Below, piece by piece: positions 1 to 64,000 of a DNA stretch of 64,000 nt. Below the pieces are notes generated by a model. That model made no database searches and was not told the DNA's origin. It worked only from the letters and a program-made list of their open reading frames with translations. Source of the stretch: Rhizobacter sp. AJA081-3 (GTDB lineage: Bacteria; Pseudomonadota; Gammaproteobacteria; Burkholderiales; Burkholderiaceae_C); NCBI RefSeq assembly GCF_017795745.1, contig NZ_CP059067.1, forward strand, positions 1,054,001 through 1,118,000, in the 5' to 3' direction. The stretch's first letter is position 1. Every line of letters starts with the position of its first letter. The translations under genes and the position numbers were made by a program.

Positions 1-139
1 GCTGCCGCAGCTCGGCGCGCGCGAGGCCTACACGCTGGCGCGCAACAGCTTCGAGGCCAGCTTCGCCGATGCCGGCGCCAAGTCGCACTGGATCAACCAG
101 CTCGATCTGGCCTTCGAGGAGGCGGCTTCGCCTCAGTGA
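1..139 (+). CDS. add: adenosine deaminase, C-terminal end (partial)
   Basis: The window opens inside this gene, and only the last 45 codons are present, read from base 2 to the TGA at 137-139. The visible tail has the LARNSFEASF motif followed by a Trp/Ile/Leu-rich helix ending in EEAASPQ, which matches the C-terminus of bacterial adenosine deaminases (adenosine to inosine, purine salvage, cytosol). A BMP-family nucleoside-type binding protein lies about 475 bp downstream on the same strand, which fits a purine theme. The catalytic residues lie outside the window, so the call rests on the tail alone. Confidence 0.7.
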   Translation, partial: LPQLGAREAYTLARNSFEASFADAGAKSHWINQLDLAFEEAASPQ

Positions 140-438
140 AGCCGGGCCGACGCGGGCAGTGCGCGCGGCTCGGCCTGCTCCGTGCAGGCGCTCATCAGCT
201 GCCAGCGCGCGCGCAGGCCCAGCAGGATGCGCTGGAAGGATTCGCTCAGACCAACGTGGCCGGCCAGCAGGTCGAGGTTGCTGCCGATCTTCGCGCCCAT
301 CAGCAGGCGCTGCTGCGGGTGCAGATCGGCCTGCAGCGCCTGGCTGTAGCCCGTCATCAGCGCCAGCGTGCCGGCGAGCATGGCCTCCAGGCTGGGCAGT
401 TCATGTTCTTCGGTCATGGGGCGGATGCGCGACGGCAT
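133..438 (-). CDS. hypothetical protein, 101 aa, downstream of a Fur-like box
   Basis: I do not recognise a family. The start at 438 is chosen because AGGAG lies 7 bases upstream of the ATG; an in-frame ATG eight codons later (417) is the alternative. The protein is mostly helical, with no signal peptide and no membrane segment. It has a central Leu/Ala-rich stretch (ELPSLEAMLAGTLALMTGY) and a Gln/Leu helix. Its 3' end overlaps the adenosine deaminase stop by 7 bp, tail to tail. A good match to a Fur operator lies about 40 bp upstream of the start, so iron-responsive expression is likely (inference). Function unknown. Confidence 0.6.
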   Translation of the reverse strand: MPSRIRPMTEEHELPSLEAMLAGTLALMTGYSQALQADLHPQQRLLMGAKIGSNLDLLAGHVGLSESFQRILLGLRARWQLMSACTEQAEPRALPASARLH

Positions 439-477
439 GGGCTTTCTCCTGCACGGAACATGGCGCCGATTCTGTCG

Positions 478-500
478 CAAATGAGAACGATTCGCAAATA
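478..500. promoter_or_regulatory. putative Fur box
   Basis: The core AATGAGAACGATTCGCA resembles the Fur operator seen before TonB-receptor and siderophore genes in Burkholderiales (AATGAGAATCATTCGCATT type), with imperfect dyad symmetry around 488. It lies 40 bp upstream of the leftward 101-aa gene and about 115 bp upstream of the rightward BMP gene. The leftward gene is the more likely target because of distance. Confidence 0.55.
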
Positions 501-551
501 GACGCGAGCCCTGCGCGGGTATCCGGATGGCCTTGCTGCGACAATCGACGC

Positions 552-588
552 CACGAAGCGGCAGTGCTCCCTGCCGCTTCGTGCTTTT
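552..588 (+). terminator. 13-bp hairpin with T-rich tail before the BMP gene
   Basis: CACGAAGCGGCAG, a 6-nt loop (TGCTCC) and the exact complement CTGCCGCTTCGTG form a perfect stem, followed by CTTTTCAT. It has the form of a rho-independent terminator on the + strand, yet ends only about 26 bp before the BMP start codon. It could stop transcripts from the adenosine deaminase side, or, if a promoter lies just upstream (GACAAT at 540-545 resembles a -10 box), act as a leader hairpin or attenuator. Confidence 0.6.
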
Positions 589-614
589 CATCCGGAGCCA
601 TGTAGAGGAACACC

Positions 615-1703
615 ATGCACAAAAACCTCGCCCGCGCGGCCGCGCTCGCCGCTGCGTTGCTGAGTCCCTTCCACACCCCCGCCCAGACGCCGCCGCTGAA
701 GCTCGCCTTCGTCTACGTCAGCCCCGTCGGCGAGGCCGGCTGGAGCTACCAGCACGACCTCGGCCGCCGCGAGATGGAGCGTGCGCTCGGCGCGCGCGTG
801 CAGACCACCGTGGTCGAGGCCGTGGCCGAGGGTGCCGATTCCGAACGTGTGATGCGCGACCTCGCGGCGCAGGGCTACCAGCTCATCTTCGCCACCAGCT
901 TCGGCTACCTCGAGCCGGCGCTGCGCGTGGCGGCCGAGTTCCCCAACGTGAAGTTCGAGCACGTCGGCGGCTACAAGACGGCGGCCAACCTGAACACCTA
1001 CAACGCGCGCTACTACGAGGCGCGCTACCTGGCCGGCTGGCTGGCCGGCAAGACCAGCAAGTCGGGCATTGCCGGCTACGTGGCCGGCTTTCCGGTGCCC
1101 GAGGTGGTGCAGGGCATCAACGCCTTCGCGATCGGCATGCGGGAAGCGAACCCGAAGGCGCAGCTGCGTGTGCTGTGGCTGAACGCCTGGTTCGACCCGG
1201 CGCGCGAGCGCGAGGCGGCGCAGACCCTGATCAACCAGGGCGCCGACGTGCTCACCAACCACAGCGGCTCACCCGCCGTGCCGCAGGCGGCGCAGGCCGC
1301 GTTCAGGGACAAGGGCGTGCGCGTGATCGCCTACCAGAGCGACATGAAGGCCTTCGCGCCCGACGCACAGCTGGCGGCCGTGACCCACCACTGGGGTGGC
1401 CACTACACGCTCGTGGCGCAATCGGTGCTCGATGGGCGCTGGAAGGCGCAGCCGGTGTGGGCCGGCATGAAGGACGGCCTGGTGCAGCTCAGCGCGGTCG
1501 ATACCTCGCTGCCGAAGGAGCTGCGTGCGCAGCTGGAGGCCCGGCGCCAGGCGGTGGTCGCCGGCAAGCTCAAGCCCTTCTCCGGCCGGCTCGTCGACAA
1601 CGCCGGCACGGAGCGCCTGCCGCGCGGCACGCTCGACGACGCGGCCATCGCCACGATGAACTGGCTGGCCGCTGGCGTGGTCGGCAGCTTGCCGGGACAA
1701 TGA
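615..1703 (+). CDS. BMP-family ABC transporter substrate-binding protein
   Basis: A 362-aa periplasmic binding protein of the basic membrane protein (PnrA/Med-like) family, which usually binds purine nucleosides for an ABC importer. Residues 1-23 form a signal peptide (Lys/Arg start, Ala/Leu core, cleavage near TPAQT). The mature protein begins LKLAFVYVSPVGEAGWSYQHD, the typical first strand with the G-x-SxxH ligand region, and later shows the family ATSFGYLEPA and GYVAGFPVPE stretches. GAGGA lies 8 bases before the ATG. The adenosine deaminase gene upstream supports a purine ligand. No cognate permease or ATPase lies in the window. Confidence 0.85.
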   Translation: MHKNLARAAALAAALLSPFHTPAQTPPLKLAFVYVSPVGEAGWSYQHDLGRREMERALGARVQTTVVEAVAEGADSERVMRDLAAQGYQLIFATSFGYLEPALRVAAEFPNVKFEHVGGYKTAANLNTYNARYYEARYLAGWLAGKTSKSGIAGYVAGFPVPEVVQGINAFAIGMREANPKAQLRVLWLNAWFDPAREREAAQTLINQGADVLTNHSGSPAVPQAAQAAFRDKGVRVIAYQSDMKAFAPDAQLAAVTHHWGGHYTLVAQSVLDGRWKAQPVWAGMKDGLVQLSAVDTSLPKELRAQLEARRQAVVAGKLKPFSGRLVDNAGTERLPRGTLDDAAIATMNWLAAGVVGSLPGQ

Positions 1704-1729
1704 GCCCATCGTATCCACGGGGCCGGGCC

Positions 1730-3301
1730 ATGCTGCGATCCGTTCTGGGTGGGGGGCTGCTGATCGCCGCGCTGTGCGCCGGCGCCGACGCGCGCACGCT
1801 GCGCATCGCCAGCGCCAACGACCCGCAGTCGATGGACCCGCACGCGCTGTCGCTGCAGTACCAGTCGCGCGTGGTCACGCAGATCTACGAAGGCCTGGTC
1901 AACCGCAGCCGCAGTTTCAAGCTCGAGCCCTCGCTGGCCGAGTCTTGGGAGCGCGCTGCGCCGCTGGTGTGGCGCTTCAGGCTGCGGCCCGGCGTGAGCT
2001 TCCACGACGGCACGCCGTTCACCGCCGACGACGCGGTGTTCTCGATCGAGCGCGCGATGTCGCGAACGTCGCAGCGCGCCAACCAGCTGCGCGGCATCGC
2101 CGGCGTGAAGAAGCTCGACGCCCGCACGATCGAGATCCGCACCGCCGAGACCGACGCGGTGCTGCCCGAGAAGCTGTGGCTCGTCGCCATGATGAGCAAG
2201 GCCTGGGCGGAGAAGAACAAGGTCACCCAGCCGCAGGACTACAACGCGCGGCAGGAGACCTTCTCCGTGCGCAACGCCAACGGCACCGGGCCCTTCGTGC
2301 TCGAGCGCTACGAGGCCGACGCGCGCACGGTGCTGAAGGCCAACCCGCGCTGGTGGGGCCGCGGCACGCCCTTCGGCGGCGGCAATCTCGACGAGGCGGT
2401 GTTCGTCGTCATCCAGTCCGACGCGACGCGGCTGGCCGCACTGGCCTCGAAGCAGGTCGACCTGGTGCTCGACCCGCCGCTGCAGGACCTGCCGCGCCTG
2501 AAGGCCGACCCGTCGATCAAGCTGGTCAGCTCGGCCGACATCGGCACGCAGTACCTGGCACTCGACCAGCACCGCGCCGAGCTGCCGGACTCCGGCGTCA
2601 GCGGCCGCAATCCCTTCAAGGACCGCCGCGTGCGCCTGGCCGTCTGGCAGGCCATCGACACCGATCTGATCGTGCGCCAGGTGCTGCGAGGGCAAGGCAT
2701 GAGCACCGGCTCGGCCGTCTCGGCGCTGGTCGACGGCCATGTCGCTGCGCTCGATGCGCGCCCGCCCTACGACCCCGCCGCCGCGCGTGCGCTGCTCAAG
2801 CAAGCTGGGTATGCGGATGGGTTTCGCGTCACGCTCGACTGCGTGAGCGTGTCCGTGCGCGCCGCCGCCTGCCAGGCCATGGCTTCGATGCTCGAGAAGG
2901 TCGGCATCAAGGTGAACTTCGTGCCCGCGCCGGCGGCGACCTTCTTCCCGAAGGTGACGCAGGCCATCAGCAGTTTCATGGAGTTCGGCTGGGCGCCGGG
3001 CTCCGATGCCTGGTTCGTGCTCAATACACTGCTGCGCACGAACGACGGCATGTATTCCGGCGCCTTCAACGGCGGGCGCTACTCGAACCCGAAGTACGAC
3101 GCGCTGATCGACGCCGTGCGCGTCGAGCCCGACCTGACGCGCCGGCGGGCCCTGGTCGGCGAGGTTCTCAAGCTGATCCGCGACGACGTCGCGATCATCC
3201 CCTTGTACCGCCGCCAGCACACCTGGGCGATGCGTCCGGACGTCGACCTGGTGCAGTGGTCGAACGACGTGGCCGAGCTGCGCTGGGTGACGGTCAGGTG
3301 A
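1730..3301 (+). CDS. ABC transporter substrate-binding protein, family 5 (peptide/nickel type)
   Basis: A 523-aa SBP_bac_5 lipo-free periplasmic protein related to DppA/OppA. The signal peptide is MLRSVLGGGLLIAALCAGADA; the mature start RTLRIASANDPQSMDPH and later YEGLV, LAESWE, FHDGTPFTADD are signature blocks of the family. An in-frame ATG at 1700 that overlaps the upstream stop (ATGA) would add 10 residues; I chose 1730 because it gives a compact signal peptide, but coupling through 1700 is possible. It follows the BMP gene directly. Ligand unknown. Its end overlaps the leftward dioxygenase gene by 8 bp. Confidence 0.85.
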   Translation: MLRSVLGGGLLIAALCAGADARTLRIASANDPQSMDPHALSLQYQSRVVTQIYEGLVNRSRSFKLEPSLAESWERAAPLVWRFRLRPGVSFHDGTPFTADDAVFSIERAMSRTSQRANQLRGIAGVKKLDARTIEIRTAETDAVLPEKLWLVAMMSKAWAEKNKVTQPQDYNARQETFSVRNANGTGPFVLERYEADARTVLKANPRWWGRGTPFGGGNLDEAVFVVIQSDATRLAALASKQVDLVLDPPLQDLPRLKADPSIKLVSSADIGTQYLALDQHRAELPDSGVSGRNPFKDRRVRLAVWQAIDTDLIVRQVLRGQGMSTGSAVSALVDGHVAALDARPPYDPAAARALLKQAGYADGFRVTLDCVSVSVRAAACQAMASMLEKVGIKVNFVPAPAATFFPKVTQAISSFMEFGWAPGSDAWFVLNTLLRTNDGMYSGAFNGGRYSNPKYDALIDAVRVEPDLTRRRALVGEVLKLIRDDVAIIPLYRRQHTWAMRPDVDLVQWSNDVAELRWVTVR

Positions 3302-4157
3302 GCGCGGCGCCCGCTGGCTCGTGCTCCAGCAGCCGGGCGGCCTGCGCGCCGAAGGCGTAGGCGTCCATGCCCAGCGAGCCGTAGGTCACGCTGTCGTGCA
3401 GGCGCAGCGGCGCGTTCTCGCGACCGCCCGCGCCGGCGGCGATGTACCAGGGCAGCAGGTGCTCGTCGGTCGGGTGCATGTCGGCCGCGTGCGGTGCCCG
3501 CGCCCGGTAATCGAACAGCGCATCCCAGTCGCGTGCCCCGCTGCGCGTCAGCAGCCAGTGGCGGAAAGCTGCGCTCTCCGCGATCTCCGGCCGGTCCACC
3601 GGGCCGCGCAGGCCGTGCTCGAAGACACGCCGCAGGTTGTGCGTGATGCTGCCGCTGGCCAGGATCAGCACGCCCTCGTCGGCCAATGGCGCCAGCGCCT
3701 GGCCGAGCGCGAACTGCTGCGCCGGGCTGTGCATGGGCACGAAGGCCAGCGGCAGGATCGGCACGTCGGCGTCGGGGTACATGTAGCGCAGCGGCGTCCA
3801 GTTGCCGTGGTCGAGCCCGCCCTCGGGGCTGACGTGCACCGGCAGGCCGGCCGCGCTCATCAGCGCCGTGACACGGCTGGCCAGCGCGGGTGCGCCCGGC
3901 GCGTCGTAGCGCAGCGTGTACAGCTTGGGGTCGAAGCCGCCGAAGTCGTACACCGCTTCGTGGCGCGTGCCGGCCAGCAGCACCGGCGCGCGCGCGGCGG
4001 TGTGCGCCGAGATGGCCAGGATCGCCTTCGGGCGGCCGAACCGCGCGTCGATGCGCGTGCCCAGCGCCTGCATGAAGGCTCCGGCGGCTCCCGGCTCGAG
4101 CGCCGTCATCGGCGAGCCGTGGGAGACGAAGATCGAGGGAAGTCGAAGGTGGTCCAT
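3294..4157 (-). CDS. ygiD: DODA-type extradiol ring-opening dioxygenase (YgiD-like)
   Basis: A 287-aa cytosolic enzyme of the 4,5-DOPA dioxygenase family of class III extradiol dioxygenases. Metal-ligand regions are visible: FVSHGSP with His13, ISAHTA with His52, GGLDHGNW with His117 and the SGSITHNLR block with His173. Length matches the family (about 260-290). It could open catecholic rings such as DOPA; the real substrate in bacteria is generally unknown. It is monocistronic, tail to tail with the family 5 binding protein. Confidence 0.85.
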   Translation of the reverse strand: MDHLRLPSIFVSHGSPMTALEPGAAGAFMQALGTRIDARFGRPKAILAISAHTAARAPVLLAGTRHEAVYDFGGFDPKLYTLRYDAPGAPALASRVTALMSAAGLPVHVSPEGGLDHGNWTPLRYMYPDADVPILPLAFVPMHSPAQQFALGQALAPLADEGVLILASGSITHNLRRVFEHGLRGPVDRPEIAESAAFRHWLLTRSGARDWDALFDYRARAPHAADMHPTDEHLLPWYIAAGAGGRENAPLRLHDSVTYGSLGMDAYAFGAQAARLLEHEPAGAALT

Positions 4158-4214
4158 GACCTCATTGGACGCCGCACTGCCGGGCGCGGCGCTCAGGCGA
4201 ATTGCACGCAGCGT

Positions 4215-4646
4215 TCAGCGCGACTGCCAGTCGGCGCTGCCGCCGGCCAGGCGGCCGAGCAGGGCGATGGCCTGGCGCACAGTCTCGGGCGATGGCCTGC
4301 ACTGCAGCTCGTCGAGAAAGGCGACGACGGCACGGTCGGGCGGGCCGGCGTTGACGACATAGCGCATCGACCAGTCGGGGAAGCTCGGTGCCGCCACCGG
4401 GCCGCTGTGGATGCGAGTGATTTCGCCGTGGCGCTTGTCCGCGCTGATGCGCTGGAAACACTGTTCGACCGAGGCGGACTCGCCTTCGAGGATCTGCACG
4501 AAGCGCCCGCCGTAATGCAGCAGCGCGCCGGTGATGCCCATCGATTGATTGCGGGCGCGGGCACGCAACAGCATGGCATCGAGCTCGTCAGGGGCCATGT
4601 CCCGCGCGGCGGTGCTCATGTACAGCAGGCACTGCAGGTCGCTCAT
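4215..4646 (-). CDS. stand-alone BLUF-domain blue-light sensor
   Basis: A 143-aa protein consisting almost only of a BLUF (FAD blue-light) domain. The photochemical residues are present with the spacing of AppA: Tyr9, Asn33 (+24), Gln51 (+18) and Trp92 (+41), inside CLLYMS, NQSMGITGALL, FVQILEG and FPDWSM. About 45 residues follow with no recognisable output domain, so it must signal through protein contact, as short BLUF proteins do. The start at 4646 places the domain at the N-terminus. It lies 57 bp downstream of nothing on its strand and upstream of the leftward dioxygenase gene; partner not evident. Confidence 0.9.
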   Translation of the reverse strand: MSDLQCLLYMSTAARDMAPDELDAMLLRARARNQSMGITGALLHYGGRFVQILEGESASVEQCFQRISADKRHGEITRIHSGPVAAPSFPDWSMRYVVNAGPPDRAVVAFLDELQCRPSPETVRQAIALLGRLAGGSADWQSR

Positions 4647-4755
4647 GGCCGCACTGTAGGCGCGCGCTGGCGGCGGGCACAGCGGCGGCAGGCCTGAAGC
4701 GCGCATTCCCTCACGTTCCGGTTGCGGCCGCGAGTCATGGCACAGTCCGGCCACC

Positions 4756-7311
4756 ATGCAACCCACCGCCGGCTCCGCTTCCGTGTTCTCTCTCGCCTGG
4801 CGCCAGATGGCGCGCGACTTCCGCGCCGGCGAGTTGCGGCTGCTGGTGGCGGCGGTGATGCTGGCCGTGGCGGCCCTCACTGCGGTCGGCTTCTTCGCCG
4901 ACCGGATCAACACCGGCCTGACCCGCGACGCCCGCCAGATGCTCGGCGGCGACGCCATCGTCGCCAGCGACCAGCCCGCGCCGCCGGCCTTCGCCACCAA
5001 GGCCGCCGAACTGGGCCTGAGCGCGGCGCTCACCACCAGCTTCCCGAGCATGGGCCGCGCCGGCGACGACAAGGGCGGGGCCACGCGCCTGGTGACTGCC
5101 AAGGCCGTGGCCGAGGGTTACCCGCTGCGCGGCAAGCTGCGCCTGGCCAGCACGCCGGGCGGGGCCGAGACCGAGGTGGCCCGCGCGCCCGAGCCTGGCA
5201 CCGTGTGGGTCGACCCGGCGCTGTTGCCTGCGCTGGGCCTGCAGGTCGGCGACCCGCTGCTGCTGGGCGACGCCAGCCTGCGCATCGCCCAGGTGATCGT
5301 CATCGAGCCCGACCGCGGAGCGGGCTTCCTCGGCTTCGCGCCGCGGGTGATGCTCAACCAGGCCGACCTGCCGGCCACCGGGCTGATCCAGCCGGCCAGC
5401 CGCGTGACCTACCGGCTCGCGGTGGCCTCACCCAGCAACAACGATGCGCCGGTGCGAACCTTCGTTCAATGGGCCGAGGCAGAGATCAAGGCGAAGAACC
5501 TGCGTGGCCTGCGTGTCGAGTCGCTGGCCAGCGGCCGCCCGGAGATGCGCCAGACGCTGGATCGCGCCGAGAAGTTCCTCAACCTCGTCGCGTTGCTGGC
5601 CGCGCTGCTGGCGGCGGTGGCGGTGGGCATCGCGGCGCGCGACTTCGCCAGCCGCCACCTCGACGACTGCGCGATGCTGCGCGTGCTCGGCCAGCCGCAG
5701 CGGCGCATCGCGATGCTCTACCTGATCGAGTTCGGCTGCGTCGGCCTGGTGGCCAGCCTGGCCGGCGTGGCGCTGGGTTTCGGCGTGCACTACGTGTTCG
5801 TGTGGCTGCTGGCCGGGCTGGTCGACGGCGCGCTGCCGGCGGCGAGCCTGTGGCCGGCGCTGTTCGGCCTGGGTGTGGGCATGACGCTGCTGCTCGGCTT
5901 CGGCCTGCCGCCGGTGCTGCAGCTCGCGCGCGTGCCGCCGCTGCGCGTGATCCGGCGCGACGTCGGCGCGCTCAAGCCGGCCTCGATCGCGGTGCTGGCG
6001 GCCGGCACGGCCGGTTTCGTCGCGCTGCTGATGGCGGTGTCCAGCGACCTCAAGCTCGGGCTCATCGCGGTGGGCGGTTTTGCCGCGGCGGTGGCGATGT
6101 TCGCTGCGCTGTCGTGGCTGGCGGTGGCGCTGCTGCGCCGCGCCGTGCCGGAGTCGAACGCACCGCGCTGGCTGGTGCTGGCCACGCGGCAGATCGCCGC
6201 GCGGCCGGCCTTCGCGGTGCTGCAGGTGTCGGCGCTGAGTGTCGGCCTGCTCGCGCTGGTGCTGCTGGTGCTGCTGCGCACCGACCTGATCAGCAGCTGG
6301 CGCCAGGCCACGCCGCCGGATGCGCCGAACCGCTTCGTCATCAACATCCAGCCCGAGCAGGGCGAAGCCTTCCAGCAGCGGCTGAAGGACAGCGGCATCA
6401 AGGGCTACGACTGGTACCCGATGATCCGTGGCCGGCTGGTGGCGATCAACGGCAAGGGCGTGCGCCCGGAGGACATGACCGAAGAGCGTGCCAAGCGCCT
6501 GGTCGACCGCGAGTTCAACCTCAGCCACGACACGCGCCTGCCCGCGCACAACGAACTCGTCGGCGGCCGCTGGACGCCCGACGAGCCGAACGCGCTGAGC
6601 GTCGAAGAGGGCCTGGCGAAGACGCTGGGCGTGACGCTCGGCGACACGTTGCGCTTCGACATCGCCGGCATGCCGGCCGAGGGCCGCATCACCAGCCTGC
6701 GCAAGGTCGACTGGGGCTCGATGCGGGTCAACTTCTTCGTGCTGTTCCCGGCCGCCACGATGGCCGAGCTGCCGGCCACCTACATCGCCGCGTTCCAGGC
6801 GCCGCCGGGCCGCGACAAGGGCGCGTCCTTCGACAACGCACTGAGCCGCGACTTCCCGAACATCACCAACGTCGACGTATCGGCCTCGATCGCGCAGGTG
6901 CAGCGCGTGCTCGACCAGGTGATCCGCGCCGTCGAGTTCCTGTTCGGCTTCACGCTGGCCGCCGGGCTGGTGGTGCTGTTCGCCGCCGTGACGGCGACGC
7001 GCGAGGCGAGGGCGCGCGAGTTCGCGGTGATGCGCGCGATGGGGGCGAGCGGCAGGCTGCTCGGCCAGGTGCAGCGTGCCGAGTTGCTCGGCGTCGGCGC
7101 GCTGGCCGGCGTGCTGGCCTCGCTGGCGGCGATGGCGGTGGGCTGGGCGCTGGCGCGCTACGCCTTCGAGTTCAGCTGGAACCCGTCGCCGCTGGTGCCG
7201 CTGGCCGGAGGCGTGGCCGGCGCGCTGCTCGCGCTGGCCGCCGGCTGGTGGGGCCTGCGCGAGGTGCTTCGGCGCCCGGTCGTCGAGACCCTTCGGCGCG
7301 CCGCCGAGTAG
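4756..7311 (+). CDS. FtsX-like ABC transporter permease (YbbP type)
   Basis: An 851-aa inner-membrane permease with two FtsX modules. One transmembrane helix near the N-terminus (about 30-50), a large periplasmic domain, then a first FtsX block (about 275-420), a second group of helices (about 420-510), a second extracytoplasmic domain and a C-terminal FtsX block (about 725-845). This is the YbbP/lipoprotein-release type architecture. The partner ATPase (YbbA-like) that normally precedes such a gene is not adjacent, so it is an orphan permease here or uses an ATPase encoded elsewhere. Substrate unknown. Confidence 0.85.
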   Translation: MQPTAGSASVFSLAWRQMARDFRAGELRLLVAAVMLAVAALTAVGFFADRINTGLTRDARQMLGGDAIVASDQPAPPAFATKAAELGLSAALTTSFPSMGRAGDDKGGATRLVTAKAVAEGYPLRGKLRLASTPGGAETEVARAPEPGTVWVDPALLPALGLQVGDPLLLGDASLRIAQVIVIEPDRGAGFLGFAPRVMLNQADLPATGLIQPASRVTYRLAVASPSNNDAPVRTFVQWAEAEIKAKNLRGLRVESLASGRPEMRQTLDRAEKFLNLVALLAALLAAVAVGIAARDFASRHLDDCAMLRVLGQPQRRIAMLYLIEFGCVGLVASLAGVALGFGVHYVFVWLLAGLVDGALPAASLWPALFGLGVGMTLLLGFGLPPVLQLARVPPLRVIRRDVGALKPASIAVLAAGTAGFVALLMAVSSDLKLGLIAVGGFAAAVAMFAALSWLAVALLRRAVPESNAPRWLVLATRQIAARPAFAVLQVSALSVGLLALVLLVLLRTDLISSWRQATPPDAPNRFVINIQPEQGEAFQQRLKDSGIKGYDWYPMIRGRLVAINGKGVRPEDMTEERAKRLVDREFNLSHDTRLPAHNELVGGRWTPDEPNALSVEEGLAKTLGVTLGDTLRFDIAGMPAEGRITSLRKVDWGSMRVNFFVLFPAATMAELPATYIAAFQAPPGRDKGASFDNALSRDFPNITNVDVSASIAQVQRVLDQVIRAVEFLFGFTLAAGLVVLFAAVTATREARAREFAVMRAMGASGRLLGQVQRAELLGVGALAGVLASLAAMAVGWALARYAFEFSWNPSPLVPLAGGVAGALLALAAGWWGLREVLRRPVVETLRRAAE

Positions 7312-7335
7312 GGCGGCTCTCGTCAGCCTGCCGCG

Positions 7336-8766
7336 TCAGGCCCCGGCGAGGCGGAAGCCCGCCAGCGCCTGCGCCAGACGCTGTGCCTGGGTGCGCAGGC
7401 TTTCCGCCGCGGCGGTCGATTCCTCGACGAGCGCGGCGTTCTGCTGAGTCATCTGGTCGAGCTGCGTCACGGCGGTGTTGACCTGGCCGATGCCGTCGCT
7501 CTGCTCGCCGGAGGCGACCGTGATCTCGCCGATCACGTCGCTCACGCGCTTGACCGAGCCGACGATCTCGCCCATGGTCTGTCCGGCGTCGGCGACGAGC
7601 TTGGAGCCGGCCTCGACGCGCTCGACGCTGGCGCCGATCAGGCCCTTGATCTCCTTGGCGGCTTCGGCCGAGCGCTGGGCCAGGCTGCGCACCTCGGAGG
7701 CGACGACGGCGAAGCCGCGGCCCTGCTCGCCGGCACGGGCGGCTTCCACCGCGGCGTTCAGGGCGAGGATGTTGGTCTGGAAGGCGATGCCGTCGATGAC
7801 GCCGATGATGTCGGCGATCTTCTTGGAGCTGGTGTTGATCTCGTCCATGGTGGAGACCACCTGCGAGACGACCGAGCCGCCGCGCTGGGCCACCTCGGCG
7901 GCCGAGGCCGCGAGCTGGTTGGCCTGACGGGCCGACTCGGCGCTGTTTCGCACCGTGGCAGTGAGCTGCTCCATCGCGCTGGCGGTCTCCTGCAGGCTGC
8001 TGGCGGCCTGTTCGGTGCGCGAGCTCAGGTCGTGGTTGCCCGAGGCGATCTCGTCGCTGGCAGTGGTCACGCTTCCCGCCGAGGCACGCACCTGCTGCAG
8101 CGTCTGCTGCACACGGCCCAGGGCCTGCTTGAGCGCCACGGCGCCGGCCGTGGTGGCGGGCACGTGGCTCAGGTCCAGCGAGATCTGGCCGTCGGAACCG
8201 ACCTCGTGCACCAGCACCGAGAGTTCTTCGCCCTGGCGAGCGATGGCCGCCATGCGCACCGCGATCAGCACTTCGAGGGCCGTCTGCAGCACCACGTAGC
8301 CCGCATGCATGACGATCTTCAGGAAGTTGGGTTCCGGCGTGCAGTACACGCCCATGCCGGCGGCCTGCATGCGGTCGAAGGCGACGTGGTGCACGGCGAA
8401 GAAGGCCGCGGAGACCACGATCGGCCGCCAGTCGCGGTAGACGAGCAAAAGCGCCAGCGTGACGAACACGCCGAAGTGGAACTCCAGCGTGCCGCGGCCG
8501 AGGTGGATATGCAGCGCCACGGCGGCCGACAGGCACAGCGCGAGCACGCTGCGCGACAGGCCCGAGCCGCCGGCCGTGGAGAACGCCGCGCCGCCGACGA
8601 GAAGCAGCAGCAGCGACACGCCCGCGGCCAGGCCCGGCGCGCCGTAGTACGAGCCGATCGCCAGCGCTGCGGCCGAATAGACCAGCAGCGTGCCCAGCAT
8701 GATCAGGTCGGCGGTGCGGCCGAGGGCCGTGGCGGCGGCTTGCGACGAGGAAACGTGAGTGGTCAT
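7336..8766 (-). CDS. methyl-accepting chemotaxis protein with a His-rich membrane sensor domain
   Basis: A 476-aa chemoreceptor. Residues 20-170 form five or six membrane helices with almost no periplasmic domain. They carry an unusual set of polar residues: His86, His88, Glu95, His97, His126, His127 and His154 (HIHLG, EFHFG, YRDW, VHH). No HAMP domain of standard type is evident. The C-terminal half is a standard signalling domain with hairpin tip [20 protein letters not shown]. It lacks the xWETF tail. It is the last gene of the leftward chemotaxis cluster, 25 bp after cheW. The sensed cue is unknown; metal, heme or membrane redox state are guesses. Confidence 0.9.
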
Positions 8767-8791
8767 GGCGTTCGTGGCGATGGAAGGGGGT

Positions 8792-9325
8792 CTAGCGGTG
8801 CTGGTCGATCAGGCCCATTTCGGCGCTGGCCATGAGGGACTCGATGTCCATGAGGATGAGCATGCGTTCGGTGTCACCGTTCTTGACGGCGCCGATGCCG
8901 GTGATGAAGCCCGCGTCGACGGCGGAAGACATCTCCGGGGCGGGCTTGATGGTCTCGCGCGAGAGTTCGAGCACGTCGGAGACGGAGTCGACGACAGCGC
9001 CGACGACACGGCCCTTGACGTTCAGGACGATGACGACGGTGAAGGTGTTGTACTCGGCCGAGTCGCAGCCGAGTTTCATGCGCAGGTCGACGATCGGGAC
9101 GATGACGCCGCGCAGGTTGACCACGCCCTTGATGAAGGAGGGCGCGTTGGCGATGCGGGTGGGCTGCTCGTAGGAGCGGATCTCCTGCACGCGCAGGATG
9201 TCGATGCCGTACTCCTCCTCGCCCAGGCGGAAGGTCAGGAACTCGCCGCCGGCGTGGCCGGCCTGCGCGGCCTCGCGGGCCGCCTCGTGCTGCGCCACGT
9301 GCTGGGCGTCGGTGATCATGTCCAT
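8792..9325 (-). CDS. cheW: chemotaxis adaptor CheW (copy 1)
   Basis: A 177-aa CheW adaptor linking chemoreceptors to CheA. The SH3-like double barrel runs from about residue 30 ([18 protein letters not shown]) to 165, with the conserved [13 protein letters not shown] block. ATG at 9325 is preferred over an upstream TTG because GGAAG lies 8 bases before it. From GGEFLTF to AEMGLI it is identical in protein sequence to the next gene upstream. A near-perfect sigma-28 -10 box lies 43-50 bp upstream of the start, so this copy probably has its own promoter. Confidence 0.95.
8807..9257. repeat. direct repeat unit A1 (cheW copy 1)
   Basis: This 451-bp segment matches 9442-9892 at a constant offset of 635 bp. 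I find six substitutions, clustered at 9059-9110, all silent. It covers nearly the whole of cheW copy 1. Confidence 0.9.
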
Positions 9326-9367
9326 GGGCTGGTCTTCCCGCAAAAGATGAGTGTGTCCTGCATGGAC

Positions 9368-9394
9368 TTATCGGCCGGGGCGCCTCCGACTGAA
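9368..9394 (-). promoter_or_regulatory. putative sigma-28 (FliA) promoter of cheW copy 1
   Basis: On the minus strand, GCCGATAA (9375-9368) is an exact sigma-28 -10 element. The 8 bases 11 nt further upstream, TTCAGTCG (9394-9387), are a weak -35 match. The predicted start near 9361 leaves a leader of about 36 nt before the ATG at 9325. Confidence 0.55.
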
Positions 9395-9426
9395 GGCTGG
9401 CGCCCGGGCGCGCCGCCCTGCCGCTG

Positions 9427-9951
9427 TCAATGGAGCTCGGTGATCAGGCCCATTTCGGCGCTGGCCATGAGGGACTCGATGTCCATGAGGATGAGCATGC
9501 GTTCGGTGTCACCGTTCTTGACGGCGCCGATGCCGGTGATGAAGCCCGCGTCGACGGCGGAAGACATCTCCGGGGCGGGCTTGATGGTCTCGCGCGAGAG
9601 TTCGAGCACGTCGGAGACGGAGTCGACGACAGCGCCGACGACACGGCCCTTGACGTTCAGGACGATGACGACGGTGAAGGTGTTGTACTCGGCCGAATCG
9701 CAGCCCAGCTTCATGCGCAGGTCGACGATGGGCACGATGACGCCACGCAGGTTGACCACGCCCTTGATGAAGGAGGGCGCGTTGGCGATGCGGGTGGGCT
9801 GCTCGTAGGAGCGGATCTCCTGCACGCGCAGGATGTCGATGCCGTACTCCTCCTCGCCCAGGCGGAAGGTCAGGAACTCGCCGCCGGCGTGGGCCTGGGC
9901 GCGGGCGGCCTCGTGCTGGGCCACGTGCTTTGCGTCTGTGATCATGTCCAT
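9427..9951 (-). CDS. cheW: chemotaxis adaptor CheW (copy 2)
   Basis: A 174-aa CheW, same fold and role as the next gene downstream. The protein differs from copy 1 only in the N-terminal linker (QAHAGG against QAGHAGG region) and the last three residues (TELH against DQHR). The coding DNA is nearly identical, a sign of recent tandem duplication or gene conversion. It starts 37 bp after the stop of the upstream receptor gene and so is probably co-transcribed with it. Confidence 0.95.
9442..9892. repeat. direct repeat unit A2 (cheW copy 2)
   Basis: Partner of the unit at 8807-9257; 451 bp, offset 635 bp, six silent differences. Confidence 0.9.
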
Positions 9952-9988
9952 GTTGAATCTCGCTGGGCTGGAGTAAAGGAGTGCGGGG

Positions 9989-11560
9989 TCAGGCCGCCGC
10001 GTGCACGCGGAACGTGCCGACCACCTGGTTCAGGCGCATGGCCTGGTCCTTGAGCGATTCGGCGGCGGCGGCGGACTGTTCGACGAGGGCGGCGTTCTGC
10101 TGCGTCATCTGGTCGAGCTGGGTGACGGCGGTGTTGACCTGGCCGATGCCGTCGCTCTGCTCGGCGGCGGCGGCGGTGATCTCGCCGATGATGTCGGAGA
10201 CACGCTGCACCGAGCCGACGATCTCGCCCATGGTCTGGCCGGCGTCGGCGACGAGCTTGGAGCCGGCCTCGACGCGCTCGACGCTGGCGCCGATCAGGCC
10301 TTTGATCTCCTTGGCGGCTTCGGCCGAGCGCTGGGCCAGGCTGCGCACCTCGGAGGCCACGACGGCGAAGCCGCGGCCCTGCTCGCCGGCACGGGCGGCT
10401 TCCACCGCGGCGTTCAGGGCGAGGATGTTGGTCTGGAAGGCGATGCCGTCGATGACGCCGATGATGTCGGCGATCTTCTTGGAGCTGGCGTTGATCTCGT
10501 CCATGGTGGAGACGACCTGCGAGACGACCGAGCCGCCGCGCTGGGCCACTTCGGCAGCGGAAGCGGCGAGCTGGTTGGCCTGGCGCGCCGAGTCGGCGCT
10601 CTGCTTGACGGTGCCGTTGAGCTGCTCGACCGAGCTGGCGGTCTGCTGCAGGTTGCTGGCGGCCTGCTCGGTGCGCGCGGAGAGATCCTGATTGCCGGAA
10701 GCGATCTCGGCACTGGCCGTGCCGATGCTCTCGCCGCTGATGCGCACCTGGCCGACCAGCGTGCGCAGGAAGTCCTGCATCTGGTTCAGGGATTCCAGCA
10801 GCGCGCTGGCTTCGTCGCGGCCTTCCACGGTGATGCGGCCCGTCAGGTCGCCCGAGGCAATGGCCTGGGCGATCTGTCGCGCATGTTCGACCGGTTGCAC
10901 GATCGAGCGCGAGTTCAGCAGCGTCAGCGGCACCACCAGCACCAGCGCGAAGCCGAGCATGGCGGCGAAGGCGTACAGCGTCGTCGTCATCGCGGCGGCG
11001 AACTCCGCCTGCCGGCCCTTGACTTCGTCGCGCACGATGGTGCCGATCTGTTCGATGTGTTTCTCGACCGCGTTCACGTGCGCCTTGGCCTTGTCCAGGC
11101 GCTTGTCGGCCACCTTGGCGGTGTCGAACGCGCCGTTCTGCACCGCGTCGAGCACGGGCTTGGACTCCACCACATAGGCCTCCAGGCTCTTGACGGCCTC
11201 GCGGGCGAACTTGTTGTCCTCGTCTTCCTCGCCTTCGAGCATCGCCTCGAACGACTTCTTCAGCGCCTGCGCCGTGGCCACCCAGGCCTCGCGGTGCTTG
11301 AGCACGGCCACGCCGTCCTCGTAGTCGATCACCATGTTTTTCTCATGGCGGCGCAGCTCGCCCACCGTGGCGCGCAATTCGCCGACGGTGGCGATCTCGT
11401 GCACCGAATGGTCCATGAACTCGCTGTTCAGCGTTTTCAGCCGGCCGCCCCCCCACAGCGCCGTCGCGCCGACCAGGATGAACAGCCCGATGACCATCAG
11501 GATGGCGCCGAGCATGCGGGTGCGGATGGTGAAGCCGCGAAGCAGGGTCTGGAGGTTCAT
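9989..11560 (-). CDS. methyl-accepting chemotaxis protein
   Basis: A 523-aa chemoreceptor of classical topology: transmembrane helix at about 13-35, a periplasmic helical domain of about 155 residues (four-helix-bundle type; [20 protein letters not shown]), a second helix at about 193-215, a HAMP domain (about 216-270) and the conserved signalling domain with tip [20 protein letters not shown]. The start at 11560 places [16 protein letters not shown] just before the first helix; the preceding in-frame bases belong to the upstream receptor gene. It ends [10 protein letters not shown] and lacks the WETF tether of its neighbour. Ligand unknown. Confidence 0.93.
10034..10628. repeat. near-identical chemoreceptor signalling-domain segment B1
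   Basis: This 595-bp segment matches 11838-12432 at a constant offset of 1804 bp with only a handful of substitutions. It covers the cytoplasmic signalling region. A third, slightly more divergent copy spans about 7425-7945 in the last receptor gene. Confidence 0.85.
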
Positions 11561-11588
11561 GGGGCCGCCGTGAAAGGTGAAGGTGTGA

Positions 11589-13346
11589 TCAGAAGGTTTC
11601 CCAATCACCCGATACGGCTGCGGTGCTTGCGATGGGGTTCGGTGCCGGACGCACTGCAGCTTGCGGCGCGGCCTTCGGTGACGCGGCCTTCAGCGACGCG
11701 GGCTTTGGCTGCGCAGCTTTCGGTGTCGGCGCGATCACCCGCCCGCGGGCGACGGGCGAGTGCGCCGTCACGGTGGCTTGGGGCGGTGCCACGCCGGCGT
11801 GGCCGGCCAGGCGGAAGCTCGCCACCACCTGCGCGAGGCGCATGGCCTGGTCCTTGAGCGATTCGGCGGCGGCGGCGGACTGTTCGACGAGGGCGGCGTT
11901 CTGCTGCGTCATCTGGTCGAGCTGGGTGACGGCGGTGTTGACCTGGCCGATGCCGTCGCTCTGCTCGGCGGCGGCGGCGGTGATCTCGCCGATGATGTCG
12001 GAGACACGCTGCACCGAGCCGACGATCTCGCCCATGGTCTGGCCGGCGTCGGCGACGAGCTTGGAGCCGGCCTCGACGCGCTCGACGCTGGCGCCGATCA
12101 GGCCCTTGATCTCCTTGGCGGCTTCGGCCGAGCGCTGGGCCAGGCTGCGCACCTCGGAGGCGACGACGGCGAAGCCGCGGCCCTGCTCGCCGGCACGGGC
12201 GGCTTCGACCGCGGCGTTCAGCGCCAGGATGTTGGTCTGGAAGGCGATGCCGTCGATGACGCCGATGATGTCGGCGATCTTCTTGGAGCTGGCGTTGATC
12301 TCGTCCATGGTGGAGACCACCTGCGAGACGACGTGGCCGCCGCGCTGGGCCACTTCGGCAGCGGAAGCGGCGAGCTGGTTGGCCTGGCGCGCCGAGTCGG
12401 CGCTCTGCTTGACGGTGCCGTTGAGCTGCTCCATCGACGAGGCGGCCTGCTGCAGGTTGCTCGCCGTCTGCTCGGTGCGCGCGGAGAGATCCTGGTTGCC
12501 GGTGGCGATCTCGACGCTGGCGGTGCCGATGCTGTCGGTGCTGGTGCGCACTTGGCCGACCAGCGTGCGCAGCGATTCCTGCATGCGGCCGATGGTGCGA
12601 AGCAGGTCGCCGAGTTCATCGCCGCGCTGCGAGCTCACCGAGTGCGAGAGGTCGCCCGATGCGATCACCTCGGCGGCCTTCACCGCCTCATGGACCGGGC
12701 TGGTCACGGAACGGGCGATCGACCAGGCCATCATGCTGCCCACGGCCAGGCCCGCGAGCAGCAGCACCGAGAGGATCAGCTTGGCGCGATCGAGACCGTT
12801 CTTCACGTCCTGGCCATGCTCGGCGGCGAGACCGAGCTGGAAGTCACGGGTCGCACGCATCGAGGCGATGTACTCCTGCGCTGCAGGCAGCACCCTGCTG
12901 CTCAGCAGCGCCTCGGCGGCCAGCGGATCGGCGTTCTTGATCAGCGCCATCAGGTCCTTGCGCAGATCGACGTAGACCTTGCGCTTGTCGGCCACAGTGG
13001 CCATCAGCGCCTTGCCCTTCTCGGAAACGACGATCGCTTCGAGTTCCTTCTGGATCTCGGAGATCTTCGCCGTGGTCTCCTTCATCTGCGGGCCGAAGTA
13101 CTGCTCGACCTGTGGCTGCCCTGCCGCCTTGGCGATGGCGAGCGTCCGGGTGACGTTCAACTCGGTCAGACCGGTCCACTCGCCGACCAGGGCGGCGCGG
13201 CGGTCGTACTCTTCGGCCTCCAGGCTGTGCTTTGTGTTGAGAGACAACTGCCAGAACGCGACGGCGAACATGCCCGCCATCAGCGCCAGCAGCGCTCCGA
13301 AGCCGAGCGCCAGGCGACGGCCGATCTTGAGGTTGTTGAGGTTCAT
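11589..13346 (-). CDS. methyl-accepting chemotaxis protein with C-terminal xWETF tether
   Basis: A 585-aa chemoreceptor: helix at about 11-33, a periplasmic four-helix-bundle (4HB_MCP) domain at about 34-190, helix at about 191-212, HAMP, then the signalling domain. After it comes a 70-residue Ala/Pro/Lys-rich linker with repeated KAA-PK-AS units, ending GDWETF. The WETF end matches the NWETF pentapeptide through which CheR and CheB dock on Tar/Tsr, so this receptor may recruit the adaptation enzymes for its neighbours. No cheR or cheB lies in the window. Confidence 0.95.
11838..12432. repeat. near-identical chemoreceptor signalling-domain segment B2
   Basis: Partner of 10034-10628; 595 bp, offset 1804 bp. 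Confidence 0.85.
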
Positions 13347-13372
13347 CGCGTGGCTCTTGTTGGAATGGGGTC

Positions 13373-15499
13373 TCAGTGGCGCGAACGGCGCACCAGGCTG
13401 CCGACGTCGAGGATCAGCGCGACGCGGCCGTCACCCATGATGGTGGCGCCCGAGACGTCGTCGACGCGGCGGTAGTTGGCCTCGAGGTTCTTCACCACGA
13501 CCTGCTGCTGGCCGAGCAGTTCGTCGACGAGCAGCGCGACACGCCCGCCCTCGGCTTCCACCACGACCATGATGGCGCTGACGTTCTCGAAGTCGAAGCG
13601 CGGCACGTTGAAGATGCGTTCGAGCTCGAGCACCGGCATGTACTCGTCGCGCACCTCGACCACGCGGCCCGTGCCGCCGATCGTGCGGATCATTCCCGGC
13701 TGAACCTGGAAGGACTCGACCACCGAGGACAGCGGCAGGATGTAGCACTCCTCGCCGACGCCCACGCTCATGCCGTCCATGATGGCCAGCGTCAGCGGCA
13801 GGCGCACCTTGACGCTCATGCCGTAGCCTTCGGCGGAGTCGATCTCGACGGTGCCGCCCAGGCCGAGGATGTTCTTCTTCACCACGTCCATGCCGACCCC
13901 GCGGCCGGAGACGTCGGTCACCACCTCGGCGGTCGAGAAGCCGGCGGCGAAGATCAGGCTCCAGACCTCCTGGTCGGTCATCGAGTCGGGCGCGTCGATG
14001 CCCTTCTCGCGGGCCTTCTTCAGCAGCTTCTCGCGCGACAGGCCCTTGCCGTCGTCGCGCACCTCGATGACGATCGAGCCGCCCTGGTGCGACGCGCTCA
14101 GCGTGATCGTGCCGTGCTCGGGCTTGCCCTTGGCCAGCCGCTCGGCCGGCAGTTCGATGCCATGGTCGCAGCTGTTGCGCACCAGGTGCGTCAGCGGGTC
14201 GGTGATCTTCTCGACCAGGCCCTTGTCGAGCTCGGTGGCCTCGCCGTGCGTCACGAACTCGACCTTCTTGCCGAGCTTGGCGGCCAGGTCGCGCAGCATG
14301 CGCGGGAAGCGGTTGAAGACGACCGACATCGGGATCATGCGGATCGACATCACCGATTCCTGCAGGTCCCGCGTGTTGCGCTCCAGGTCGGCCAGGCCGG
14401 CGGCCATCTGCTGGTACAGCGCCGCGTCGACGCTCTTGCTGTTCTGCGCGAGCATCGCCTGGGTGATGACGAGTTCGCCCACCAGGTTGATGAGCTGGTC
14501 GACCTTCTCGACCGACACGCGAAGCGTCGAGGCCTCGACCGCGGCAGCCGCGGGCTTCTCGACCCTGGCCGCCGGGCGGGCGACCGGCTTGGCGGCGGCC
14601 TCCGGCGCGGCCGTCGCCGCGGGTACGCCTGCACTGTTCGCCGCGGTCGAGCCGGGAGCGCCCGGCGCGTCGTCGAAGAAGCCGTAGCCGAGGTCGGCCG
14701 GTGCAGCCGGGTCTTCCTGGGGCGCGCCCGGCGCGCCCTGGTGGAAGCCGTAGCCCGGGCCCAGCGGCAGCAGGGCCACCGCCTCGCGGGCGACGTGGAA
14801 GGTGAACAGGTCCAGCAGGTCGCTCTCGCTGCTGGTGGTCGTGATCTTGAAACGGCGCATGCCGTCGCTGGACTGGCCGCCGTCGATCGGCTCGATGGTG
14901 CCCAGGTCGGTGATTTCCTTGAACAGATCGATCAGGTTGTCGGCCTGCTCGGGCTGGTCGAGCGGGCCGACACGCAGCTCCAGCTGGCGGGCCGGGTTGG
15001 CAGGCGCCGCGGCCGGGGCAGCGGGGGCTGCGGCCTGTGCGACCGGCACGGCCACGGCCAGCGGCGCCGGCGGCGCTTCGCCGGCGACCAGCGCACGGAT
15101 GTTGAACAGCAGTTCGGTGGTGTCGACCTCGGGGCCGCCCGAACCCTGGTGGCGTGCGAGCTGGGCGCGCAGCGCGTCGCCGGAGGCGAGCAGCACGTCG
15201 ACCATCGGCGCGGTGGGCTGCAGCTCGTGGCGGCGCAGCTTGTCGAGCAGCGTCTCCATCTGGTGGGTCAGCTCGGCCACGTCGTTGAAGCCGAAGGTGG
15301 CCGCGCCACCCTTGACGGAATGCGCGCAGCGGAAGATCGAGTTCAGCTCCTCGTCGTCGGCGGCCTCGATGTCGACCTCGAGCAGCAACTGCTCCATGCG
15401 GTCGAGGTTCTCGCCCGCTTCCTCGAAGAAGACCTGATAGAACTGGCTCAGGTCAATGCCGGCGCCTGCGTTCGCGCTTTCCGAATTCATCTCGGCCAT
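13373..15499 (-). CDS. cheA: chemotaxis histidine kinase CheA
   Basis: A 708-aa CheA. An Hpt domain (about 17-120) carries the phospho-accepting His60 in [11 protein letters not shown]2-like alpha/beta domain follows at about 170-245, then a long Ala/Pro linker (about 246-320) with two degenerate GYGF...APGAP units. Dimerisation runs from about 325, the ATPase domain has [12 protein letters not shown] and [11 protein letters not shown], and a CheW-like regulatory domain forms the end. GGGAG precedes the ATG by 9 bases. It phosphorylates the CheY encoded next door and is coupled to the receptors by CheW. Confidence 0.97.
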
Positions 15500-15539
15500 G
15501 GGGTCGTGCTCCCGGGTTTCTTGTGTGCGCGAGGAAGCC

Positions 15540-15902
15540 TCAGCGGATCACCTTCTTGATGACTTCGAGCAGCTTGGTCGGATCGAAGGGCTTGACCAGC
15601 CACCCGGTCGCGCCGGCGCTGCGGCCGGCCTGCTTCATCTGGTCGCTGGACTCGGTGGTCAGGATCAGGATCGGCGTGGCCTTGAACTTCGGGTTGTCGC
15701 GAAGCTTCTTGGTCAGGCCGATGCCGTCCAGGCGCGGCATGTTCTGGTCGGTCAGCACGAGGTCGAAATCGCGCGAGCCGGCTTTCTCCCAGGCGTCCTG
15801 CCCGTCCACCGCCTCGACCACGTTGTAGCCGGCGCTCTTGAGCGTGAAAGAGACCATCTGGCGCATCGAGGCCGAGTCGTCCACAGCGAGGATTGAATGC
15901 AT
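15540..15902 (-). CDS. cheY: chemotaxis response regulator CheY
   Basis: A 120-aa single-domain receiver. Acid pocket Asp8/Asp9, phospho-acceptor Asp52 (LTDQNMP), Thr82 and Lys104 (VKPF) are all in place. It follows the CheZ-like gene by 60 bp and precedes cheA by 40 bp, so it is the output of this pathway, acting on the flagellar switch or as a phosphate sink. Confidence 0.93.
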   Translation of the reverse strand: MHSILAVDDSASMRQMVSFTLKSAGYNVVEAVDGQDAWEKAGSRDFDLVLTDQNMPRLDGIGLTKKLRDNPKFKATPILILTTESSDQMKQAGRSAGATGWLVKPFDPTKLLEVIKKVIR

Positions 15903-15962
15903 GTCTGGCTCCAGGTAACGAGTGGATTTCGGGAAGTTGGGGGGTTTCTTGAACGGCGCCGG

Positions 15963-16424
15963 TCAGAAGAGCTCGACGGACCCGGCGTCCATCTCGTCCT
16001 GTGTGACGGGGTTGGGCCGCAGCGGGGCGCTCTCGACGACGGCCTCGCCGTCCTCGTCGTCGCCCATCGTTTCCGCGGCCAGGCGATCCGCGCAGTTGCG
16101 CAGTCGCGAATTGGTGTGGTGGATCAGCTGCGAGGCCATGTCCTGGAACTGCATCGCGGTGATCGCACCGGCCATGTGCTGCATGGCGTCGTGCAGTTCA
16201 CGCGTGTTCAGCTCGGGGTGCTGCGCCATCGCGTGCAGCAGGTGGTTGAGCTGGCCCGAGGCACCATAGAAGTGGCCCAGCAGCGCCTCGCTGGCGTCGC
16301 TGAGCAGGCGCTGCAGGCGCTCCAGGTCGTTCGAGGCCGTCATCAGGTTGTCCTGAAGGTCGGCCGCGGCCATCAGCGGCAGGGTGCTTCCCCCTCCGGG
16401 GTCTGTCGAAACGCGCTCAGGCAT
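15963..16424 (-). CDS. short CheZ-like CheY-P phosphatase
   Basis: A 153-aa helical protein. Its helix AMQFQDMASQLI (residues 90-101) matches the catalytic stretch of CheZ (AQDFQDLTGQVI), with Asp95 and Gln99 in the positions of the catalytic Asp143 and Gln147 of the E. coli enzyme. The acidic C-terminus ends QDEMDAGSVELF, close in pattern to the CheY-binding tail QDQVDDLLDSLGF of CheZ. It is about 60 residues shorter than typical CheZ, with a shortened N-terminal half. GGAG lies 5 bases before the ATG. It is first in the operon, directly before cheY. The functional call is inferred from motif and context. Confidence 0.7.
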   Translation of the reverse strand: MPERVSTDPGGGSTLPLMAAADLQDNLMTASNDLERLQRLLSDASEALLGHFYGASGQLNHLLHAMAQHPELNTRELHDAMQHMAGAITAMQFQDMASQLIHHTNSRLRNCADRLAAETMGDDEDGEAVVESAPLRPNPVTQDEMDAGSVELF

Positions 16425-16510
16425 CGTGGCTCCGCGATGTGTCAGGGTTCACCGTCCGCATGACGGCTCTGCCCAGGGGCAGGTCGGCAAAGGGCCGGGG
16501 ACTCAGGGCA

Positions 16511-16537
16511 TTTTCGGCAGCCACCACGGAATCATTA
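16511..16537 (-). promoter_or_regulatory. putative sigma-28 (FliA) promoter of the chemotaxis operon
   Basis: On the minus strand, TAATGATT (16537-16530), exactly 11 bases, and GCCGAAAA (16518-16511). Compared with the sigma-28 consensus TAAAGTTT-N11-GCCGATAA this is 6/8 and 7/8 matches with exact spacing. The start would lie near 16504, about 80 nt before the CheZ-like gene. Confidence 0.7.
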
Positions 16538-16598
16538 GGGTGATGTCGCCCGGAATTCCGGCGCATCTTCACGGGCGCAGGCGCGGCATACTTCACGC

Positions 16599-17744
16599 AT
16601 GGCGGCCCCCATCCTCGACCATGCGCTGCGCGTCCTGCACCTGGAGGATTCGCCGCTGGACCACGAACTGACCCTGGCCCACCTGCGCCGCGGCGGGCTG
16701 GAGGTGCAGGCGCTGCGCATCGACTCCGAGTCGGCCTTCCTGGCTGCGCTGGAGCAGGAATGGGACGTGGTGCTGTCCGACTTCAACCTGCCCGGCTTTT
16801 CGGGCCTGGTGGCGCTGGACCTGCTCAAGGCCAGCGGGCTGGACGTGCCCTTCATCCTGGTCTCCGGCGAGATCGGCGAGGACACCGCGGTCGAGGCGAT
16901 GCGCAACGGCGCCAGCGACTACCTGCTGAAGAACAACCTGGCGCGGCTGGTGCCGGCGCTGATGCATGCGGTGGAGGCCACCGAAACGCGCCATGCCCGC
17001 GAGCGCGCCGACCGCGAACTGGGCAAGTCCAAGCAGCGCCTGCGCGAACTCGCGCAGCACTTGCAGACGAGCATCGAGCAGGAGCGCGCGGCAATCGCCC
17101 GCGAGATCCACGACGACGTCGGCGGCTCCTTGACGGCGCTCAAGTTCGACCTGGCCTGGATCGCCCGCCACACCACCGACGAAGGGGTGCGCCTGCGCGT
17201 GAATTCCGCACTCGAGACGGTGACGCTGGCGATCGAATCGAGCAAGCGCATCATGCACAACCTGCGCCCGGCCATCCTCGAGCAGGGCCTGGTGGCGGCA
17301 CTGCAGTGGATCGCCTCGCGCTTCGAGAAGCGCACCGGCATCGCCTGCGAGCTGAGGCTGCCCACGCAGACGCCCGAGTGGCCCGCCGGCGTGCCGCTGG
17401 TGGCCTACCGCACCGCGCAGGAGGCGCTGACCAACATCACCAAGCACGCGCAGGCCTCGCGGGTGCAGATCGACCTGTCGCTGGCCGGCGGCGTGATGTC
17501 GCTGGAGATCAGCGACAACGGCCGGGGCCTGAGCCAGCAGGACCTGGCCAAGGCGCGCTCCTTCGGCATCCGCGGGCTGCACGAACGCGCCGGCACGGTG
17601 GGCGGCTGGGTCGACCTGTCCAGTGGGCCGGCCGGCACCACGCTGATACTGTCGGTCCCCTTGAACCCGATCGGGGACACGTCGCCCGCGCCCGCGCACC
17701 CGCTGCGCGAGCCGGAAGATCCTTCGCAGTGGGGCACTCTGTGA
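16599..17744 (+). CDS. receiver-histidine kinase (HisKA_3, NarX/DegS type)
   Basis: A 381-aa soluble kinase with an N-terminal receiver (Asp61 in VVLSDFNLPG; residues 11-125), a coiled coil (about 128-165), a HisKA_3 dimerisation domain with His171 in AREIHDDVGG, and a HATPase (about 260-355; EALTNITKHA, DNGRGL, GIRGLHERA). It has no membrane segment, so it must receive its signal by phosphotransfer to its own receiver or by protein contact. It overlaps the LuxR-type regulator gene by 4 bp (GTGA) and surely forms a pair with it. It is divergent from the chemotaxis operon across a 174-bp gap. Confidence 0.9.
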   Translation: MAAPILDHALRVLHLEDSPLDHELTLAHLRRGGLEVQALRIDSESAFLAALEQEWDVVLSDFNLPGFSGLVALDLLKASGLDVPFILVSGEIGEDTAVEAMRNGASDYLLKNNLARLVPALMHAVEATETRHARERADRELGKSKQRLRELAQHLQTSIEQERAAIAREIHDDVGGSLTALKFDLAWIARHTTDEGVRLRVNSALETVTLAIESSKRIMHNLRPAILEQGLVAALQWIASRFEKRTGIACELRLPTQTPEWPAGVPLVAYRTAQEALTNITKHAQASRVQIDLSLAGGVMSLEISDNGRGLSQQDLAKARSFGIRGLHERAGTVGGWVDLSSGPAGTTLILSVPLNPIGDTSPAPAHPLREPEDPSQWGTL

Positions 17745-18379
17745 TCAAAGTCATTCTTTGCGACGACCATGCGCTGATCCGCCGCGGCATCCGCGACACG
17801 CTGTCGGACGCCCCCGACATCGAGGTGATCGGCGAGGCCGGCGACTACGGCGAACTGCGCACGCTGCTGCGCAGCCACGCCTGCGACGTGCTGGTGCTCG
17901 ACATCAACCTGCCCGGCGGGCGCAGCGGGCTGGACGTGCTGCACGTGCTGAAGGACGAGGGCCTGCCGATGCGCGTGCTGGTCGTCTCGATGTACCCGGA
18001 AGACCAGTACGCCATCCGCGCACTGCGTGCCGGCGCCTTCGGCTACGTCAACAAGGGAGGCGACCCGGCACAGCTGGTCACGGCCGTGCGCACCGTCTCG
18101 CAGGGCCGCAAGTACGTGACCCCCGAGATCGCGCAGATGCTGGTCGAGAGCCTGACCACGCCGGTGGTAGAGAACTCGCACGAGAAGCTCTCCGACCGCG
18201 AGCTGCAGACACTGGTGCTGATCGCCTCGGGCAAGCGCCTGTCGGACATCGCCGAAGAGCTCAAGCTCAGCCCGAAGACGGTGAGCGTCTACCGCGCCCG
18301 TGTGCTCGAGAAGCTGTCGCTTGCGAACAACTCCGAGATGACCGTTTACGCCATCCGCAACGGCCTGGTCGGCGACTGA
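17741..18379 (+). CDS. LuxR/NarL-family response regulator
   Basis: A 212-aa regulator: receiver (phospho-acceptor Asp54 in VLDINLPGG, Lys104 region YVNKGG) and C-terminal LuxR helix-turn-helix (LSDRELQTLVLIASGKRLSD, then LSPKTVSVYRARVLEKL). The start is a GTG that overlaps the kinase stop (GTGA at 17741-17744), which implies translational coupling. Target genes unknown; the flanking GGDEF/EAL gene and chemotaxis operon are candidates by location only. Confidence 0.92.
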   Translation: MIKVILCDDHALIRRGIRDTLSDAPDIEVIGEAGDYGELRTLLRSHACDVLVLDINLPGGRSGLDVLHVLKDEGLPMRVLVVSMYPEDQYAIRALRAGAFGYVNKGGDPAQLVTAVRTVSQGRKYVTPEIAQMLVESLTTPVVENSHEKLSDRELQTLVLIASGKRLSDIAEELKLSPKTVSVYRARVLEKLSLANNSEMTVYAIRNGLVGD

Positions 18380-18448
18380 CGATGGCCGCGGCGCGGTCGG
18401 CGCCGCCGGGCTGAGGCGTGTGTCACGGCCGGGCCGGATAAGTGACGC

Positions 18449-18475
18449 TCAAGGGCAGCGGCAAGCTGCCGAAAG
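18449..18475 (+). promoter_or_regulatory. possible sigma-28 promoter of the GGDEF/EAL gene
   Basis: TCAAGGGC, 11 bases, GCCGAAAG. The -10 part matches GCCGATAA in 6 of 8 positions; the -35 part keeps the T-AAG core. Start predicted near 18482, leaving a leader of about 47 nt to the ATG at 18529. It would lie inside the coding region if the in-frame GTG at 18442 were the start. Confidence 0.4.
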
Positions 18476-18528
18476 GCCTGAAGATCGCGGACGCCCGTCC
18501 TCGAACACCTCGCCACGTTTCTCACTCG

Positions 18529-20583
18529 ATGCTTCTCGCCGCCTGCCTTGTCGTGACCGCCCTGCTGCTGTGGCTGGCCGCCGGCATCGGCGTTCTGGCC
18601 GAGCGGCGGTCGAGCAAGATGGCATGGCGGGTGCGTGGCATCGCCATCGTGCTCAGCGCCTGTGCCCTGTGGTGGCCGGCGCACGCGCTGCAGACCGAGG
18701 GCACCCTGGCAGCGTCGGCGGGCGCCCGCTCGATGCTGGCCTGGCTGCCTGCCCTGGCGCTGTTTTCGCTCGGCCTGGCCACCACGCGGGCCTGGGCCTT
18801 GGGCTCCTGGGCCGGCACGGTGCTGGGCGGCGTCGTCACCGTGGTGGCGGCCTATGCATATGCGATGCTGCTGCTGCCCAGCCTGTTCCGCATTGCCCCG
18901 ATCGATCTGCCGGTGAGCGAAGGTGCGCTGGTGCTCGGGCTGGCGATGGCGAGCATCGCGATGTTCCTGCCGACGCAGAACGAACGTGTGGGCCAATGGG
19001 TCCGCGCGATGTCGGTGTCGGCCGCGGCCGGGGTGGTGGCGCTGGCGCTGACCGGATTCATGGCCACCATGCCGTCCGTTCCGGACACCGCCTGGCATGA
19101 ACTGGCGGTGCTCTCGCTGGTGGCCGCGCTCGGCGCCATGGTGCTGGCGATGCTGCGACAACCCTCGGACTCGCAGGACATGGTGGCGCGCCCGGTCCGC
19201 GTGACCGCCACCGATCTGCTGACCGGCTTGCCGACGCGGCAGTTCTTCGAGGAGCGTCTGACGGCGGCGGCCAGGCGCTGCGACGCCAAGCAGGCCAAGC
19301 TGGCGGTGCTGTTCATCGACCTCGACGGCTTCAAGCCGGTCAACGACACCTTCGGCCATGCCTGCGGCGACCGCGTGCTCGAGCAGGTCGGCGTGCGTCT
19401 GCGTTCGCTCACGCGCGGCTCCGACGTGGCGGCGCGCGTCGGAGGCGACGAATTCCTGCTGCTGATCCCGGGCATCTCGTCGACCGAGTCGGTGACGCGC
19501 ATCGCCAAGGCGCTGATCGAGATCCTCAGCCGGCCCTACAAGGTGGAAGACCGCGAGATCGGCATCTCCTGCTCGGTGGGCATCGCCATCTACCCCGACG
19601 GCTGCCGTGCCAGCAAGCTGATCGCCCGCGCCGACGCGGCGATGTACGCCGCCAAGCGCGCCGGCGGCACGCGGCATGCCTTCTTCTCGCCGGAGATGGA
19701 TTCCGACGCCAAGCAGAACTTCGACATGGTGCGCGATCTGCGCCGCGCCATCGCCAACAACGAACTCGAGCTGTACTTCCAGCCGAAGATCGACGCGCGC
19801 AGCGGCAAGGTCACCGCCGCCGAGGCACTGCTGCGCTGGAACCATCCGAAGCTCGGTCTCGTGTTGCCCGGCCAGTTCGTGCCGCTGGCCGAGCGCACCG
19901 GGCTGATCGGCCCGCTGGGCGACTGGGTCATCGAAGCCGCGTGCCGGCAGGCGCGCGCCTGGCGCGACAAGGGCCTGCGCATGCGCGTGGCGATCAACCT
20001 GTCGGCCTACCAGATGCGCCAGGACGACATCGTCGACCGCATCATCGAGGCCCTCAAGCGCCACCGCATCCGTCCCTCGCTGCTGACCTGCGAGATCACG
20101 GAATCTGCAGCGATGGAGGACACGCTGGCCACCCAGGAGACCTTCCGCCGCCTCGGCGAACTCGGCACGCACCTGTCGATCGACGACTTCGGCACCGGCT
20201 ACTCGAGCCTGGCCTATCTGCGCAAGCTGCCCGCCGAGGAGCTGAAGATCGACCGAAGCTTCGTGCAGGACCTGGAGCACAGCCCCGACGCCCGCGCGGT
20301 GGTCGATGCGGTGCTCAAGCTCGCCCACGCGCTGGGGCTGAAGGTGGTCGCCGAGGGCGTGGAGAACCCGCGCCAGCACCAGATCCTGGCCGAGCTGGGT
20401 TGCGACGAACTGCAGGGCTACCTGTTCGCCAAGCCGATGTCGGCCCGCGCGCTGCTGCTGTGGGCCATCGGCGACCGTGGCGAGGCCTCGGTGTTCCGCA
20501 ACTCGCTGTTCGGCGAGACGCGCCAGACCTCGCTGCTGGCGGCACGCACGGCACCGGTGCCGGACAACCGGGAAGCCGCCTAG
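18529..20583 (+). CDS. membrane GGDEF-EAL protein (c-di-GMP turnover)
   Basis: A 684-aa protein. Residues 1-190 hold six or seven transmembrane helices of no family I can name. The GGDEF domain has an intact signature GGDEF at about 305 and an inhibitory I-site RGSD five residues before it. The EAL domain has AEALLRWNHP at about 430 and DDFGTGYSSL at about 552. Both activities could be real, so the balance between c-di-GMP synthesis and breakdown cannot be read from sequence. I chose ATG 18529 rather than GTG 18442 because the membrane region starts at once and a possible promoter lies between the two. It follows the NarL-type regulator. Confidence 0.9.
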   Translation: MLLAACLVVTALLLWLAAGIGVLAERRSSKMAWRVRGIAIVLSACALWWPAHALQTEGTLAASAGARSMLAWLPALALFSLGLATTRAWALGSWAGTVLGGVVTVVAAYAYAMLLLPSLFRIAPIDLPVSEGALVLGLAMASIAMFLPTQNERVGQWVRAMSVSAAAGVVALALTGFMATMPSVPDTAWHELAVLSLVAALGAMVLAMLRQPSDSQDMVARPVRVTATDLLTGLPTRQFFEERLTAAARRCDAKQAKLAVLFIDLDGFKPVNDTFGHACGDRVLEQVGVRLRSLTRGSDVAARVGGDEFLLLIPGISSTESVTRIAKALIEILSRPYKVEDREIGISCSVGIAIYPDGCRASKLIARADAAMYAAKRAGGTRHAFFSPEMDSDAKQNFDMVRDLRRAIANNELELYFQPKIDARSGKVTAAEALLRWNHPKLGLVLPGQFVPLAERTGLIGPLGDWVIEAACRQARAWRDKGLRMRVAINLSAYQMRQDDIVDRIIEALKRHRIRPSLLTCEITESAAMEDTLATQETFRRLGELGTHLSIDDFGTGYSSLAYLRKLPAEELKIDRSFVQDLEHSPDARAVVDAVLKLAHALGLKVVAEGVENPRQHQILAELGCDELQGYLFAKPMSARALLLWAIGDRGEASVFRNSLFGETRQTSLLAARTAPVPDNREAA

Positions 20584-20599
20584 AGCGTTGCCACGTGCC

Positions 20600-21031
20600 T
20601 CAGCGCGTCGCGCGCCGGCGCACGCATTCGAGGTAGCGCTCGCCGTCGGGCGGCAGCCCGCTCTTCTGCGAGGCCCAGACCATCTCGCCCAGGCACTCCA
20701 TCACCTCGTGGTGCGCCTCGTGCGCCGAGCCACGCCGGGCAGCGAGCAGCTCGAAGGCCTGCCGGATGCCGCGCGGCTGGTCGATCGACACCTGCTCGGT
20801 GATCGTCAGGTGCATCGACAGGTGCAGGAAGGGATTGGTGCGGCCGCTCTCGACGTCGTAGACCGACGCCAGCGCCGCTTCGAGGTCGTCGAGTTCGGCG
20901 TGGTACTCCGGATGCTCGTCGATCCAGTCGGCGGCCAGCGCCTCCATCGGGATCAGCGGCAGGCCGTCGCGGCGCTTGCGGCGCGTGTCGCAGAAGAATC
21001 GGCGCACGTCGTTCTGGGAAGGAGCAAACAT
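20600..21031 (-). CDS. DUF1841 family protein
   Basis: A 143-aa soluble protein. Family blocks are EHPEYHAELDDLEAAL, NPFLHLSMHLTITEQ and HEAHHEVMECLGEMVWASQ. DUF1841 is common in beta- and gammaproteobacteria, and its function is unknown. It is divergent from the TauE/SafE gene, with 37 bp between starts, and ends 16 bp after the GGDEF/EAL gene, tail to tail. Confidence 0.88.
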   Translation of the reverse strand: MFAPSQNDVRRFFCDTRRKRRDGLPLIPMEALAADWIDEHPEYHAELDDLEAALASVYDVESGRTNPFLHLSMHLTITEQVSIDQPRGIRQAFELLAARRGSAHEAHHEVMECLGEMVWASQKSGLPPDGERYLECVRRRATR

Positions 21032-21068
21032 CCGACAATTGTCTCTCGACAGGAAAAGACGGACCCTG

Positions 21069-21836
21069 ATGACGGCATGGAGCGAGCTGCCGCTGATCCA
21101 CGATGCGGCCTTCTATGCCGTGGCTGTGCCGGCGGTGTTGATGATGGGCCTGTCCAAGAGCGGCTTCCTCGGCGGCTTCGGCTCGCTGGCGGTGCCGCTG
21201 ATGGCGCTGGCGATTCCGGTGCCGCAGGCGGCGGCGATCATGCTGCCGCTGCTGCTGGTGATGGACGCGACCGGCCTGCAGCAGCTGTGGAGACACTGCG
21301 ACCGCGAGCTGCTGCGCCTGCTTCTGCCCGCCGGCCTGCTCGGCACGGTGGTCGGCACGGTGCTGTTCGGCGTGCTGAGCACGGCGACGGTGGCCGCCGT
21401 GGTGGGCGCGCTGACGCTGCTCTTTCTCGCCCAGCGGCTGCTGTTCCCGCCGCGTGCCGACAGCCCGCCGCCGCCGCGCCCGCTGGGCTTCGTGCTGGGC
21501 ATCGCGTCGGGCTTCACCAGCTTCGTCGCGCATGCCGGCAGCCCGCCGATCAATGCCTACGTGCTGCCGCTGCGCCTGGCACCGCTGACCTATGCCGCGA
21601 CCATGTCGGTGTTCTTCGCCGCGGTGAACCTGTCGAAGTGGATCCCCTACGCCTGGCTGGGCCTGATCGACCTGCGCAACATGAGCACCTCGCTCGTGCT
21701 GATGCCGTTGGCGCCACTGGGCGTGTGGCTGGGCGTGTGGGCCACGCGCCGCATCGACGCGAGCTGGTTCTACCGGCTCGCCTACACCGGCATGTTTCTC
21801 ACCGGTGCGAAGCTGCTGTACGACGGGCTGAAGTGA
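21069..21836 (+). CDS. TauE/SafE family sulfite/anion exporter
   Basis: A 255-aa inner-membrane protein with about eight helices and the internal two-fold repeat of the TauE/SafE family: MGLSKSGFLGGFGSLAVPLM near the start and GIASGFTSFVAHAGSPPINAY after the midpoint. Members export sulfite, sulfoacetate or other small anions; the substrate here cannot be read from sequence. ATG 21069 is chosen since upstream in-frame codons overlap the divergent DUF1841 gene. It converges on the zinc operon with a 7-bp gap. Confidence 0.88.
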   Translation: MTAWSELPLIHDAAFYAVAVPAVLMMGLSKSGFLGGFGSLAVPLMALAIPVPQAAAIMLPLLLVMDATGLQQLWRHCDRELLRLLLPAGLLGTVVGTVLFGVLSTATVAAVVGALTLLFLAQRLLFPPRADSPPPPRPLGFVLGIASGFTSFVAHAGSPPINAYVLPLRLAPLTYAATMSVFFAAVNLSKWIPYAWLGLIDLRNMSTSLVLMPLAPLGVWLGVWATRRIDASWFYRLAYTGMFLTGAKLLYDGLK

Positions 21837-21843
21837 GCGGGGG

Positions 21844-22410
21844 CTACTTCTTGTCGGTGTAGATGTCGATGGCCACGGCTTCCAGCCGGTAGCCGCTGGC
21901 GCCCATGAAGGTGTCCGAACGCAGCGTCTTCAGCGTGCCGCTGATCCACACCGCGTCCATCGACTTCACGCCCTTGGCGGCCTCGCGCGGGCGCACGTGG
22001 ATGATCTGGTTCGAGGGCGGCGGCGGCGAGTGGATGCAGGCCCCGAAGTAGGGCACGAGCAGGAACTCGGTCATGCCCGACTTGCCTTCTTCGAGCGGCA
22101 CCACGTAGCCCGGGATGCGGATCGCCTTGCCGTCCATCGCGTTGTTGGTCGGTGCGTTGTCCCAGGTCTCGCGCATCTTCTTCAGCATGGCGGCCGCGCG
22201 CGGGTCGGCATCGCTGAGCACGCCGAAGTTCATGTCCTTGAACTGCTTGAGCGGATCCCAGTCCTTGGGTACCAGATCGTCCCAGGTGATTTCCGGGAAG
22301 CCGGCGCGGGCCGGGGCGGCGGCCTTGGCGGCCGGCTTGTCCTGCGCGGCGGCGTGCGCGCCCGGCAGGGCCAGGGCCATCGCAATCAGCCAGGGAGCGG
22401 TTCGGTTCAT
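21844..22410 (-). CDS. DUF3299 domain-containing exported protein (zinc operon)
   Basis: A 188-aa protein with a signal peptide (MNRTAPWLIAMALALPGAHA) and a DUF3299 domain. The hallmark GACIHSPPPPSNQIIHV (about 124-140) offers Cys and His residues that could bind metal. IRIPGYVVPLEEG precedes it and the fold is small and beta-rich. It ends the nine-gene zinc operon, 14 bp after the FtsX-type permease. Association with a ZrgA-like protein and an FtsX-type ABC pair suggests it works in zinc handling in the periplasm (inference). Confidence 0.85.
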   Translation of the reverse strand: MNRTAPWLIAMALALPGAHAAAQDKPAAKAAAPARAGFPEITWDDLVPKDWDPLKQFKDMNFGVLSDADPRAAAMLKKMRETWDNAPTNNAMDGKAIRIPGYVVPLEEGKSGMTEFLLVPYFGACIHSPPPPSNQIIHVRPREAAKGVKSMDAVWISGTLKTLRSDTFMGASGYRLEAVAIDIYTDKK

Positions 22411-22424
22411 CGTCGGTTCCTCGT

Positions 22425-23699
22425 TCAGCTGCGCGGCGACAGGCCGTCGGACAGCGACATCCGGTAGGCGCGCAGGCCCGGGATCAGGCTGGCCAGCACG
22501 CCGGCCGCCAATACGCCGCCGAGCAGCAGCCCTTGTGATGCGCTCGGCTCGCCGAGGTTCAATGTCACGCCGTAGTGAGACTGTACCCAGGGCCCGGCCC
22601 CGGCGATCAGTGCCACGCAGGCCAGCGTGCCCAGCAGCATGCCGGCCAGCGTGACGAGCAGGCCCTCGGCGGCCAGCAGCACCAGCACGTCGCGCGGGCC
22701 GGCGCCGACGGCGCGCAACACGGCGAGCTCGCGGCGGCGCTCGTTCAGCCCGGCCAGCACGGTGGCCACCAGCCCGGCCAGGCTGACCAGCGCCACCAGA
22801 GCCGACAGACCGATGAGCAGCTTCTCGCCCACGCCGACCACGTTCCAGAGTTCGTCCAGCGCCACGCCGGGCAGCACCGCCATCAGCGGCTCGCCCTCGT
22901 AGTCGTTGACGAAACGCTGCACCGCGAAGACCGCGGCGCGCCCCTTCAGGCCGACCAGCGCGGCGGTGACCTGCTTGGGCGCGAGATCGAACTTGCGCGC
23001 CTGCTCGGCCGGGATGGCCAGGCCCTTCATCGGCGTGCCGGCCGACCAGTCGAGGTGGATCGCTTCGAGCGCGGGCAGGCTGATGTGTACGGTGCGGTCC
23101 ACCGGCGTGCCGGTCGGCGCGAGGATGCCGACCACGGTGAAGGGCTTGTCGGCATGCTCGCTGCCCGGCAGCGTGCCGCTGCCGTGGCTGAGCACGATGG
23201 GGTCGCCGAGCTTGTAGCGCAGGCGCTGCGCGACCTCCGCGCCGAGCACGGTGCCGTACAGGCCGTCGAGATCGCCGCTGAAGGGCGAGCCGTGCTCGAG
23301 CCGCAGCGCCTGCCGCTCGCCGTAGCGGAAACGCTCGAAGAACGCCTTCGTCGTGCCCAGCACCGGGAAGCCGCGGTGCGAGTCGCCCAGCGACAGCGGC
23401 ACCACCCAGTCGACGGCGCGGTGTTTCGCGATCTCCTCGATGCTTTCCATGCGCACGTTGTTGGTGGCGCCGCCGAGATGGAACACGGCGTAGAGCATCA
23501 GCTGCACGGAGCCGGTGCGTGCGCCGACGACGAGGTCGGTGCCGCTGACGGCCTGAGAGAAGTTGTCGCGCACGTCGATGCGCACCCGATCGAAGGCGAG
23601 CAGCAACAGCGTCGACAGCGCGATCGACAGCGCCACCAGCGACAGCGTGCCGCGGCGGTTCCAGGCGCTGGCCGCCGCCAGGCTCAGCAGCGCCTTCAT
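22425..23699 (-). CDS. FtsX/MacB-type ABC transporter permease (zinc operon)
   Basis: A 424-aa permease: first helix at about 17-38, a periplasmic MacB-like core domain (about 40-270), then three helices in an FtsX domain (about 295-415; LIGLSALVALVSLAGLVATVLAGLNE and ELAVLRAVGAGPRDV). This is the mechanotransmission or lipoprotein-release type, not a ZnuB-type importer. It overlaps its ATPase gene by 4 bp (ATGA at 23696-23699). Likely extracts or activates a periplasmic partner such as the ZrgA-like or DUF3299 protein; this is inference. Confidence 0.88.
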   Translation of the reverse strand: MKALLSLAAASAWNRRGTLSLVALSIALSTLLLLAFDRVRIDVRDNFSQAVSGTDLVVGARTGSVQLMLYAVFHLGGATNNVRMESIEEIAKHRAVDWVVPLSLGDSHRGFPVLGTTKAFFERFRYGERQALRLEHGSPFSGDLDGLYGTVLGAEVAQRLRYKLGDPIVLSHGSGTLPGSEHADKPFTVVGILAPTGTPVDRTVHISLPALEAIHLDWSAGTPMKGLAIPAEQARKFDLAPKQVTAALVGLKGRAAVFAVQRFVNDYEGEPLMAVLPGVALDELWNVVGVGEKLLIGLSALVALVSLAGLVATVLAGLNERRRELAVLRAVGAGPRDVLVLLAAEGLLVTLAGMLLGTLACVALIAGAGPWVQSHYGVTLNLGEPSASQGLLLGGVLAAGVLASLIPGLRAYRMSLSDGLSPRS

Positions 23700-24394
23700 C
23701 CGGCAGCCTCGTGCAAGGCGTGGTTCAGATCCGGCAGCGAGGCCGCACGGTCGAAGCGGCGCGCCAGTCGCTCGTCGTGGCTGACGAAGACCAGCGTGCT
23801 GCCGGCGGCGCGGCATTCGCCGAGCAGCACGTCCATGAAGTCGTCGCGTAACGTGGCGTCCAGCGCCGAGGTCGGCTCGTCGGCGATCACCACCTCGGGC
23901 GCGCCGATCAGCGCGCGCGCCGCGGCCACGCGTTGCTGCTGTCCGACCGAAAGCTCGCGCGCGTCACGAGGAAACAGGCTTGAATCCAGCCCGACACGCT
24001 CGAGCAGCGATCGCGCCTGCGCCGCCGGCGAGCCGCTGCGCTGCGTGGCGCGTGCGGCGCGCGAGGGCGAGAAGCGGCAGCCCAGCAGCACGTTGTCGGT
24101 CACGTTCAGCCAGGGCAGCAGGTTGAACTGCTGGAACAGGTAGCCGACATGGTCGGCGCGGAAGGCATCGCGCGCCGCGCCGGACATCGAGCCCCAGGAG
24201 CGGCCGGCCATCGACACGCTGCCGGCACGTGGCACCAGCACGCCGGCCAGCAGCGACAGCAGCGTGCTCTTGCCGCAGCCGCTCGGGCCGTGCAGGAACA
24301 GCGTCTCGCCGGCGCTGACCTGCAGCGTGTCGATGGCCAGGCAGTCGCGCCCGGCTCGCGGCCAGGCGTAGCGCAGATCGTGCAGCTCGATCAC
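23696..24394 (-). CDS. ABC transporter ATP-binding protein (LolD/MacB type, zinc operon)
   Basis: A 232-aa ATPase: Walker A GPSGCGKST (about 36-44), Q-loop FQQFNLLPWLNV, signature written LSVGQQQR in place of the usual LSGGQQQR, Walker B VVIADEPTSALD and switch His in VSHDE. The insert FSPSRAARATQRSGSPAA before the signature is not typical. Partner of the FtsX-type permease that it overlaps by 4 bp; both lie 9 bp downstream of the ZrgA-like gene. Confidence 0.9.
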   Translation of the reverse strand: MIELHDLRYAWPRAGRDCLAIDTLQVSAGETLFLHGPSGCGKSTLLSLLAGVLVPRAGSVSMAGRSWGSMSGAARDAFRADHVGYLFQQFNLLPWLNVTDNVLLGCRFSPSRAARATQRSGSPAAQARSLLERVGLDSSLFPRDARELSVGQQQRVAAARALIGAPEVVIADEPTSALDATLRDDFMDVLLGECRAAGSTLVFVSHDERLARRFDRAASLPDLNHALHEAAG

Positions 24395-24403
24395 GCCGAG
24401 CCG

Positions 24404-24922
24404 CTAGCGCGCCAGCTCGACGCGCTGCGCCGGGCGGACGAGCACTTGCTTGCGCTGGCCCTTGGACGTGGCGCTCTGCACCTCCAGCCGGGCCAGACGC
24501 GGGAAGGCCTTGAACAGGCCGATCTCGACGAAGGCCGGGGCCGACTTGCAGGTGAACTCGAAGTCGGCGTCGAGGTCGCCGTGGCCGTCATCGGCTGAGG
24601 ACTTGGCATCGCCCAGCTTGAGCGGCGCAGACGCCAGCGAGACCGGCCCCAGGCTGCACTGCGCGGCGGGGTCGATGCGGAACAGCGTGTCGGCCGCCTT
24701 CAGCGTGGCGACCATCGACTCGACGGCGCGCTTCTCGGCGGCGCTGCGCGGCGCGCGCTCGAAGCCGAGCAGGCCGTCCAGCGGCGATTCGAGCGAGATG
24801 ACCAGGCGGCCCGGCTCGACGGCGATGTCGAGCTTCGCCGCGCCGTGTTCGTGGGCCTTGCCGGCCAGCGCCGGCAAGGAGATCAGAGTCGCCAGCGTGG
24901 CGGCGATCAGGTGCTGCTTCAT
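24404..24922 (-). CDS. zrgA: DUF2796 / ZrgA-family periplasmic protein
   Basis: A 172-aa protein with signal peptide (MKQHLIAATLATLISLPALA) followed at once by a metal-binding-like GKAHEHGAAKLDIAV. The family (DUF2796, ZrgA of Vibrio) takes part in zinc uptake. The long His-rich loop of many ZrgA proteins is short here (ADDGHGDLDADFEF). Two Cys residues could form a disulfide. It lies 20 bp after znuA and 9 bp before the ABC ATPase gene. The symbol is by family and context. Confidence 0.8.
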   Translation of the reverse strand: MKQHLIAATLATLISLPALAGKAHEHGAAKLDIAVEPGRLVISLESPLDGLLGFERAPRSAAEKRAVESMVATLKAADTLFRIDPAAQCSLGPVSLASAPLKLGDAKSSADDGHGDLDADFEFTCKSAPAFVEIGLFKAFPRLARLEVQSATSKGQRKQVLVRPAQRVELAR

Positions 24923-24942
24923 CGTTTGGCCATCCTCGTCGG

Positions 24943-25836
24943 TCAGCGTGCTGCCACGGCCTGCAGCGCCGCGGCGATCGACTTCACGTTGTGCGCATAC
25001 ATGCGCAGGAAGGTGTCGGCACCGGCGCCCGGCTGGGACAGTGCGTCCGAGTACAGGGTGCCGCCGACGCGCGCACCGGTCTCCTGAGCGATGCGCTCGA
25101 TGCTGCGGCGGTCGGTGATGTTCTCGACGAACAGCGCGCGGGCCTGGTGCAGCCGAACCTGCCGGATCACCGAGGCCACGCCGGCGGCGGAAGCTTCGCT
25201 GTCGGTGTTCCAGGCGCGCGGAGAAATGAAGGTGATCCCGTAAGCGTCGCCAAGATAGCCGAAGGCATCGTGCGTGGTGACCACGCGGCGCTGCTCGCGC
25301 GGCACAGCTTCGAACGCGGCGCGTGCGCTCGCATCGAGCGCGACGATGCGCTCGCGGTAGACGGCGGCGCGTGCATCGATCGCCGCGGCCTGCGCCGGCG
25401 CGGCGGCCACCAGTGCCGCGCGCATGTTCTCGACGTAGCGCTGCGCGTGTGCCAGGCTTTGCCAGGCGTGCGGATCGGCCGCACGACCGACGCGCCGCGG
25501 CTCGATCCCGCGCGAGGCCTCGATCACCGGGCCGCGGTAGCCGGAACTGCGCACCAGGCGATCGATCCAGCCTTCGAAGTGCAGCCCGTTGACCACCACC
25601 AGGTCGGCCTTGGCCAGGCGCTGCGCGTCGGCCGGCGTGGGTTCGAACACATGCGCATCGGCGTTGGCGCCGACCAGGCTGTGCACCTGTGCCGCATCGC
25701 CGGCGATCTCGCGCAGCATGTCGGCGAGGATCGAGAAGCTCGCCACCACCTGCAGCGGCCGGGCGGTCTGCGCGCGCAGCGGCGCGGCGATGCCGAGCAG
25801 CGCGAGCGCAAGGAAGAGTGTGACGAGGCGACGCAT
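24943..25836 (-). CDS. znuA: zinc ABC transporter substrate-binding protein ZnuA/AztC-like
   Basis: A 297-aa cluster A-I binding protein with signal peptide (residues 1-22). Predicted metal ligands are His62 (DAHVFEP), His123 (DPHAWQ), His189 (TTHDAFGYL) and Asp264 (LYSDALS). It lacks the long His-rich loop of classical ZnuA; the three-His-one-Asp set resembles AztC. It delivers Zn(II) in the periplasm to the permease encoded 6 bp upstream. Mn(II) cannot be excluded from residues alone, but the operon regulator and ZrgA-like protein favour zinc. Confidence 0.85.
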   Translation of the reverse strand: MRRLVTLFLALALLGIAAPLRAQTARPLQVVASFSILADMLREIAGDAAQVHSLVGANADAHVFEPTPADAQRLAKADLVVVNGLHFEGWIDRLVRSSGYRGPVIEASRGIEPRRVGRAADPHAWQSLAHAQRYVENMRAALVAAAPAQAAAIDARAAVYRERIVALDASARAAFEAVPREQRRVVTTHDAFGYLGDAYGITFISPRAWNTDSEASAAGVASVIRQVRLHQARALFVENITDRRSIERIAQETGARVGGTLYSDALSQPGAGADTFLRMYAHNVKSIAAALQAVAAR

Positions 25837-25842
25837 GGTGGT

Positions 25843-26718
25843 TCAGGCCACGCGGTGCGCGTGCAGCGCGCTGCGGCGGGCGAGCAGGCTGTCGTGGCGG
25901 CCGGCGGCCAGCGAGACGAGGTAGGCCGCGCCGGCCAGCAGCACGATGGCCGGGCCCGAGGGCAACTGCAGGTGGTAGCTCAGCAGCAGGCCGCCGGCGC
26001 CGCTGAACAGCGCGATCGCGGTGGCCGTGGCGGCCAGGCTCCACACCTCGCGGGCCCAGAAGCGCGCCGCGGTGGCCGGCAGCATCATCAGGCCCACGGC
26101 CATCAGCGTGCCCAGGGCCTGGAAGCCGGCGACGAGGTTGAGCACCACGAGGCCGAGAAAGACGAAGTGCAGCGCGCGTTCACGCCCGCCCACCGAGCGC
26201 AGGAAGCCGGGGTCGACACTGGCCACGAGCAACGGCCGGTAGGCCGCCGCGACGACCAGCAGCGTGACGCTGGCCACGCCCGCGACCGTGATGAGCGCGG
26301 TGTCGTCGACCGCGAGGATGCTGCCGAACAGCACGTGCATCAGGTCCACCGGGCTGCCGTGGGTGGAGACGATCAGGACACCGGCGGCCAGCGCGATCAG
26401 GTAGAAGGCTGCGAAGCTGGCGTCCTCGCGCTGCGTGGTGACCTGCGCCACCCACCCGGCGAGCACGGCCACCAGCAGTGCCGCCGCCAGCCCACCGGCA
26501 CCCATGGCCGGCAGCGAGAACCCGGCCAGCGCGAAGCCGATCGCCGCGCCGGGCAGTACGGCATGCGCCATCGCGTCGCCCATCAGGCTCATGCGGCGAA
26601 GCACCAGCAGCGTGCCCATCGGCGCGCTGCCCAGCGCAAGCGCGACGCAGGCCACCAGCGCGCGGCGCATGAAGCCGAACTCCACGAAGGGCTGCAGGAA
26701 GATCTCGTACGGGCCCAT
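25843..26718 (-). CDS. znuB: zinc ABC transporter permease ZnuB-like
   Basis: A 291-aa inner-membrane permease of the ABC-3 family with about eight helices (LVACVALALGSAPMGTLLVL, MGDAMAHAVLPGAAIGF, FLGLVVLNLVAGFQALGTLM). The ATG at 26718 has GAGG 8 bases upstream; an ATG two codons earlier (26724) would have it too close. The C-terminus carries HDS and ALHAHRVA histidines. It lies between znuC and znuA with gaps of about 10 and 6 bp. Confidence 0.88.
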   Translation of the reverse strand: MGPYEIFLQPFVEFGFMRRALVACVALALGSAPMGTLLVLRRMSLMGDAMAHAVLPGAAIGFALAGFSLPAMGAGGLAAALLVAVLAGWVAQVTTQREDASFAAFYLIALAAGVLIVSTHGSPVDLMHVLFGSILAVDDTALITVAGVASVTLLVVAAAYRPLLVASVDPGFLRSVGGRERALHFVFLGLVVLNLVAGFQALGTLMAVGLMMLPATAARFWAREVWSLAATATAIALFSGAGGLLLSYHLQLPSGPAIVLLAGAAYLVSLAAGRHDSLLARRSALHAHRVA

Positions 26719-26728
26719 GGTCATGCCC

Positions 26729-27463
26729 TCAGGCCCGCTCGCACACCGGTGCGGACTCGTCCCAGCGCTCCGACATCTGGCGCGCGCGGAACAGGTTCTC
26801 GGCATGCAGCACCTGCGCCGTCGGCCCCCAGGCCACGGCCTCGCGGGCGAGCAGCAGGGTCTGCGGGAAGTTCTCGCGCACCAGCTCCATGTCGTGCAGC
26901 ACCGCCACCACGGTGCGCGCTTCGCCGTGCCAGCGCCGCACCACGGCGAGCAGGTCGGCGCTGGTGCGCGCGTCGATGGCGTTGAAGGGTTCGTCGAGCA
27001 GGATCAGCTGTGCGTCCTGCAGCAGCACGCGGGCGAACAGCACGCGCTGGAACTGCCCGACCGAGAGCTCGCCGATGCGCCGCTGCTCGAAGCCCGACAG
27101 GCCCACCGAGGCCAGCGCCTCGCGCGCCTTCTCGCGCAGCGGCCGGTCGATGGCGCCGAAGGCACCACGGCGCGGCCAGTGGCCGAGCGAAACGAGATCG
27201 AGCACGCCGACCGGGAAGCTGCGGTCGATCTGCGACTGCTGCGGCAGGTAGGCCACACGGCCGACCAGCGCCGGCGCGATCTCGATGCGACCGGAGTTCA
27301 CCGGCAGCCGGCCCGCGAGTGCATCCAGCAGGCTGCTCTTGCCGGCGCCGTTGGGCCCGACGATGGCCATCAACGCACCTTGGTCGATCTCGCCGCTGAG
27401 GTGATGCACGGCAGGGTGGCGCTGGTGCGTCACCGTCAGGTCGATGAAGCGCACTGCGTTCAT
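26729..27463 (-). CDS. znuC: zinc ABC transporter ATP-binding protein ZnuC-like
   Basis: A 244-aa ATPase: Walker A GPNGAGKSS, Q-loop YLPQQSQID, signature LSVGQFQR, Walker B LILLDEPFNAID and switch His in VLHDME. The Q-loop region YLPQQSQIDRSFPVGVLDLV is the type found in metal-chelate family 3 importers. Its ATG overlaps the stop of the His-rich gene (ATGA at 27460-27463). It drives Zn import with ZnuB and ZnuA. Confidence 0.9.
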   Translation of the reverse strand: MNAVRFIDLTVTHQRHPAVHHLSGEIDQGALMAIVGPNGAGKSSLLDALAGRLPVNSGRIEIAPALVGRVAYLPQQSQIDRSFPVGVLDLVSLGHWPRRGAFGAIDRPLREKAREALASVGLSGFEQRRIGELSVGQFQRVLFARVLLQDAQLILLDEPFNAIDARTSADLLAVVRRWHGEARTVVAVLHDMELVRENFPQTLLLAREAVAWGPTAQVLHAENLFRARQMSERWDESAPVCERA

Positions 27464-27663
27464 GTCGTCAGGTCCGCCAGGGCCCAGGCCACCGCAGCCC
27501 ACAGCAGCACGAGGGCGGCCAGTGCCGCAGCCAAACGCGGCAGCGCGCCGCTCATCAGCACGCTGGCGGGGACATCCTCATCGTGCGGGCGGCGTTCGTC
27601 GTGCGCGTGATCATGCGCGTGTTCGTGCACGTGTTCGTGCGCATGGGCGTGCTCGTGGCTCAT
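27460..27663 (-). CDS. small His-rich membrane protein of the zinc operon, 67 aa
   Basis: The first 22 residues are almost only His, Glu, Ala and Asp (MSHEHAHAHEHVHEHAHDHA), with ten His, followed by an acidic linker and one transmembrane helix (about 40-62). It overlaps both neighbours by 4 bp (ATGA at 27660-27663 and 27460-27463), so it is translated with zur and znuC. It may hold Zn at the inner face of the membrane near the importer, or be a topogenic chaperone of ZnuB; no family name is known to me. Confidence 0.8.
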   Translation of the reverse strand: MSHEHAHAHEHVHEHAHDHAHDERRPHDEDVPASVLMSGALPRLAAALAALVLLWAAVAWALADLTT

Positions 27664-28067
27664 GTGGCCCTCGCGCAGTCGGCACACCGGCCACGCAGCG
27701 TCAACTCGTGCTGCTCGACGCGGAAGCCTGCCGGCGCCAGCCGGTCGATGCCGCTCGGGCAGCCGTGGATCGGGAACACCCGGTCGCACACGGTGCAATG
27801 GAAATGGTGGTGATGATGGTGCTCGTGCGCATGCGCGCTGCGCTCGGCGCAGGGTGCCTCGAAGCGCGCCGCCTGGCCAGGCAGGTCGACGCGCACCACC
27901 TGGGCTTCGTCGTGCAGCGTGCGCAACTGGCGGTAGACGGTCGACAGGTTCAGCGTCGGCACCTCGCCGCGCGCCAGATCGAGGATCTCCGCCGGCGCGA
28001 GCGAGCGCCCGCTGGAGGCGAGCGCCTGCAGCACGGCCTGCTTCTGTCGAGTCTGGCGGGATTCCAT
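27660..28067 (-). CDS. zur: Fur-family zinc regulator (Zur-like)
   Basis: A 135-aa repressor with N-terminal winged helix (STVYRQLRTL recognition region) and C-terminal metal-binding domain. Structural zinc Cys pairs are C91/C94 and C128/C131. Between the domains is a run HAHEHHHHHHFHC (about 79-91), unusually long for the HxHxH sensory site. It heads the zinc operon and presumably represses it through the palindrome 15 bp upstream when zinc is ample. Fur or PerR identity is unlikely given the neighbours. Confidence 0.85.
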   Translation of the reverse strand: MESRQTRQKQAVLQALASSGRSLAPAEILDLARGEVPTLNLSTVYRQLRTLHDEAQVVRVDLPGQAARFEAPCAERSAHAHEHHHHHHFHCTVCDRVFPIHGCPSGIDRLAPAGFRVEQHELTLRGRCADCARAT

Positions 28068-28081
28068 CGGCGCATCTTATT

Positions 28082-28101
28082 GCAAATGCAATTGCATTTG
28101 C
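28082..28101. promoter_or_regulatory. perfect 20-bp palindrome, probable Zur operator
   Basis: GCAAATGCAATTGCATTTGC is its own reverse complement over all 20 bases, and it stands out as an AT-rich island. It lies 15-34 bp upstream of the zur start, where a repressor would block the promoter. Binding by the neighbouring Fur-family protein is inference. Confidence 0.75.
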
Positions 28102-28134
28102 TGAGGCCTGCCGAAACCCGAGTCGAATCCGGGG

Positions 28135-29994
28135 TCAGCGGGGTGTGGCGGGGTCCTCGTCGCTCTGCGCGCCGTCCTGCCCGCCCCAGCCTGCGCGCTC
28201 GGTGCGCTGGCGTGCCGCTTCGCGCTCCTGCGCGAACAGCTCCTCGAGCTGCTGGCGGCCCTGCTTGGCGATGGCGATCAGCTTCGCCTCGTCGCCGAAG
28301 TGCGGCCGCATCACCTCGAGCTGCGCCACGTTGTGCCGGCGAAATCGCAGCGCCAGCGTGCGCGCCTGGTGGCGCTCGAAGCCGAGCAGCTCGAGCACGC
28401 TGCGCCCGCTCATCAGCGCGGCGTCCAGCGTCTCGCGCTCGATGATCTCGACACCCAGGTTGCGCAGCTCGTAGTAGTGCGTGACGTTGCGGGCCCGTGC
28501 GACGACCGTCATGCGCGGGAAATGCTCGCGCACCAGCTTGGCCACCTCGACACTCTGTTCGATGTCGTCAATGGCCAGCACCATCACGCGAGCCTTGTCC
28601 GCGCCGGCGGTGCGCAGCAGGTCCAGCCGCGCCGCGTCGCCGTAGAACACCGGCCAGCCGAAGCGGCGCACGGCCTCCACCTGCTCGGCGTCGTGCTCCA
28701 GCACGGTGGCCGCGAGGCCGTTCGCGTAGAGCAGCCGGCCGACGATCTGCCCGTAGCGGCCGAAGCCCGCGATGATCACCGGCGCGTGCTGCGGCTCGCT
28801 GATCTCGTCAAGCTGCGGGTCCAGGGCGCGCGCCGCCAGGCGCGCGGCCCACCAGCGGTCGGACAGCAGCAGCACCAGGGGCGTGAGCAGCATCGAGAGG
28901 GCCACCGCGGCCACCAGGAGCGACGAGGTCGGCGCGTCGATCACACCGGCGCCGGCGGCGGTCTGGAACACCACGAAGCCGAACTCGCCGCCCTGCGCGA
29001 GCAGGATGATGAAGGGCGGCCGCTCGGCCAGCGGGATCGGCATCGTGCGGCCCATGGCCCACAGCACCACGCCCTTGACGACCAGGAAGCCCAGCACGAT
29101 GCCGGCCACGAGCAGAGGCTGCGCCAGCACCACCGCGAAGTCGATGCTCATGCCCACGGCGATGAAGAACAGGCCGAGCAGCAAGCCCTTGAAGGGCTCG
29201 ATGTCGGTCTCCAGCTCGCGGCGGTATTCGCTCTCGGCGAGCAGCACGCCGGCCAGGAAGGCGCCCAGCGCCATCGACAGGCCCACCGACTGCATCAGCG
29301 CCGCCGTGGCCACCACCAGCAGGAGCGAGGCGGCGGTGAAGATCTCCGGCGTCTTGCTGCGGGCGATCCAGCGCAGCGCCGGGCGCAGCAGCAGGCGGCC
29401 GCCGAGCACGATCAGCGCGATCACGCCCACCGCCTTGGCCGCACCCAGCCAGCCGCCGCCTTGCGCATGTTCGGTGCTGACGGCCAGCAAGGGCACGAGC
29501 GCCAGGATCGGGATGGCCGCCACGTCCTGCAGCAGCATCACGCTGAGCACGCTCTGGCCCGAGGTGGTGGCCATCAGGTTGCGCTCGGCCATCACGCCCA
29601 GGCCGATGGCCGTGGAGCTCATCGCCAGGCCCAGCGAGGCCACCAGCGCGAGGCGCCAGTCCACGCCCAGCAGCACCGCCGCGCCGCACATCAGCGCGGC
29701 GGAGCCGAACAGCTGCACGCTGCCCCAGCCGAAGATCGGCCGGCGCAATGCCCACAGGCGGCGAGGTTCCAGCTCCAGGCCGACCAGGAAGAGCATCAGC
29801 ACCACGCCGAACTCGGCGAAGTGCAGCATGTCCTGCGGATCGGTGACGAACTTCAGGCCCCAGGGGCCGATCAGGATGCCGGCGGCAAGGTAGCCGATGA
29901 TCGAGCCCAGGCCGAGCGCCTTGGCGATCGGCACCGCGAGCACCGCCGCGGCCAGGTAGACGAGGCTGCCGGTCAGCCAGGAGCCGTGTTCCAT
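28135..29994 (-). CDS. kefC: KefC-type K+:H+ antiporter (CPA2 family)
   Basis: A 619-aa protein: about twelve membrane helices (1-385) with the CPA2 blocks FLVGLELEPRRLW, SSTAIGLGVM and LLQDVAAIPILAL, followed by a TrkA-N/RCK nucleotide-binding domain starting near 410 (VIIAGFGRYGQIVGRLL) and an acidic, Gln/Arg-rich tail. In the family, glutathione adducts open the K+ efflux path under electrophile stress. Its ATG shares a base with the stop of the KefF-like gene (TGATG), so the two are coupled. Confidence 0.9.
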   Translation of the reverse strand: MEHGSWLTGSLVYLAAAVLAVPIAKALGLGSIIGYLAAGILIGPWGLKFVTDPQDMLHFAEFGVVLMLFLVGLELEPRRLWALRRPIFGWGSVQLFGSAALMCGAAVLLGVDWRLALVASLGLAMSSTAIGLGVMAERNLMATTSGQSVLSVMLLQDVAAIPILALVPLLAVSTEHAQGGGWLGAAKAVGVIALIVLGGRLLLRPALRWIARSKTPEIFTAASLLLVVATAALMQSVGLSMALGAFLAGVLLAESEYRRELETDIEPFKGLLLGLFFIAVGMSIDFAVVLAQPLLVAGIVLGFLVVKGVVLWAMGRTMPIPLAERPPFIILLAQGGEFGFVVFQTAAGAGVIDAPTSSLLVAAVALSMLLTPLVLLLSDRWWAARLAARALDPQLDEISEPQHAPVIIAGFGRYGQIVGRLLYANGLAATVLEHDAEQVEAVRRFGWPVFYGDAARLDLLRTAGADKARVMVLAIDDIEQSVEVAKLVREHFPRMTVVARARNVTHYYELRNLGVEIIERETLDAALMSGRSVLELLGFERHQARTLALRFRRHNVAQLEVMRPHFGDEAKLIAIAKQGRQQLEELFAQEREAARQRTERAGWGGQDGAQSDEDPATPR

Positions 29995-30656
29995 CAGGCG
30001 CCCTCCGGCTCGGTCGCCGGGCGTGCCGTGGCCGGCACCTCGCAGGCCACGCACTCGGCAAGCTCGGCCAGTTCGGGCCATTCCGGGTAGGCGGCCAGGC
30101 GCTCGGCATAGATGCGCGCGTGCGCCTCGATGGCCGCCTGGCCGACGCGGTGCGCACCATGCAGCATCAGGGGCGGCAGGAAGCGCATGCCGCACAACGC
30201 CGCCGTCTGCTCGTAGGGCGGCAGGAAGGCGTCGAAGAAGTAGCGGTTGTAGCTGTCGGGCCGGTACGAATCTTCCGGCCCGCCGGTGCTGGCGGCCAGC
30301 CACAGATCCTTGCCCTGCAGGGCCGTACCGCCCGGGCCGTAGGCCCAGCCGAAGGCAAGCACCTCGTCGAGCCAGAGCTTCATCAGCGGCGGCATCGAAT
30401 ACCAGTGCACCGGGTGCTGCCAGACGACCAGCTTCGCGCGCGCCAGCAGCGCCTGCTCGGCGGCCACGTCGATCAGGTAGTCGGGGTAGAGCGCGTACAG
30501 GTCGCGCACCTCTAAGCGGCCCTGCGAAGCCGCGGCCACCTCGCCGGCGGCGCGCATCAGCGTGCGGTTGGCGCGCGACTGTTCCATCTGCGGGTGGGCC
30601 ACCAGCACCAGCACCTCGGCGGATGCGGCGCCGGGCGAGGGATGAGGCTCGGGCAT
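29994..30656 (-). CDS. kefF: KefF-like NAD(P)H-dependent oxidoreductase
   Basis: A 220-aa flavodoxin-fold quinone reductase. It shows LVLVAHPQMEQSRANRTLM (FMN phosphate-binding start), the DLYALYPDY motif, WQHPVHWYSMPPLMKLWLDE and the GPGGTALQGK block of the KefF/MdaB family. KefF proteins bind and activate KefC while reducing quinones. The start at 30656 follows from the family N-terminus. Coupled to the antiporter gene by a 1-bp stop/start overlap. Confidence 0.88.
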   Translation of the reverse strand: MPEPHPSPGAASAEVLVLVAHPQMEQSRANRTLMRAAGEVAAASQGRLEVRDLYALYPDYLIDVAAEQALLARAKLVVWQHPVHWYSMPPLMKLWLDEVLAFGWAYGPGGTALQGKDLWLAASTGGPEDSYRPDSYNRYFFDAFLPPYEQTAALCGMRFLPPLMLHGAHRVGQAAIEAHARIYAERLAAYPEWPELAELAECVACEVPATARPATEPEGA

Positions 30657-30747
30657 GGCGTGGGGTTGCACTCGATGGGGCGGGTCGGGATGGTGCCGTA
30701 ACATAACCGCAAAAGCCGAACAACCAGACGCGAGGACGGAGGTCCAG

Positions 30748-31365
30748 ATGCCGGTGATCGTGGTGGCCAATCCCAAGGGGGGCGTGGGCAAGAGCACGCT
30801 GTCGACCAACCTGGCGGGCTACCTCGCCTCGAAGGGGCATGCGGTGATGCTCGGCGACGTGGACCGGCAGCAGTCCGCGCTGACCTGGCTGTTGTTGCGG
30901 CCGAAGCACCTGCCGGCCATCGGCACCTGGGAGACCAGCCACGACGAGATCGTGCGCCCGCCCAAGGGCACCACCCACGTGGTGCTCGACACGCCGGCCG
31001 GCCTGCACGGCAAGCGGCTGGACGAGGTGATGAAGATCGCCGACAAGGTGGTGATTCCGCTGCAGCCGAGCATCTTCGACATCCACGCCACGCACGCCTT
31101 CGTCCGCGAATTGCTGGCGCACCGGCGCAGCGACAAGGTGAAGTTCGCCATCGTCGGCATGCGCATCCGCGAGGGCACCATCTCCGCGGACCACCTGCGC
31201 GCCTTCGTCGACAGCCTGAAGGTGCCGGTGCTCGGCTTCCTGCGCGACACGCAGAACTACGTGCACCTGGCCGCCCACGGGCTGACGCTGTGGGACGTCA
31301 CCTCGTCGCGTTTCGAGCGCGACATCGAGCAGTGGAAGCCGATCCTGGAATGGGTCGAGGCATGA
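30748..31365 (+). CDS. ParA-like P-loop ATPase
   Basis: A 205-aa deviant Walker ATPase: [20 protein letters not shown] (about 8-27), a Walker B-like VVLDTPAGLHG and a switch region VIPLQPSIFDIHAT. GGAGG precedes the ATG. At about 205 residues it belongs to the short ParA/MipZ-like group. No ParB partner is next to it; instead its stop overlaps the MaoC-type gene by 4 bp. A role in positioning or partitioning a cellular cargo is likely, but the cargo is unknown. Confidence 0.85.
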   Translation: MPVIVVANPKGGVGKSTLSTNLAGYLASKGHAVMLGDVDRQQSALTWLLLRPKHLPAIGTWETSHDEIVRPPKGTTHVVLDTPAGLHGKRLDEVMKIADKVVIPLQPSIFDIHATHAFVRELLAHRRSDKVKFAIVGMRIREGTISADHLRAFVDSLKVPVLGFLRDTQNYVHLAAHGLTLWDVTSSRFERDIEQWKPILEWVEA

Positions 31366-31814
31366 GGCGTTTCGAGTCGCTCGAGGAATTCGGCGCGCTG
31401 ATCGGCCAGACCGTGGCCAGCAGCGACTGGATCACCGTCACGCAGGAACGCATCGACGAGTTCGCGCGCGCCACCGGCGACCACCAGTGGATCCACGTCG
31501 ACCCGGTGCGCGCGGCGGCCGGGCCCTTCGGGGCGACCATCGCGCACGGCTTCCTGACCTTGTCGTTGCTGCCGGTGATGGCCGAATCGGCGATCGAGTT
31601 CGCCAACGTGCGCATGGGCGTCAACTACGGGCTGAACAAGGTGCGCTTCCCGGCGCCGGTGCCGGTAGGCAGCCGGCTGCGCGGGCACTTCAAGCTCACG
31701 ACCTTCGAGCCGCTCGAAGGCGGCGCACAGATCACCATGGAAGTGACGATGGAGCGCGAAGGCTCGGCCAAGCCGGTCTGCGTGGCGGAGTCGCTGTCGC
31801 GCCGCTACGTCTGA
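31362..31814 (+). CDS. MaoC-family (R)-hydratase
   Basis: A 150-aa hot-dog-fold hydratase. The hydratase 2 motif is intact: FARATGDHQWIHVD, then GPFGATIAHGFLTLSLL. Such proteins hydrate trans-2-enoyl-CoA to (R)-3-hydroxyacyl-CoA, often for polyhydroxyalkanoate or fatty acid metabolism. It is coupled (ATGA at 31362-31365) to the ParA-like gene, an odd functional pair. Confidence 0.9.
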   Translation: MRRFESLEEFGALIGQTVASSDWITVTQERIDEFARATGDHQWIHVDPVRAAAGPFGATIAHGFLTLSLLPVMAESAIEFANVRMGVNYGLNKVRFPAPVPVGSRLRGHFKLTTFEPLEGGAQITMEVTMEREGSAKPVCVAESLSRRYV

Positions 31815-32130
31815 CAGGGACTCGCGGTCCTGGAGTGACATTCACGACCGACCGTTTCGTCCGGCGCGCGGGCAGGCGGTCCGGGTATGCGCTCTCCGGC
31901 CCACGCTCGCGGGCGACCACCGAGGACCGCAGTGCGCCGCCTCGTCAACGACGCCTGCGGCCTGCACCCGCCTGGGCGACCGCGAATGGGGCCTGCGATC
32001 GCACACCCGAACCACCTGCCCCACAACCATCGAGGTTCTCGTGACGGCAGGCCACCGCAGTCGACCTGCGACCATGCCCGTCGCACGAAAGCAGACCCAC
32101 GAAGAACACGACGGGCCGCGAGTCGCCGAT
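31815..32130. other. 316-bp intergenic stretch
   Basis: It lies between the convergent MaoC and heme peroxidase genes. I see no convincing coding sequence, RNA gene or repeat. Codon pattern and base periodicity are weak, and the short open frames here lack ribosome sites. It is less ordered than other gaps and may be the decayed remains of a gene. Confidence 0.4.
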
Positions 32131-33813
32131 TCAATGCGGGTTGAGCATGTCCGCCTTCCCCTCGAAGGCGTAGTGCAGCAGGTCCGCCATGTCGAAGCGC
32201 CCTTGTGAGGCACCCGGGCCCAGCGTCGGCCGAAAGGCCGTGTCGTTGACCACCGAGTGCGTGCTGGCTTGCATCGCGCGGTGGAAGGTCTCCGCCACGA
32301 TGATCGCGCCCACGCCCGACAGGCGGTTCTTGCCGCCGATCTCGGCTTCGCGCAGCACGTAGAACCACAGCGGCGTGTTGGTCTCGAGCTGCAGCCGGTC
32401 GGCGCCGGCGAACAGGCTGTCGGGGATCTCGACACCGCCCTTGCCGTTGATGATCTGGCTGGCCGTCAGCGGCGCCACCTGCAGCGCATAGGCGAGCTGC
32501 TGGCCCGACGGCAGGCCGAGCATGCGGCCGCGCGCGAGGTTGCGGAAGGCCAGGCTGCGCTTGAGCGCCAGGTCGGGCTCGCCGACACCGCCGAACGACG
32601 CGATCGGCAGAGACTTCAGCGGGTCGACGATCTGCGTATCGATCGCCATCGCGAAGTTCATGTCCGAGGGCGCCGGCGTGAAGGCCGGGCCGAAGCGGCG
32701 CAGGTCGAACAGCCGGGTGAAGTCGGCCACCCAGTTGGCCGGCAGCACGTCGCCGACGTTGTTGCCGGATTCGAGGTCGGCCAGGTCGGCCGCCGAGCCC
32801 GGCGGCAGGTCGGTCGGCGCCAGCGTGCCGCTGGTGCCGCTGAAGCGGAACAGGCGGAACAGGTGGCCCGAGCGGATCGGCCCCTGTGCCTGCGCGGTCG
32901 CGGCGTTGAAGTGCTTGTTCCAGTTGTAGGCCGTGCGGATCATGCTGTGTCCGAGCCGGAAGGCCGCGCCGGAGAACTCCACCGGCATGGTGGCGTCGCG
33001 CTCGCCATGGCGCTCGAAGAAGCGCCGACCCTGGCTGAACACCGCGTCGACGACCGCGGGGTCGACCATTCGCGGCAGGTAGTCGGTGCGCAGCATCCAC
33101 TGGTAGTGGCGCGTGACGATGCCGCGCGCACGATCGAACACCTCCTGCGGGCTGCCAGGCGTTGCGCCGGCCAGGATGTCGTCGACCACGCAGTTGTGGA
33201 AGCGGATGAAGGCGGCGTGGACCTGCGCCACCGCCAGGTTCTCGTCGTTGCGCGCATCGGGAATGCGCGCGCGGCGCGGCGCCAGCGCCGGCGTCTGGCC
33301 GGCACCCTGGGCGCCCCAGCGCGGCAGGTCGAAGCCCGGCTTGGCGGCCTTGGGCGACTCGAAGTTCAGCGGGGTGCCGCGGCGCAGGTGCATGCCGTCG
33401 TCCTCGTACCACTGCGGTTGCTCCCGTGGCCCCTTGCCGTACAGGCTGTCGAGGTCGAGCGTGGGCGAGCGCTGCGAGAGCAGGCCGGGGATGTCCACCG
33501 GCTGGCCGAGGTCGAGCTCGGCCTTGTCGAGCGTCATGTCGTGGTCGACGAACTGGCCGAGGTAGGTGTAGCCGGCGGGCAGGGTGGGGTCGGTGCGGCC
33601 GGCGCCGCCGACCATGGCCACCGCCAGCTTGGCCAGCACGTTGGTGCTGTTCTCGCGCTCGTTGCGCAGGCCGGGAACGAAACGCGAGAAGCGGAACTCG
33701 GTGGTGTCCTGCAGCGAACTCGGCGCGACCGATTCCGGACGCCCATCGCTGCCGATCTGCCGCATCCCCTCACCGACGATGAAGAAGGCCTCTCGGCCGT
33801 GGCGTGAACTCAT
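32131..33813 (-). CDS. animal-type heme peroxidase family protein
   Basis: A 560-aa protein of the peroxidase-cyclooxygenase superfamily. The distal-side motif is GQFVDHDMT with His91, and a proximal His is in AAFRLGHSMIR (near 288), with catalytic-type Arg in the same region. There is no signal peptide of Sec type and few Cys. Bacterial members (peroxicins, peroxidockerins) oxidise halides or organic substrates with H2O2; the substrate here is unknown. It stands alone, followed on the left by an apparently empty 316-bp gap, and is divergent from a two-component pair. Confidence 0.88.
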   Translation of the reverse strand: MSSRHGREAFFIVGEGMRQIGSDGRPESVAPSSLQDTTEFRFSRFVPGLRNERENSTNVLAKLAVAMVGGAGRTDPTLPAGYTYLGQFVDHDMTLDKAELDLGQPVDIPGLLSQRSPTLDLDSLYGKGPREQPQWYEDDGMHLRRGTPLNFESPKAAKPGFDLPRWGAQGAGQTPALAPRRARIPDARNDENLAVAQVHAAFIRFHNCVVDDILAGATPGSPQEVFDRARGIVTRHYQWMLRTDYLPRMVDPAVVDAVFSQGRRFFERHGERDATMPVEFSGAAFRLGHSMIRTAYNWNKHFNAATAQAQGPIRSGHLFRLFRFSGTSGTLAPTDLPPGSAADLADLESGNNVGDVLPANWVADFTRLFDLRRFGPAFTPAPSDMNFAMAIDTQIVDPLKSLPIASFGGVGEPDLALKRSLAFRNLARGRMLGLPSGQQLAYALQVAPLTASQIINGKGGVEIPDSLFAGADRLQLETNTPLWFYVLREAEIGGKNRLSGVGAIIVAETFHRAMQASTHSVVNDTAFRPTLGPGASQGRFDMADLLHYAFEGKADMLNPH

Positions 33814-34005
33814 GACTGCTCTCCAGGGTGGGTGGAGCCCGGCGCGGGGGCCGGGCAGCGCCGCCGACGTGGCCGCACGCGATCAATCTAGGCGGCCTCC
33901 GGCCAGGGTGCCTCATGCGAACTGGGGACGCTGCGGCCCACGTTCGTGGTGCTTGCGCGCCGGTGGGCTACGATCCGGTCCGCATGCATTGCGGAGGCCG
34001 TGGCG

Positions 34006-34734
34006 ATGAAAGTCCTGCTGATCGATGACCACCCGCTGATCCTGTCGGCGCTGCAAAGCGTCATCCAGGGGCTGGGCGACGACGTGACCGTGATCGGCGC
34101 CGGCAGCGCGAAGGCCGGCCGCGAGGCGCTGCAGGCCGATTCGGATTTCGACCTGGTGCTGCTCGACCTCTCGCTCGGCGATGCCGACGGCTTCGACGTG
34201 CTGCGCGAGTTCCGCGCCCAGTACCCGGCGCTGCCGGTGGTCGTGGTGTCGGCCTCCGACCGCAGCAGCGACGTGATCCATGCCATCGACCTCGGCGCGA
34301 TGGGCTTCGTGCCCAAGCGCGCCAGCAACGAGTCGCTGTTCGAGGCGCTGCACGTGGTGATGTCCGGCGGCATCTACGTGCCGCCGATGACCATGGGTGC
34401 CGAATCGGCGCCGCTCAAGCCCGAGGGCGACACCGTGCCCAGCGTGCTGCGCGTGGTGCGCGAGCAGGCCGAGGCCGGCGAGGTGCAGGGCCACCCGCCG
34501 CTGCAGTCGCTCGGCCTGACGCCGCGCCAGACCGACGTGCTGGCGCTGCTGCTGCAGGGCAAGCCCAACAAGCTGATCGCGCGCGACCTCAACCTCTCGG
34601 TCGAGACGGTGAAGGACCACGTCGCCGCCGTGCTGCGCACGCTGAATGTCAGCTCGCGCACGCAGGCGGTGCTGGCAGTCAGCCAGATGACGCACAAGGG
34701 CGGCCTCAACGCATGGCGCAATCCGACGCGGTGA
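34006..34734 (+). CDS. LuxR-family response regulator
   Basis: A 242-aa regulator with receiver (Asp54 in LLDLSLGDADG) and C-terminal LuxR domain (LTPRQTDVLALLLQGKPNKL, LSVETVKDHVAAVLRTL). GGAGG lies about 9 bases before the ATG at 34006; TACGAT at 33969-33974 could be its -10 box. It overlaps the following hybrid kinase by 22 bp and surely pairs with it. An inter-domain linker of about 55 residues is longer than usual. Confidence 0.9.
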   Translation: MKVLLIDDHPLILSALQSVIQGLGDDVTVIGAGSAKAGREALQADSDFDLVLLDLSLGDADGFDVLREFRAQYPALPVVVVSASDRSSDVIHAIDLGAMGFVPKRASNESLFEALHVVMSGGIYVPPMTMGAESAPLKPEGDTVPSVLRVVREQAEAGEVQGHPPLQSLGLTPRQTDVLALLLQGKPNKLIARDLNLSVETVKDHVAAVLRTLNVSSRTQAVLAVSQMTHKGGLNAWRNPTR

Positions 34735-36569
34735 ACCTGGCCACGGGAGGGGCCGCGGCCGAGGCGGCCCCGGCGGCCGAGCCTGCGTCGCGCCACTCGG
34801 CGCTCGGCGAGGAGGTGCTCGCCGTCTACGCCTACACCCCGGCCACGCTGGCCGGGCTGGCCGCGGGCTTCTTCATGCTCGCCACGCTGTTCTGGCCCTC
34901 GACGCCGTCGGCGCTGATGTTCCCGTGGATGGCCTTGTTCGTCGGCCTGTGGTTCGTGCGCATCGTGATCGCACGGCGCTTCCAGTCCGCGGTGAAGCGA
35001 CACGAAGTCGAGCTCGACTGGGGCCGCTGGCGCCTGTACTGGAACGTGCTGACGCTGTGCTCGGCCGGCGCCTGGGGCCTGTCGGGCTGGCTGTTCTTCA
35101 CGCGCGGTCTTGGGATCCAGCAGACCGGCCTGATCCTCGTCATCTACACCTTCTGCATCGCCGTGGTGCCGGTGCTGGCCAACCAGCCGCGCATGTTCCT
35201 GGCCTACGTGATGCTGTGCTTCGGGCCGCTGATCGTGCGCATCGCCACCGGCGGCGACGCGTACAGCTACCAGCTGGCCGGCATGCTGCTGATCATCATC
35301 ACGCTGACCACGGTGCTGGCGCGCAACTACCGGCAGGCCCTGGCACGCGTCATCGAGCTCAAGCTGCGCGCCGATGACCTGCTCGTGCAGTTGCGCGTCG
35401 AGAAGCAGGCCGCGGAGGCCGCGCGCCACGAGGCCGAAGTGGCCAACCGCGCGAAGACGCAGTTCTTCACCGCCGCCAGCCACGACCTGCGCCAGCCGCT
35501 GCACGCCATGGGCCTGTTCGCCGAGGCGCTGCGCCAGCGCGTGCACGAGCCCGAGGTGGCGCAGCTGGTGAACAGCATCAATGCCTCGGTCGACGCGTTG
35601 GAGGGCCTCTTCTCCGAACTGCTGGACATCACCCGCATCGACAACGGCGGCGTCGAGGTGCATCCGCAGTCGTTCGAGGTGGGCGACATCCTGCGCAAGC
35701 TGCGCCTGCACTTCGAGCCGACGGCGTTCGAGAAGGGCCTCGCGCTGCGCCTGAGGGGCTGGGCCCGCGTGGTGCATGCCGATCCGCTGCTGGTCGAGCG
35801 CATCCTGCGCAACCTGGTGAGCAACGCGATCCGCTACACCAACGACGGCGGCGTGCTGGTCGGGGCGCGCCTGCGTGGCGACAAGGTCCTGCTGCAGGTC
35901 TGGGACTCGGGCCTGGGCATCCGTGCCGAGGAGCAGGCCAAGGTCTTCGAGGAGTTCTACCAGGTGCCCAACACGCCGGCGGTGGCGCCGCACCAGCGCA
36001 AGGGCCTGGGCCTGGGCCTGGCGATCGTCAAGCGCCTGGCCGACCTGATGGGGGCGCCGATCACGCTGCGCTCGCAAGCCGGCCGCGGCACCGTCTTCAC
36101 GCTCGAACTGCCGGTGGGGAGCAGGCCGCGGCAGCAGGCGGCCATGCCGAGCACCAAGGGGCCGCTCGGGCTGACGCTCGACGGCCGGCTGATCGTGGTG
36201 GTGGAAGACGAGCCCGCGGTGCGCAGCGGCCTCGAGGTGTTGATGCAGGGCTGGGGCGCGCAGGTCGTGTCGTTCGACAGCGTCGCCGAGTCGGCCGCCT
36301 GGGCTGCGGCCGCCGATGTGCAGCAGGTGCGGCCGGACCTGCTCATCGTCGACTATCGGCTGGAGAACGGGCGAAACGGCGTCGACGCCATCAAGCTGCT
36401 GCGTGAGCGCTTCGGCGCCGCCACGCCGGCCATCGTGGTGACCGGCAGCACCATGAGCACGCTCGACAAGGAAGCGCAGGAGAAGGATTTCCACCTGCTG
36501 CTCAAGCCGGTGGTGCCCAACAAGCTGCGCGCGATGATCGCGTTCAAGCTGAACGTCAAGTCCGCCTGA
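34713..36569 (+). CDS. membrane hybrid sensor histidine kinase
   Basis: A 618-aa kinase: Ala-rich N-terminus, six or so helices (about 45-205) with no large periplasmic loop, coiled coil (210-250), HisKA with His257 (TAASHDLRQPLHAM), HATPase (N box ILRNLVSNAIRYT, G boxes DSGLGI and GLGLGLAI) and a C-terminal receiver with Asp in LLIVDYRLENG. The DLRQPLHA form of the H box and this layout are common in betaproteobacterial kinases paired with LuxR regulators. A GTG at 34731 (GTGA overlap with the regulator stop) is an alternative start. Signal unknown. Confidence 0.88.
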   Translation: MAQSDAVNLATGGAAAEAAPAAEPASRHSALGEEVLAVYAYTPATLAGLAAGFFMLATLFWPSTPSALMFPWMALFVGLWFVRIVIARRFQSAVKRHEVELDWGRWRLYWNVLTLCSAGAWGLSGWLFFTRGLGIQQTGLILVIYTFCIAVVPVLANQPRMFLAYVMLCFGPLIVRIATGGDAYSYQLAGMLLIIITLTTVLARNYRQALARVIELKLRADDLLVQLRVEKQAAEAARHEAEVANRAKTQFFTAASHDLRQPLHAMGLFAEALRQRVHEPEVAQLVNSINASVDALEGLFSELLDITRIDNGGVEVHPQSFEVGDILRKLRLHFEPTAFEKGLALRLRGWARVVHADPLLVERILRNLVSNAIRYTNDGGVLVGARLRGDKVLLQVWDSGLGIRAEEQAKVFEEFYQVPNTPAVAPHQRKGLGLGLAIVKRLADLMGAPITLRSQAGRGTVFTLELPVGSRPRQQAAMPSTKGPLGLTLDGRLIVVVEDEPAVRSGLEVLMQGWGAQVVSFDSVAESAAWAAAADVQQVRPDLLIVDYRLENGRNGVDAIKLLRERFGAATPAIVVTGSTMSTLDKEAQEKDFHLLLKPVVPNKLRAMIAFKLNVKSA

Positions 36570-36576
36570 TGTGCGA

Positions 36577-36648
36577 CTCGCCGGGCGCCGGGCCGCCCCA
36601 AGCCCGGCGAGCAACCCGCCCGGCGGATGGCGCCGGTACCCCGGCGCC
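36577..36648. terminator. two hairpins between convergent genes
   Basis: CTCGCCGGGC (36577-36586) pairs exactly with GCCCGGCGAG (36602-36611) across a 15-nt loop. GGCGCCGG (36629-36636) pairs with CCGGCGCC (36641-36648) across TACC. Both stems are symmetric and lie between the hybrid kinase and scpA, so they may act as a bidirectional terminator. T-tracts are absent, so this is tentative. Confidence 0.45.
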
Positions 36649-36659
36649 GGGTGCTTGAT

Positions 36660-37526
36660 TCAGGCCGGTGCGTAGGCCAGCCGCACGTAGATCGGCGCGA
36701 AGGCCTCGGCCTGGGTGATCTCGAGCAGCCGCTCGCGCGCCAGCTCGAGCATGGCGATGAAGGTCACCACCAGCACCTGCGGGCCGTGGCCGGTGTCGAA
36801 CAGGTCCTCGAACAGCGCGAAGCGCCGGCCCTGCAGGCGGCGCAGCACGATGCTCATGTGCTCGCGCACGCTGAGCTGCTCGCGGGTGATGGTGTGGTGC
36901 TGGTTCAGCCTGGCGCGCTTGAGGATGTCTGCCCAGGCGGCGCGCAGTTCGTCGGGGTCGACGTCGGGGAAGCGCGGCGCGAGCGACTGCTCGATCGTCA
37001 CCTGCGCGCGCAGGAAGTCGCGGCCCAGCAGCGGCAGGGAATCGATCTTCGCGGCCGCGAGCTTCATCTGCTCGTACTCGATCAGGCGGCGCACCAGTTC
37101 GGCACGCGGATCCTCGGGCTCCTGGCCGTCCACGCTCTTCTTCGGCGGCAGCAGCATGCGCGACTTGATCTCGATGAGCATCGCCGCCATCAGCAGGTAC
37201 TCGCTGGCCAGCTCGAGATTCGTCTTGCGGATCTGGTCGACGTAGGCGAGGTACTGGCGCGTCACGTCGGCCAGCGGGATGTCGAGGATGTTGAAGTTCT
37301 GCTTGCGGATCAGGTAGAGCAGCAGGTCCAGCGGGCCCTCGAAGGCCTCGAGGAACACCTCCAGCGCATCCGGCGGGATGTACAGGTCGGTGGGCATCGC
37401 GAACAGCGGCTCGCCGTACAGGCGCGCCACCGCCACGGCATCGACCACGGCCGGCGGCAGCGCCTGCGCGTCGGGCGAGGGCGCAGGCATCACGGGCACC
37501 TCGGGTGCCAGGGCGTGCTGGCTCAC
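36660..37526 (-). CDS. scpA: segregation and condensation protein A
   Basis: A 288-aa ScpA kleisin, partner of SMC and ScpB in chromosome compaction. Family blocks are FEGPLDLLLYLIRKQNFNIL (about 66-85), ASEYLLMAAMLIEIKSRMLL and the C-terminal winged-helix VVTFIAMLELARERLLEI. The GTG start at 37526 overlaps the DUF3460 stop (GTGA), which suggests coupling; an ATG at 37490 is an alternative. No scpB or smc lies in the window. Confidence 0.92.
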   Translation of the reverse strand: MSQHALAPEVPVMPAPSPDAQALPPAVVDAVAVARLYGEPLFAMPTDLYIPPDALEVFLEAFEGPLDLLLYLIRKQNFNILDIPLADVTRQYLAYVDQIRKTNLELASEYLLMAAMLIEIKSRMLLPPKKSVDGQEPEDPRAELVRRLIEYEQMKLAAAKIDSLPLLGRDFLRAQVTIEQSLAPRFPDVDPDELRAAWADILKRARLNQHHTITREQLSVREHMSIVLRRLQGRRFALFEDLFDTGHGPQVLVVTFIAMLELARERLLEITQAEAFAPIYVRLAYAPA

Positions 37527-37726
37527 TCCGCCTTGGTCTGGTAGACGTAGGGCTGCTGCGGGACGCGGGCGTCCTGGTAGTCGGCCTGCGCCGCGCGGTC
37601 GATGCGCTTGTCCCACAGCAGGGCGCGGCCGGCGCGTTGCTCGTCTTCGAGCGTGGGCCGTGCGGCCTTGAGCTGCTCGATGAAGCTGGTGACGTCGGAG
37701 GTGTAGGGTTTCCAGAACAGCGGCAT
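37523..37726 (-). CDS. DUF3460 family protein
   Basis: A 67-aa protein starting MPLFWKPYTSDVTSFIEQLK, the conserved N-terminus of DUF3460, a small betaproteobacterial family found beside scpA and of unknown function. It ends PQQPYVYQTKAE. Its stop overlaps the GTG start of scpA. Confidence 0.88.
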   Translation of the reverse strand: MPLFWKPYTSDVTSFIEQLKAARPTLEDEQRAGRALLWDKRIDRAAQADYQDARVPQQPYVYQTKAE

Positions 37727-37804
37727 GGCGCGGGTGCTGCAGCCCTGTCGAGGGTGCCGGCACGAAGTTGAACTAGCCATTTTACCGGCAGCGGTGAAGG
37801 CCCC

Positions 37805-38476
37805 CTAGGCTTCGACCCGGCGCAGCCCCTGCGCACCCTCGAGGAAGCGGTGCGGTTCGCCCAACAGCCAGCGGGCCAGCTCGTCCAGGCGGGTCGAGCC
37901 CACCTCGAGCGCCGAGAATTCCGCCGTCACCGTCTCGAAGCCGTCGAAGTTGACGAACTTGAAGTGCAGCCGGCCGCGGTCGTGTTCGGGCGTGACATGC
38001 ACGCCCAGCACGAAATCGACCGCCAGCTCGTAGCGCATCTCCTGCAGCTTGCCGTTGTCGGGGTTGCGCACGGCCTGCGAATGCACCGGCGCGCCGCTCT
38101 GGCGGATGCGCGACTCGATCTGCTCGATGTCTGGCAGGAAGTCCTTCACCAGCGCGAGCTTCTGGCCGTTCCGCAGCCGGGCATGCAGCGCGATGTGGTC
38201 GTAGACGTCGTTGCCGCGCAGCTTCTTGCGCCGCGCGTCGACCTTCATCCCGGTCAGCGGCAGCTGGTCGAACGAGGTGCGCCGGTCGAGCACGTAGCGC
38301 ACCTTGGACACCGGCTTGAGCACCTCCAGCTGGCGCAGCAGCGTATCGAAGTAGGTGAACACCGTCTTGCACGCGGATTCGGCCAGCAGCGTGTTTCGCT
38401 CCAGCGCCGCCACGTCGACGGTCTGTTCGGCCTTGACAGCTTCGGCCTGGCGTTTGAGGTCGTCGAGAAAGCCCAC
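37805..38476 (-). CDS. conserved hypothetical protein, 223 aa
   Basis: I do not recognise a named family. The protein is soluble, starts with a helical segment (MGFLDDLKRQAEAVKAEQ) and continues as mixed alpha/beta with KVRYVLDRRTSFDQLPLTG, FKFVNFDGFETVTAEFSALEV and WLLGEPHRFL. The type is familiar from other Burkholderiales genomes. It is divergent from the CYTH-CHAD gene and 78 bp upstream of DUF3460. Confidence 0.75.
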   Translation of the reverse strand: MGFLDDLKRQAEAVKAEQTVDVAALERNTLLAESACKTVFTYFDTLLRQLEVLKPVSKVRYVLDRRTSFDQLPLTGMKVDARRKKLRGNDVYDHIALHARLRNGQKLALVKDFLPDIEQIESRIRQSGAPVHSQAVRNPDNGKLQEMRYELAVDFVLGVHVTPEHDRGRLHFKFVNFDGFETVTAEFSALEVGSTRLDELARWLLGEPHRFLEGAQGLRRVEA

Positions 38477-38570
38477 GGCGTCGAGAATCAGTCGGGATGC
38501 GGCAAGGATATCGCAGCGCCCGGGCGGGGTGTTTCATCAAACCCAGGGGGGTGCTCTGTCACGATGCGGC

Positions 38571-40076
38571 ATGACCGAAATCGAGCTGAAGTTCCAGGTG
38601 CCCGCCGAAAGACGCGCGGCCGTGGCGGCGGCGGTGGCCGGCCGCTCCGGCGCCGGGCAGGTGCAGCGCCTGCAGGCGGCCTACCACGACACCGCCGAGC
38701 GCACCCTGGCGAACGCCGGCGTGGCGCTGCGGCTGCGTCGCGAGGGTCCACGCTGGGTGCAGACGCTCAAGGCCAGCGGCGGCGATGCCATGACCCGGCT
38801 GGAGCACAACGTCGTGCGGCCGGGGCGGACAGCTGCCGCGCCGCCACTGGACGTGGCACTGCATGCCGGTACGCCCGCCGGTGCGCGCCTGGCCGAGGTG
38901 CTCTCGGGCGCAGCCGATCCGGTGCTGGCCTGCCAGTTCCGCACCGACATCCGCCGCCTGTCGCGCCAGGTGCGCACGCATGGTGCGGTGGTGGAGCTGG
39001 CCTTCGACACGGGAAGCGTGCAGGCCGAAACGCAGTCGCGGCCGCTGTGCGAACTCGAGATCGAACTGCTGCGCGGCGCCCCCGACGCGCTGCTGGCCTG
39101 TGCGCGGCAATGGGTGGCCCGCCACGGCCTGTGGCTGGACACGCGCAGCAAGGCCGAGCGTGGCGATCTGCTGGCGCGTGGCCTGCCGTACACGCCCGCG
39201 CGCAAGGCGGTCGCCGTGCGTCTGTCCGCCGACATGCCGGCCGCAGCGGCGCGGCGTGCCGTGTTGCAGGCCTGCGCGCAGCAGGTGCTGCCCAATGCGA
39301 GCCAGGTCGCCAGCGGCATCTTCGGCGACGAACATCTGCACCAGCTGCGTGTCGGGCTGCGCCGGCTGCGCGCGGCGCTGGCGCTGTTCGACGGCGCCAC
39401 CGATACCGAGGCCGAAGCGTCGCCGCTGGCGGCTGCCAGCGCGGCACTGTTCCGCGAGCTCGGCGCCGCTCGCGACCAGGCCGCCATCGGTGCGCCGCTG
39501 CGCGCGCAGCTCGAGCAGGCGATCGCGTCCGCCGGCCTGGCACTGGTCGCACCGAGCCTGCCGCAGGGTAACGGCGCCGATCCGGCCCGGGTGCTGCGCA
39601 GCGCTGCGGCACAGGCCATGCTGCTCGACCTGCTGAATGCGACGCTGCCGACGAAGACGGCGCAGGATGCCGCAGACGATTCGCCGCTGGCGGCGCTGCT
39701 CGCTTCGCGCCTGGAGCGCTGGCATCGGCAGGTCAAGCGTGACGTGCGCGCCTTCGCCGGACTCGACGATGCGGCGCGCCATCGCCTGCGCAAGCGCGTC
39801 AAGCGGCTGCGTTATGCGCTCGAATTCACCCAGGCCCTGTTCGGCCGGAAGAAGCTGGCGCGCTACCTGCGTGCGCTGAGCGACCTGCAGGACCGGCTCG
39901 GCGCGCTCAACGACGTGGGTGTGGCGATCACGGCCTTTCGCAGCGCGTCACCCGCCGACGCGGCGGTGGCTTTCGCGCTGGGCTGGCTTGTGGCGCGCCG
40001 CGAGGCACTGGCCGCGGCGTGTGCCCCCGAGCTTGAAGCGTTCACCCGTGCCAGGCGACCATGGAAGTCGCAGTAG
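38571..40076 (+). CDS. CYTH and CHAD domain protein (YgiF-like triphosphatase)
   Basis: A 501-aa cytosolic protein. The N-terminal CYTH domain carries the ExExK motif in TEIELKF (Glu3, Glu5, Lys7) and further basic strand residues (ALRLRREG). The C-terminal CHAD domain (about 220-500) has HQLRVGLRRLRAAL and HRLRKRVKRLRYALEF, the helical Arg/His motifs that bind polyphosphate. Members hydrolyse inorganic triphosphate and bind polyphosphate granules. ATG 38571 puts the motif at the extreme N-terminus, as in the family. Confidence 0.9.
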   Translation: MTEIELKFQVPAERRAAVAAAVAGRSGAGQVQRLQAAYHDTAERTLANAGVALRLRREGPRWVQTLKASGGDAMTRLEHNVVRPGRTAAAPPLDVALHAGTPAGARLAEVLSGAADPVLACQFRTDIRRLSRQVRTHGAVVELAFDTGSVQAETQSRPLCELEIELLRGAPDALLACARQWVARHGLWLDTRSKAERGDLLARGLPYTPARKAVAVRLSADMPAAAARRAVLQACAQQVLPNASQVASGIFGDEHLHQLRVGLRRLRAALALFDGATDTEAEASPLAAASAALFRELGAARDQAAIGAPLRAQLEQAIASAGLALVAPSLPQGNGADPARVLRSAAAQAMLLDLLNATLPTKTAQDAADDSPLAALLASRLERWHRQVKRDVRAFAGLDDAARHRLRKRVKRLRYALEFTQALFGRKKLARYLRALSDLQDRLGALNDVGVAITAFRSASPADAAVAFALGWLVARREALAAACAPELEAFTRARRPWKSQ

Positions 40077-40116
40077 GCGCAGATGCAACCCGCAGTGACG
40101 CGCCTGCGACCGGGCT

Positions 40117-42162
40117 TCAGCGCACGCGCAGTCCGGGAGTCGCGCCCGGCCACGGCTCGAGCACGTACAGGCCCGGGTTGGCTTTCTCGTCGGCATGGCT
40201 GGCGGCCAGCACCATGCCCTCACTGACGCCGAACTTCATCTTGCGCGGCGCGAGGTTGGCCACCATCACGGTGAACTTGCCGATCAGCTGCTCCGGCTGG
40301 TAGGCCGACTTGATGCCGCTGAACACGTTGCGGGTGCGGCCTTCACCGACGTCCAGCGTCAGGCGCAGCAGCTTGTCGCTGCCCTCGACATGCTCGCAGT
40401 TGACGATCTTCGCGATGCGCAGGTCGATCTTCGCGAAGTCGTCGACCTTGATCTCGTCGGCCAGCGGCTCGCCGCCGGGCGGCGGCAATTCGATCACCGG
40501 CGGCTCGAAGAGCTTGTCGAGCAGTGCCGGGTCGACCCGCTGCATCAGGTGCTTGTACTCGCCGATGACATGGGCGCCGAGCGCGCGCGAGGCGTCGGCG
40601 AAGTCCATCGGCGCCACGTTCAGGAAAGCTTCGACCTGCGCCGCCAGCGCCGGCAGCACCGGCTTGAGGTAGATCGTCAGCACGCGGAAGGCTTCGATGC
40701 ACACCGTGCAGACGTCGTGCAGCACCGCGTCGCGGCCGGCCTGCTTGGCCAGTTCCCAGGGCTTGTTGGCATCGACGTACTCGTTGACGCGGTCGGCCAG
40801 CAGCATGGTCTCGCGCAGTGCCTTGCCGAACTCGCGCTCCTCGTACAGGCGCTCGATCTCGGCGCGGTGGGCGCGCAGGCCGTCGAGCAGGGTGCGGCCT
40901 TCCACGCCGATGTCCGCCGACAGCTTGCCGGCGAAGCGCTTGGCGAGGAAGCCGGCCGAGCGGCTGGCGATGTTGATGTACTTGCCGACCAGGTCGCTGT
41001 TGACGCGGGCGACAAAGTCGTCCGGGTTGAAGTCGATGTCCTCGACCTTCGCGTTGAGCTTGGCGGCGATGTAGTAGCGCAGCCATTCGGCGTTCAGGCC
41101 GAGCTCGAGGTACTTCAGCGGCGAGATGCCGGTGCCGCGGCTCTTGCTCATCTTCTCGCCGCCATTGACGGTGATGAAGCCGTGCACGAACACCTTGTCG
41201 GGCGCCTTGCGGCCGCTGAAGTGCAGCATCGCCGGCCAGAACAGGGTGTGGAAGTAGGTGATGTCCTTGCCGATGAAGTGGATCTGCTCCAGCGTCGGGT
41301 CGGCCATCAGCGCGTCGTAGTCGCGGCCGGTCTTCGCGCAGTAGTTCTTCAGCGACGCGAGGTAGCCCACCGGTGCGTCGAGCCAGACGTAGAAGTACTT
41401 GTCCTCGGTGTCGGGGATGCGGATGCCGAAGTAGGGCGCGTCGCGGCTGATGTCCCAGTCCGCCAGGCTGACGTGGCCCTGTTCGTCGGTGGCGAACCAC
41501 TCGCGGATCTTGTTCAGCACCTCGCTCTGCAGCCGCCCGGGCTCCTGCGTCCACTGCTGCAGGAAGTCGATGCAGCGCTGCGAGGAGAGCTGGAAGAAGT
41601 GGTGCTCGCTGCTCTTCATCACCGGCGTCGCGCCGGTCAGCGTCGAGTACGGGTTCTTCAGGTCGGTGGGCGTGTAGACCGCGCCGCACACTTCGCAGGA
41701 GTCGCCGTACTGGTCTTTCGCGCCGCACTTCGGGCACTCGCCCTTGATGTAGCGGTCGGGCAGGAACATGCCCTTGACCGGGTCGTAGAACTGCTCGATC
41801 GAACGCACGGCGATCAGGCCCTGGCGGCGCAGCTTCAGGTAGATGTCCTGCGCGAACTCGTGGTTCTCGGGCCCGTCGGTGGAGTGCCAGTTGTCGAAGG
41901 CGATGTGGAAGCCGTCGAGGTACTGCTTGCGGCCGGCGGCGATCTTGGCGACGAAGTCCTGCGGCGTCAGGCCCGCCTTCTCGGCGGCGATCATGATCGG
42001 CGCGCCGTGCGCGTCGTCGGCACAGACGAAGTGCACCTCGTTGCCCAGCATGCGCTGGAAGCGCACCCAGATGTCCGCCTGGATGTACTCCATCATGTGC
42101 CCGACGTGGAACGGCGCGTTGGCGTAGGGCAGGGCGGTGGTGACGAAGAGCTTGCGGGTCAT
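40117..42162 (-). CDS. metG: methionyl-tRNA synthetase
   Basis: A 681-aa class I synthetase that charges tRNA(Met). HIGH is present as PFHVGH near the N-terminus, a zinc knuckle in [20 protein letters not shown] (about 141-160), KMSKS in [10 protein letters not shown], and a C-terminal EMAP/Trbp111 tRNA-binding domain (about 580-681; [20 protein letters not shown]). Length is as usual for E. coli-type MetG. It is divergent from apbC over a 150-bp gap. Confidence 0.97.
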
Positions 42163-42181
42163 GGCGTGGGCCTGAGGCTTG

Positions 42182-42265
42182 CCCGCGAAGGCTTCGCGGG
42201 GAAACCCGCATTCTAGGAGCGGCCGGGCGGCGCTGGTCTCCATGGCGGCGTGGGGGCATGCCCCC
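42182..42265. other. inverted repeats between metG and apbC
   Basis: CCCGCGAA (42182-42189) pairs with TTCGCGGG (42193-42200), and GGGGGCATGCCCCC (42252-42265) is a perfect 14-bp palindrome. TAGACT at 42271-42276 could be the -10 box of apbC. The first hairpin would lie in the metG leader. No known riboswitch pattern is seen. Confidence 0.4.
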
Positions 42266-42312
42266 TGCGCTAGACTGCGCGCCGTCTGCCCGCCTCCTAT
42301 GCACCCCCATTC

Positions 42313-43404
42313 ATGGCCGCCACCGAATCCACCCTGCTCGAAGCCCTGAAGGGCGTGACCGACCCGAACACGGGCAAAGACTTCGTCTCGACGAAGCAGC
42401 TGAAGAACCTGAAGGTCGAGGGCGGCGACGTCTCCTTCGACGTCGAGCTCGGCTACCCCGCCAAGAGCCAGATCCCGGCGCTGCGCAAGGCGCTGATCGC
42501 CGCTGCGCGCAGCGTGGCCGGCGTCGAGAACGTCAGCGCCAACCTGGCCACCAAGGTGATCGCCCATGCCGTGCAGCGCGGCGTGCAGCTGCTGCCCAAT
42601 GTCAAGAACATCGTCGCCGTGGCCTCCGGCAAGGGCGGCGTGGGCAAGAGCACCACGGCGGTCAACCTCGCGCTGGCGCTGGCCGCCGAGGGCGCCACGG
42701 TGGGCATCCTCGACGCCGACATCTACGGCCCCAGCCTGCCGATGATGATGGGCATCGAGGGCCGCCCCGAGAGCGCCGACGGCAAGACCATGGAGCCGCT
42801 GGAGAACTACGGCGTGCAGGTCATCTCGATCGGCTTCCTGATCGAGCAGGACAACCCGATGATCTGGCGCGGCCCGATGGCCACCCAGGCGCTCGAGCAG
42901 CTGCTGCGCCAGACCAACTGGGGCAACCTCGACTACCTGATCATCGACATGCCCCCGGGCACCGGCGACATCCAGCTCACGCTGAGCCAGCGCGTGCCGC
43001 TGACCGGGGCGGTGATCGTCACCACGCCGCAGGACATCGCCCTGCTCGACGCGCGCAAGGGCATCAAGATGTTCGAGAAGGTCGGCGTGCCGATCCTGGG
43101 CATCGTCGAGAACATGGCGGTGCACGTGTGCGAGAAGTGCGGCCACATCGAGCACATCTTCGGCGAGGACGGCGGCAAGAAGATGGCTGCCGAGTACGAG
43201 ATGGACTATCTCGGCGCGCTGCCGCTGAACCTGTCGATCCGCGTGCAGACCGACGCCGGCCGGCCCACGGTGGTCAGCGACCCCGACGGCGAGATCGCCG
43301 GCCTGTACAAGAGCGTGGCGCGGCAGGTGGCGGTGAAGATCGCGCAGCGCGCGAAGGACTTCAGTGCGAAGTTCCCGACCATCTCGATCTCGAAGAACAC
43401 CTGA
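42313..43404 (+). CDS. apbC: iron-sulfur cluster carrier ApbC (Mrp)
   Basis: A 363-aa Mrp/NBP35-type ATPase: N-terminal MIP18-like domain (1-90), Walker [12 protein letters not shown] (about 103-113), [14 protein letters not shown], and the cluster-binding pair CEKC (HVCEKCGH, about 276). It transfers [4Fe-4S] clusters. The next gene starts 13 bp downstream, so it probably supplies clusters to the iron-sulfur-rich formate dehydrogenase system. Confidence 0.95.
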
Positions 43405-43417
43405 GAGGCCGCCGCCG

Positions 43418-43903
43418 ATGACCGAGCGCCCTGCCGTGACCGTCGCGGTCGTGATGGAGCGCGACTTCCAGCCCAACCGCTGGGAGGACTGGCGGCACCG
43501 CATCGCCGAGGTGGTGCCGATGCAGGACGCCTTCGGCGACACCGCCCGCGTGCTGCGCGACGACGGCAAGTTGCAGAGCACGCTGCACCCGGGCCTGCGC
43601 GTCGAGCTGTTCGCCGACGAGGGCGAGGGCTACTACCTCAACCTGAGCAGCGGTGCGCCGGTGTGGTTCGTCGTCTGGCGCAGCGACGACGAAGATCCGT
43701 CGCGGGCCTGGCCCGAGCAGGTGACGCTGTCGTACAACGAGGCCGGCCGCCGCCTCGACGCGCAGGAGCGCGTCGACAACGTGCCGTTGCAGCCCGAGTG
43801 GCGCGAATGGCTGCAGGCCTTCACCGACGAACACTACAAGCCCGAACCCAAGCAGCGCAAGCGCCCGGCGTCGTTCCAGGCGCCGCAGCGGCGCGGTTCG
43901 TGA
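43418..43903 (+). CDS. DUF3305 domain protein, formate dehydrogenase-associated
   Basis: A 161-aa soluble protein with the DUF3305 pattern: [41 protein letters not shown] and [13 protein letters not shown]. The family occurs beside DUF3306 and formate dehydrogenase genes; function unknown. Rich in Trp and acidic residues, with a basic C-terminal tail. Confidence 0.85.
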
Positions 43904-43910
43904 GGCGCTG

Positions 43911-44510
43911 ATGGCCAGCGAGGACGGCGGCTTCCTGTCGCGCTGGGCGCGGCGCAAGGCCCAGGTGCGCGAGGGGCGCGAGCCCGTTCCGACGGCGCCC
44001 GTGCCTGCACCGATCGAGGCCCCGGTGGCCGCCGCCACACCGCTCGCCACCGAGGCCCAGCTCCCGGTCGCCGGGGAGACAGCGGCCGAGCCTGCGCTCA
44101 CGCTCGACGACGTCGCCACGCTGACCGCGGAGTCCGACTTCAGCCGCTTCGTTGCCCACGACGTCGACCCGACGGTGAAGAACGCGGCGCTTAAGAAGCT
44201 CTTCACCGATCCGCACTACAACGTGATGGACGGGCTGGACACCTACATCGACGACTACGGCAAGCCCGACCCGCTGCCCGAGGGCATGCTGCGCCAGATG
44301 GTGCAGTCGCAGTTCCTCGGGCTGTTCGACGACGAGAAGAAGACGGACGAGCCGGCCGCCGCCGCGGCGGCACCGGCACCGACCGACCCGAAGGAAGACG
44401 CCCCCGATGAAGACGCTGATCTGCGACTGCAACCGCACCATGCCGCTGACGCCGGCGAGCCTGGCGCCGGTGAGCCAGGCGCTGGCGAAGACGCCGCTGG
44501 CCAGCCCTGA
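43911..44510 (+). CDS. DUF3306 domain protein, formate dehydrogenase-associated
   Basis: A 199-aa protein. FLSRWARRKAQVREG near the start and the DFSRFVAHDVDPTVKNAALKKLF core followed by the NVMDGLDTYIDDYG block are the DUF3306 signature. An Ala/Pro-rich spacer separates them. The final 34 codons, Gly/Ala/Glu/Pro-rich, overlap the polyferredoxin gene in another frame (104 bp). It works with DUF3305 in an unknown way. Confidence 0.85.
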   Translation: MASEDGGFLSRWARRKAQVREGREPVPTAPVPAPIEAPVAAATPLATEAQLPVAGETAAEPALTLDDVATLTAESDFSRFVAHDVDPTVKNAALKKLFTDPHYNVMDGLDTYIDDYGKPDPLPEGMLRQMVQSQFLGLFDDEKKTDEPAAAAAAPAPTDPKEDAPDEDADLRLQPHHAADAGEPGAGEPGAGEDAAGQP

Positions 44511-46587
44511 GGGGCTGGACACCGTCCACACGCTGCTGTGCCGCCGCGAGGCCGGCGCCTTCCAGCGCGCGGCCAAGGAGGGCGACGACCTGCTGGTCGC
44601 CTGCACGCAGGAGAGCCGGCTGTTCCTCGAGCTCAACGAGCAGACCGAGGGCGCGCCGCGCGTGGCCGAGCGGCCGATCCGCTTCGTCAACCTGCGCGAG
44701 ACCGGCGGCTGGTCGAAGGACGCGAAGGACGCCGCGCCGAAGATCGCCGCGCTGATCGCCGCCGCGCAGCTGCCCGACCCCGACCCGGTGGCCACGGTGA
44801 GCTACCGCTCGCAGGGCCGCTGCCTGGTGATCGGGCAGGCCGATGACGCCGAGCGCGCCGCAGCGATGCTGGCCGACAAGCTCGACGTCGTGCTGCTGAT
44901 CGACCGGCCGGGCGGCGCGCTGCCGCAGGTGCGTGAGCGCGCCGTGATGGCGGGGCGGCTGACGAAGCTCACCGGCTGGCTCGGCGCCTTCCATGCCGAG
45001 TGGGAGAGCGGCAACCCGATCGACCTGGACCTGTGCACGCGCTGCAATGCCTGCGTCGACGCCTGCCCCGAAGGCGCCATCGACTTCAGCTACCAGGTCG
45101 ACCTGTCTCGCTGCAAGAGCCACCGCGACTGCGTGAAAGTCTGCGACGCTGCCGGCGCGATCGACTTCCAGCGCGCCCCGCAACAGGCCGAAGACGACTT
45201 CGACCTTGTGCTCGACCTGCGCGAGAGCCCCGCCTTCACGATGCACCAGCCGCCGCAGGGCTACTTCCATGTCGGCCGCGGCGGCGATGCCGAACGGCGG
45301 CTGCTCAAGGCCGTGCTCGAGTTGCGCGAGCGCGACGGCGAGTTCGAGAAGCCGAAGTTCTTCCACTACAAGCCCAAGCTGTGCGCACACAGCCGCAACG
45401 AGCAGATCGGCTGCACGGCCTGCATCGACGTGTGCTCGACGCGCGCCATCCGCAGCGATGCGTCGCGCAAGGGCAAGTCGAAGGGCGAGGCGGCCGGCGG
45501 CATCGTCGTCGAACCGCACCTGTGCGTGGGCTGTGGCGCCTGCAGCACGGTCTGCCCGAGCGGCGCGCTGGCCTTCGGCTACCCCGGCACGGTGGACCAG
45601 GGCCGCAAGCTGCGCACCATGCTCGGCGCCTACCGGCTGGCCGGCGGCAAGGACGCGGCGCTGCTGCTGCACAGCGAAGTTGCGGGCACACGCCTGATCG
45701 GCGAGCTCGGCCGTGCGGCGCGCACCGACAAGGCCGTGCGCGGCATGCCGGCGCGCGTGCTGCCGGTGGCGCTGTGGCACACGGCGAGCGTCGGCCTGGA
45801 CCTGTGGCTGGCCGCGATCGCGGGCGGCGCCAACCAGGTGTGGGTGCTGCTCACCGAGGAAGAGGCGCCCGAGTACCGCGCGGCGCTGGCCGAGCAGATG
45901 GCGGTGGCGCAGGCCATTCTTTCCGGCCTGGGTTACCGCGGCGAGCACTTCAGGCTGATCGAGGCCCGCGATGCGCGCGACCTCGCGGCGCTCGACGCGG
46001 CGCTGCGCGCGCCGGCCGCGCAAGGCGTGGCGCAGCCCGGCGCGCTGGCCGCGCAGGCCGACAAACGCGCCACGCTGGACCTCGCGCTCGACCACCTGCT
46101 CACGCAGGCACCGGCCGCGGCCGACGAGATCGCGCTGCCGGCGGCCGGCTCGCCCTTCGGCAGCCTGCTTGTCGACACGGCCAAATGCACGATGTGCCTA
46201 AGCTGCGTGGGCGCCTGCCCCGAGGCCGCGCTGGCCGACAACCCCGACAAGCCGCAGCTCAAGTTCATCGAGAAGAACTGCGTGCAATGCGGCCTGTGCG
46301 CCACCACCTGCCCGGAGGGCGCGATCACGCTGCAGCCGCGCCTGTGGCTGGCCGATGGCGGCAAGGCGCGCAAGGCCGCGCGCGTGCTCAACGAGGCCGA
46401 GCCCTACCGCTGCATCCAGTGCGGCAAGCCCTTCGGCACGATGCGCGCGATCGAGAACATGCTGACCAAGCTGTCGGGCCACAGCGCCTTCCAGGGCGAG
46501 GCGCTCAAGCGGCTGCAGATGTGCGGCGACTGCCGCGTGATCGACATCTACAGCAACCCGAACGAAACGAAGATCACCGACCTATGA
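44407..46587 (+). CDS. polyferredoxin-like 4Fe-4S protein (formate dehydrogenase cluster)
   Basis: A 726-aa cytosolic iron-sulfur protein. Ferredoxin-type Cys groups are at about 209-220 (CTRCNACVDACP), 325-342, 371-383 (CVGCGACSTVCP), 592-605 (CTMCLSCVGACP) and 624-637 (CVQCGLCATTCP), plus two CxxC pairs near 666 and 703 (CIQC, CGDC). It starts MKTLICDCNRTMPL. A middle domain (about 400-560) is free of Cys. AAGGAAG lies 10 bases before the ATG. Probable electron carrier or maturation factor for formate dehydrogenase; overlaps torD by 4 bp (ATGA). Confidence 0.88.
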   Translation: MKTLICDCNRTMPLTPASLAPVSQALAKTPLASPEGLDTVHTLLCRREAGAFQRAAKEGDDLLVACTQESRLFLELNEQTEGAPRVAERPIRFVNLRETGGWSKDAKDAAPKIAALIAAAQLPDPDPVATVSYRSQGRCLVIGQADDAERAAAMLADKLDVVLLIDRPGGALPQVRERAVMAGRLTKLTGWLGAFHAEWESGNPIDLDLCTRCNACVDACPEGAIDFSYQVDLSRCKSHRDCVKVCDAAGAIDFQRAPQQAEDDFDLVLDLRESPAFTMHQPPQGYFHVGRGGDAERRLLKAVLELRERDGEFEKPKFFHYKPKLCAHSRNEQIGCTACIDVCSTRAIRSDASRKGKSKGEAAGGIVVEPHLCVGCGACSTVCPSGALAFGYPGTVDQGRKLRTMLGAYRLAGGKDAALLLHSEVAGTRLIGELGRAARTDKAVRGMPARVLPVALWHTASVGLDLWLAAIAGGANQVWVLLTEEEAPEYRAALAEQMAVAQAILSGLGYRGEHFRLIEARDARDLAALDAALRAPAAQGVAQPGALAAQADKRATLDLALDHLLTQAPAAADEIALPAAGSPFGSLLVDTAKCTMCLSCVGACPEAALADNPDKPQLKFIEKNCVQCGLCATTCPEGAITLQPRLWLADGGKARKAARVLNEAEPYRCIQCGKPFGTMRAIENMLTKLSGHSAFQGEALKRLQMCGDCRVIDIYSNPNETKITDL

Positions 46588-47216
46588 GCGACAAGCCGAC
46601 CGCCATGACCTTCGCCAGCGCCGACGACAGCGAGGAGCTGGCGCGAGCCGAGCTGTACGGGCTGCTGTCGCGGCTGTGGCTGGCCGCGCCCGACGAGGCG
46701 CTGCTGGCGCAGTTCCGTGTCGCGGTGACGCAGGCGCCGCAGGAAGGCGCCTTCCTCGAAAGGCCGTGGCAGGCGCTGGTGGCCGCGATGCGCGCCACCA
46801 CCGCCGAGGCCGCGGCGCGCGAGTACGACGGCCTGTTCCTCGGCGTGGGCAAGCCGGAGGTGTTCCTCTACGGCTCGTACTACCTCAGCGGCTTCCTCAA
46901 CGAGAAGCCGCTGGCCGCGTTGCGGCACGACCTGGCCGCGCTCGGCCTGGCGCGCGACGAGACCCGCGGCGAGACCGAGGACCACATCGCCGGCGTCTTC
47001 GAGGTGATGCGCTACCTGATCGCCGGGGACGACGTGGCGGTGTGCAACCTCGAGCAGCAGCGCCGCTTCTTCCGCGGGCACCTGCAGCCCTGGGTCGAGA
47101 AGCTGTGCGATGCGGTGGATGCGCAGCCGCGCGCGCAGCTGTACCGAGCGCTGGCCGACTTCACGCGCGCCTTCGTGCAGGTCGAGACGCAGGGCTTCGA
47201 CCTGCTGGAGCAGTAG
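46584..47216 (+). CDS. TorD/DmsD-family molybdoenzyme chaperone
   Basis: A 210-aa helical cytosolic chaperone. It shows ARAELYGLLSRLWLAAPDE and the EYDGLFLGVGKPEVFLYGSYYLSGFL block of the family. Such chaperones bind the Tat signal peptide and assist cofactor insertion; the Tat-tagged alpha subunit encoded at 51.2 kb is the natural client. It ends an operon that starts at apbC and converges on the sensor kinase with a 4-bp gap. Confidence 0.9.
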   Translation: MSDKPTAMTFASADDSEELARAELYGLLSRLWLAAPDEALLAQFRVAVTQAPQEGAFLERPWQALVAAMRATTAEAAAREYDGLFLGVGKPEVFLYGSYYLSGFLNEKPLAALRHDLAALGLARDETRGETEDHIAGVFEVMRYLIAGDDVAVCNLEQQRRFFRGHLQPWVEKLCDAVDAQPRAQLYRALADFTRAFVQVETQGFDLLEQ

Positions 47217-47220
47217 CGCC

Positions 47221-49239
47221 CTAGCCTGGGACGCGCGCGCCGCGGTCCTCGACACGCAGCATCACGGTGAATACCGCTCCGGGCCGGCCGTCGCCGCGGT
47301 TGGCGGCGCGGATGTCGCCGCCGTAGCGCTCGACGATGCTGCGGCTGATCCACAGGCCCAGGCCCGTGCCGTCCTTCTTGCGCGTCACGAAAGGCTGGAA
47401 CAGCTCGGCCAGCAGCTCGGCGTCCAGCCCCGCGCCGGTGTCGGCCACGTCGATCTCCACCGCGTCGTCGCCAGCGTCGCGCGTGGCCAGTGTCAGCGTG
47501 CCGCCCTCGGGCATGGCGTGGATGGCGTTGACCAGCAGGTTCACCAGCACCTGCTGCAGCTCGTTCCGGTTCACCGCCGGCAGCCGCGTGGCGTGCAGCT
47601 CGCGCTGCAGCTCGATGCGTGTGCGCGAGAGCAGGTGCGCCACCAGCACCAGGCAGCTCTGCAGCGCCTGTGCAGTGTCGACGTTGTCGATGTAGCCGGC
47701 GAACTCGTTCGGCCGCGCGAACTGCAGCAGCTGCGTGACGATCAGCCGCATGCGCTCGACCTGTTCGTCGACCAGCCTCAGCTCGCCCGACACCCGCTGC
47801 GCATCCGCGCCGAGCAGCTCGCGCGCCAGGTCGAGGTTGCCCTGGATCACCGCGATCGGGTTGTTCACCTCGTGCGCGATGCTGGCGGTGAGCTGGCCCA
47901 CCGCGGCGAGCTTCTCGCTGCGCACCAGTTGCTGCTGCGCGGCCTCGAGCGCGCGCGTGCGCTCGGCCACCTTGGCATCGAGCTCGGCATTCCAGCGCTG
48001 CAGGGCCTGGGTCTTGTCGTCGATGGTGTCGAGCAGGTGGTCGAGGTGGCCGGCGAGCTGGCCGATCTCGTCGTGGCCGGGCACCGGGCCGACGCGCGCG
48101 CCCATCTCGCCGGCCTCGACACGCTGCATGGTCTGCGCCATCTGCTCGATCGGCCCGAAGATGCCGCGTGCGCCGCGCAGCGAGACCAGCGCGGCGGCCA
48201 CCATCACCGCGCCGAAGATCAGCCCGATCGCCGCCAGCGCGCCGTACTTGAGCAGCGTGAACGGCTGCTCGAGGAAACCGACGTAGAGCATGCCCACGCG
48301 CTGCCCCGCGCCGTCGGCCAGCGGCTGGTAGCCCGAGACGTACCAGTCGCTGACCACGAAGGCGCGGTCCAGCCAGGTGCCGCCGCGGCCGAGCACGGCG
48401 TCGCGCACGGTCTGCGACACACGGGTGCCGATGGCCCGGTTGGTCGGGTCGGCGCCGAACAGGCGCACGTTGGTGCTGATGCGCACGTCGTCGAGGAACA
48501 GCGTGGCCGTGCCCTGGCTGCCGAAGGGCAGCGAGCCTTCGGGGTAGACGATGCCGTTGATGTGGTCGATGAAGGGCAGGTTGCGGTTGAGCAGCACGCC
48601 GGCCTGCACATGGCCGAGTTGTCGGCCGTCGGCCGACACCACCGGCGCGCTGGCCAGCACCACCATCGCCCGGTCTTCCTGGGCGCGGGTGGTCGGCGCA
48701 GCGTTGCGCGTCTCGACCAGGGGCACCGTGACGCGCGGGATGAGCGCCGGCGCCAGGCGCTCCAGCTCGTCGGGCGAGAGGATCTCGACGCTGGCGCGGC
48801 GTTGTGCCGCGCCGCGCAGGCGGAATGCCGGCGCCGCGCTGGTCTCGCCGGCCGGCGCGAAGTCCGTGGCGACCAGCGTGCCGTCGCTGCGGCGGAAGTT
48901 GACGAAGTCCAGCCCTTCGCGTGTCTTGAAGCGCTGCAGCAGCGGCACCAGCTCGGCCGCCGGCTGCCGGGCCAGCTCGAGGTGCAGCGCGTTCGAGTCC
49001 GCCAGCGTCGCGGCACTCGCGCCGACTTCGCCGAGCACGCGCTCGAAGTAGCCGTTGGCCACAGCCAGGTCGGAGCGCACCTTGGTGATGAGCAGCCGGT
49101 CGAAGGACAGGTCGGCCCACACCAGCAGGATGATGCCCAGCAGCGGCAGCACCACCGCCAGCGGCACCAGCACCATCGCCAGCAGCTTGCCGCGGATGGG
49201 CAGGTCGCGGAAGCGTCCCATCATCGGGGCGGGCGGCAC
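47221..49239 (-). CDS. membrane sensor histidine kinase (Cache-type sensor, NtrB-like)
   Basis: A 672-aa kinase: helix at about 18-40, a large periplasmic sensor (about 45-315, Cache-like; NFRRSDGTLVATDF, RLGHVQ-type strands), helix at about 318-345, HAMP, coiled coil, HisKA with SIAHEVNNPIAV and HATPase (NELQQVLVNLLVNAIHAM, GTGLGLWIS). The GTG start directly follows the regulator stop; ATG codons at 49224 and 49221 are alternatives. Position between the two formate dehydrogenase operons suggests it senses a ligand related to formate or respiration. Confidence 0.88.
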   Translation of the reverse strand: MPPAPMMGRFRDLPIRGKLLAMVLVPLAVVLPLLGIILLVWADLSFDRLLITKVRSDLAVANGYFERVLGEVGASAATLADSNALHLELARQPAAELVPLLQRFKTREGLDFVNFRRSDGTLVATDFAPAGETSAAPAFRLRGAAQRRASVEILSPDELERLAPALIPRVTVPLVETRNAAPTTRAQEDRAMVVLASAPVVSADGRQLGHVQAGVLLNRNLPFIDHINGIVYPEGSLPFGSQGTATLFLDDVRISTNVRLFGADPTNRAIGTRVSQTVRDAVLGRGGTWLDRAFVVSDWYVSGYQPLADGAGQRVGMLYVGFLEQPFTLLKYGALAAIGLIFGAVMVAAALVSLRGARGIFGPIEQMAQTMQRVEAGEMGARVGPVPGHDEIGQLAGHLDHLLDTIDDKTQALQRWNAELDAKVAERTRALEAAQQQLVRSEKLAAVGQLTASIAHEVNNPIAVIQGNLDLARELLGADAQRVSGELRLVDEQVERMRLIVTQLLQFARPNEFAGYIDNVDTAQALQSCLVLVAHLLSRTRIELQRELHATRLPAVNRNELQQVLVNLLVNAIHAMPEGGTLTLATRDAGDDAVEIDVADTGAGLDAELLAELFQPFVTRKKDGTGLGLWISRSIVERYGGDIRAANRGDGRPGAVFTVMLRVEDRGARVPG

Positions 49240-50643
<1,404 letters not shown>

Positions 50644-50714
50644 CGGATCGCGGTGTTTCGCAAGGCGCTACTGTGGCACACGCGCCGCATCGCACCGGTC
50701 GGGCAGGGCGCTGG

Positions 50715-50734
50715 ACCGAGTGGATACCCTCGGT
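50715..50734. promoter_or_regulatory. inverted repeat ACCGAG-N8-CTCGGT
   Basis: ACCGAG (50715-50720) and CTCGGT (50729-50734) with an 8-nt spacer, in the regulator-side part of the divergent control region. It may be an operator or a leader hairpin of the regulator mRNA. Confidence 0.35.
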
Positions 50735-50747
50735 CATTCGTCGGTCA

Positions 50748-50766
50748 CCGCGACAAGTTGTCGCGG
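50748..50766. promoter_or_regulatory. operator 1 for the NtrC-type regulator (putative)
   Basis: CCGCGACAA-G-TTGTCGCGG is a perfect 9-bp inverted repeat. Its core CGACAAGTTGTCG (50751-50763) recurs as CGACACCTTGTCG 35 bp downstream. The region lies between the regulator and the formate dehydrogenase operon. Confidence 0.65.
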
Positions 50767-50785
50767 TTTGCCGGGTGAGGCCCTG

Positions 50786-50798
50786 CGACACCTTGTCG
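50786..50798. promoter_or_regulatory. operator 2 for the NtrC-type regulator (putative)
   Basis: CGACA-CCT-TGTCG, same half-sites and spacing as operator 1, centre to centre 35 bp, about 50 bp upstream of the -35-like TTGACA. Confidence 0.6.
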
Positions 50799-50841
50799 TG
50801 TCGCGGCATGGGTGTTTGCGAGGGTTCGCCGCGACGAAGAA

Positions 50842-50868
50842 TTGACAGATGCGTGGCTAAGATATGCA
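50842..50868 (+). promoter_or_regulatory. possible sigma-70 promoter of the formate dehydrogenase operon
   Basis: TTGACA (50842-50847) is an exact -35 box. The best -10 candidate, TATGCA (50863-50868), is at a 15-bp spacing and weak, as expected for an activated promoter. No GG-N10-GC sigma-54 element is found. Confidence 0.45.
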
Positions 50869-50909
50869 CACTTTTGCACAGGTCAATCTGTGCTGCACAG
50901 GAGGCCACG

Positions 50910-51116
50910 ATGGACAAGGTTCAGCCCAAGCTCTCCCGCCGCACGGTGTTTGCGGGTGCCGGTACCGCCGGTGCGCTCGCCGCCGTGGCCGCCGTTCTGC
51001 CCAAGGCGCCTGCCGAGCCGGCGCCCGTCGCGACTGGCGCACAGCCCGATGCCGACAAGGGCGGCTACCAGGTGACGCAGCACGTGCTGCGCTACTACCA
51101 GACCGCTCGGGTCTGA
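50910..51116 (+). CDS. Tat-signal mini-protein of the formate dehydrogenase operon, 68 aa
   Basis: A twin-arginine-like start LSRRTVFAGAGTAGALAAVA (residues 9-28) is followed by a Pro/Ala linker and a conserved end GGYQVTQHVLRYYQTARV. Such small Tat-tagged proteins head formate dehydrogenase operons in many betaproteobacteria; their role is not established, perhaps as an extra exported subunit. GGAGG precedes the ATG. The alpha subunit gene follows after 59 bp. Confidence 0.85.
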   Translation: MDKVQPKLSRRTVFAGAGTAGALAAVAAVLPKAPAEPAPVATGAQPDADKGGYQVTQHVLRYYQTARV

Positions 51117-51175
51117 GCACTCGCCGTTTCCGACCGGGCCGATCCGGCCCGCCGTTGCACGATCAAGGAGTTTCC

Positions 51176-54154
51176 ATGCTGCTCACGCGCAAATCGTCGT
51201 CGTCCGCACCGGGCTCGGCCTCTTCGCTGGTGTCCAGCCTCGCCCGCGGGGTGTCGCGCGCGATTCCCACGATGGACCGCCGCTCGTTCCTGCGCCGATC
51301 CGGCCTCGGGGTCGGCGCCGGCATCGCGGTGTCGCAGCTGACGCTGGTCAAGAAGGCGCAGGCCGCCGATGCGGCCAAGGCCGCCTCGGGCGACAAGAAG
51401 GTCGTCGTCAAGCGCACGGTGTGCGGCCACTGCTCGGTGGGCTGCGCAATCGATGCGGTGGTCGAGAACGGTGTCTGGGTGCGCCAGGAGCCGGTGTTCG
51501 ATTCGCCGATCAACCTCGGCGCGCACTGCGCCAAGGGCGCTGCGGTGCGCGAGCACGGACACGGCGAGTTCCGCCTGAAGTTCCCGATGAAGCTGGTGGG
51601 CAACAAGTACGAGCGCATCAGCTGGGACCAGGCGCTCGAAGAGATCAGCGCCAAGATGCTCGAACTGCGCAAGCAGAGCGGGCCGGACTCGGTGTTCGTC
51701 GTCGGCTCCTCCAAGCACAACAACGAGCAGGCCTACCTGTTGCGCAAGTGGATGAGCCTGTGGGGCAGCAACAACTGCGACCACCAGGCGCGCATCTGCC
51801 ACAGCACCACGGTCGCGGGTGTCGCGAACACCTGGGGCTACGGTGCGATGACCAACTCCTACAACGACATGCAGAACGCCAAGGCGGCGCTCTACATCGG
51901 CAGCAACGCCGCCGAGGCGCACCCGGTGTCGATGCTGCACGTGCTGCATGCGAAGGAGAACGGCTGCAAGATGATCGTGGTCGACCCGCGCTTCACGCGC
52001 ACGGCGGCCAAGGCCGACCAGTACGTGCGCCTGCGCTCGGGCAGCGACATCCCGTTCCTGTTCGGCGTGCTGTACCACGTGTTCAAGAACGGCTGGGAAG
52101 ACAAGAAGTACATCGAGGACCGCGTCTACGGCATGGAGAAGGTCCGCGAGGACGTGCTCGCGAAGTGGACGCCGGACAAGGTCCTGGAAGCCAGCGGCGT
52201 CGACGAGGCCACCTGCCTGCAAGTCGCCAAGACCATGGCCGAGAACCGCCCGAGCACCATCGTGTGGTGCATGGGCCAGACCCAGCACACCATCGGCAAT
52301 GCGATGGTGCGAGCTTCGTGCATCCTGCAGCTGGCACTGGGCAACATCGGCACCAGCGGCGGCGGCGCGAACATCTTCCGCGGCCACGACAACGTGCAGG
52401 GCGCCACCGACGTCGGCCCGAACCCCGACTCGCTGCCCGGCTACTACGGCCTGGCCGAAGGCTCCTTCAAGCACTTCGCGAACGTCTGGAAGGTCGACTT
52501 CGAGTGGATGAAGAAGCAGTACGCGCCGGGCATGATGACCAAGCCGGGCATGACGGTGTCGCGCTGGATCGACGGCGTGCTCGAGAAGAACGAGCTCATC
52601 GACCAGGACAGCAACCTGCGCGGCCTGTTCTTCTGGGGCCACGCGCCGAACTCGCAGACCCGCGGCCTCGAGATGAAGAAGGCGATGGACAAGCTCGACC
52701 TGATGGTCGTCGTCGATCCCTTCCCTAGCGCCACCGCCGCGCTGGCCGCGATGCCGGGCAAGCCCGAAGACCAGAACCCGAACCGCGCCGTCTACCTGCT
52801 GCCGGCGACGACGCAGTTCGAGACCAGCGGTTCGTGCACCGCGTCGAACCGCTCGATCCAGTGGCGTGAGCAGGTGATCGAGCCGCTGTGGGAGTCGCGC
52901 AACGACCACATGATCATGTACCAGCTCGCGCAGAAGCTGGGCTTCGACAAGGAGCTGGTCAAGAACTACAAGATGGTCAAGGGCAAGGGCGGCATGGACG
53001 AGCCCGAGGTCGAATCCATCCTCCGCGAGATCAACGCCAGCGTCTGGACCATCGGCTACACCGGCCAGAGCCCCGAGCGCCTGAAGGCGCACATGCGCAA
53101 CATGAACGTCTTCGACGTGAAGACGCTCAAGGCCAAGGGCGGCATCGACAAGGAGACCGGCTACAAGCTCGACGGCGACTACTTCGGCCTGCCCTGGCCG
53201 TGTTACGGCACGCCGGCGCTCAAGCATCCCGGCTCGCCGAACCTGTACGACACCAGCAAGCACGTCATGGAAGGCGGCGGAAACTTCCGCGCGAACTTCG
53301 GCGTGGAGCGTGAGGGCGTGTCCCTGCTGTCGGGCGACGGTTCGCACAGCAAGGGCGCCGACCTGACCACCGGCTACCCGGAGTTCGACCACCTGCTGCT
53401 CAAGAAGCTCGGCTGGTGGGACGACCTCAGCGAGGCCGAGAAGAAGGCCGCCGAGGGCAAGAACTGGAAGACCGACCCATCGGGCGGCATCATCCGCGTG
53501 GCCATGCAGGTGCACGGCTGCCACCCGTTCGGCAATGCCAAGGCGCGGGCGGTGGTGTGGAACTTCCCCGACCCGGTGCCGCAGCACCGCGAGCCGCTGT
53601 ACAGCAACCGCCCGGACCTGATCGCCAAGTACCCGACGCACGACGACAAGAAGGCCTTCTGGCGGCTGCCGACCCTGTTCAAGACCGTGCAGGAGAAGAA
53701 CAAGGACATCGGCAAGACCTTCCCGCTGATCATGACCTCGGGTCGCCTGGTCGAGTACGAGGGCGGCGGCGACGAGACGCGTTCCAACCCCTGGCTGGCC
53801 GAGTTGCAGCAGGACATGTTCGTCGAGATCAACCCGAAGGTCGCCAACGACCGCGGCATCCGCAACGGCGAATACGTCTGGGTGAAGACCCCGCCGATGG
53901 CCGCCGTGCCCGAGTTCAAGGGCCTGCGCGTCAAGGCGCTGGTGACCGAGCGGGTCAACGAGGAGACGGTGTTCCTGCCGTTCCACTTCGCCGGCCGCTG
54001 GGGCGGCGTCGACCTCGCTCCCTACTACCCGACCGGCGCGGTGCCGGTGGTGCGCGGCGAGTCGGTCAACACCGCCACGACCTACGGCTACGACAGCGTG
54101 ACGATGATGCAGGAAACCAAGACGACGCTCTGCCAGATCGAGCGCGCGGCCTAA
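51176..54154 (+). CDS. fdhA: formate dehydrogenase, catalytic alpha subunit (Cys type, Tat-exported)
   Basis: A 992-aa molybdopterin oxidoreductase. An unusually long N-region precedes the Tat motif DRRSFLRRS (34-42). The [4Fe-4S] ligands are Cys83, Cys86, Cys90 and Cys118 (CGHCSVGC, HCAKG). At the metal ligand position, RICHSTTVAG, Cys208 stands where selenoproteins have selenocysteine, followed by His209. Later blocks such as GNIGTSGGGANIFRGHDNVQ fit the family. It oxidises formate to CO2 in the periplasm and passes electrons to the beta subunit. Mo or W cannot be told apart from sequence. Confidence 0.95.
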   Translation: MLLTRKSSSSAPGSASSLVSSLARGVSRAIPTMDRRSFLRRSGLGVGAGIAVSQLTLVKKAQAADAAKAASGDKKVVVKRTVCGHCSVGCAIDAVVENGVWVRQEPVFDSPINLGAHCAKGAAVREHGHGEFRLKFPMKLVGNKYERISWDQALEEISAKMLELRKQSGPDSVFVVGSSKHNNEQAYLLRKWMSLWGSNNCDHQARICHSTTVAGVANTWGYGAMTNSYNDMQNAKAALYIGSNAAEAHPVSMLHVLHAKENGCKMIVVDPRFTRTAAKADQYVRLRSGSDIPFLFGVLYHVFKNGWEDKKYIEDRVYGMEKVREDVLAKWTPDKVLEASGVDEATCLQVAKTMAENRPSTIVWCMGQTQHTIGNAMVRASCILQLALGNIGTSGGGANIFRGHDNVQGATDVGPNPDSLPGYYGLAEGSFKHFANVWKVDFEWMKKQYAPGMMTKPGMTVSRWIDGVLEKNELIDQDSNLRGLFFWGHAPNSQTRGLEMKKAMDKLDLMVVVDPFPSATAALAAMPGKPEDQNPNRAVYLLPATTQFETSGSCTASNRSIQWREQVIEPLWESRNDHMIMYQLAQKLGFDKELVKNYKMVKGKGGMDEPEVESILREINASVWTIGYTGQSPERLKAHMRNMNVFDVKTLKAKGGIDKETGYKLDGDYFGLPWPCYGTPALKHPGSPNLYDTSKHVMEGGGNFRANFGVEREGVSLLSGDGSHSKGADLTTGYPEFDHLLLKKLGWWDDLSEAEKKAAEGKNWKTDPSGGIIRVAMQVHGCHPFGNAKARAVVWNFPDPVPQHREPLYSNRPDLIAKYPTHDDKKAFWRLPTLFKTVQEKNKDIGKTFPLIMTSGRLVEYEGGGDETRSNPWLAELQQDMFVEINPKVANDRGIRNGEYVWVKTPPMAAVPEFKGLRVKALVTERVNEETVFLPFHFAGRWGGVDLAPYYPTGAVPVVRGESVNTATTYGYDSVTMMQETKTTLCQIERAA

Positions 54155-54166
54155 GGAGAACACGAC

Positions 54167-54799
54167 ATGGCAAGAATGAAGTTCATCTGCGATGCCGAGC
54201 GCTGCATCGAGTGCAATGGTTGCGTCACCGCCTGCAAGGCCGAGCATGACGTGCCCTGGGGCGTGAACCGCCGCCGCGTGGTCACGCTCAACGATGGCGT
54301 GCCCGGCGAGCGAAGCATCTCGGTGGCCTGCATGCACTGCAGTGACGCGCCATGCATGGCCGTGTGCCCGGTCGACTGCTTCTACCGCACCGACGAGGGC
54401 GTGGTGCTGCACGACAAGGACACCTGCATCGGCTGCGGCTACTGCTCCTACGCCTGCCCGTTCGGCGCGCCGCAGTTCCCGACCAACGGCACCTTCGGCC
54501 TGCGCGGCAAGATGGACAAGTGCACCTTCTGCGCCGGCGGCCCCGAGGCCAACGGCAGCGAGGCCGAGAACGACAAGTACGGCCGCAACCGCTTGTCCGA
54601 AGGCAAGCTGCCGGCCTGCGCCGAGATGTGCTCGACCAAGGCCCTGCTCGGCGGCGACGGCGACGTGGTGGCGGACATCTTCCGCACCCGCGTGCTGACT
54701 CGCGGCAAGGGCTCCGAAGTCTGGGGCTGGGGCACGGCCTACGGCAAGCCCAGCTCGGGCGGCGCCGCACAACCGAAGGCGGAGACCACCAAGTCATGA
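54167..54799 (+). CDS. fdhB: formate dehydrogenase, iron-sulfur beta subunit
   Basis: A 210-aa protein with four [4Fe-4S] motifs: CIECNGCVTACKAEH, CMHCSDAPCMAVCP, CIGCGYCSYACP and CTFC...CAEMC. It conducts electrons from the alpha subunit to the membrane cytochrome. It has no transmembrane anchor helix and no own signal peptide, so it would be carried out with the alpha subunit. It starts 12 bp after alpha and overlaps the lipoprotein gene by 4 bp. Confidence 0.95.
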   Translation: MARMKFICDAERCIECNGCVTACKAEHDVPWGVNRRRVVTLNDGVPGERSISVACMHCSDAPCMAVCPVDCFYRTDEGVVLHDKDTCIGCGYCSYACPFGAPQFPTNGTFGLRGKMDKCTFCAGGPEANGSEAENDKYGRNRLSEGKLPACAEMCSTKALLGGDGDVVADIFRTRVLTRGKGSEVWGWGTAYGKPSSGGAAQPKAETTKS

Positions 54800-55032
54800 T
54801 GAACCGGATCCTGATCGTCGCCATGCTCGCGGCAGGCTTGGCGGCCTGTGGCGAGAAGCCCCAGACTGCACAGCCGGCGATGAAGAAGTCCGACGGCAAG
54901 GCCTGGGAAGCGGCCCCGAGCGCCTACGTCGCCGAGGGCTGGAAGGCCGGCGACCAGGCCAGCTGGGAGACCCAGATGCGCCAGCGCGCGCAAGGCCAGA
55001 ACGAGTACAACCGCGCCCCCGCGCTGAAGTGA
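54796..55032 (+). CDS. small lipoprotein of the formate dehydrogenase operon, 78 aa
   Basis: Signal peptide with lipobox LAAC (MNRILIVAMLAAGLAAC), then a short mature part with conserved-looking KAWEAAPSAYVAEGWKAGD and SWETQMRQRAQGQNEY. It is coupled to the beta gene (ATGA at 54796-54799) and lies 25 bp before the gamma gene. The role is unknown; perhaps an outer or inner membrane anchor or assembly aid. Confidence 0.8.
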   Translation: MMNRILIVAMLAAGLAACGEKPQTAQPAMKKSDGKAWEAAPSAYVAEGWKAGDQASWETQMRQRAQGQNEYNRAPALK

Positions 55033-55057
55033 GCTTGTTGCGAAGCGAGGAGAAACC

Positions 55058-56170
55058 ATGCACCACGTGATGCGCACCTTGCTCCTGGCGGCAGCACTGC
55101 TCGGCCCGGGCATCGCGCTGGCCCAGGCGGACGCCGCAGCGGTCAAGCCTGCTGCGGCCGCCGCCGCCGACCTGCCCAAGGCCGACGAGAACAACGCCCA
55201 GCGCGCCAAGAGCCAGCCCGGCAACAATGCGCCGTTCTGGCGCGCGGTGCGCGAGTCGGGCAACCACGCGGGCGTGTCGAACCTGCCCGGGGCCGAGAAG
55301 GGCGTGCTGATCCAGCCCTTCGTGGAGTACCCCGGCTCGCGCTACACCAACGCCGGCGAAGCCTGGCGCCAGGTTCGCAACCAGTGGATCATCCCGTACG
55401 GCGGAGCGCTGCTGCTCATCGTCACGCTGGCGCTCGCGCTGTTCTACTGGCGCAAGGGCCCGCTGGGCGGCCATGTGGCCGACACCGGGCGCGTGGTCGA
55501 ACGCTTCACGCCCTTCGAGCGCAGTGCGCACTGGTCCAACGCGATCGCCTTCAGCATCCTGGCCATCTCGGGCATCGTGATGGCCTTCGGCAAGTTCTTC
55601 CTGCTGCCCGTCATCGGCGGCACGCTGTTCGGCTGGCTGACGTATGCCCTCAAGACGGCCCACAACTTCGCCGGGCCGGTGTTCGCGGTGTCGCTGGTGA
55701 TCGTCATCGTGACCTTCGTGCGCGACAACCTGCCCAAGGCCTCCGATCTGACGTGGCTGGCCAAGGGTGGCGGCATGCTGGGCGAACAGGAAGTCCCGTC
55801 GCACCGCTTCAACGCCGGAGAGAAGCTCATTTTCTGGAGCGGCGTGTTCGTCTGTGGACTGGTGTCCGTCGGCTCCGGGCTGGTGCTCGACAAACTCGTT
55901 CCCGGATTGGCCTACCTGCGCACCGACATGCAGGTGGCGCACATGATCCACGCCGTATCAGCCGTGTTGATGCTGGTGCTGTTCATCGGCCACATCTACA
56001 TGGGAACGATCGGCACGCGCGGTGCTTTCCAGGGCATGCGCACCGGCTACGTCGACGAAGCCTGGGCCAAGGAGCACCACGAACTCTGGCTCGACGACAT
56101 CCGCGCCGGCAAGATCCCCGCTCAACGCAGCACGCCGCCTGGCGCGACCGTGGCTGCTCCGCAAACCTGA
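55058..56170 (+). CDS. formate dehydrogenase, cytochrome b gamma subunit
   Basis: A 370-aa membrane protein: signal peptide (about 1-23), a periplasmic segment (24-108), then five helices. Heme-ligand His candidates are in FERSAHWSNA, KTAHNFAG, QVAHMIHAVSA and FIGHIYMG, as in FdnI-type diheme cytochrome b. It passes electrons to the quinone pool. The extra periplasmic N-terminal segment is typical of the long form. GAGGAG lies before the ATG. Confidence 0.92.
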   Translation: MHHVMRTLLLAAALLGPGIALAQADAAAVKPAAAAAADLPKADENNAQRAKSQPGNNAPFWRAVRESGNHAGVSNLPGAEKGVLIQPFVEYPGSRYTNAGEAWRQVRNQWIIPYGGALLLIVTLALALFYWRKGPLGGHVADTGRVVERFTPFERSAHWSNAIAFSILAISGIVMAFGKFFLLPVIGGTLFGWLTYALKTAHNFAGPVFAVSLVIVIVTFVRDNLPKASDLTWLAKGGGMLGEQEVPSHRFNAGEKLIFWSGVFVCGLVSVGSGLVLDKLVPGLAYLRTDMQVAHMIHAVSAVLMLVLFIGHIYMGTIGTRGAFQGMRTGYVDEAWAKEHHELWLDDIRAGKIPAQRSTPPGATVAAPQT

Positions 56171-56186
56171 CCTGCAGAGTCCGACC

Positions 56187-56540
56187 ATGCGCAAACTCCT
56201 GATCGCCGTGCTGGGTTCCGTTCTGGCGGCTTCGGCCGTGGCCAAGCTTCCGCCGCCTTCCGACGAGGCCAAGGCCAAGGCGGCCGAGGCCGCGGCGAAG
56301 ACCGCGCACGGCGGCAAGGTCGAGGCCTTCCTGCTGTGTCGCTCGATGGAAAGGGTCGCGGCCCGCTACCAGGCCGATGCCGCCAAGGCCGGCAAGACGG
56401 TCAACAAGGCCACCGAGACACCGGCCTGCGCCGACCCCGGCCCCTTCGTGCCGGCGGGCACCGCGGCGGCGCCGGCGGCCGCTCCTGCCGCGCCGGCCAA
56501 GGCGGCGGCGCCTGCCGCTGCACCGGCCAAGAAGACCTGA
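56187..56540 (+). CDS. secreted Ala/Pro-rich protein of the formate dehydrogenase operon, 117 aa
   Basis: Signal peptide MRKLLIAVLGSVLAASAVA, a folded-looking middle with two Cys (FLLCRSMERVA and TPACADPGPFVP) and a C-terminal run of PAAAP/PAK units. Unknown function. It is the last gene of the structural operon, 16 bp after gamma. Confidence 0.75.
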   Translation: MRKLLIAVLGSVLAASAVAKLPPPSDEAKAKAAEAAAKTAHGGKVEAFLLCRSMERVAARYQADAAKAGKTVNKATETPACADPGPFVPAGTAAAPAAAPAAPAKAAAPAAAPAKKT

Positions 56541-56560
56541 AAGCGGCATTCGCCGGGCCC

Positions 56561-56590
56561 GGGCCGCTGCTGCAGCGGCCCGTTCTCATT
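56561..56590 (+). terminator. hairpin after the formate dehydrogenase operon
   Basis: GGGCCGCTGC-T-GCAGCGGCCC (56561-56581) is a perfect inverted repeat that folds to an 8-bp GC stem, followed by GTTCTCATT. It lies between the operon and fdhD. The T-tract is poor, so termination may be partial. Confidence 0.5.
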
Positions 56591-56635
56591 CCGCGGCTCT
56601 CCGTGGGCCTTCCCCGCTTCCCGTAGAGTTCCGGC

Positions 56636-57475
56636 ATGACCGTCCGACTGACCCAGGCCAGCGCGCCCTTGATGCACTCGATCGAGGTGCGCGACGAGTT
56701 CGGTGCCACCCGCGAGATCGCCATCCCCGCCGAGCGCGCGCTGACGGTGTTCGTCGACAAGCGCGAACTGGTCACGCTGATGACGCTGGGCGCTGCGCCG
56801 GAGCTGCTCGTGCTGGGCTACCTGCGCAACCAGCGCCTGGTCGACAGCGTGGCCGACATCGATTCGATCACGGTGGATTGGGACGTGCAGGCCGCGGCGG
56901 TGGCCACGCGGGCCGGCATCGAGCGCTTCGACGAGAAGACGGCCAAGCGCGTGGTCACTACCGGTTGCGGCCAGGGCACGGTGTTCGGCGACCTGATGGG
57001 CGACCTCGACAGCATTTCACTGCCGCCGGCCAGCGAGGCCGCGGCGCGGCTGAGCCAGTCGAGCCTGTACGGCCTGCTCGACGCCGTGCGGCGCCAGGAG
57101 AGCACCTACAAGTCGGCCGGCTCGGTACACGGCTGCGCGCTGTTCCGACAGGACGAACTGCTGATGTTCGTGGAGGACGTCGGCCGCCACAACGCCATCG
57201 ACACCATCGCCGGCTGGATGTGGCTGAACGGCGTGGACGGCGGCGACAAGGTCTTCTACACGACGGGGCGGCTGACCAGCGAGATGGTCATCAAGTCGGC
57301 GCAGATGGGTGTGCCGATCATCGTGTCGCGCAGCGGCATCACGCAGATGGGGCACGAGATCGCGGGTAGGCTCGGGCTGTGTCTGTTCGGCCGGGCGACC
57401 AACCGGCACTTCATCTGCTACGGGGGCTTCGAGCGCTTCGAGGCCGAGCCGGAGCCGGCGCGCACCGCGCCTTGA
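56636..57475 (+). CDS. fdhD: formate dehydrogenase accessory sulfurtransferase FdhD
   Basis: A 279-aa cytosolic protein that transfers sulfur from IscS to the molybdenum cofactor before insertion into formate dehydrogenase. Blocks: EVRDEFGATREIAIPAERAL, TTGCGQGT with Cys111, SAGSVHGCALF, EDVGRHNAIDTIAGW and TTGRLTSEMVIKSA. The second Cys of the E. coli CxxC pair is Gly114 here. It ends the formate dehydrogenase island. Confidence 0.95.
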   Translation: MTVRLTQASAPLMHSIEVRDEFGATREIAIPAERALTVFVDKRELVTLMTLGAAPELLVLGYLRNQRLVDSVADIDSITVDWDVQAAAVATRAGIERFDEKTAKRVVTTGCGQGTVFGDLMGDLDSISLPPASEAAARLSQSSLYGLLDAVRRQESTYKSAGSVHGCALFRQDELLMFVEDVGRHNAIDTIAGWMWLNGVDGGDKVFYTTGRLTSEMVIKSAQMGVPIIVSRSGITQMGHEIAGRLGLCLFGRATNRHFICYGGFERFEAEPEPARTAP

Positions 57476-57481
57476 AGGGGC

Positions 57482-58009
57482 TCAGGCGATGCGGGCAAGA
57501 TCCCGCATCATCGTCGGGCCGACACGGCGCTCGATCTCGCGCAGCAGCGGTTTGCCCCAACCGAGCGCGAACAGAGCCTCCGCGGTGACGAACATCGGGC
57601 CGACCAGCAGGCCGACGATGTCATCGACGAACGCCGGCTTGCGGCCCTCATACCAGTGGCCGATGAACTGGATGATCCAGCCCACCACGAAGAAGCCGAT
57701 GCCCCAGGCCAGCCAGGCGCCGGTGCCGCTGTTGCCCACGTGGTGGGCCAGGGCGATCAGTGCGCCGACCGCCGCGGTGGTGGCCATGCCAAGCGACAGG
57801 TTGCCACGCGTCAGGTACCAGGCGGCCGCCAGCGCGAACACCACCCAGGCCGGCGACAGCGCCAGCCCGGCGAGCGCGAAAGCCGGCTTGGCCAGCAGCA
57901 CGCCGACGGCGAACACGATCATCGGCACGCCGACGAAGTGGCTCGCGATGTTGCGGCGGTCGCGGTGGTAGAGGGCGTATTGGCTCAGGAGGTCGGTCGC
58001 GGCACGCAT
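57482..58009 (-). CDS. DUF962 (Mpo1-like) membrane protein
   Basis: A 175-aa protein with four or five helices. The family start [29 protein letters not shown] and the later [27 protein letters not shown] match DUF962/Mpo1. The yeast homologue is an alpha-dioxygenase of 2-hydroxy fatty acids, with the His residues as iron ligands. GGAG lies 6 bases before the ATG at 58009. Divergent from dcd. Confidence 0.88.
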
Positions 58010-58112
58010 GCGGTTCTCCGGGATCATTTCAGGCTCAACTGTCGCACAGCTTCGGCCGGAGGTGCGGGACGGGGTCCCTAAAATGCACGCTTCCCGACCC
58101 GGAATTGCGCAC

Positions 58113-58682
<570 letters not shown>

Positions 58683-58707
58683 GCCGCCCACCAACAGGGA
58701 GACCGCC

Positions 58708-59583
58708 ATGAAGTGGGAAGGCAACCGCGAGAGTGACAACGTCGAGGATGCGCGCTCCTCGCGGGGCGGCGGCGGCATGCGCCTGGGCGGCGGGCGCGGC
58801 ATCGGGCTGGGCACGGTGGCGATCGCCCTGGTGGCCGGCTGGATCTTCGGCATCAACCCTCTGACGGTGCTGGGCCTGCTCAGCGGCGAGGGGCCGGGGC
58901 CGCAACAGCAGTCGGCGCCGGCGGGCAAACCGCCTGCGGACGACACCATGGCGCGCTTCGTGTCGGTGGTGCTGGCCGATACCGAAGACGTCTGGCGCGC
59001 CCAGTTCCAGCAGATGGGCGCCACCTACCGCGAGCCGAAGCTGCGGCTGTTCCGCGGCTCCGAGCCCACGGCCTGCGGCCAGGGCCAGGCGGCGATGGGG
59101 CCGTTCTACTGCCCGGGCGACCAGAAGGTCTACATCGACCTCGGGTTCTACGAGACCATGCGCACGCAGCTCGGCGCGCCGGGCGATTTCGCCCAGGCCT
59201 ACGTGATCGCCCACGAGGTCGGCCACCACGTGCAGAACCTGATGGGCATCACCGCCAAGGTGGAGTCCACGCGAGGCCGTGTCAGCGAGGCACAGGGCAA
59301 CGCGCTGAGCGTGCGCCTGGAGTTGCAGGCCGACTGTTTTGCCGGCCTGTGGGCTCACCACGCCCAGAAGGCGCGGCAGATCCTCGAGCAGGGCGACCTT
59401 GAAGAAGCGCTCAATGCGGCCGGCCAGATCGGCGACGATGCCTTGCAGCGCAAGTCACGCGGCACCGTGCAGCCGGAGAGCTTCACTCACGGCAGCAGCG
59501 CGCAGCGCGTCACCTGGTTCAAGCGCGGCCTGCAGACCGGCAGCGTCCAGCAGTGCAACACCTTCGAGGCGCGCCAGCTCTGA
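58708..59583 (+). CDS. neutral zinc metallopeptidase (YpfJ family)
   Basis: A 291-aa protein: Gly/Arg-rich start ([20 protein letters not shown]), one transmembrane helix (about 33-55), then a peptidase domain with zinc motif [24 protein letters not shown], and [16 protein letters not shown] carrying a further Glu ligand. Such YpfJ/KPN_02809 proteins are membrane-anchored; substrate unknown. It follows dcd by 25 bp. Confidence 0.92.
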
Positions 59584-59590
59584 TCGGCTC

Positions 59591-59857
59591 TCAGCGCAGC
59601 AGCGCGATCCAGTCGCAGCGCAGCCAGCCGCGGCGGTGCAGCCGGTCGCGCCACGCGACGTAGCGGCCCGGCGCGAAGACGAGCAGCACGGCGCCCAGCG
59701 CCGCCAGATCCCACTGCAGCAGCCAGGCGGTCGGTGCGCCGACCCAGCCGACCATCCACAGCGTCAGGAGGGTGGTCCAGACATGGCCCTCCATCGGATG
59801 GTCACCCCGATGCCGGAGAAACCACTGGCGCAATTCCTGGAACTGGTCGAGGGTCAT
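59591..59857 (-). CDS. small membrane protein, 88 aa
   Basis: No family recognised. It has two helices (about 27-45 and 48-65; LLTLWMVGWVGAPTAWLL), a basic end RLHRRGWLRCDWIALLR and an acidic helix at the start. An inverted repeat GCGCATC-N14-GATGCGC (59859-59886) lies directly before the ATG and may hide the ribosome site AGGGG. It converges with the metallopeptidase gene, 7 bp apart. Confidence 0.65.
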   Translation of the reverse strand: MTLDQFQELRQWFLRHRGDHPMEGHVWTTLLTLWMVGWVGAPTAWLLQWDLAALGAVLLVFAPGRYVAWRDRLHRRGWLRCDWIALLR

Positions 59858-59952
59858 GGCGCATCCCCTGGGGGCGACGGATGCGCACAGTGTAAGTTTG
59901 GCGTCAGCCAGGCGCCAGCCCCGAATTGCGACGGAATGAACGTGGCGACGCG

Positions 59953-61098
59953 TCAGTAGCTGCCCGGCAGCAGGATCGAGCGGTCGACCTGGGTCAGCTG
60001 CGTGTGGCCGCAGAAAGCCATCGTCACGTCGAGCTCCTTGTGGATGATCTGCAGCGCCTTGGTGACGCCCGCCTCGCCCATGGCGCCCAGCCCGTAGACC
60101 ATCGCCCGGCCGATCATCGTGCCGCGCGCACCCAACGCCCAGGCCTTGAGCACGTCCTGGCCGCTGCGGATGCCGCCGTCCATCCAGACTTCGGTCTGCC
60201 GGCCCACCGCCTCGACGATCGCCGGCAGCGCCTCGATGCTGCTGGGCGCGCCGTCGAGCTGCCGGCCGCCGTGGTTGCTGACGACGATCGCGTCGGCGCC
60301 GCTGCCGACCGCCAGGCGCGCGTCTTCGACGTCCATGATGCCCTTGAGGATCAGCTTGCCGCCCCATTGCTTCTTGACCCACTCGACGTCGGCCCAGGAC
60401 AGGCGCGGGTCGAACTGCTCGTGGGTCCAGGCGGCCAGCGAACTCATGTCGCTGACACCCTTGACGTGGCCGACCAGGTTGCCGAAGGTGTGTCGCCGCG
60501 TGCCGGCCATGCCCAGGCACCAGCGCGGCTTGGTCATCAGGTTGATGATGTTGGCGATCGTCGGCCGGGGCGGGGCGGTCAGGCCGTTCTTCAGGTCCTT
60601 GTGGCGCTGGCCGATGACCTGCAGGTCCAGCGTGAGCACCATCGCGCTGCACTTCGCCACCTTGCAGCGGTCGATCATGCGCGCCATGGCATCGCGGTCG
60701 CGCATCATGTAGAGCTGGAACCAGAATGGCGCCTTCGTGCTGGCGGCGATGTCCTCGATCGAGCAGATGCTCATCGTCGACAGCGTGAACGGGATGCCGA
60801 ACTTCTCGGCCGCGCGTGCAGCCAGGATCTCGCCGTCGGCATGCTGCATGCCGGTCAGGCCGACAGGCGCGATGCACACGGGCATCTTCACGTCCTGGCC
60901 GACCATCTGCGTCGCCGTCGAGCGGTTCTCCATGTTTACCGCCACGCGCTGGCGCAGCTTGATCTTCTGGAAGTCGCTCTCGTTGGCGCGGTAGGTGGTC
61001 TCGGTCCAGGAGCCCGAGTCCGCGTAGTCGTAGAACATGCGCGGTACGCGCTTCTCGGCCAGCACGCGCAGGTCTTCGATGTTGGTGATCACGGGCAT
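59953..61098 (-). CDS. lldD: FMN-dependent alpha-hydroxy-acid dehydrogenase (L-lactate type)
   Basis: A 381-aa TIM-barrel flavoprotein. Blocks: FYDYADSGSWTETTYRAN, IAPVGLTGMQHADGE, FQLYMMRDRD, and the active-site motif SNHGGRQLDGAPSSIEALP (about 282-300) with the catalytic His. It oxidises L-lactate or a related 2-hydroxy acid and feeds electrons to the respiratory chain. It lies 70 bp after a LysR-type regulator on the same strand, which may control it. Confidence 0.88.
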   Translation of the reverse strand: MPVITNIEDLRVLAEKRVPRMFYDYADSGSWTETTYRANESDFQKIKLRQRVAVNMENRSTATQMVGQDVKMPVCIAPVGLTGMQHADGEILAARAAEKFGIPFTLSTMSICSIEDIAASTKAPFWFQLYMMRDRDAMARMIDRCKVAKCSAMVLTLDLQVIGQRHKDLKNGLTAPPRPTIANIINLMTKPRWCLGMAGTRRHTFGNLVGHVKGVSDMSSLAAWTHEQFDPRLSWADVEWVKKQWGGKLILKGIMDVEDARLAVGSGADAIVVSNHGGRQLDGAPSSIEALPAIVEAVGRQTEVWMDGGIRSGQDVLKAWALGARGTMIGRAMVYGLGAMGEAGVTKALQIIHKELDVTMAFCGHTQLTQVDRSILLPGSY

Positions 61099-61168
61099 GG
61101 TCTTGTCTCCTGTCTCGTTGTAGCCGGCGATGCTAGCGGCGCCGCGAACGCCGACCCCGGAAAGATTT

Positions 61169-62083
61169 TCAGGGCTTGCCCGAAACCAGTGCCGCCGCCG
61201 CCTGCGTGGCCAGCTCGCACTCGCCGCGCAGCCAGTCGGCGAAGGCCGCCGCCGGGCCTTGCGCCGCGTGCGGCAGCAGGTAGTAGCGGAAGGCCGGCGG
61301 CGCAGTGACGCGGAACACCGGCACCAGCGCGCCCGCTGCCAGCCAGTGCCGCGCCAGGCTGGGCCGCGCCAGCACGACGCCCTGGCCGCTGACGGCCGCT
61401 TCCAGTGTCAGACCCAGGTCGACGAGCTTGGTGCCCATCGCCGGTTCGCCCCAGTCCAGGCCGGCCGCGGCGAACCAAGGCGCCCAGGGTTCCAGCGGCG
61501 TGCGCAGCAGCGGCGCGTCGCGCAGGTCGCGCGGCTGCGTCATCGGCCGCAGGCGCTGCAGCAGCGCCGGTGCGGCCATCGGCAGCACCTGCTCGTCGAG
61601 CAGTGGCTCTCCGGCGTGCGAGGCCGGGTCGCCGTGGCGCACCTCGACGTCGGCTTCGGTCGCCGCCGCGTCGAGGTAGGGAATCGACAGCACCACCTCC
61701 AGCTCGACCTGCGGATGCGCCGCCGTGAAGCGCTCCAGCGCCGGCACCAGGATCTGCCGCGCGAAGGTGGGCGGCGCGCTCACGCGCAGACGCTCGACGC
61801 GCTGCGCCGTGCGCCGGTGCAGCGGCACCGCAGCCAGCAGGCCGAGCGCCGTGCCGACCTGCGCGAGGTACTCCTTGCCCGTGGCGGTGAGCGACAGCGC
61901 CTTCGGCCCGCGGCTGAACAAGGGCGTGCCCAGCAGGTCCTCCAGCGCGGCGATGCGCTTGCCGATCGCACTGGCCGTCACGTTCAGTTCCTCGGCGGCG
62001 CGTTCGAAGCTGCCCAGGCGCGCGGCCGCCTCGAAGGCCCTCAGGCCCTCGATCGACGGGAAGCGGATGTCCGGCGACGCCAT
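61169..62083 (-). CDS. LysR-family transcriptional regulator (GcvA-like)
   Basis: A 304-aa regulator: N-terminal winged helix (FPSIEGLRAFEAAARLGSFERA, TASAIGKRIAALEDLLGTPLF) and a C-terminal co-inducer domain (about 95-300; RLRVSAPPTFARQILVPAL). The start FPSIEGLRAFEAAAR resembles the GcvA subgroup. Likely regulates the hydroxy-acid dehydrogenase gene downstream; usual autoregulation is possible but no T-N11-A box was confirmed. Confidence 0.9.
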   Translation of the reverse strand: MASPDIRFPSIEGLRAFEAAARLGSFERAAEELNVTASAIGKRIAALEDLLGTPLFSRGPKALSLTATGKEYLAQVGTALGLLAAVPLHRRTAQRVERLRVSAPPTFARQILVPALERFTAAHPQVELEVVLSIPYLDAAATEADVEVRHGDPASHAGEPLLDEQVLPMAAPALLQRLRPMTQPRDLRDAPLLRTPLEPWAPWFAAAGLDWGEPAMGTKLVDLGLTLEAAVSGQGVVLARPSLARHWLAAGALVPVFRVTAPPAFRYYLLPHAAQGPAAAFADWLRGECELATQAAAALVSGKP

Positions 62084-62131
62084 TGGCCGATTGTCGCCAA
62101 GCGGCGCGGCCGGTGGCCTGCGCTGCCGCAG

Positions 62132-62830
62132 TCAGCTGCGGCGGCGGCGCGGCACGAAGTTGAGCTGCCCCGTCAGCGTCAGCGGCGCGGCGGTGGACTG
62201 GACGCGCTGGATCGGCTGCTCCTGCAACTGGTCGGGGTGCCACAGCGACAGTTCGATGGCGCCATCGGGCACGTTCTCGAGCCGGGCGACGCCGTTGGCG
62301 TCGGTCTTCGCGAACCACGGCGTGGCGCTCACGTAGACCTGCCCGCGCATCGACGAATGCAGGTGGCAGCCCAGGCCGATCGGTCCTGCCTTGTCGACCT
62401 TCACGTCGACGCTGCTGGTGCCGCTCTTCTTGCGCACCGGCGGGGGCTTGTTCTGGTAGTCGTCGTCGGCGCTGCGCGGCGCCGGGGCTGACGCGTCCAG
62501 GCGCAGCTCGATGCTCTGCGCGGGCGGCGTGCTGCCCAGCGGGCCGCTGGGCATCGAGCGCACGTGGTGGTCGTAGCCGTCGCGGTTGACGAAGCGCAGC
62601 GTGCTGCCCGCGGGCACCACGGTCAGGAAGGGCTGGAACTTCAGGTCCTCCTGCGCGATGGTGGCGGTGACGCCGACGTTCGCCGGCACCGGCCGGCCTG
62701 GTGTCTCGACGAGGACGACGACATCGGGCGTCGGCTTGCCGTCCTTGTCGGTGACGGTGATCTGGACGGAGCCGGCTTGCGCGGCGAGGCTGCCGAGCGC
62801 CATGGCGGCGCCGAGGAGGATCTGCTTCAT
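62132..62830 (-). CDS. exported cupredoxin-like protein (amicyanin-type copper site)
   Basis: A 232-aa protein with signal peptide (MKQILLGAAMALGSLAAQA). Type 1 copper ligands are likely His88 or His89 in RDGYDHHVRSM, and Cys155, His158 and Met161 in GCHLHSSMRG (CxxHxxM, as in amicyanin). A 35-residue charged insert (about 112-142) sits between them. The last 50 residues look like a separate beta domain (KTDANGVARLENVPDGAIELSLWHP). It may carry electrons in the periplasm. It lies 14 bp downstream of the truncated hemoglobin gene. Confidence 0.85.
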   Translation of the reverse strand: MKQILLGAAMALGSLAAQAGSVQITVTDKDGKPTPDVVVLVETPGRPVPANVGVTATIAQEDLKFQPFLTVVPAGSTLRFVNRDGYDHHVRSMPSGPLGSTPPAQSIELRLDASAPAPRSADDDYQNKPPPVRKKSGTSSVDVKVDKAGPIGLGCHLHSSMRGQVYVSATPWFAKTDANGVARLENVPDGAIELSLWHPDQLQEQPIQRVQSTAAPLTLTGQLNFVPRRRRS

Positions 62831-62844
62831 GCCGTCACGTCCCT

Positions 62845-63294
62845 TCAGGGTGTGTTGATGATCTGGCGGTGCATCGGCGCCAGCTTTGCGAGCAGGCGAT
62901 TCTGCGCGACGAACGGGATGCCCTGCGCATCCATCGTGTCCTGCAGCACTTCCACGAGCGCATTGAAGTCGCCGCGCGTGACGTCCATGCCGTCGTGGGC
63001 CTTCTTCATGTCGGGGCCGTCGCGGCGGCAGGGGCCGCCGGACACCTCGCAGATCTGCAGGACGAGTTGCTCCTTCACGTGCTGCTGGTCCGAATCCTTG
63101 AAGAAGGGGCGCATGCGCGCATCGGCGAGCAGCCGCTCCATGAAACGGTCCATCAGCGTGGTCAGGCCGCCCTTGCCGCCGAGCGCCTGGTAGAGGCTGT
63201 CGTCGGCCGTGCGCTGCGGGGCGGTCTGGGCGAAGGCGCCGGCGCTGGCAAACAACGCAGCGGCCAGGGCGAGGTGGCGAAACATGGAGTTCAT
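62845..63294 (-). CDS. exported truncated hemoglobin (group 1)
   Basis: A 149-aa protein with a clear signal peptide (MNSMFRHLALAAALFASAGAFA) and a 2-on-2 globin domain: SLYQALGGKGGLTTLMDRFMERLL, then ARMRPFFKD, with the proximal His in MKKAHDGM and FNALVEVLQDTMDAQGI. Truncated hemoglobins are mostly cytosolic; this one is predicted to be periplasmic. An ATG at 63309 that overlaps the upstream stop would add five residues. Likely function is O2, NO or electron handling together with the cupredoxin. Confidence 0.9.
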   Translation of the reverse strand: MNSMFRHLALAAALFASAGAFAQTAPQRTADDSLYQALGGKGGLTTLMDRFMERLLADARMRPFFKDSDQQHVKEQLVLQICEVSGGPCRRDGPDMKKAHDGMDVTRGDFNALVEVLQDTMDAQGIPFVAQNRLLAKLAPMHRQIINTP

Positions 63295-63308
63295 GCGGTG
63301 GCCTTTCA

Positions 63309-64000
63309 TCAGAAGCCGATCTGCGCCGACAGGTAGGCGCCGCGCTGGCGACGCGGCTGCACGGCCGGGGCGATACGGCCCAGATCGACCCAGGCCAGCG
63401 TGATCGACAGGTGCTTGCTCGGCGCCCACGCGAGGAACAGGTCGGACCAGTCGTCCTCCTTCAGCGCGTCGCTGCCGAGCACGGATTCGTTGAGGTTGTC
63501 GGGCTTGGCGCGGTACTCGGCGCCGAGGGCGAGGTCGCGGCGCAGCAGGTAGGCCACCGATACCTCGGGCTGGAACTTGTAGCTGCCGCCGGCGGCACCG
63601 CCGAAGCCGAGCAGGCCGTTCTGGTTGGCCTTGGTGGCGCGCAGGGTGCCGCTGACGAGCAAACCTTGCGCGAGGAACAACTTGGTGGCGCTCAAATACA
63701 GGTCGGTGCCGCTGTCCTTGGCACCCAGCGGCCCGGTGAGCGTGGGGCCGAGCGCGCCGGCGTCGGTTTTCTTGTGGAGCACGCCGACGGCGACCTGCGG
63801 CATCAGCGTGTCGCTGTCGAGCACGGCGTCGCCGGCCAGACGCAGCTTGGCGCCGACGATGTTCTGCTTGAGGTGCAGCCCCGGCAGGCCCAGCGGCGCG
63901 AGGTTGTCGCCGGCATCGAAATCCTGGCGGGCGATCGACAGTTCGGCGCGGTCGCCGAAACCGACCGCGGCGCCGTACACGCCGAGCGCGTAGTCCTGCA
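63309..64000 (-). CDS. DUF3034 family protein (partial, cut by the window end)
   Basis: The C-terminal 230 residues of an outer-membrane-like beta protein. Stretches QDYALGVYGAAVGFGDRAEL, RQDFDAGDNLAPLGLPGLHL and the closing YLSAQIGF, with its terminal Phe, fit DUF3034 and the beta-barrel C-terminal rule. The start lies beyond base 64000. It ends 14 bp before the truncated hemoglobin gene and appears to share its transcript. Function unknown; perhaps a pore. Confidence 0.75.
   Translation of the reverse strand, partial: QDYALGVYGAAVGFGDRAELSIARQDFDAGDNLAPLGLPGLHLKQNIVGAKLRLAGDAVLDSDTLMPQVAVGVLHKKTDAGALGPTLTGPLGAKDSGTDLYLSATKLFLAQGLLVSGTLRATKANQNGLLGFGGAAGGSYKFQPEVSVAYLLRRDLALGAEYRAKPDNLNESVLGSDALKEDDWSDLFLAWAPSKHLSITLAWVDLGRIAPAVQPRRQRGAYLSAQIGF

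Follow-up and report, generated by a model that had tools for sequence, protein, structure and literature searches.

A probable zinc-starvation operon joining an AztABC-like importer to the known Zrg module in a Piscinibacter-like betaproteobacterium

Nine genes run leftward at positions 21844-28067 of the window, that is, the whole stretch of 64,000 nucleotides of Rhizobacter sp. AJA081-3 analysed here, and a preliminary description of this DNA had their order, strand and spacing right and their range exact. The array is headed by zur (27660..28067, minus strand, as are all genes below), which encodes a Fur-family regulator of 135 aa (Pfam FUR, 55 bits) that passed none of the NCBIfam equivalog cut-offs among the models run on the operon proteins. 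The next gene, overlapping zur by 4 bp, encodes a His-rich mini-protein of 67 aa with 11 His (27460..27663) and is itself overlapped by 4 bp by the gene of an AztA-like importer ATPase (26729..27463; Pfam ABC_tran). After a gap of 4 bp comes the AztB-like importer permease of the ABC-3 family (25843..26724; Pfam ABC-3, 179.8 bits) and, after 6 bp, an AztC-like Cluster A-I zinc-binding protein (24943..25836; Pfam ZnuA family, 266 bits). The remaining four genes encode ZrgA (24404..24922; gap 20), of a periplasmic zinc-binding family and with a reduced His loop; ZrgC, an ATPase of the LolD/FtsE/MacB class (23696..24394; Pfam ABC_tran; GTG start; gap 9); ZrgB, a four-TM MacB/LolE-type permease (22425..23699; MacB_PCD and FtsX; overlap 4); and ZrgE, an OB-like periplasmic protein of family DUF3299 (21844..22410; Pfam, 154.2 bits; gap 14). 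A scan of the operon found no promoters or terminators. The gene upstream of zur encodes a Kef-like protein (sodium/hydrogen exchanger plus TrkA_N).

The full nine-gene set was found again in a Piscinibacter MAG (L135), and importer and zrg genes occur together in L135 and five further named loci (6 among the best 80 of 172 from one scan, a lineage-redundant set with many Variovorax); the array is therefore more than a chance arrangement. The mini-protein, which has a single hydrophobic segment at its C-terminus (residues 34-67), belongs to no significant Pfam or NCBIfam family; counterparts with a similar hydrophobic C-terminus and 0 to 16 His follow zur in L135, L144, L152 and L262-L264. We rejected its identification as ZrgA or ZrgD, the sole Pfam match (ZrgA, E 0.13) being confined to the His-rich stretch.

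Between zur and the Kef-like gene, 15 bases before the zur start, lies a perfect palindrome, CAAATGCAATTGCATTTG (28083..28100, no strand assigned), which is probably a Zur box. Its 14-bp core occurs once in the window against 0.01 occurrences expected, and a whole-genome search with the 18-mer at up to 3 mismatches returned the single site at zur (5 sites for the reversed-pattern control), so that no second site of the box is seen. Perfect palindromes also precede zur in L135 (identical), L144, L262 and L263. To look beyond this lineage we used 92 loci, one ZrgA locus per genome (31 from an order sample and 65 from a phylum sample, 4 being shared), a set that leaves out second ZrgA copies (L123-L125) and loci with DUF3299 only. 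In 43 of these 92, zrgA is preceded by a Vibrio-type Zur box (up to 5 mismatches allowed) against 4.7 expected, with the caveat that the loci are not independent and many are close kin; upstream of lone zrgA or zrgA-less zrgC genes of the Burkholderiales, the search for Zur-type palindromes gave no convincing site, an imperfect palindrome shared by L146, L150, L160 and L177 being set aside because by eye it is coding sequence of the preceding gene. Judged from such boxes, predicted zinc control of the Zrg module is widespread.

The importer had been labelled ZnuABC, a label that the family models do not bear out. The AztA, AztB and AztC models give the ATPase, permease and binding protein 212.5, 252.1 and 267.9 bits, all below the respective NCBIfam equivalog cut-offs of 220, 280 and 350, whereas ZnuB (87.2 bits, cut-off 284) and ZnuA (62.5 bits, cut-off 268) fall far under the Azt scores. 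The importer is thus closest to AztABC and is best called AztABC-like. By the gene order of AztD, ZrgA occupies what we take to be the operon place expected for AztD. The permease is the genome's only ABC-3 match at E 1e-10, and the binding protein has relatives with solved structures. Compared with AztABC(D) of Paracoccus denitrificans (PMC7731109), the likeness is that all three proteins score best on the AztA/B/C models, and the difference that all three stay under the cut-offs.

The four-gene module was proposed in the preliminary description to be a new kind of metal-uptake aid, but it is almost certainly the Zrg system, already published as zrgABCDE and PA4063-PA4066 with both genetics and structures. 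ZrgA scores 138.2 bits against PF10986, over the Pfam cut-off of 27.4, and 85.4 bits against the NCBIfam equivalog NF047873, under its cut-off of 185, the equivalog being narrower than the Pfam family. Its structural relatives are 7ahw (PA4063) and 8ezw, the DUF3299 protein matches 4hsp (PA4066), and the ZrgC ATPase adjoins a four-TM MacB-like permease, as in Zrg systems. ZrgD (DUF2607) has no Pfam match among the nine operon proteins; we do not treat it as defining because some Vibrionaceae systems also lack zrgD, according to published accounts. Known forms of the Zrg system are the Vibrio zrgA/C/B/E genes and P. aeruginosa PA4063-PA4066, and the MacB-like nature of its permease has been noted in print (PMC9820375, PMC9817125, PMC8561739, PMC11481552, PMC11761036). 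In common with zrgABCDE of V. cholerae and V. parahaemolyticus, which shows Zur control and a zinc phenotype, the window operon has ZrgA, the ABC ATPase, the MacB-like four-TM permease and DUF3299 (ZrgE); the Vibrio genes, in contrast, stand in an operon of their own that includes zrgD (DUF2607 in V. parahaemolyticus) but lacks an importer (PMC9820375, PMC9817125), whereas here the module is preceded by zur, the mini-protein gene and an AztABC-type importer, there is no DUF2607 match, and the His loop of ZrgA is nearly gone (3 His from HxHG onward, where the median of 88 ZrgA proteins is 11). The P. aeruginosa operon likewise has the four families, the MacB-type ABC pair and Zur boxes, again without an importer, and pyochelin-cobalt export has been proposed for it (PMC8561739, PMC11481552, PMC11761036); no marker gene for this reaches the cut-off in the window genome.

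Published work on function points in more than one direction. In V. cholerae, operon function needs zrgA in a znuA-null background, and the authors consider ZrgA the likely binding protein, and single deletions of zrgD or zrgE are without effect; growth phenotypes of zrgA for zinc are reported in two Vibrio species (PMC9820375, PMC9817125). Zinc binding has been described for the V. cholerae and P. aeruginosa ZrgA proteins, and regulation of the module for Vibrio and P. aeruginosa. In P. aeruginosa, deletion of PA4065 did not lower cell zinc, and in a znuA zrmB background it raised intracellular pyochelin and cobalt (PMC8561739, PMC11481552, PMC11761036).

Within 9 kb of ZrgA (the stretch fetched, shorter at contig ends, e.g., 4.5 kb in L040), both zrgB and zrgE are found in 79 of the 92 loci. 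A ZnuA/ABC-3 importer is found in 7 (L036, L037 and L042 were labelled ABC-3 by hand) and ZIP in 6, one locus having both; ATPase labels from an importer-ATPase HMM that drifted onto ZrgC were not used. The fusion of module and importer is thus uncommon. Other Zur-type neighbours are Fur (18 loci), COG0523 (14), MerC (13), DksA (6) and DUF1826 (6). By eye, dihydroorotase-like genes stand beside zrg in L091, L095 and L100. A module found mostly without zinc genes had been named beforehand as an outcome against the proposal; by neighbours this is largely what we see (12/92 loci with either importer, 33/92 with any tested zinc gene), but the module is still a zinc system by its Zur boxes and published zinc phenotypes. 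What is new here is that ZIP or divergent ZnuAB importers also adjoin the Zrg module: zip-zrgA-zrgC-zrgB lie on a single strand in L032 and L043, a ZIP gene directly precedes zrgA in G020 and G025, and a divergent ABC-3 gene adjoins zrgA in G018 and G185.

In a sample of 398 genomes, 65 have ZrgA and 63 of these also DUF3299. Four ZrgA genomes (G061, G164, G406 and G317) show no DUF3299 at all, so ZrgA is able to exist without ZrgE. Conversely, 19 named loci lack a nearby zrgA, and in 13 of the 14 genomes searched with such a zrgC-zrgB-zrgE locus, zrgA is on another contig. Genome G589, one of the 13, has both pieces cut off by a contig end, which leaves 12 clear cases, also new here, of zrgA being retained in the genome after leaving the module. 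Four of these 12 genes stand beside aztABC, that is, ZrgA accompanies an importer even without the ABC pair, and eight stand alone.

The preliminary description also took the second ABC pair to be of the mechanotransmission (type VII) class, and the fold search agrees. ZrgB has four hydrophobic segments, and the 50 best matches of its model include LolCDE, MacB, HrtBA, YtrEF, YbbAP and FtsX and no importer. The top Foldseek matches, LolCDE and MacB, reach E 7e-14 with full-chain TM-scores of only 0.3-0.4, the model itself being moderate (mean pLDDT 72, loop 173-181 below 50). Thus, ZrgCB has the fold class and four-TM layout of LolCDE, MacB, HrtBA, FtsEX and YbbAP but differs in its periplasmic domain, where three His (H172, H182, H215) and two Asp (D106, D201) are invariant in 94 of 94 ZrgB rows (picked by similarity, window included, 26-65% identical to the window protein). 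They make up five of the 15 fully invariant columns, are present also in 11 rows from loci where no zrgA was seen, and are missing where E. coli MacB, LolC, LolE and YbbP align with them. This set is a candidate metal site. In ZrgE, C125 and H127 are invariant. A second difference from the type VII machines is that no adaptor gene adjoins the window module, neither a MacA adaptor nor a TolC channel being found beside it. MacA-like genes occur at 3 and TolC-like genes at 1 of the 92 ZrgA loci, and MacA-like genes at 2 of the best 80 of 172 named loci, with single E. coli sequences as queries, which distant adaptors may escape. The Zrg module is therefore without a regular adaptor or outer-membrane channel.

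It had further been proposed that the module hands zinc to ZnuA. Genome-wide searches covered 80 of the 92 genomes with ZrgA, each with a completeness of 90% or more (of the other 12, 6 fell short of 90% and 6 exceeded the size set for the search). At E 1e-10, 28 of the 80 have no ABC-3 match, but 7 of the 28, G018 and G185 included, have a weak one at E 1e-3; this threshold is too strict, and the claim hence rests on the ZnuA family, which was sought in the 28 and is missing from at least 25 of the 80 genomes. Therefore, hand-over to ZnuA cannot be general. ZIP is over cut-off in 19 of these 25 ZnuA-less genomes and in none of the other 6.

The best explanation of the locus is a Zur-headed zinc-starvation operon that unites an AztABC-type importer with the known Zrg module. 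For the module itself we favor, at a probability of about 0.4, the hypothesis that Zrg is an ATP-driven mobiliser of periplasmic zinc that serves whichever importer is present. Under this hypothesis, zinc-loaded Zur would repress the operon through the palindrome, and lack of zinc would lead to expression. ZrgC and ZrgB would form a type VII machine that carries no zinc across the membrane (not a channel, because of its fold class); instead, the ZrgB periplasmic domain may bind zinc via H172, H182 and H215 plus D201, perhaps D106, in a site that ATP turnover in the cytoplasm would open and close. ZrgA and ZrgE, the latter OB-like with Cys-x-His, may deliver zinc to this site or remove it from there, so that scarce periplasmic zinc would be stripped from weak sites and passed to the cell's own inner-membrane importer, AztC-AztB here and ZnuAB or ZIP elsewhere. 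This hypothesis is supported by the proximity of zrgB and zrgE to ZrgA and the retention of zrgA in trans, by the unrelated importers that adjoin the module, by the His/Asp set invariant in all 94 ZrgB rows, by the palindromes, Zur boxes and published regulation, and by the lack of a regular adaptor or outer-membrane channel. It is weakened by the minority of loci with importer neighbours, the equal frequency of other Zur-type genes, the moderate ZrgB model with its low full-chain TM-scores, the 6 ZnuA-less genomes with no ZIP over cut-off, the four ZrgA genomes that show no DUF3299, the eight zrgA genes that stand alone, and the published deletions of zrgD, zrgE and PA4065 mentioned above. 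ZrgA may be a later addition to a core of ATPase, permease with its site, and DUF3299-type protein, because divergent systems without local zrgA retain the site.

Alternatively, ZrgA-ZrgC-ZrgB might itself be a zinc importer, with ZrgA as binding protein and ZrgB as permease, in which case the operon with AztABC would encode two importers. This is the reading of the V. cholerae papers (PMC9820375, PMC9817125), and the need for zrgA in the znuA-null background is in line with it, as is a published network that places 97% of zrgA genes no more than five genes away from ABC genes. In addition, something else must bring zinc into the at least 25 of 80 genomes without the ZnuA family, 6 of them also without ZIP over cut-off, and the conserved ZrgB residues could form an entry site. 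The fold of ZrgB argues the other way, being type VII with no importer among the 50 best matches, as do the 19 of 25 ZnuA-less genomes that have ZIP over cut-off (directly before zrgA in G020 and G025). On balance we consider this import role possible but rather unlikely.

Less probable still is that the clustering reflects co-regulation by Zur only, with ZrgC-ZrgB-ZrgE serving the envelope in some other way under zinc shortage (handling of proteins, lipoproteins or the wall) and ZrgA sensing or buffering zinc for that task. Other Zur-type genes are as common as importers near zrg, so co-regulation alone would explain the neighbourhoods too; the COG0523, MerC, DksA, DUF1826 and dihydroorotase-like neighbours, LolCDE and FtsX among the nearest folds, and the eight zrgA genes standing alone among the 12 clear cases all fit it, but the conservation of the ZrgB His/Asp set and the zrgA growth phenotypes for zinc in two Vibrio species do not. 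The least probable role, that of a MacB-type exporter of a metallophore, agrees with the rise in pyochelin and cobalt upon PA4065 deletion and may still be valid in P. aeruginosa, but as a general function we reject it on the adaptor counts given above and on TIGR01761 (the thiazolinyl imide reductase family, which we take as a pyochelin/yersiniabactin marker), which is over cut-off in 1 of 80 genomes (79 of the 92 ZrgA genomes plus G580) and matched only below it in 8 others, the window genome included, compared to 2 of 14 control genomes matched, 1 over cut-off.

In conclusion, the published readings of the Zrg module conflict, being a zinc importer in Vibrio and a metallophore exporter in Pseudomonas, and our comparison offers a third reading that is testable. 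It singles out residues for mutation, namely H172, H182, D201 and H215 of the permease and C125 and H127 of the DUF3299 protein, and the natural fusions with AztABC and ZIP make hand-over testable inside one operon. In its fullest form, which we put forward only tentatively, the Zrg machine would be an importer-independent, ATP-driven zinc mobiliser with its own His3-Asp site that cooperates with ZrgA and an OB-like protein bearing Cys-x-His and lends zinc to AztABC, ZnuAB and ZIP alike. If this holds, the cell would pay ATP for zinc availability at a step separate from the importer, a use that, to our knowledge, has been undescribed for any metal-uptake system.

Translation together with an ORF listing confirmed the nine-gene string of the preliminary description: nine genes run on the minus strand from 28067 to 21844, with 4-bp overlaps or gaps of 4-20 bp, and Pfam assigned their products to Fur (Zur), an ABC ATPase, an ABC-3 permease, a ZnuA-family binding protein, ZrgA, a second ABC ATPase (ZrgC), MacB_PCD plus FtsX (the permease ZrgB) and DUF3299 (ZrgE), with no Pfam family found for the mini-protein encoded after zur (27460-27663). 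The importer, initially described as ZnuABC, scored closest to AztABC by NCBIfam, under the AztABC cut-offs, and far from ZnuABC. It may be the only one of the ABC-3 and ZIP families in this genome, since a single ABC-3 permease was detected at E 1e-10 (the operon's own) and no ZIP protein at E 1e-3. The host is probably Piscinibacter-like, given that the top named relative of the window permease (among the best 80 of 172) belongs to a Piscinibacter MAG and is 97% identical. The mini-protein and its counterparts (at loci L135, L144, L152, L262, L263 and L264) keep a hydrophobic C-terminus and carry 0-16 histidines; the window ZrgA is itself poor in histidine. Converging on the operon, a plus-strand TauE/SafE-family gene (20976-21836) ends 8 bases from the last operon gene.

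Just before zur lies a perfect 18-bp palindrome (28083-28100), which we read as a putative Zur box. A single copy of its 14-bp core was found in the window vs. 0.01 expected, and a genome-wide search allowing up to three mismatches recovered only this site and no further target (a reversed control pattern was found five times). Perfect palindromes also precede zur in L135 (identical), L144, L262 and L263, and an imperfect one, judged by eye, in L264; given the ORF starts applied, none was seen at that place in L152 or L261.

An AztABC-type importer is joined to the module (zrgA, zrgC, zrgB and zrgE) in six named relatives among the best 80 of 172 (L135, L136, L137, L140, L144 and L152), L137 being a short contig on which zrgA was not found. 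In L136 (Piscinibacter aquaticus) the operon genes look split over overlapping frames, perhaps through assembly frameshifts. The importer is divergent from the module in three other genomes of the order (L044, L055 and L056). No zrgA was nearby at 19 named loci of the same best 80, some on contigs that end close by; among the 14 of these whose genomes were searched, zrgA lay on another contig in 13, and none was detected in the remaining genome (G586). In G589 (P. sakaiensis), zur-aztABC-zrgA ends 71 bases short of one contig's end and zrgC begins about 135 bases away from the end of another, so this may be a fused operon split by assembly. Clearly unlinked zrgA genes occur in 12 genomes, alone in eight and beside aztABC in four, as zur-aztABC-zrgA (L262, L264), aztABC-zrgA (L267) or divergently (L261). 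In P. defluvii, zrgC-zrgB-zrgE directly follow a sodium/hydrogen-exchanger plus TrkA_N gene, a type of gene that the window has 5' of zur. In our view the window operon is best described as two merged parts, each of which also exists on its own.

Searches of 200 genomes from the order and 398 from the phylum recovered ZrgA over the cut-off in 31 and 65, respectively; DUF3299 (E 1e-3) occurred in 63 of the 65 phylum genomes with ZrgA and in 92 of the 398 overall. Within 9 kb of zrgA, counted at one locus in each of 92 distinct ZrgA genomes, zrgB and zrgE were each found at 81 loci and both at 79, an ABC-3/ZnuA importer at 7, a ZIP gene at 6, either importer at 12, Fur at 18, COG0523 at 14, DksA and DUF1826 at 6 each, any tested zinc gene at 33, and MacA-like and TolC-like genes at 3 and 1. 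The 11 loci missing zrgB include a 4.5-kb contig (L040), four genomes in which no DUF3299 was found (G061, G164, G406 and G317) and four that encode it elsewhere (G029, G114, G118 and G157). A Vibrio-type Zur box lies 5' of zrgA at 43 of the 92 loci with up to five mismatches (4.7 expected) and at 27 with up to four (1.6 expected). These boxes, together with the neighbour counts, indicate that at many loci the module is a zinc-starvation unit, including those with no adjoining zinc gene. A MerC-family membrane protein, which could be another inner-membrane metal permease, is encoded within 9 kb at 13 of the 92 loci (L037, L042, L046, L070, L073, L076, L083, L084, L086, L091, L094, L096 and L122), directly next to zrgA in L037, L042, L086 and L091. 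Several genomes carry extra DUF3299 genes without an adjoining ABC pair (L126, L233, L252-L254 and others).

The preliminary description had zinc handed over to ZnuA; as a general rule this is excluded, because at least 25 of the 80 ZrgA genomes surveyed for importers (out of the 92, all at least 90% complete) show no ZnuA-family protein. ABC-3 at E 1e-10 was missing in 28 of the 80, among which three had a ZnuA-family protein and seven a weak ABC-3 match. ZIP was over the cut-off in 19 of the 25. ZIP genes sit immediately 5' of zrgA on the same strand in G020 and G025. In G493 and G505 they are divergent and close, as they are beside the second ZrgA copies that G273 and G409 carry (Pfam was used to check four of the ZIPs or relatives). 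Opposite-strand ZIP genes (phmmer) occur at 24 named loci among the best 80 of 172, one upstream (L148) and 23 downstream of the module, the latter in Variovorax, Pseudacidovorax and close kin (L153 and L179 checked by Pfam). In G018 and G185 (L037, L042), a ZnuA-like gene, a divergent ABC-3 gene, zrgA, MerC, zrgE, zrgC and zrgB stand together; the sole ABC ATPase observed in the stretch was ZrgC, with no separate importer ATPase.

What we observed directly are the protein families, gene order, fold class, conservation and co-retention. We favor a mechanism in which Zur would repress the operon, ZrgB would bind zinc, ATP would drive its release, and the freed zinc would pass to AztC or other importers, whichever is present; we put the whole at roughly 40%. 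That Zrg is itself the zinc importer agrees with published genetics and with six genomes having neither a ZnuA-family protein nor ZIP over the cut-off, but the ZrgB fold class and the ZIP neighbours argue against it, and we regard it as rather unlikely. Since other Zur-type genes adjoin zrgA as commonly as importers do, the clustering might reflect co-regulation without direct contact, to which we give a small chance. A general role in metallophore export, as proposed for PA4064-PA4065 of P. aeruginosa (a MacB-type pyochelin-cobalt exporter; PMC11481552, taken up again in PMC11761036, both as far as accessible), is very improbable, with the marker TIGR01761 over the cut-off in one of 80 genomes (79 of the 92 plus G580).

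For the favored zinc-releasing machine, ZrgB offers a candidate zinc site. Among 94 ZrgB rows, which include that of the window and share 26-65% identity with it, H172, H182, H215, D106 and D201 never vary and make up five of the 15 fully invariant columns; three histidines and one aspartate would suit a zinc site. In the structural model, a loop joining two strands has H172 and H182 on either side, and confidence there (pLDDT <50 at 173-181) is too low to reveal a site. The set is kept in rows from loci without zrgA (L128, L130, L218, L224, L229, L230, L238 and L244-L247), and all five are missing from the corresponding positions of E. coli MacB, LolC, LolE and YbbP, the alignment being approximate at such distance. 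In ZrgE, C125 and H127 are invariant in 88 rows, and the corresponding place reads Cys-x-x-Cys or Cys-x-x-His in six divergent partners. Divergent zrgC-zrgB pairs with such a weak DUF3299 relative and no zrgA found near (L244, L245, L246, L247, L229 and L230), some adjoining Fur, COG0523, DksA, MerC or a TonB receptor, are read here as a wider family of the Zrg machine.

The module of the preliminary description had already been published, MacB-like character included. According to the accessible text of the reports, zrgABCDE of V. cholerae requires zrgA to function without znuA, ZrgA binds zinc at four sites below 1 uM and ZrgB is termed MacB-like (PMC9820375); in V. parahaemolyticus zrgE encodes DUF3299 and zinc lack induces the five zrg genes 76- to 206-fold (PMC9817125); P. 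aeruginosa PA4063 has two micromolar zinc sites (PMC8561739); and in a 2020 neighbourhood network (PMC7731109, section 2.4) 97% of zrgA had ABC genes no more than five genes away. The accessible parts of the open-access literature on Zrg contain no description of the zur, aztABC and zrg fusion and no mention of the ZrgB His/Asp residues (PMC11481552 never uses the word histidine). The system is real, zinc-related and mostly known as a kind, with the fusion as an uncommon variant. The comparison usefully adds that ZrgB conserves a His/Asp set, that zrgA is kept in trans and that unrelated importers accompany the module.
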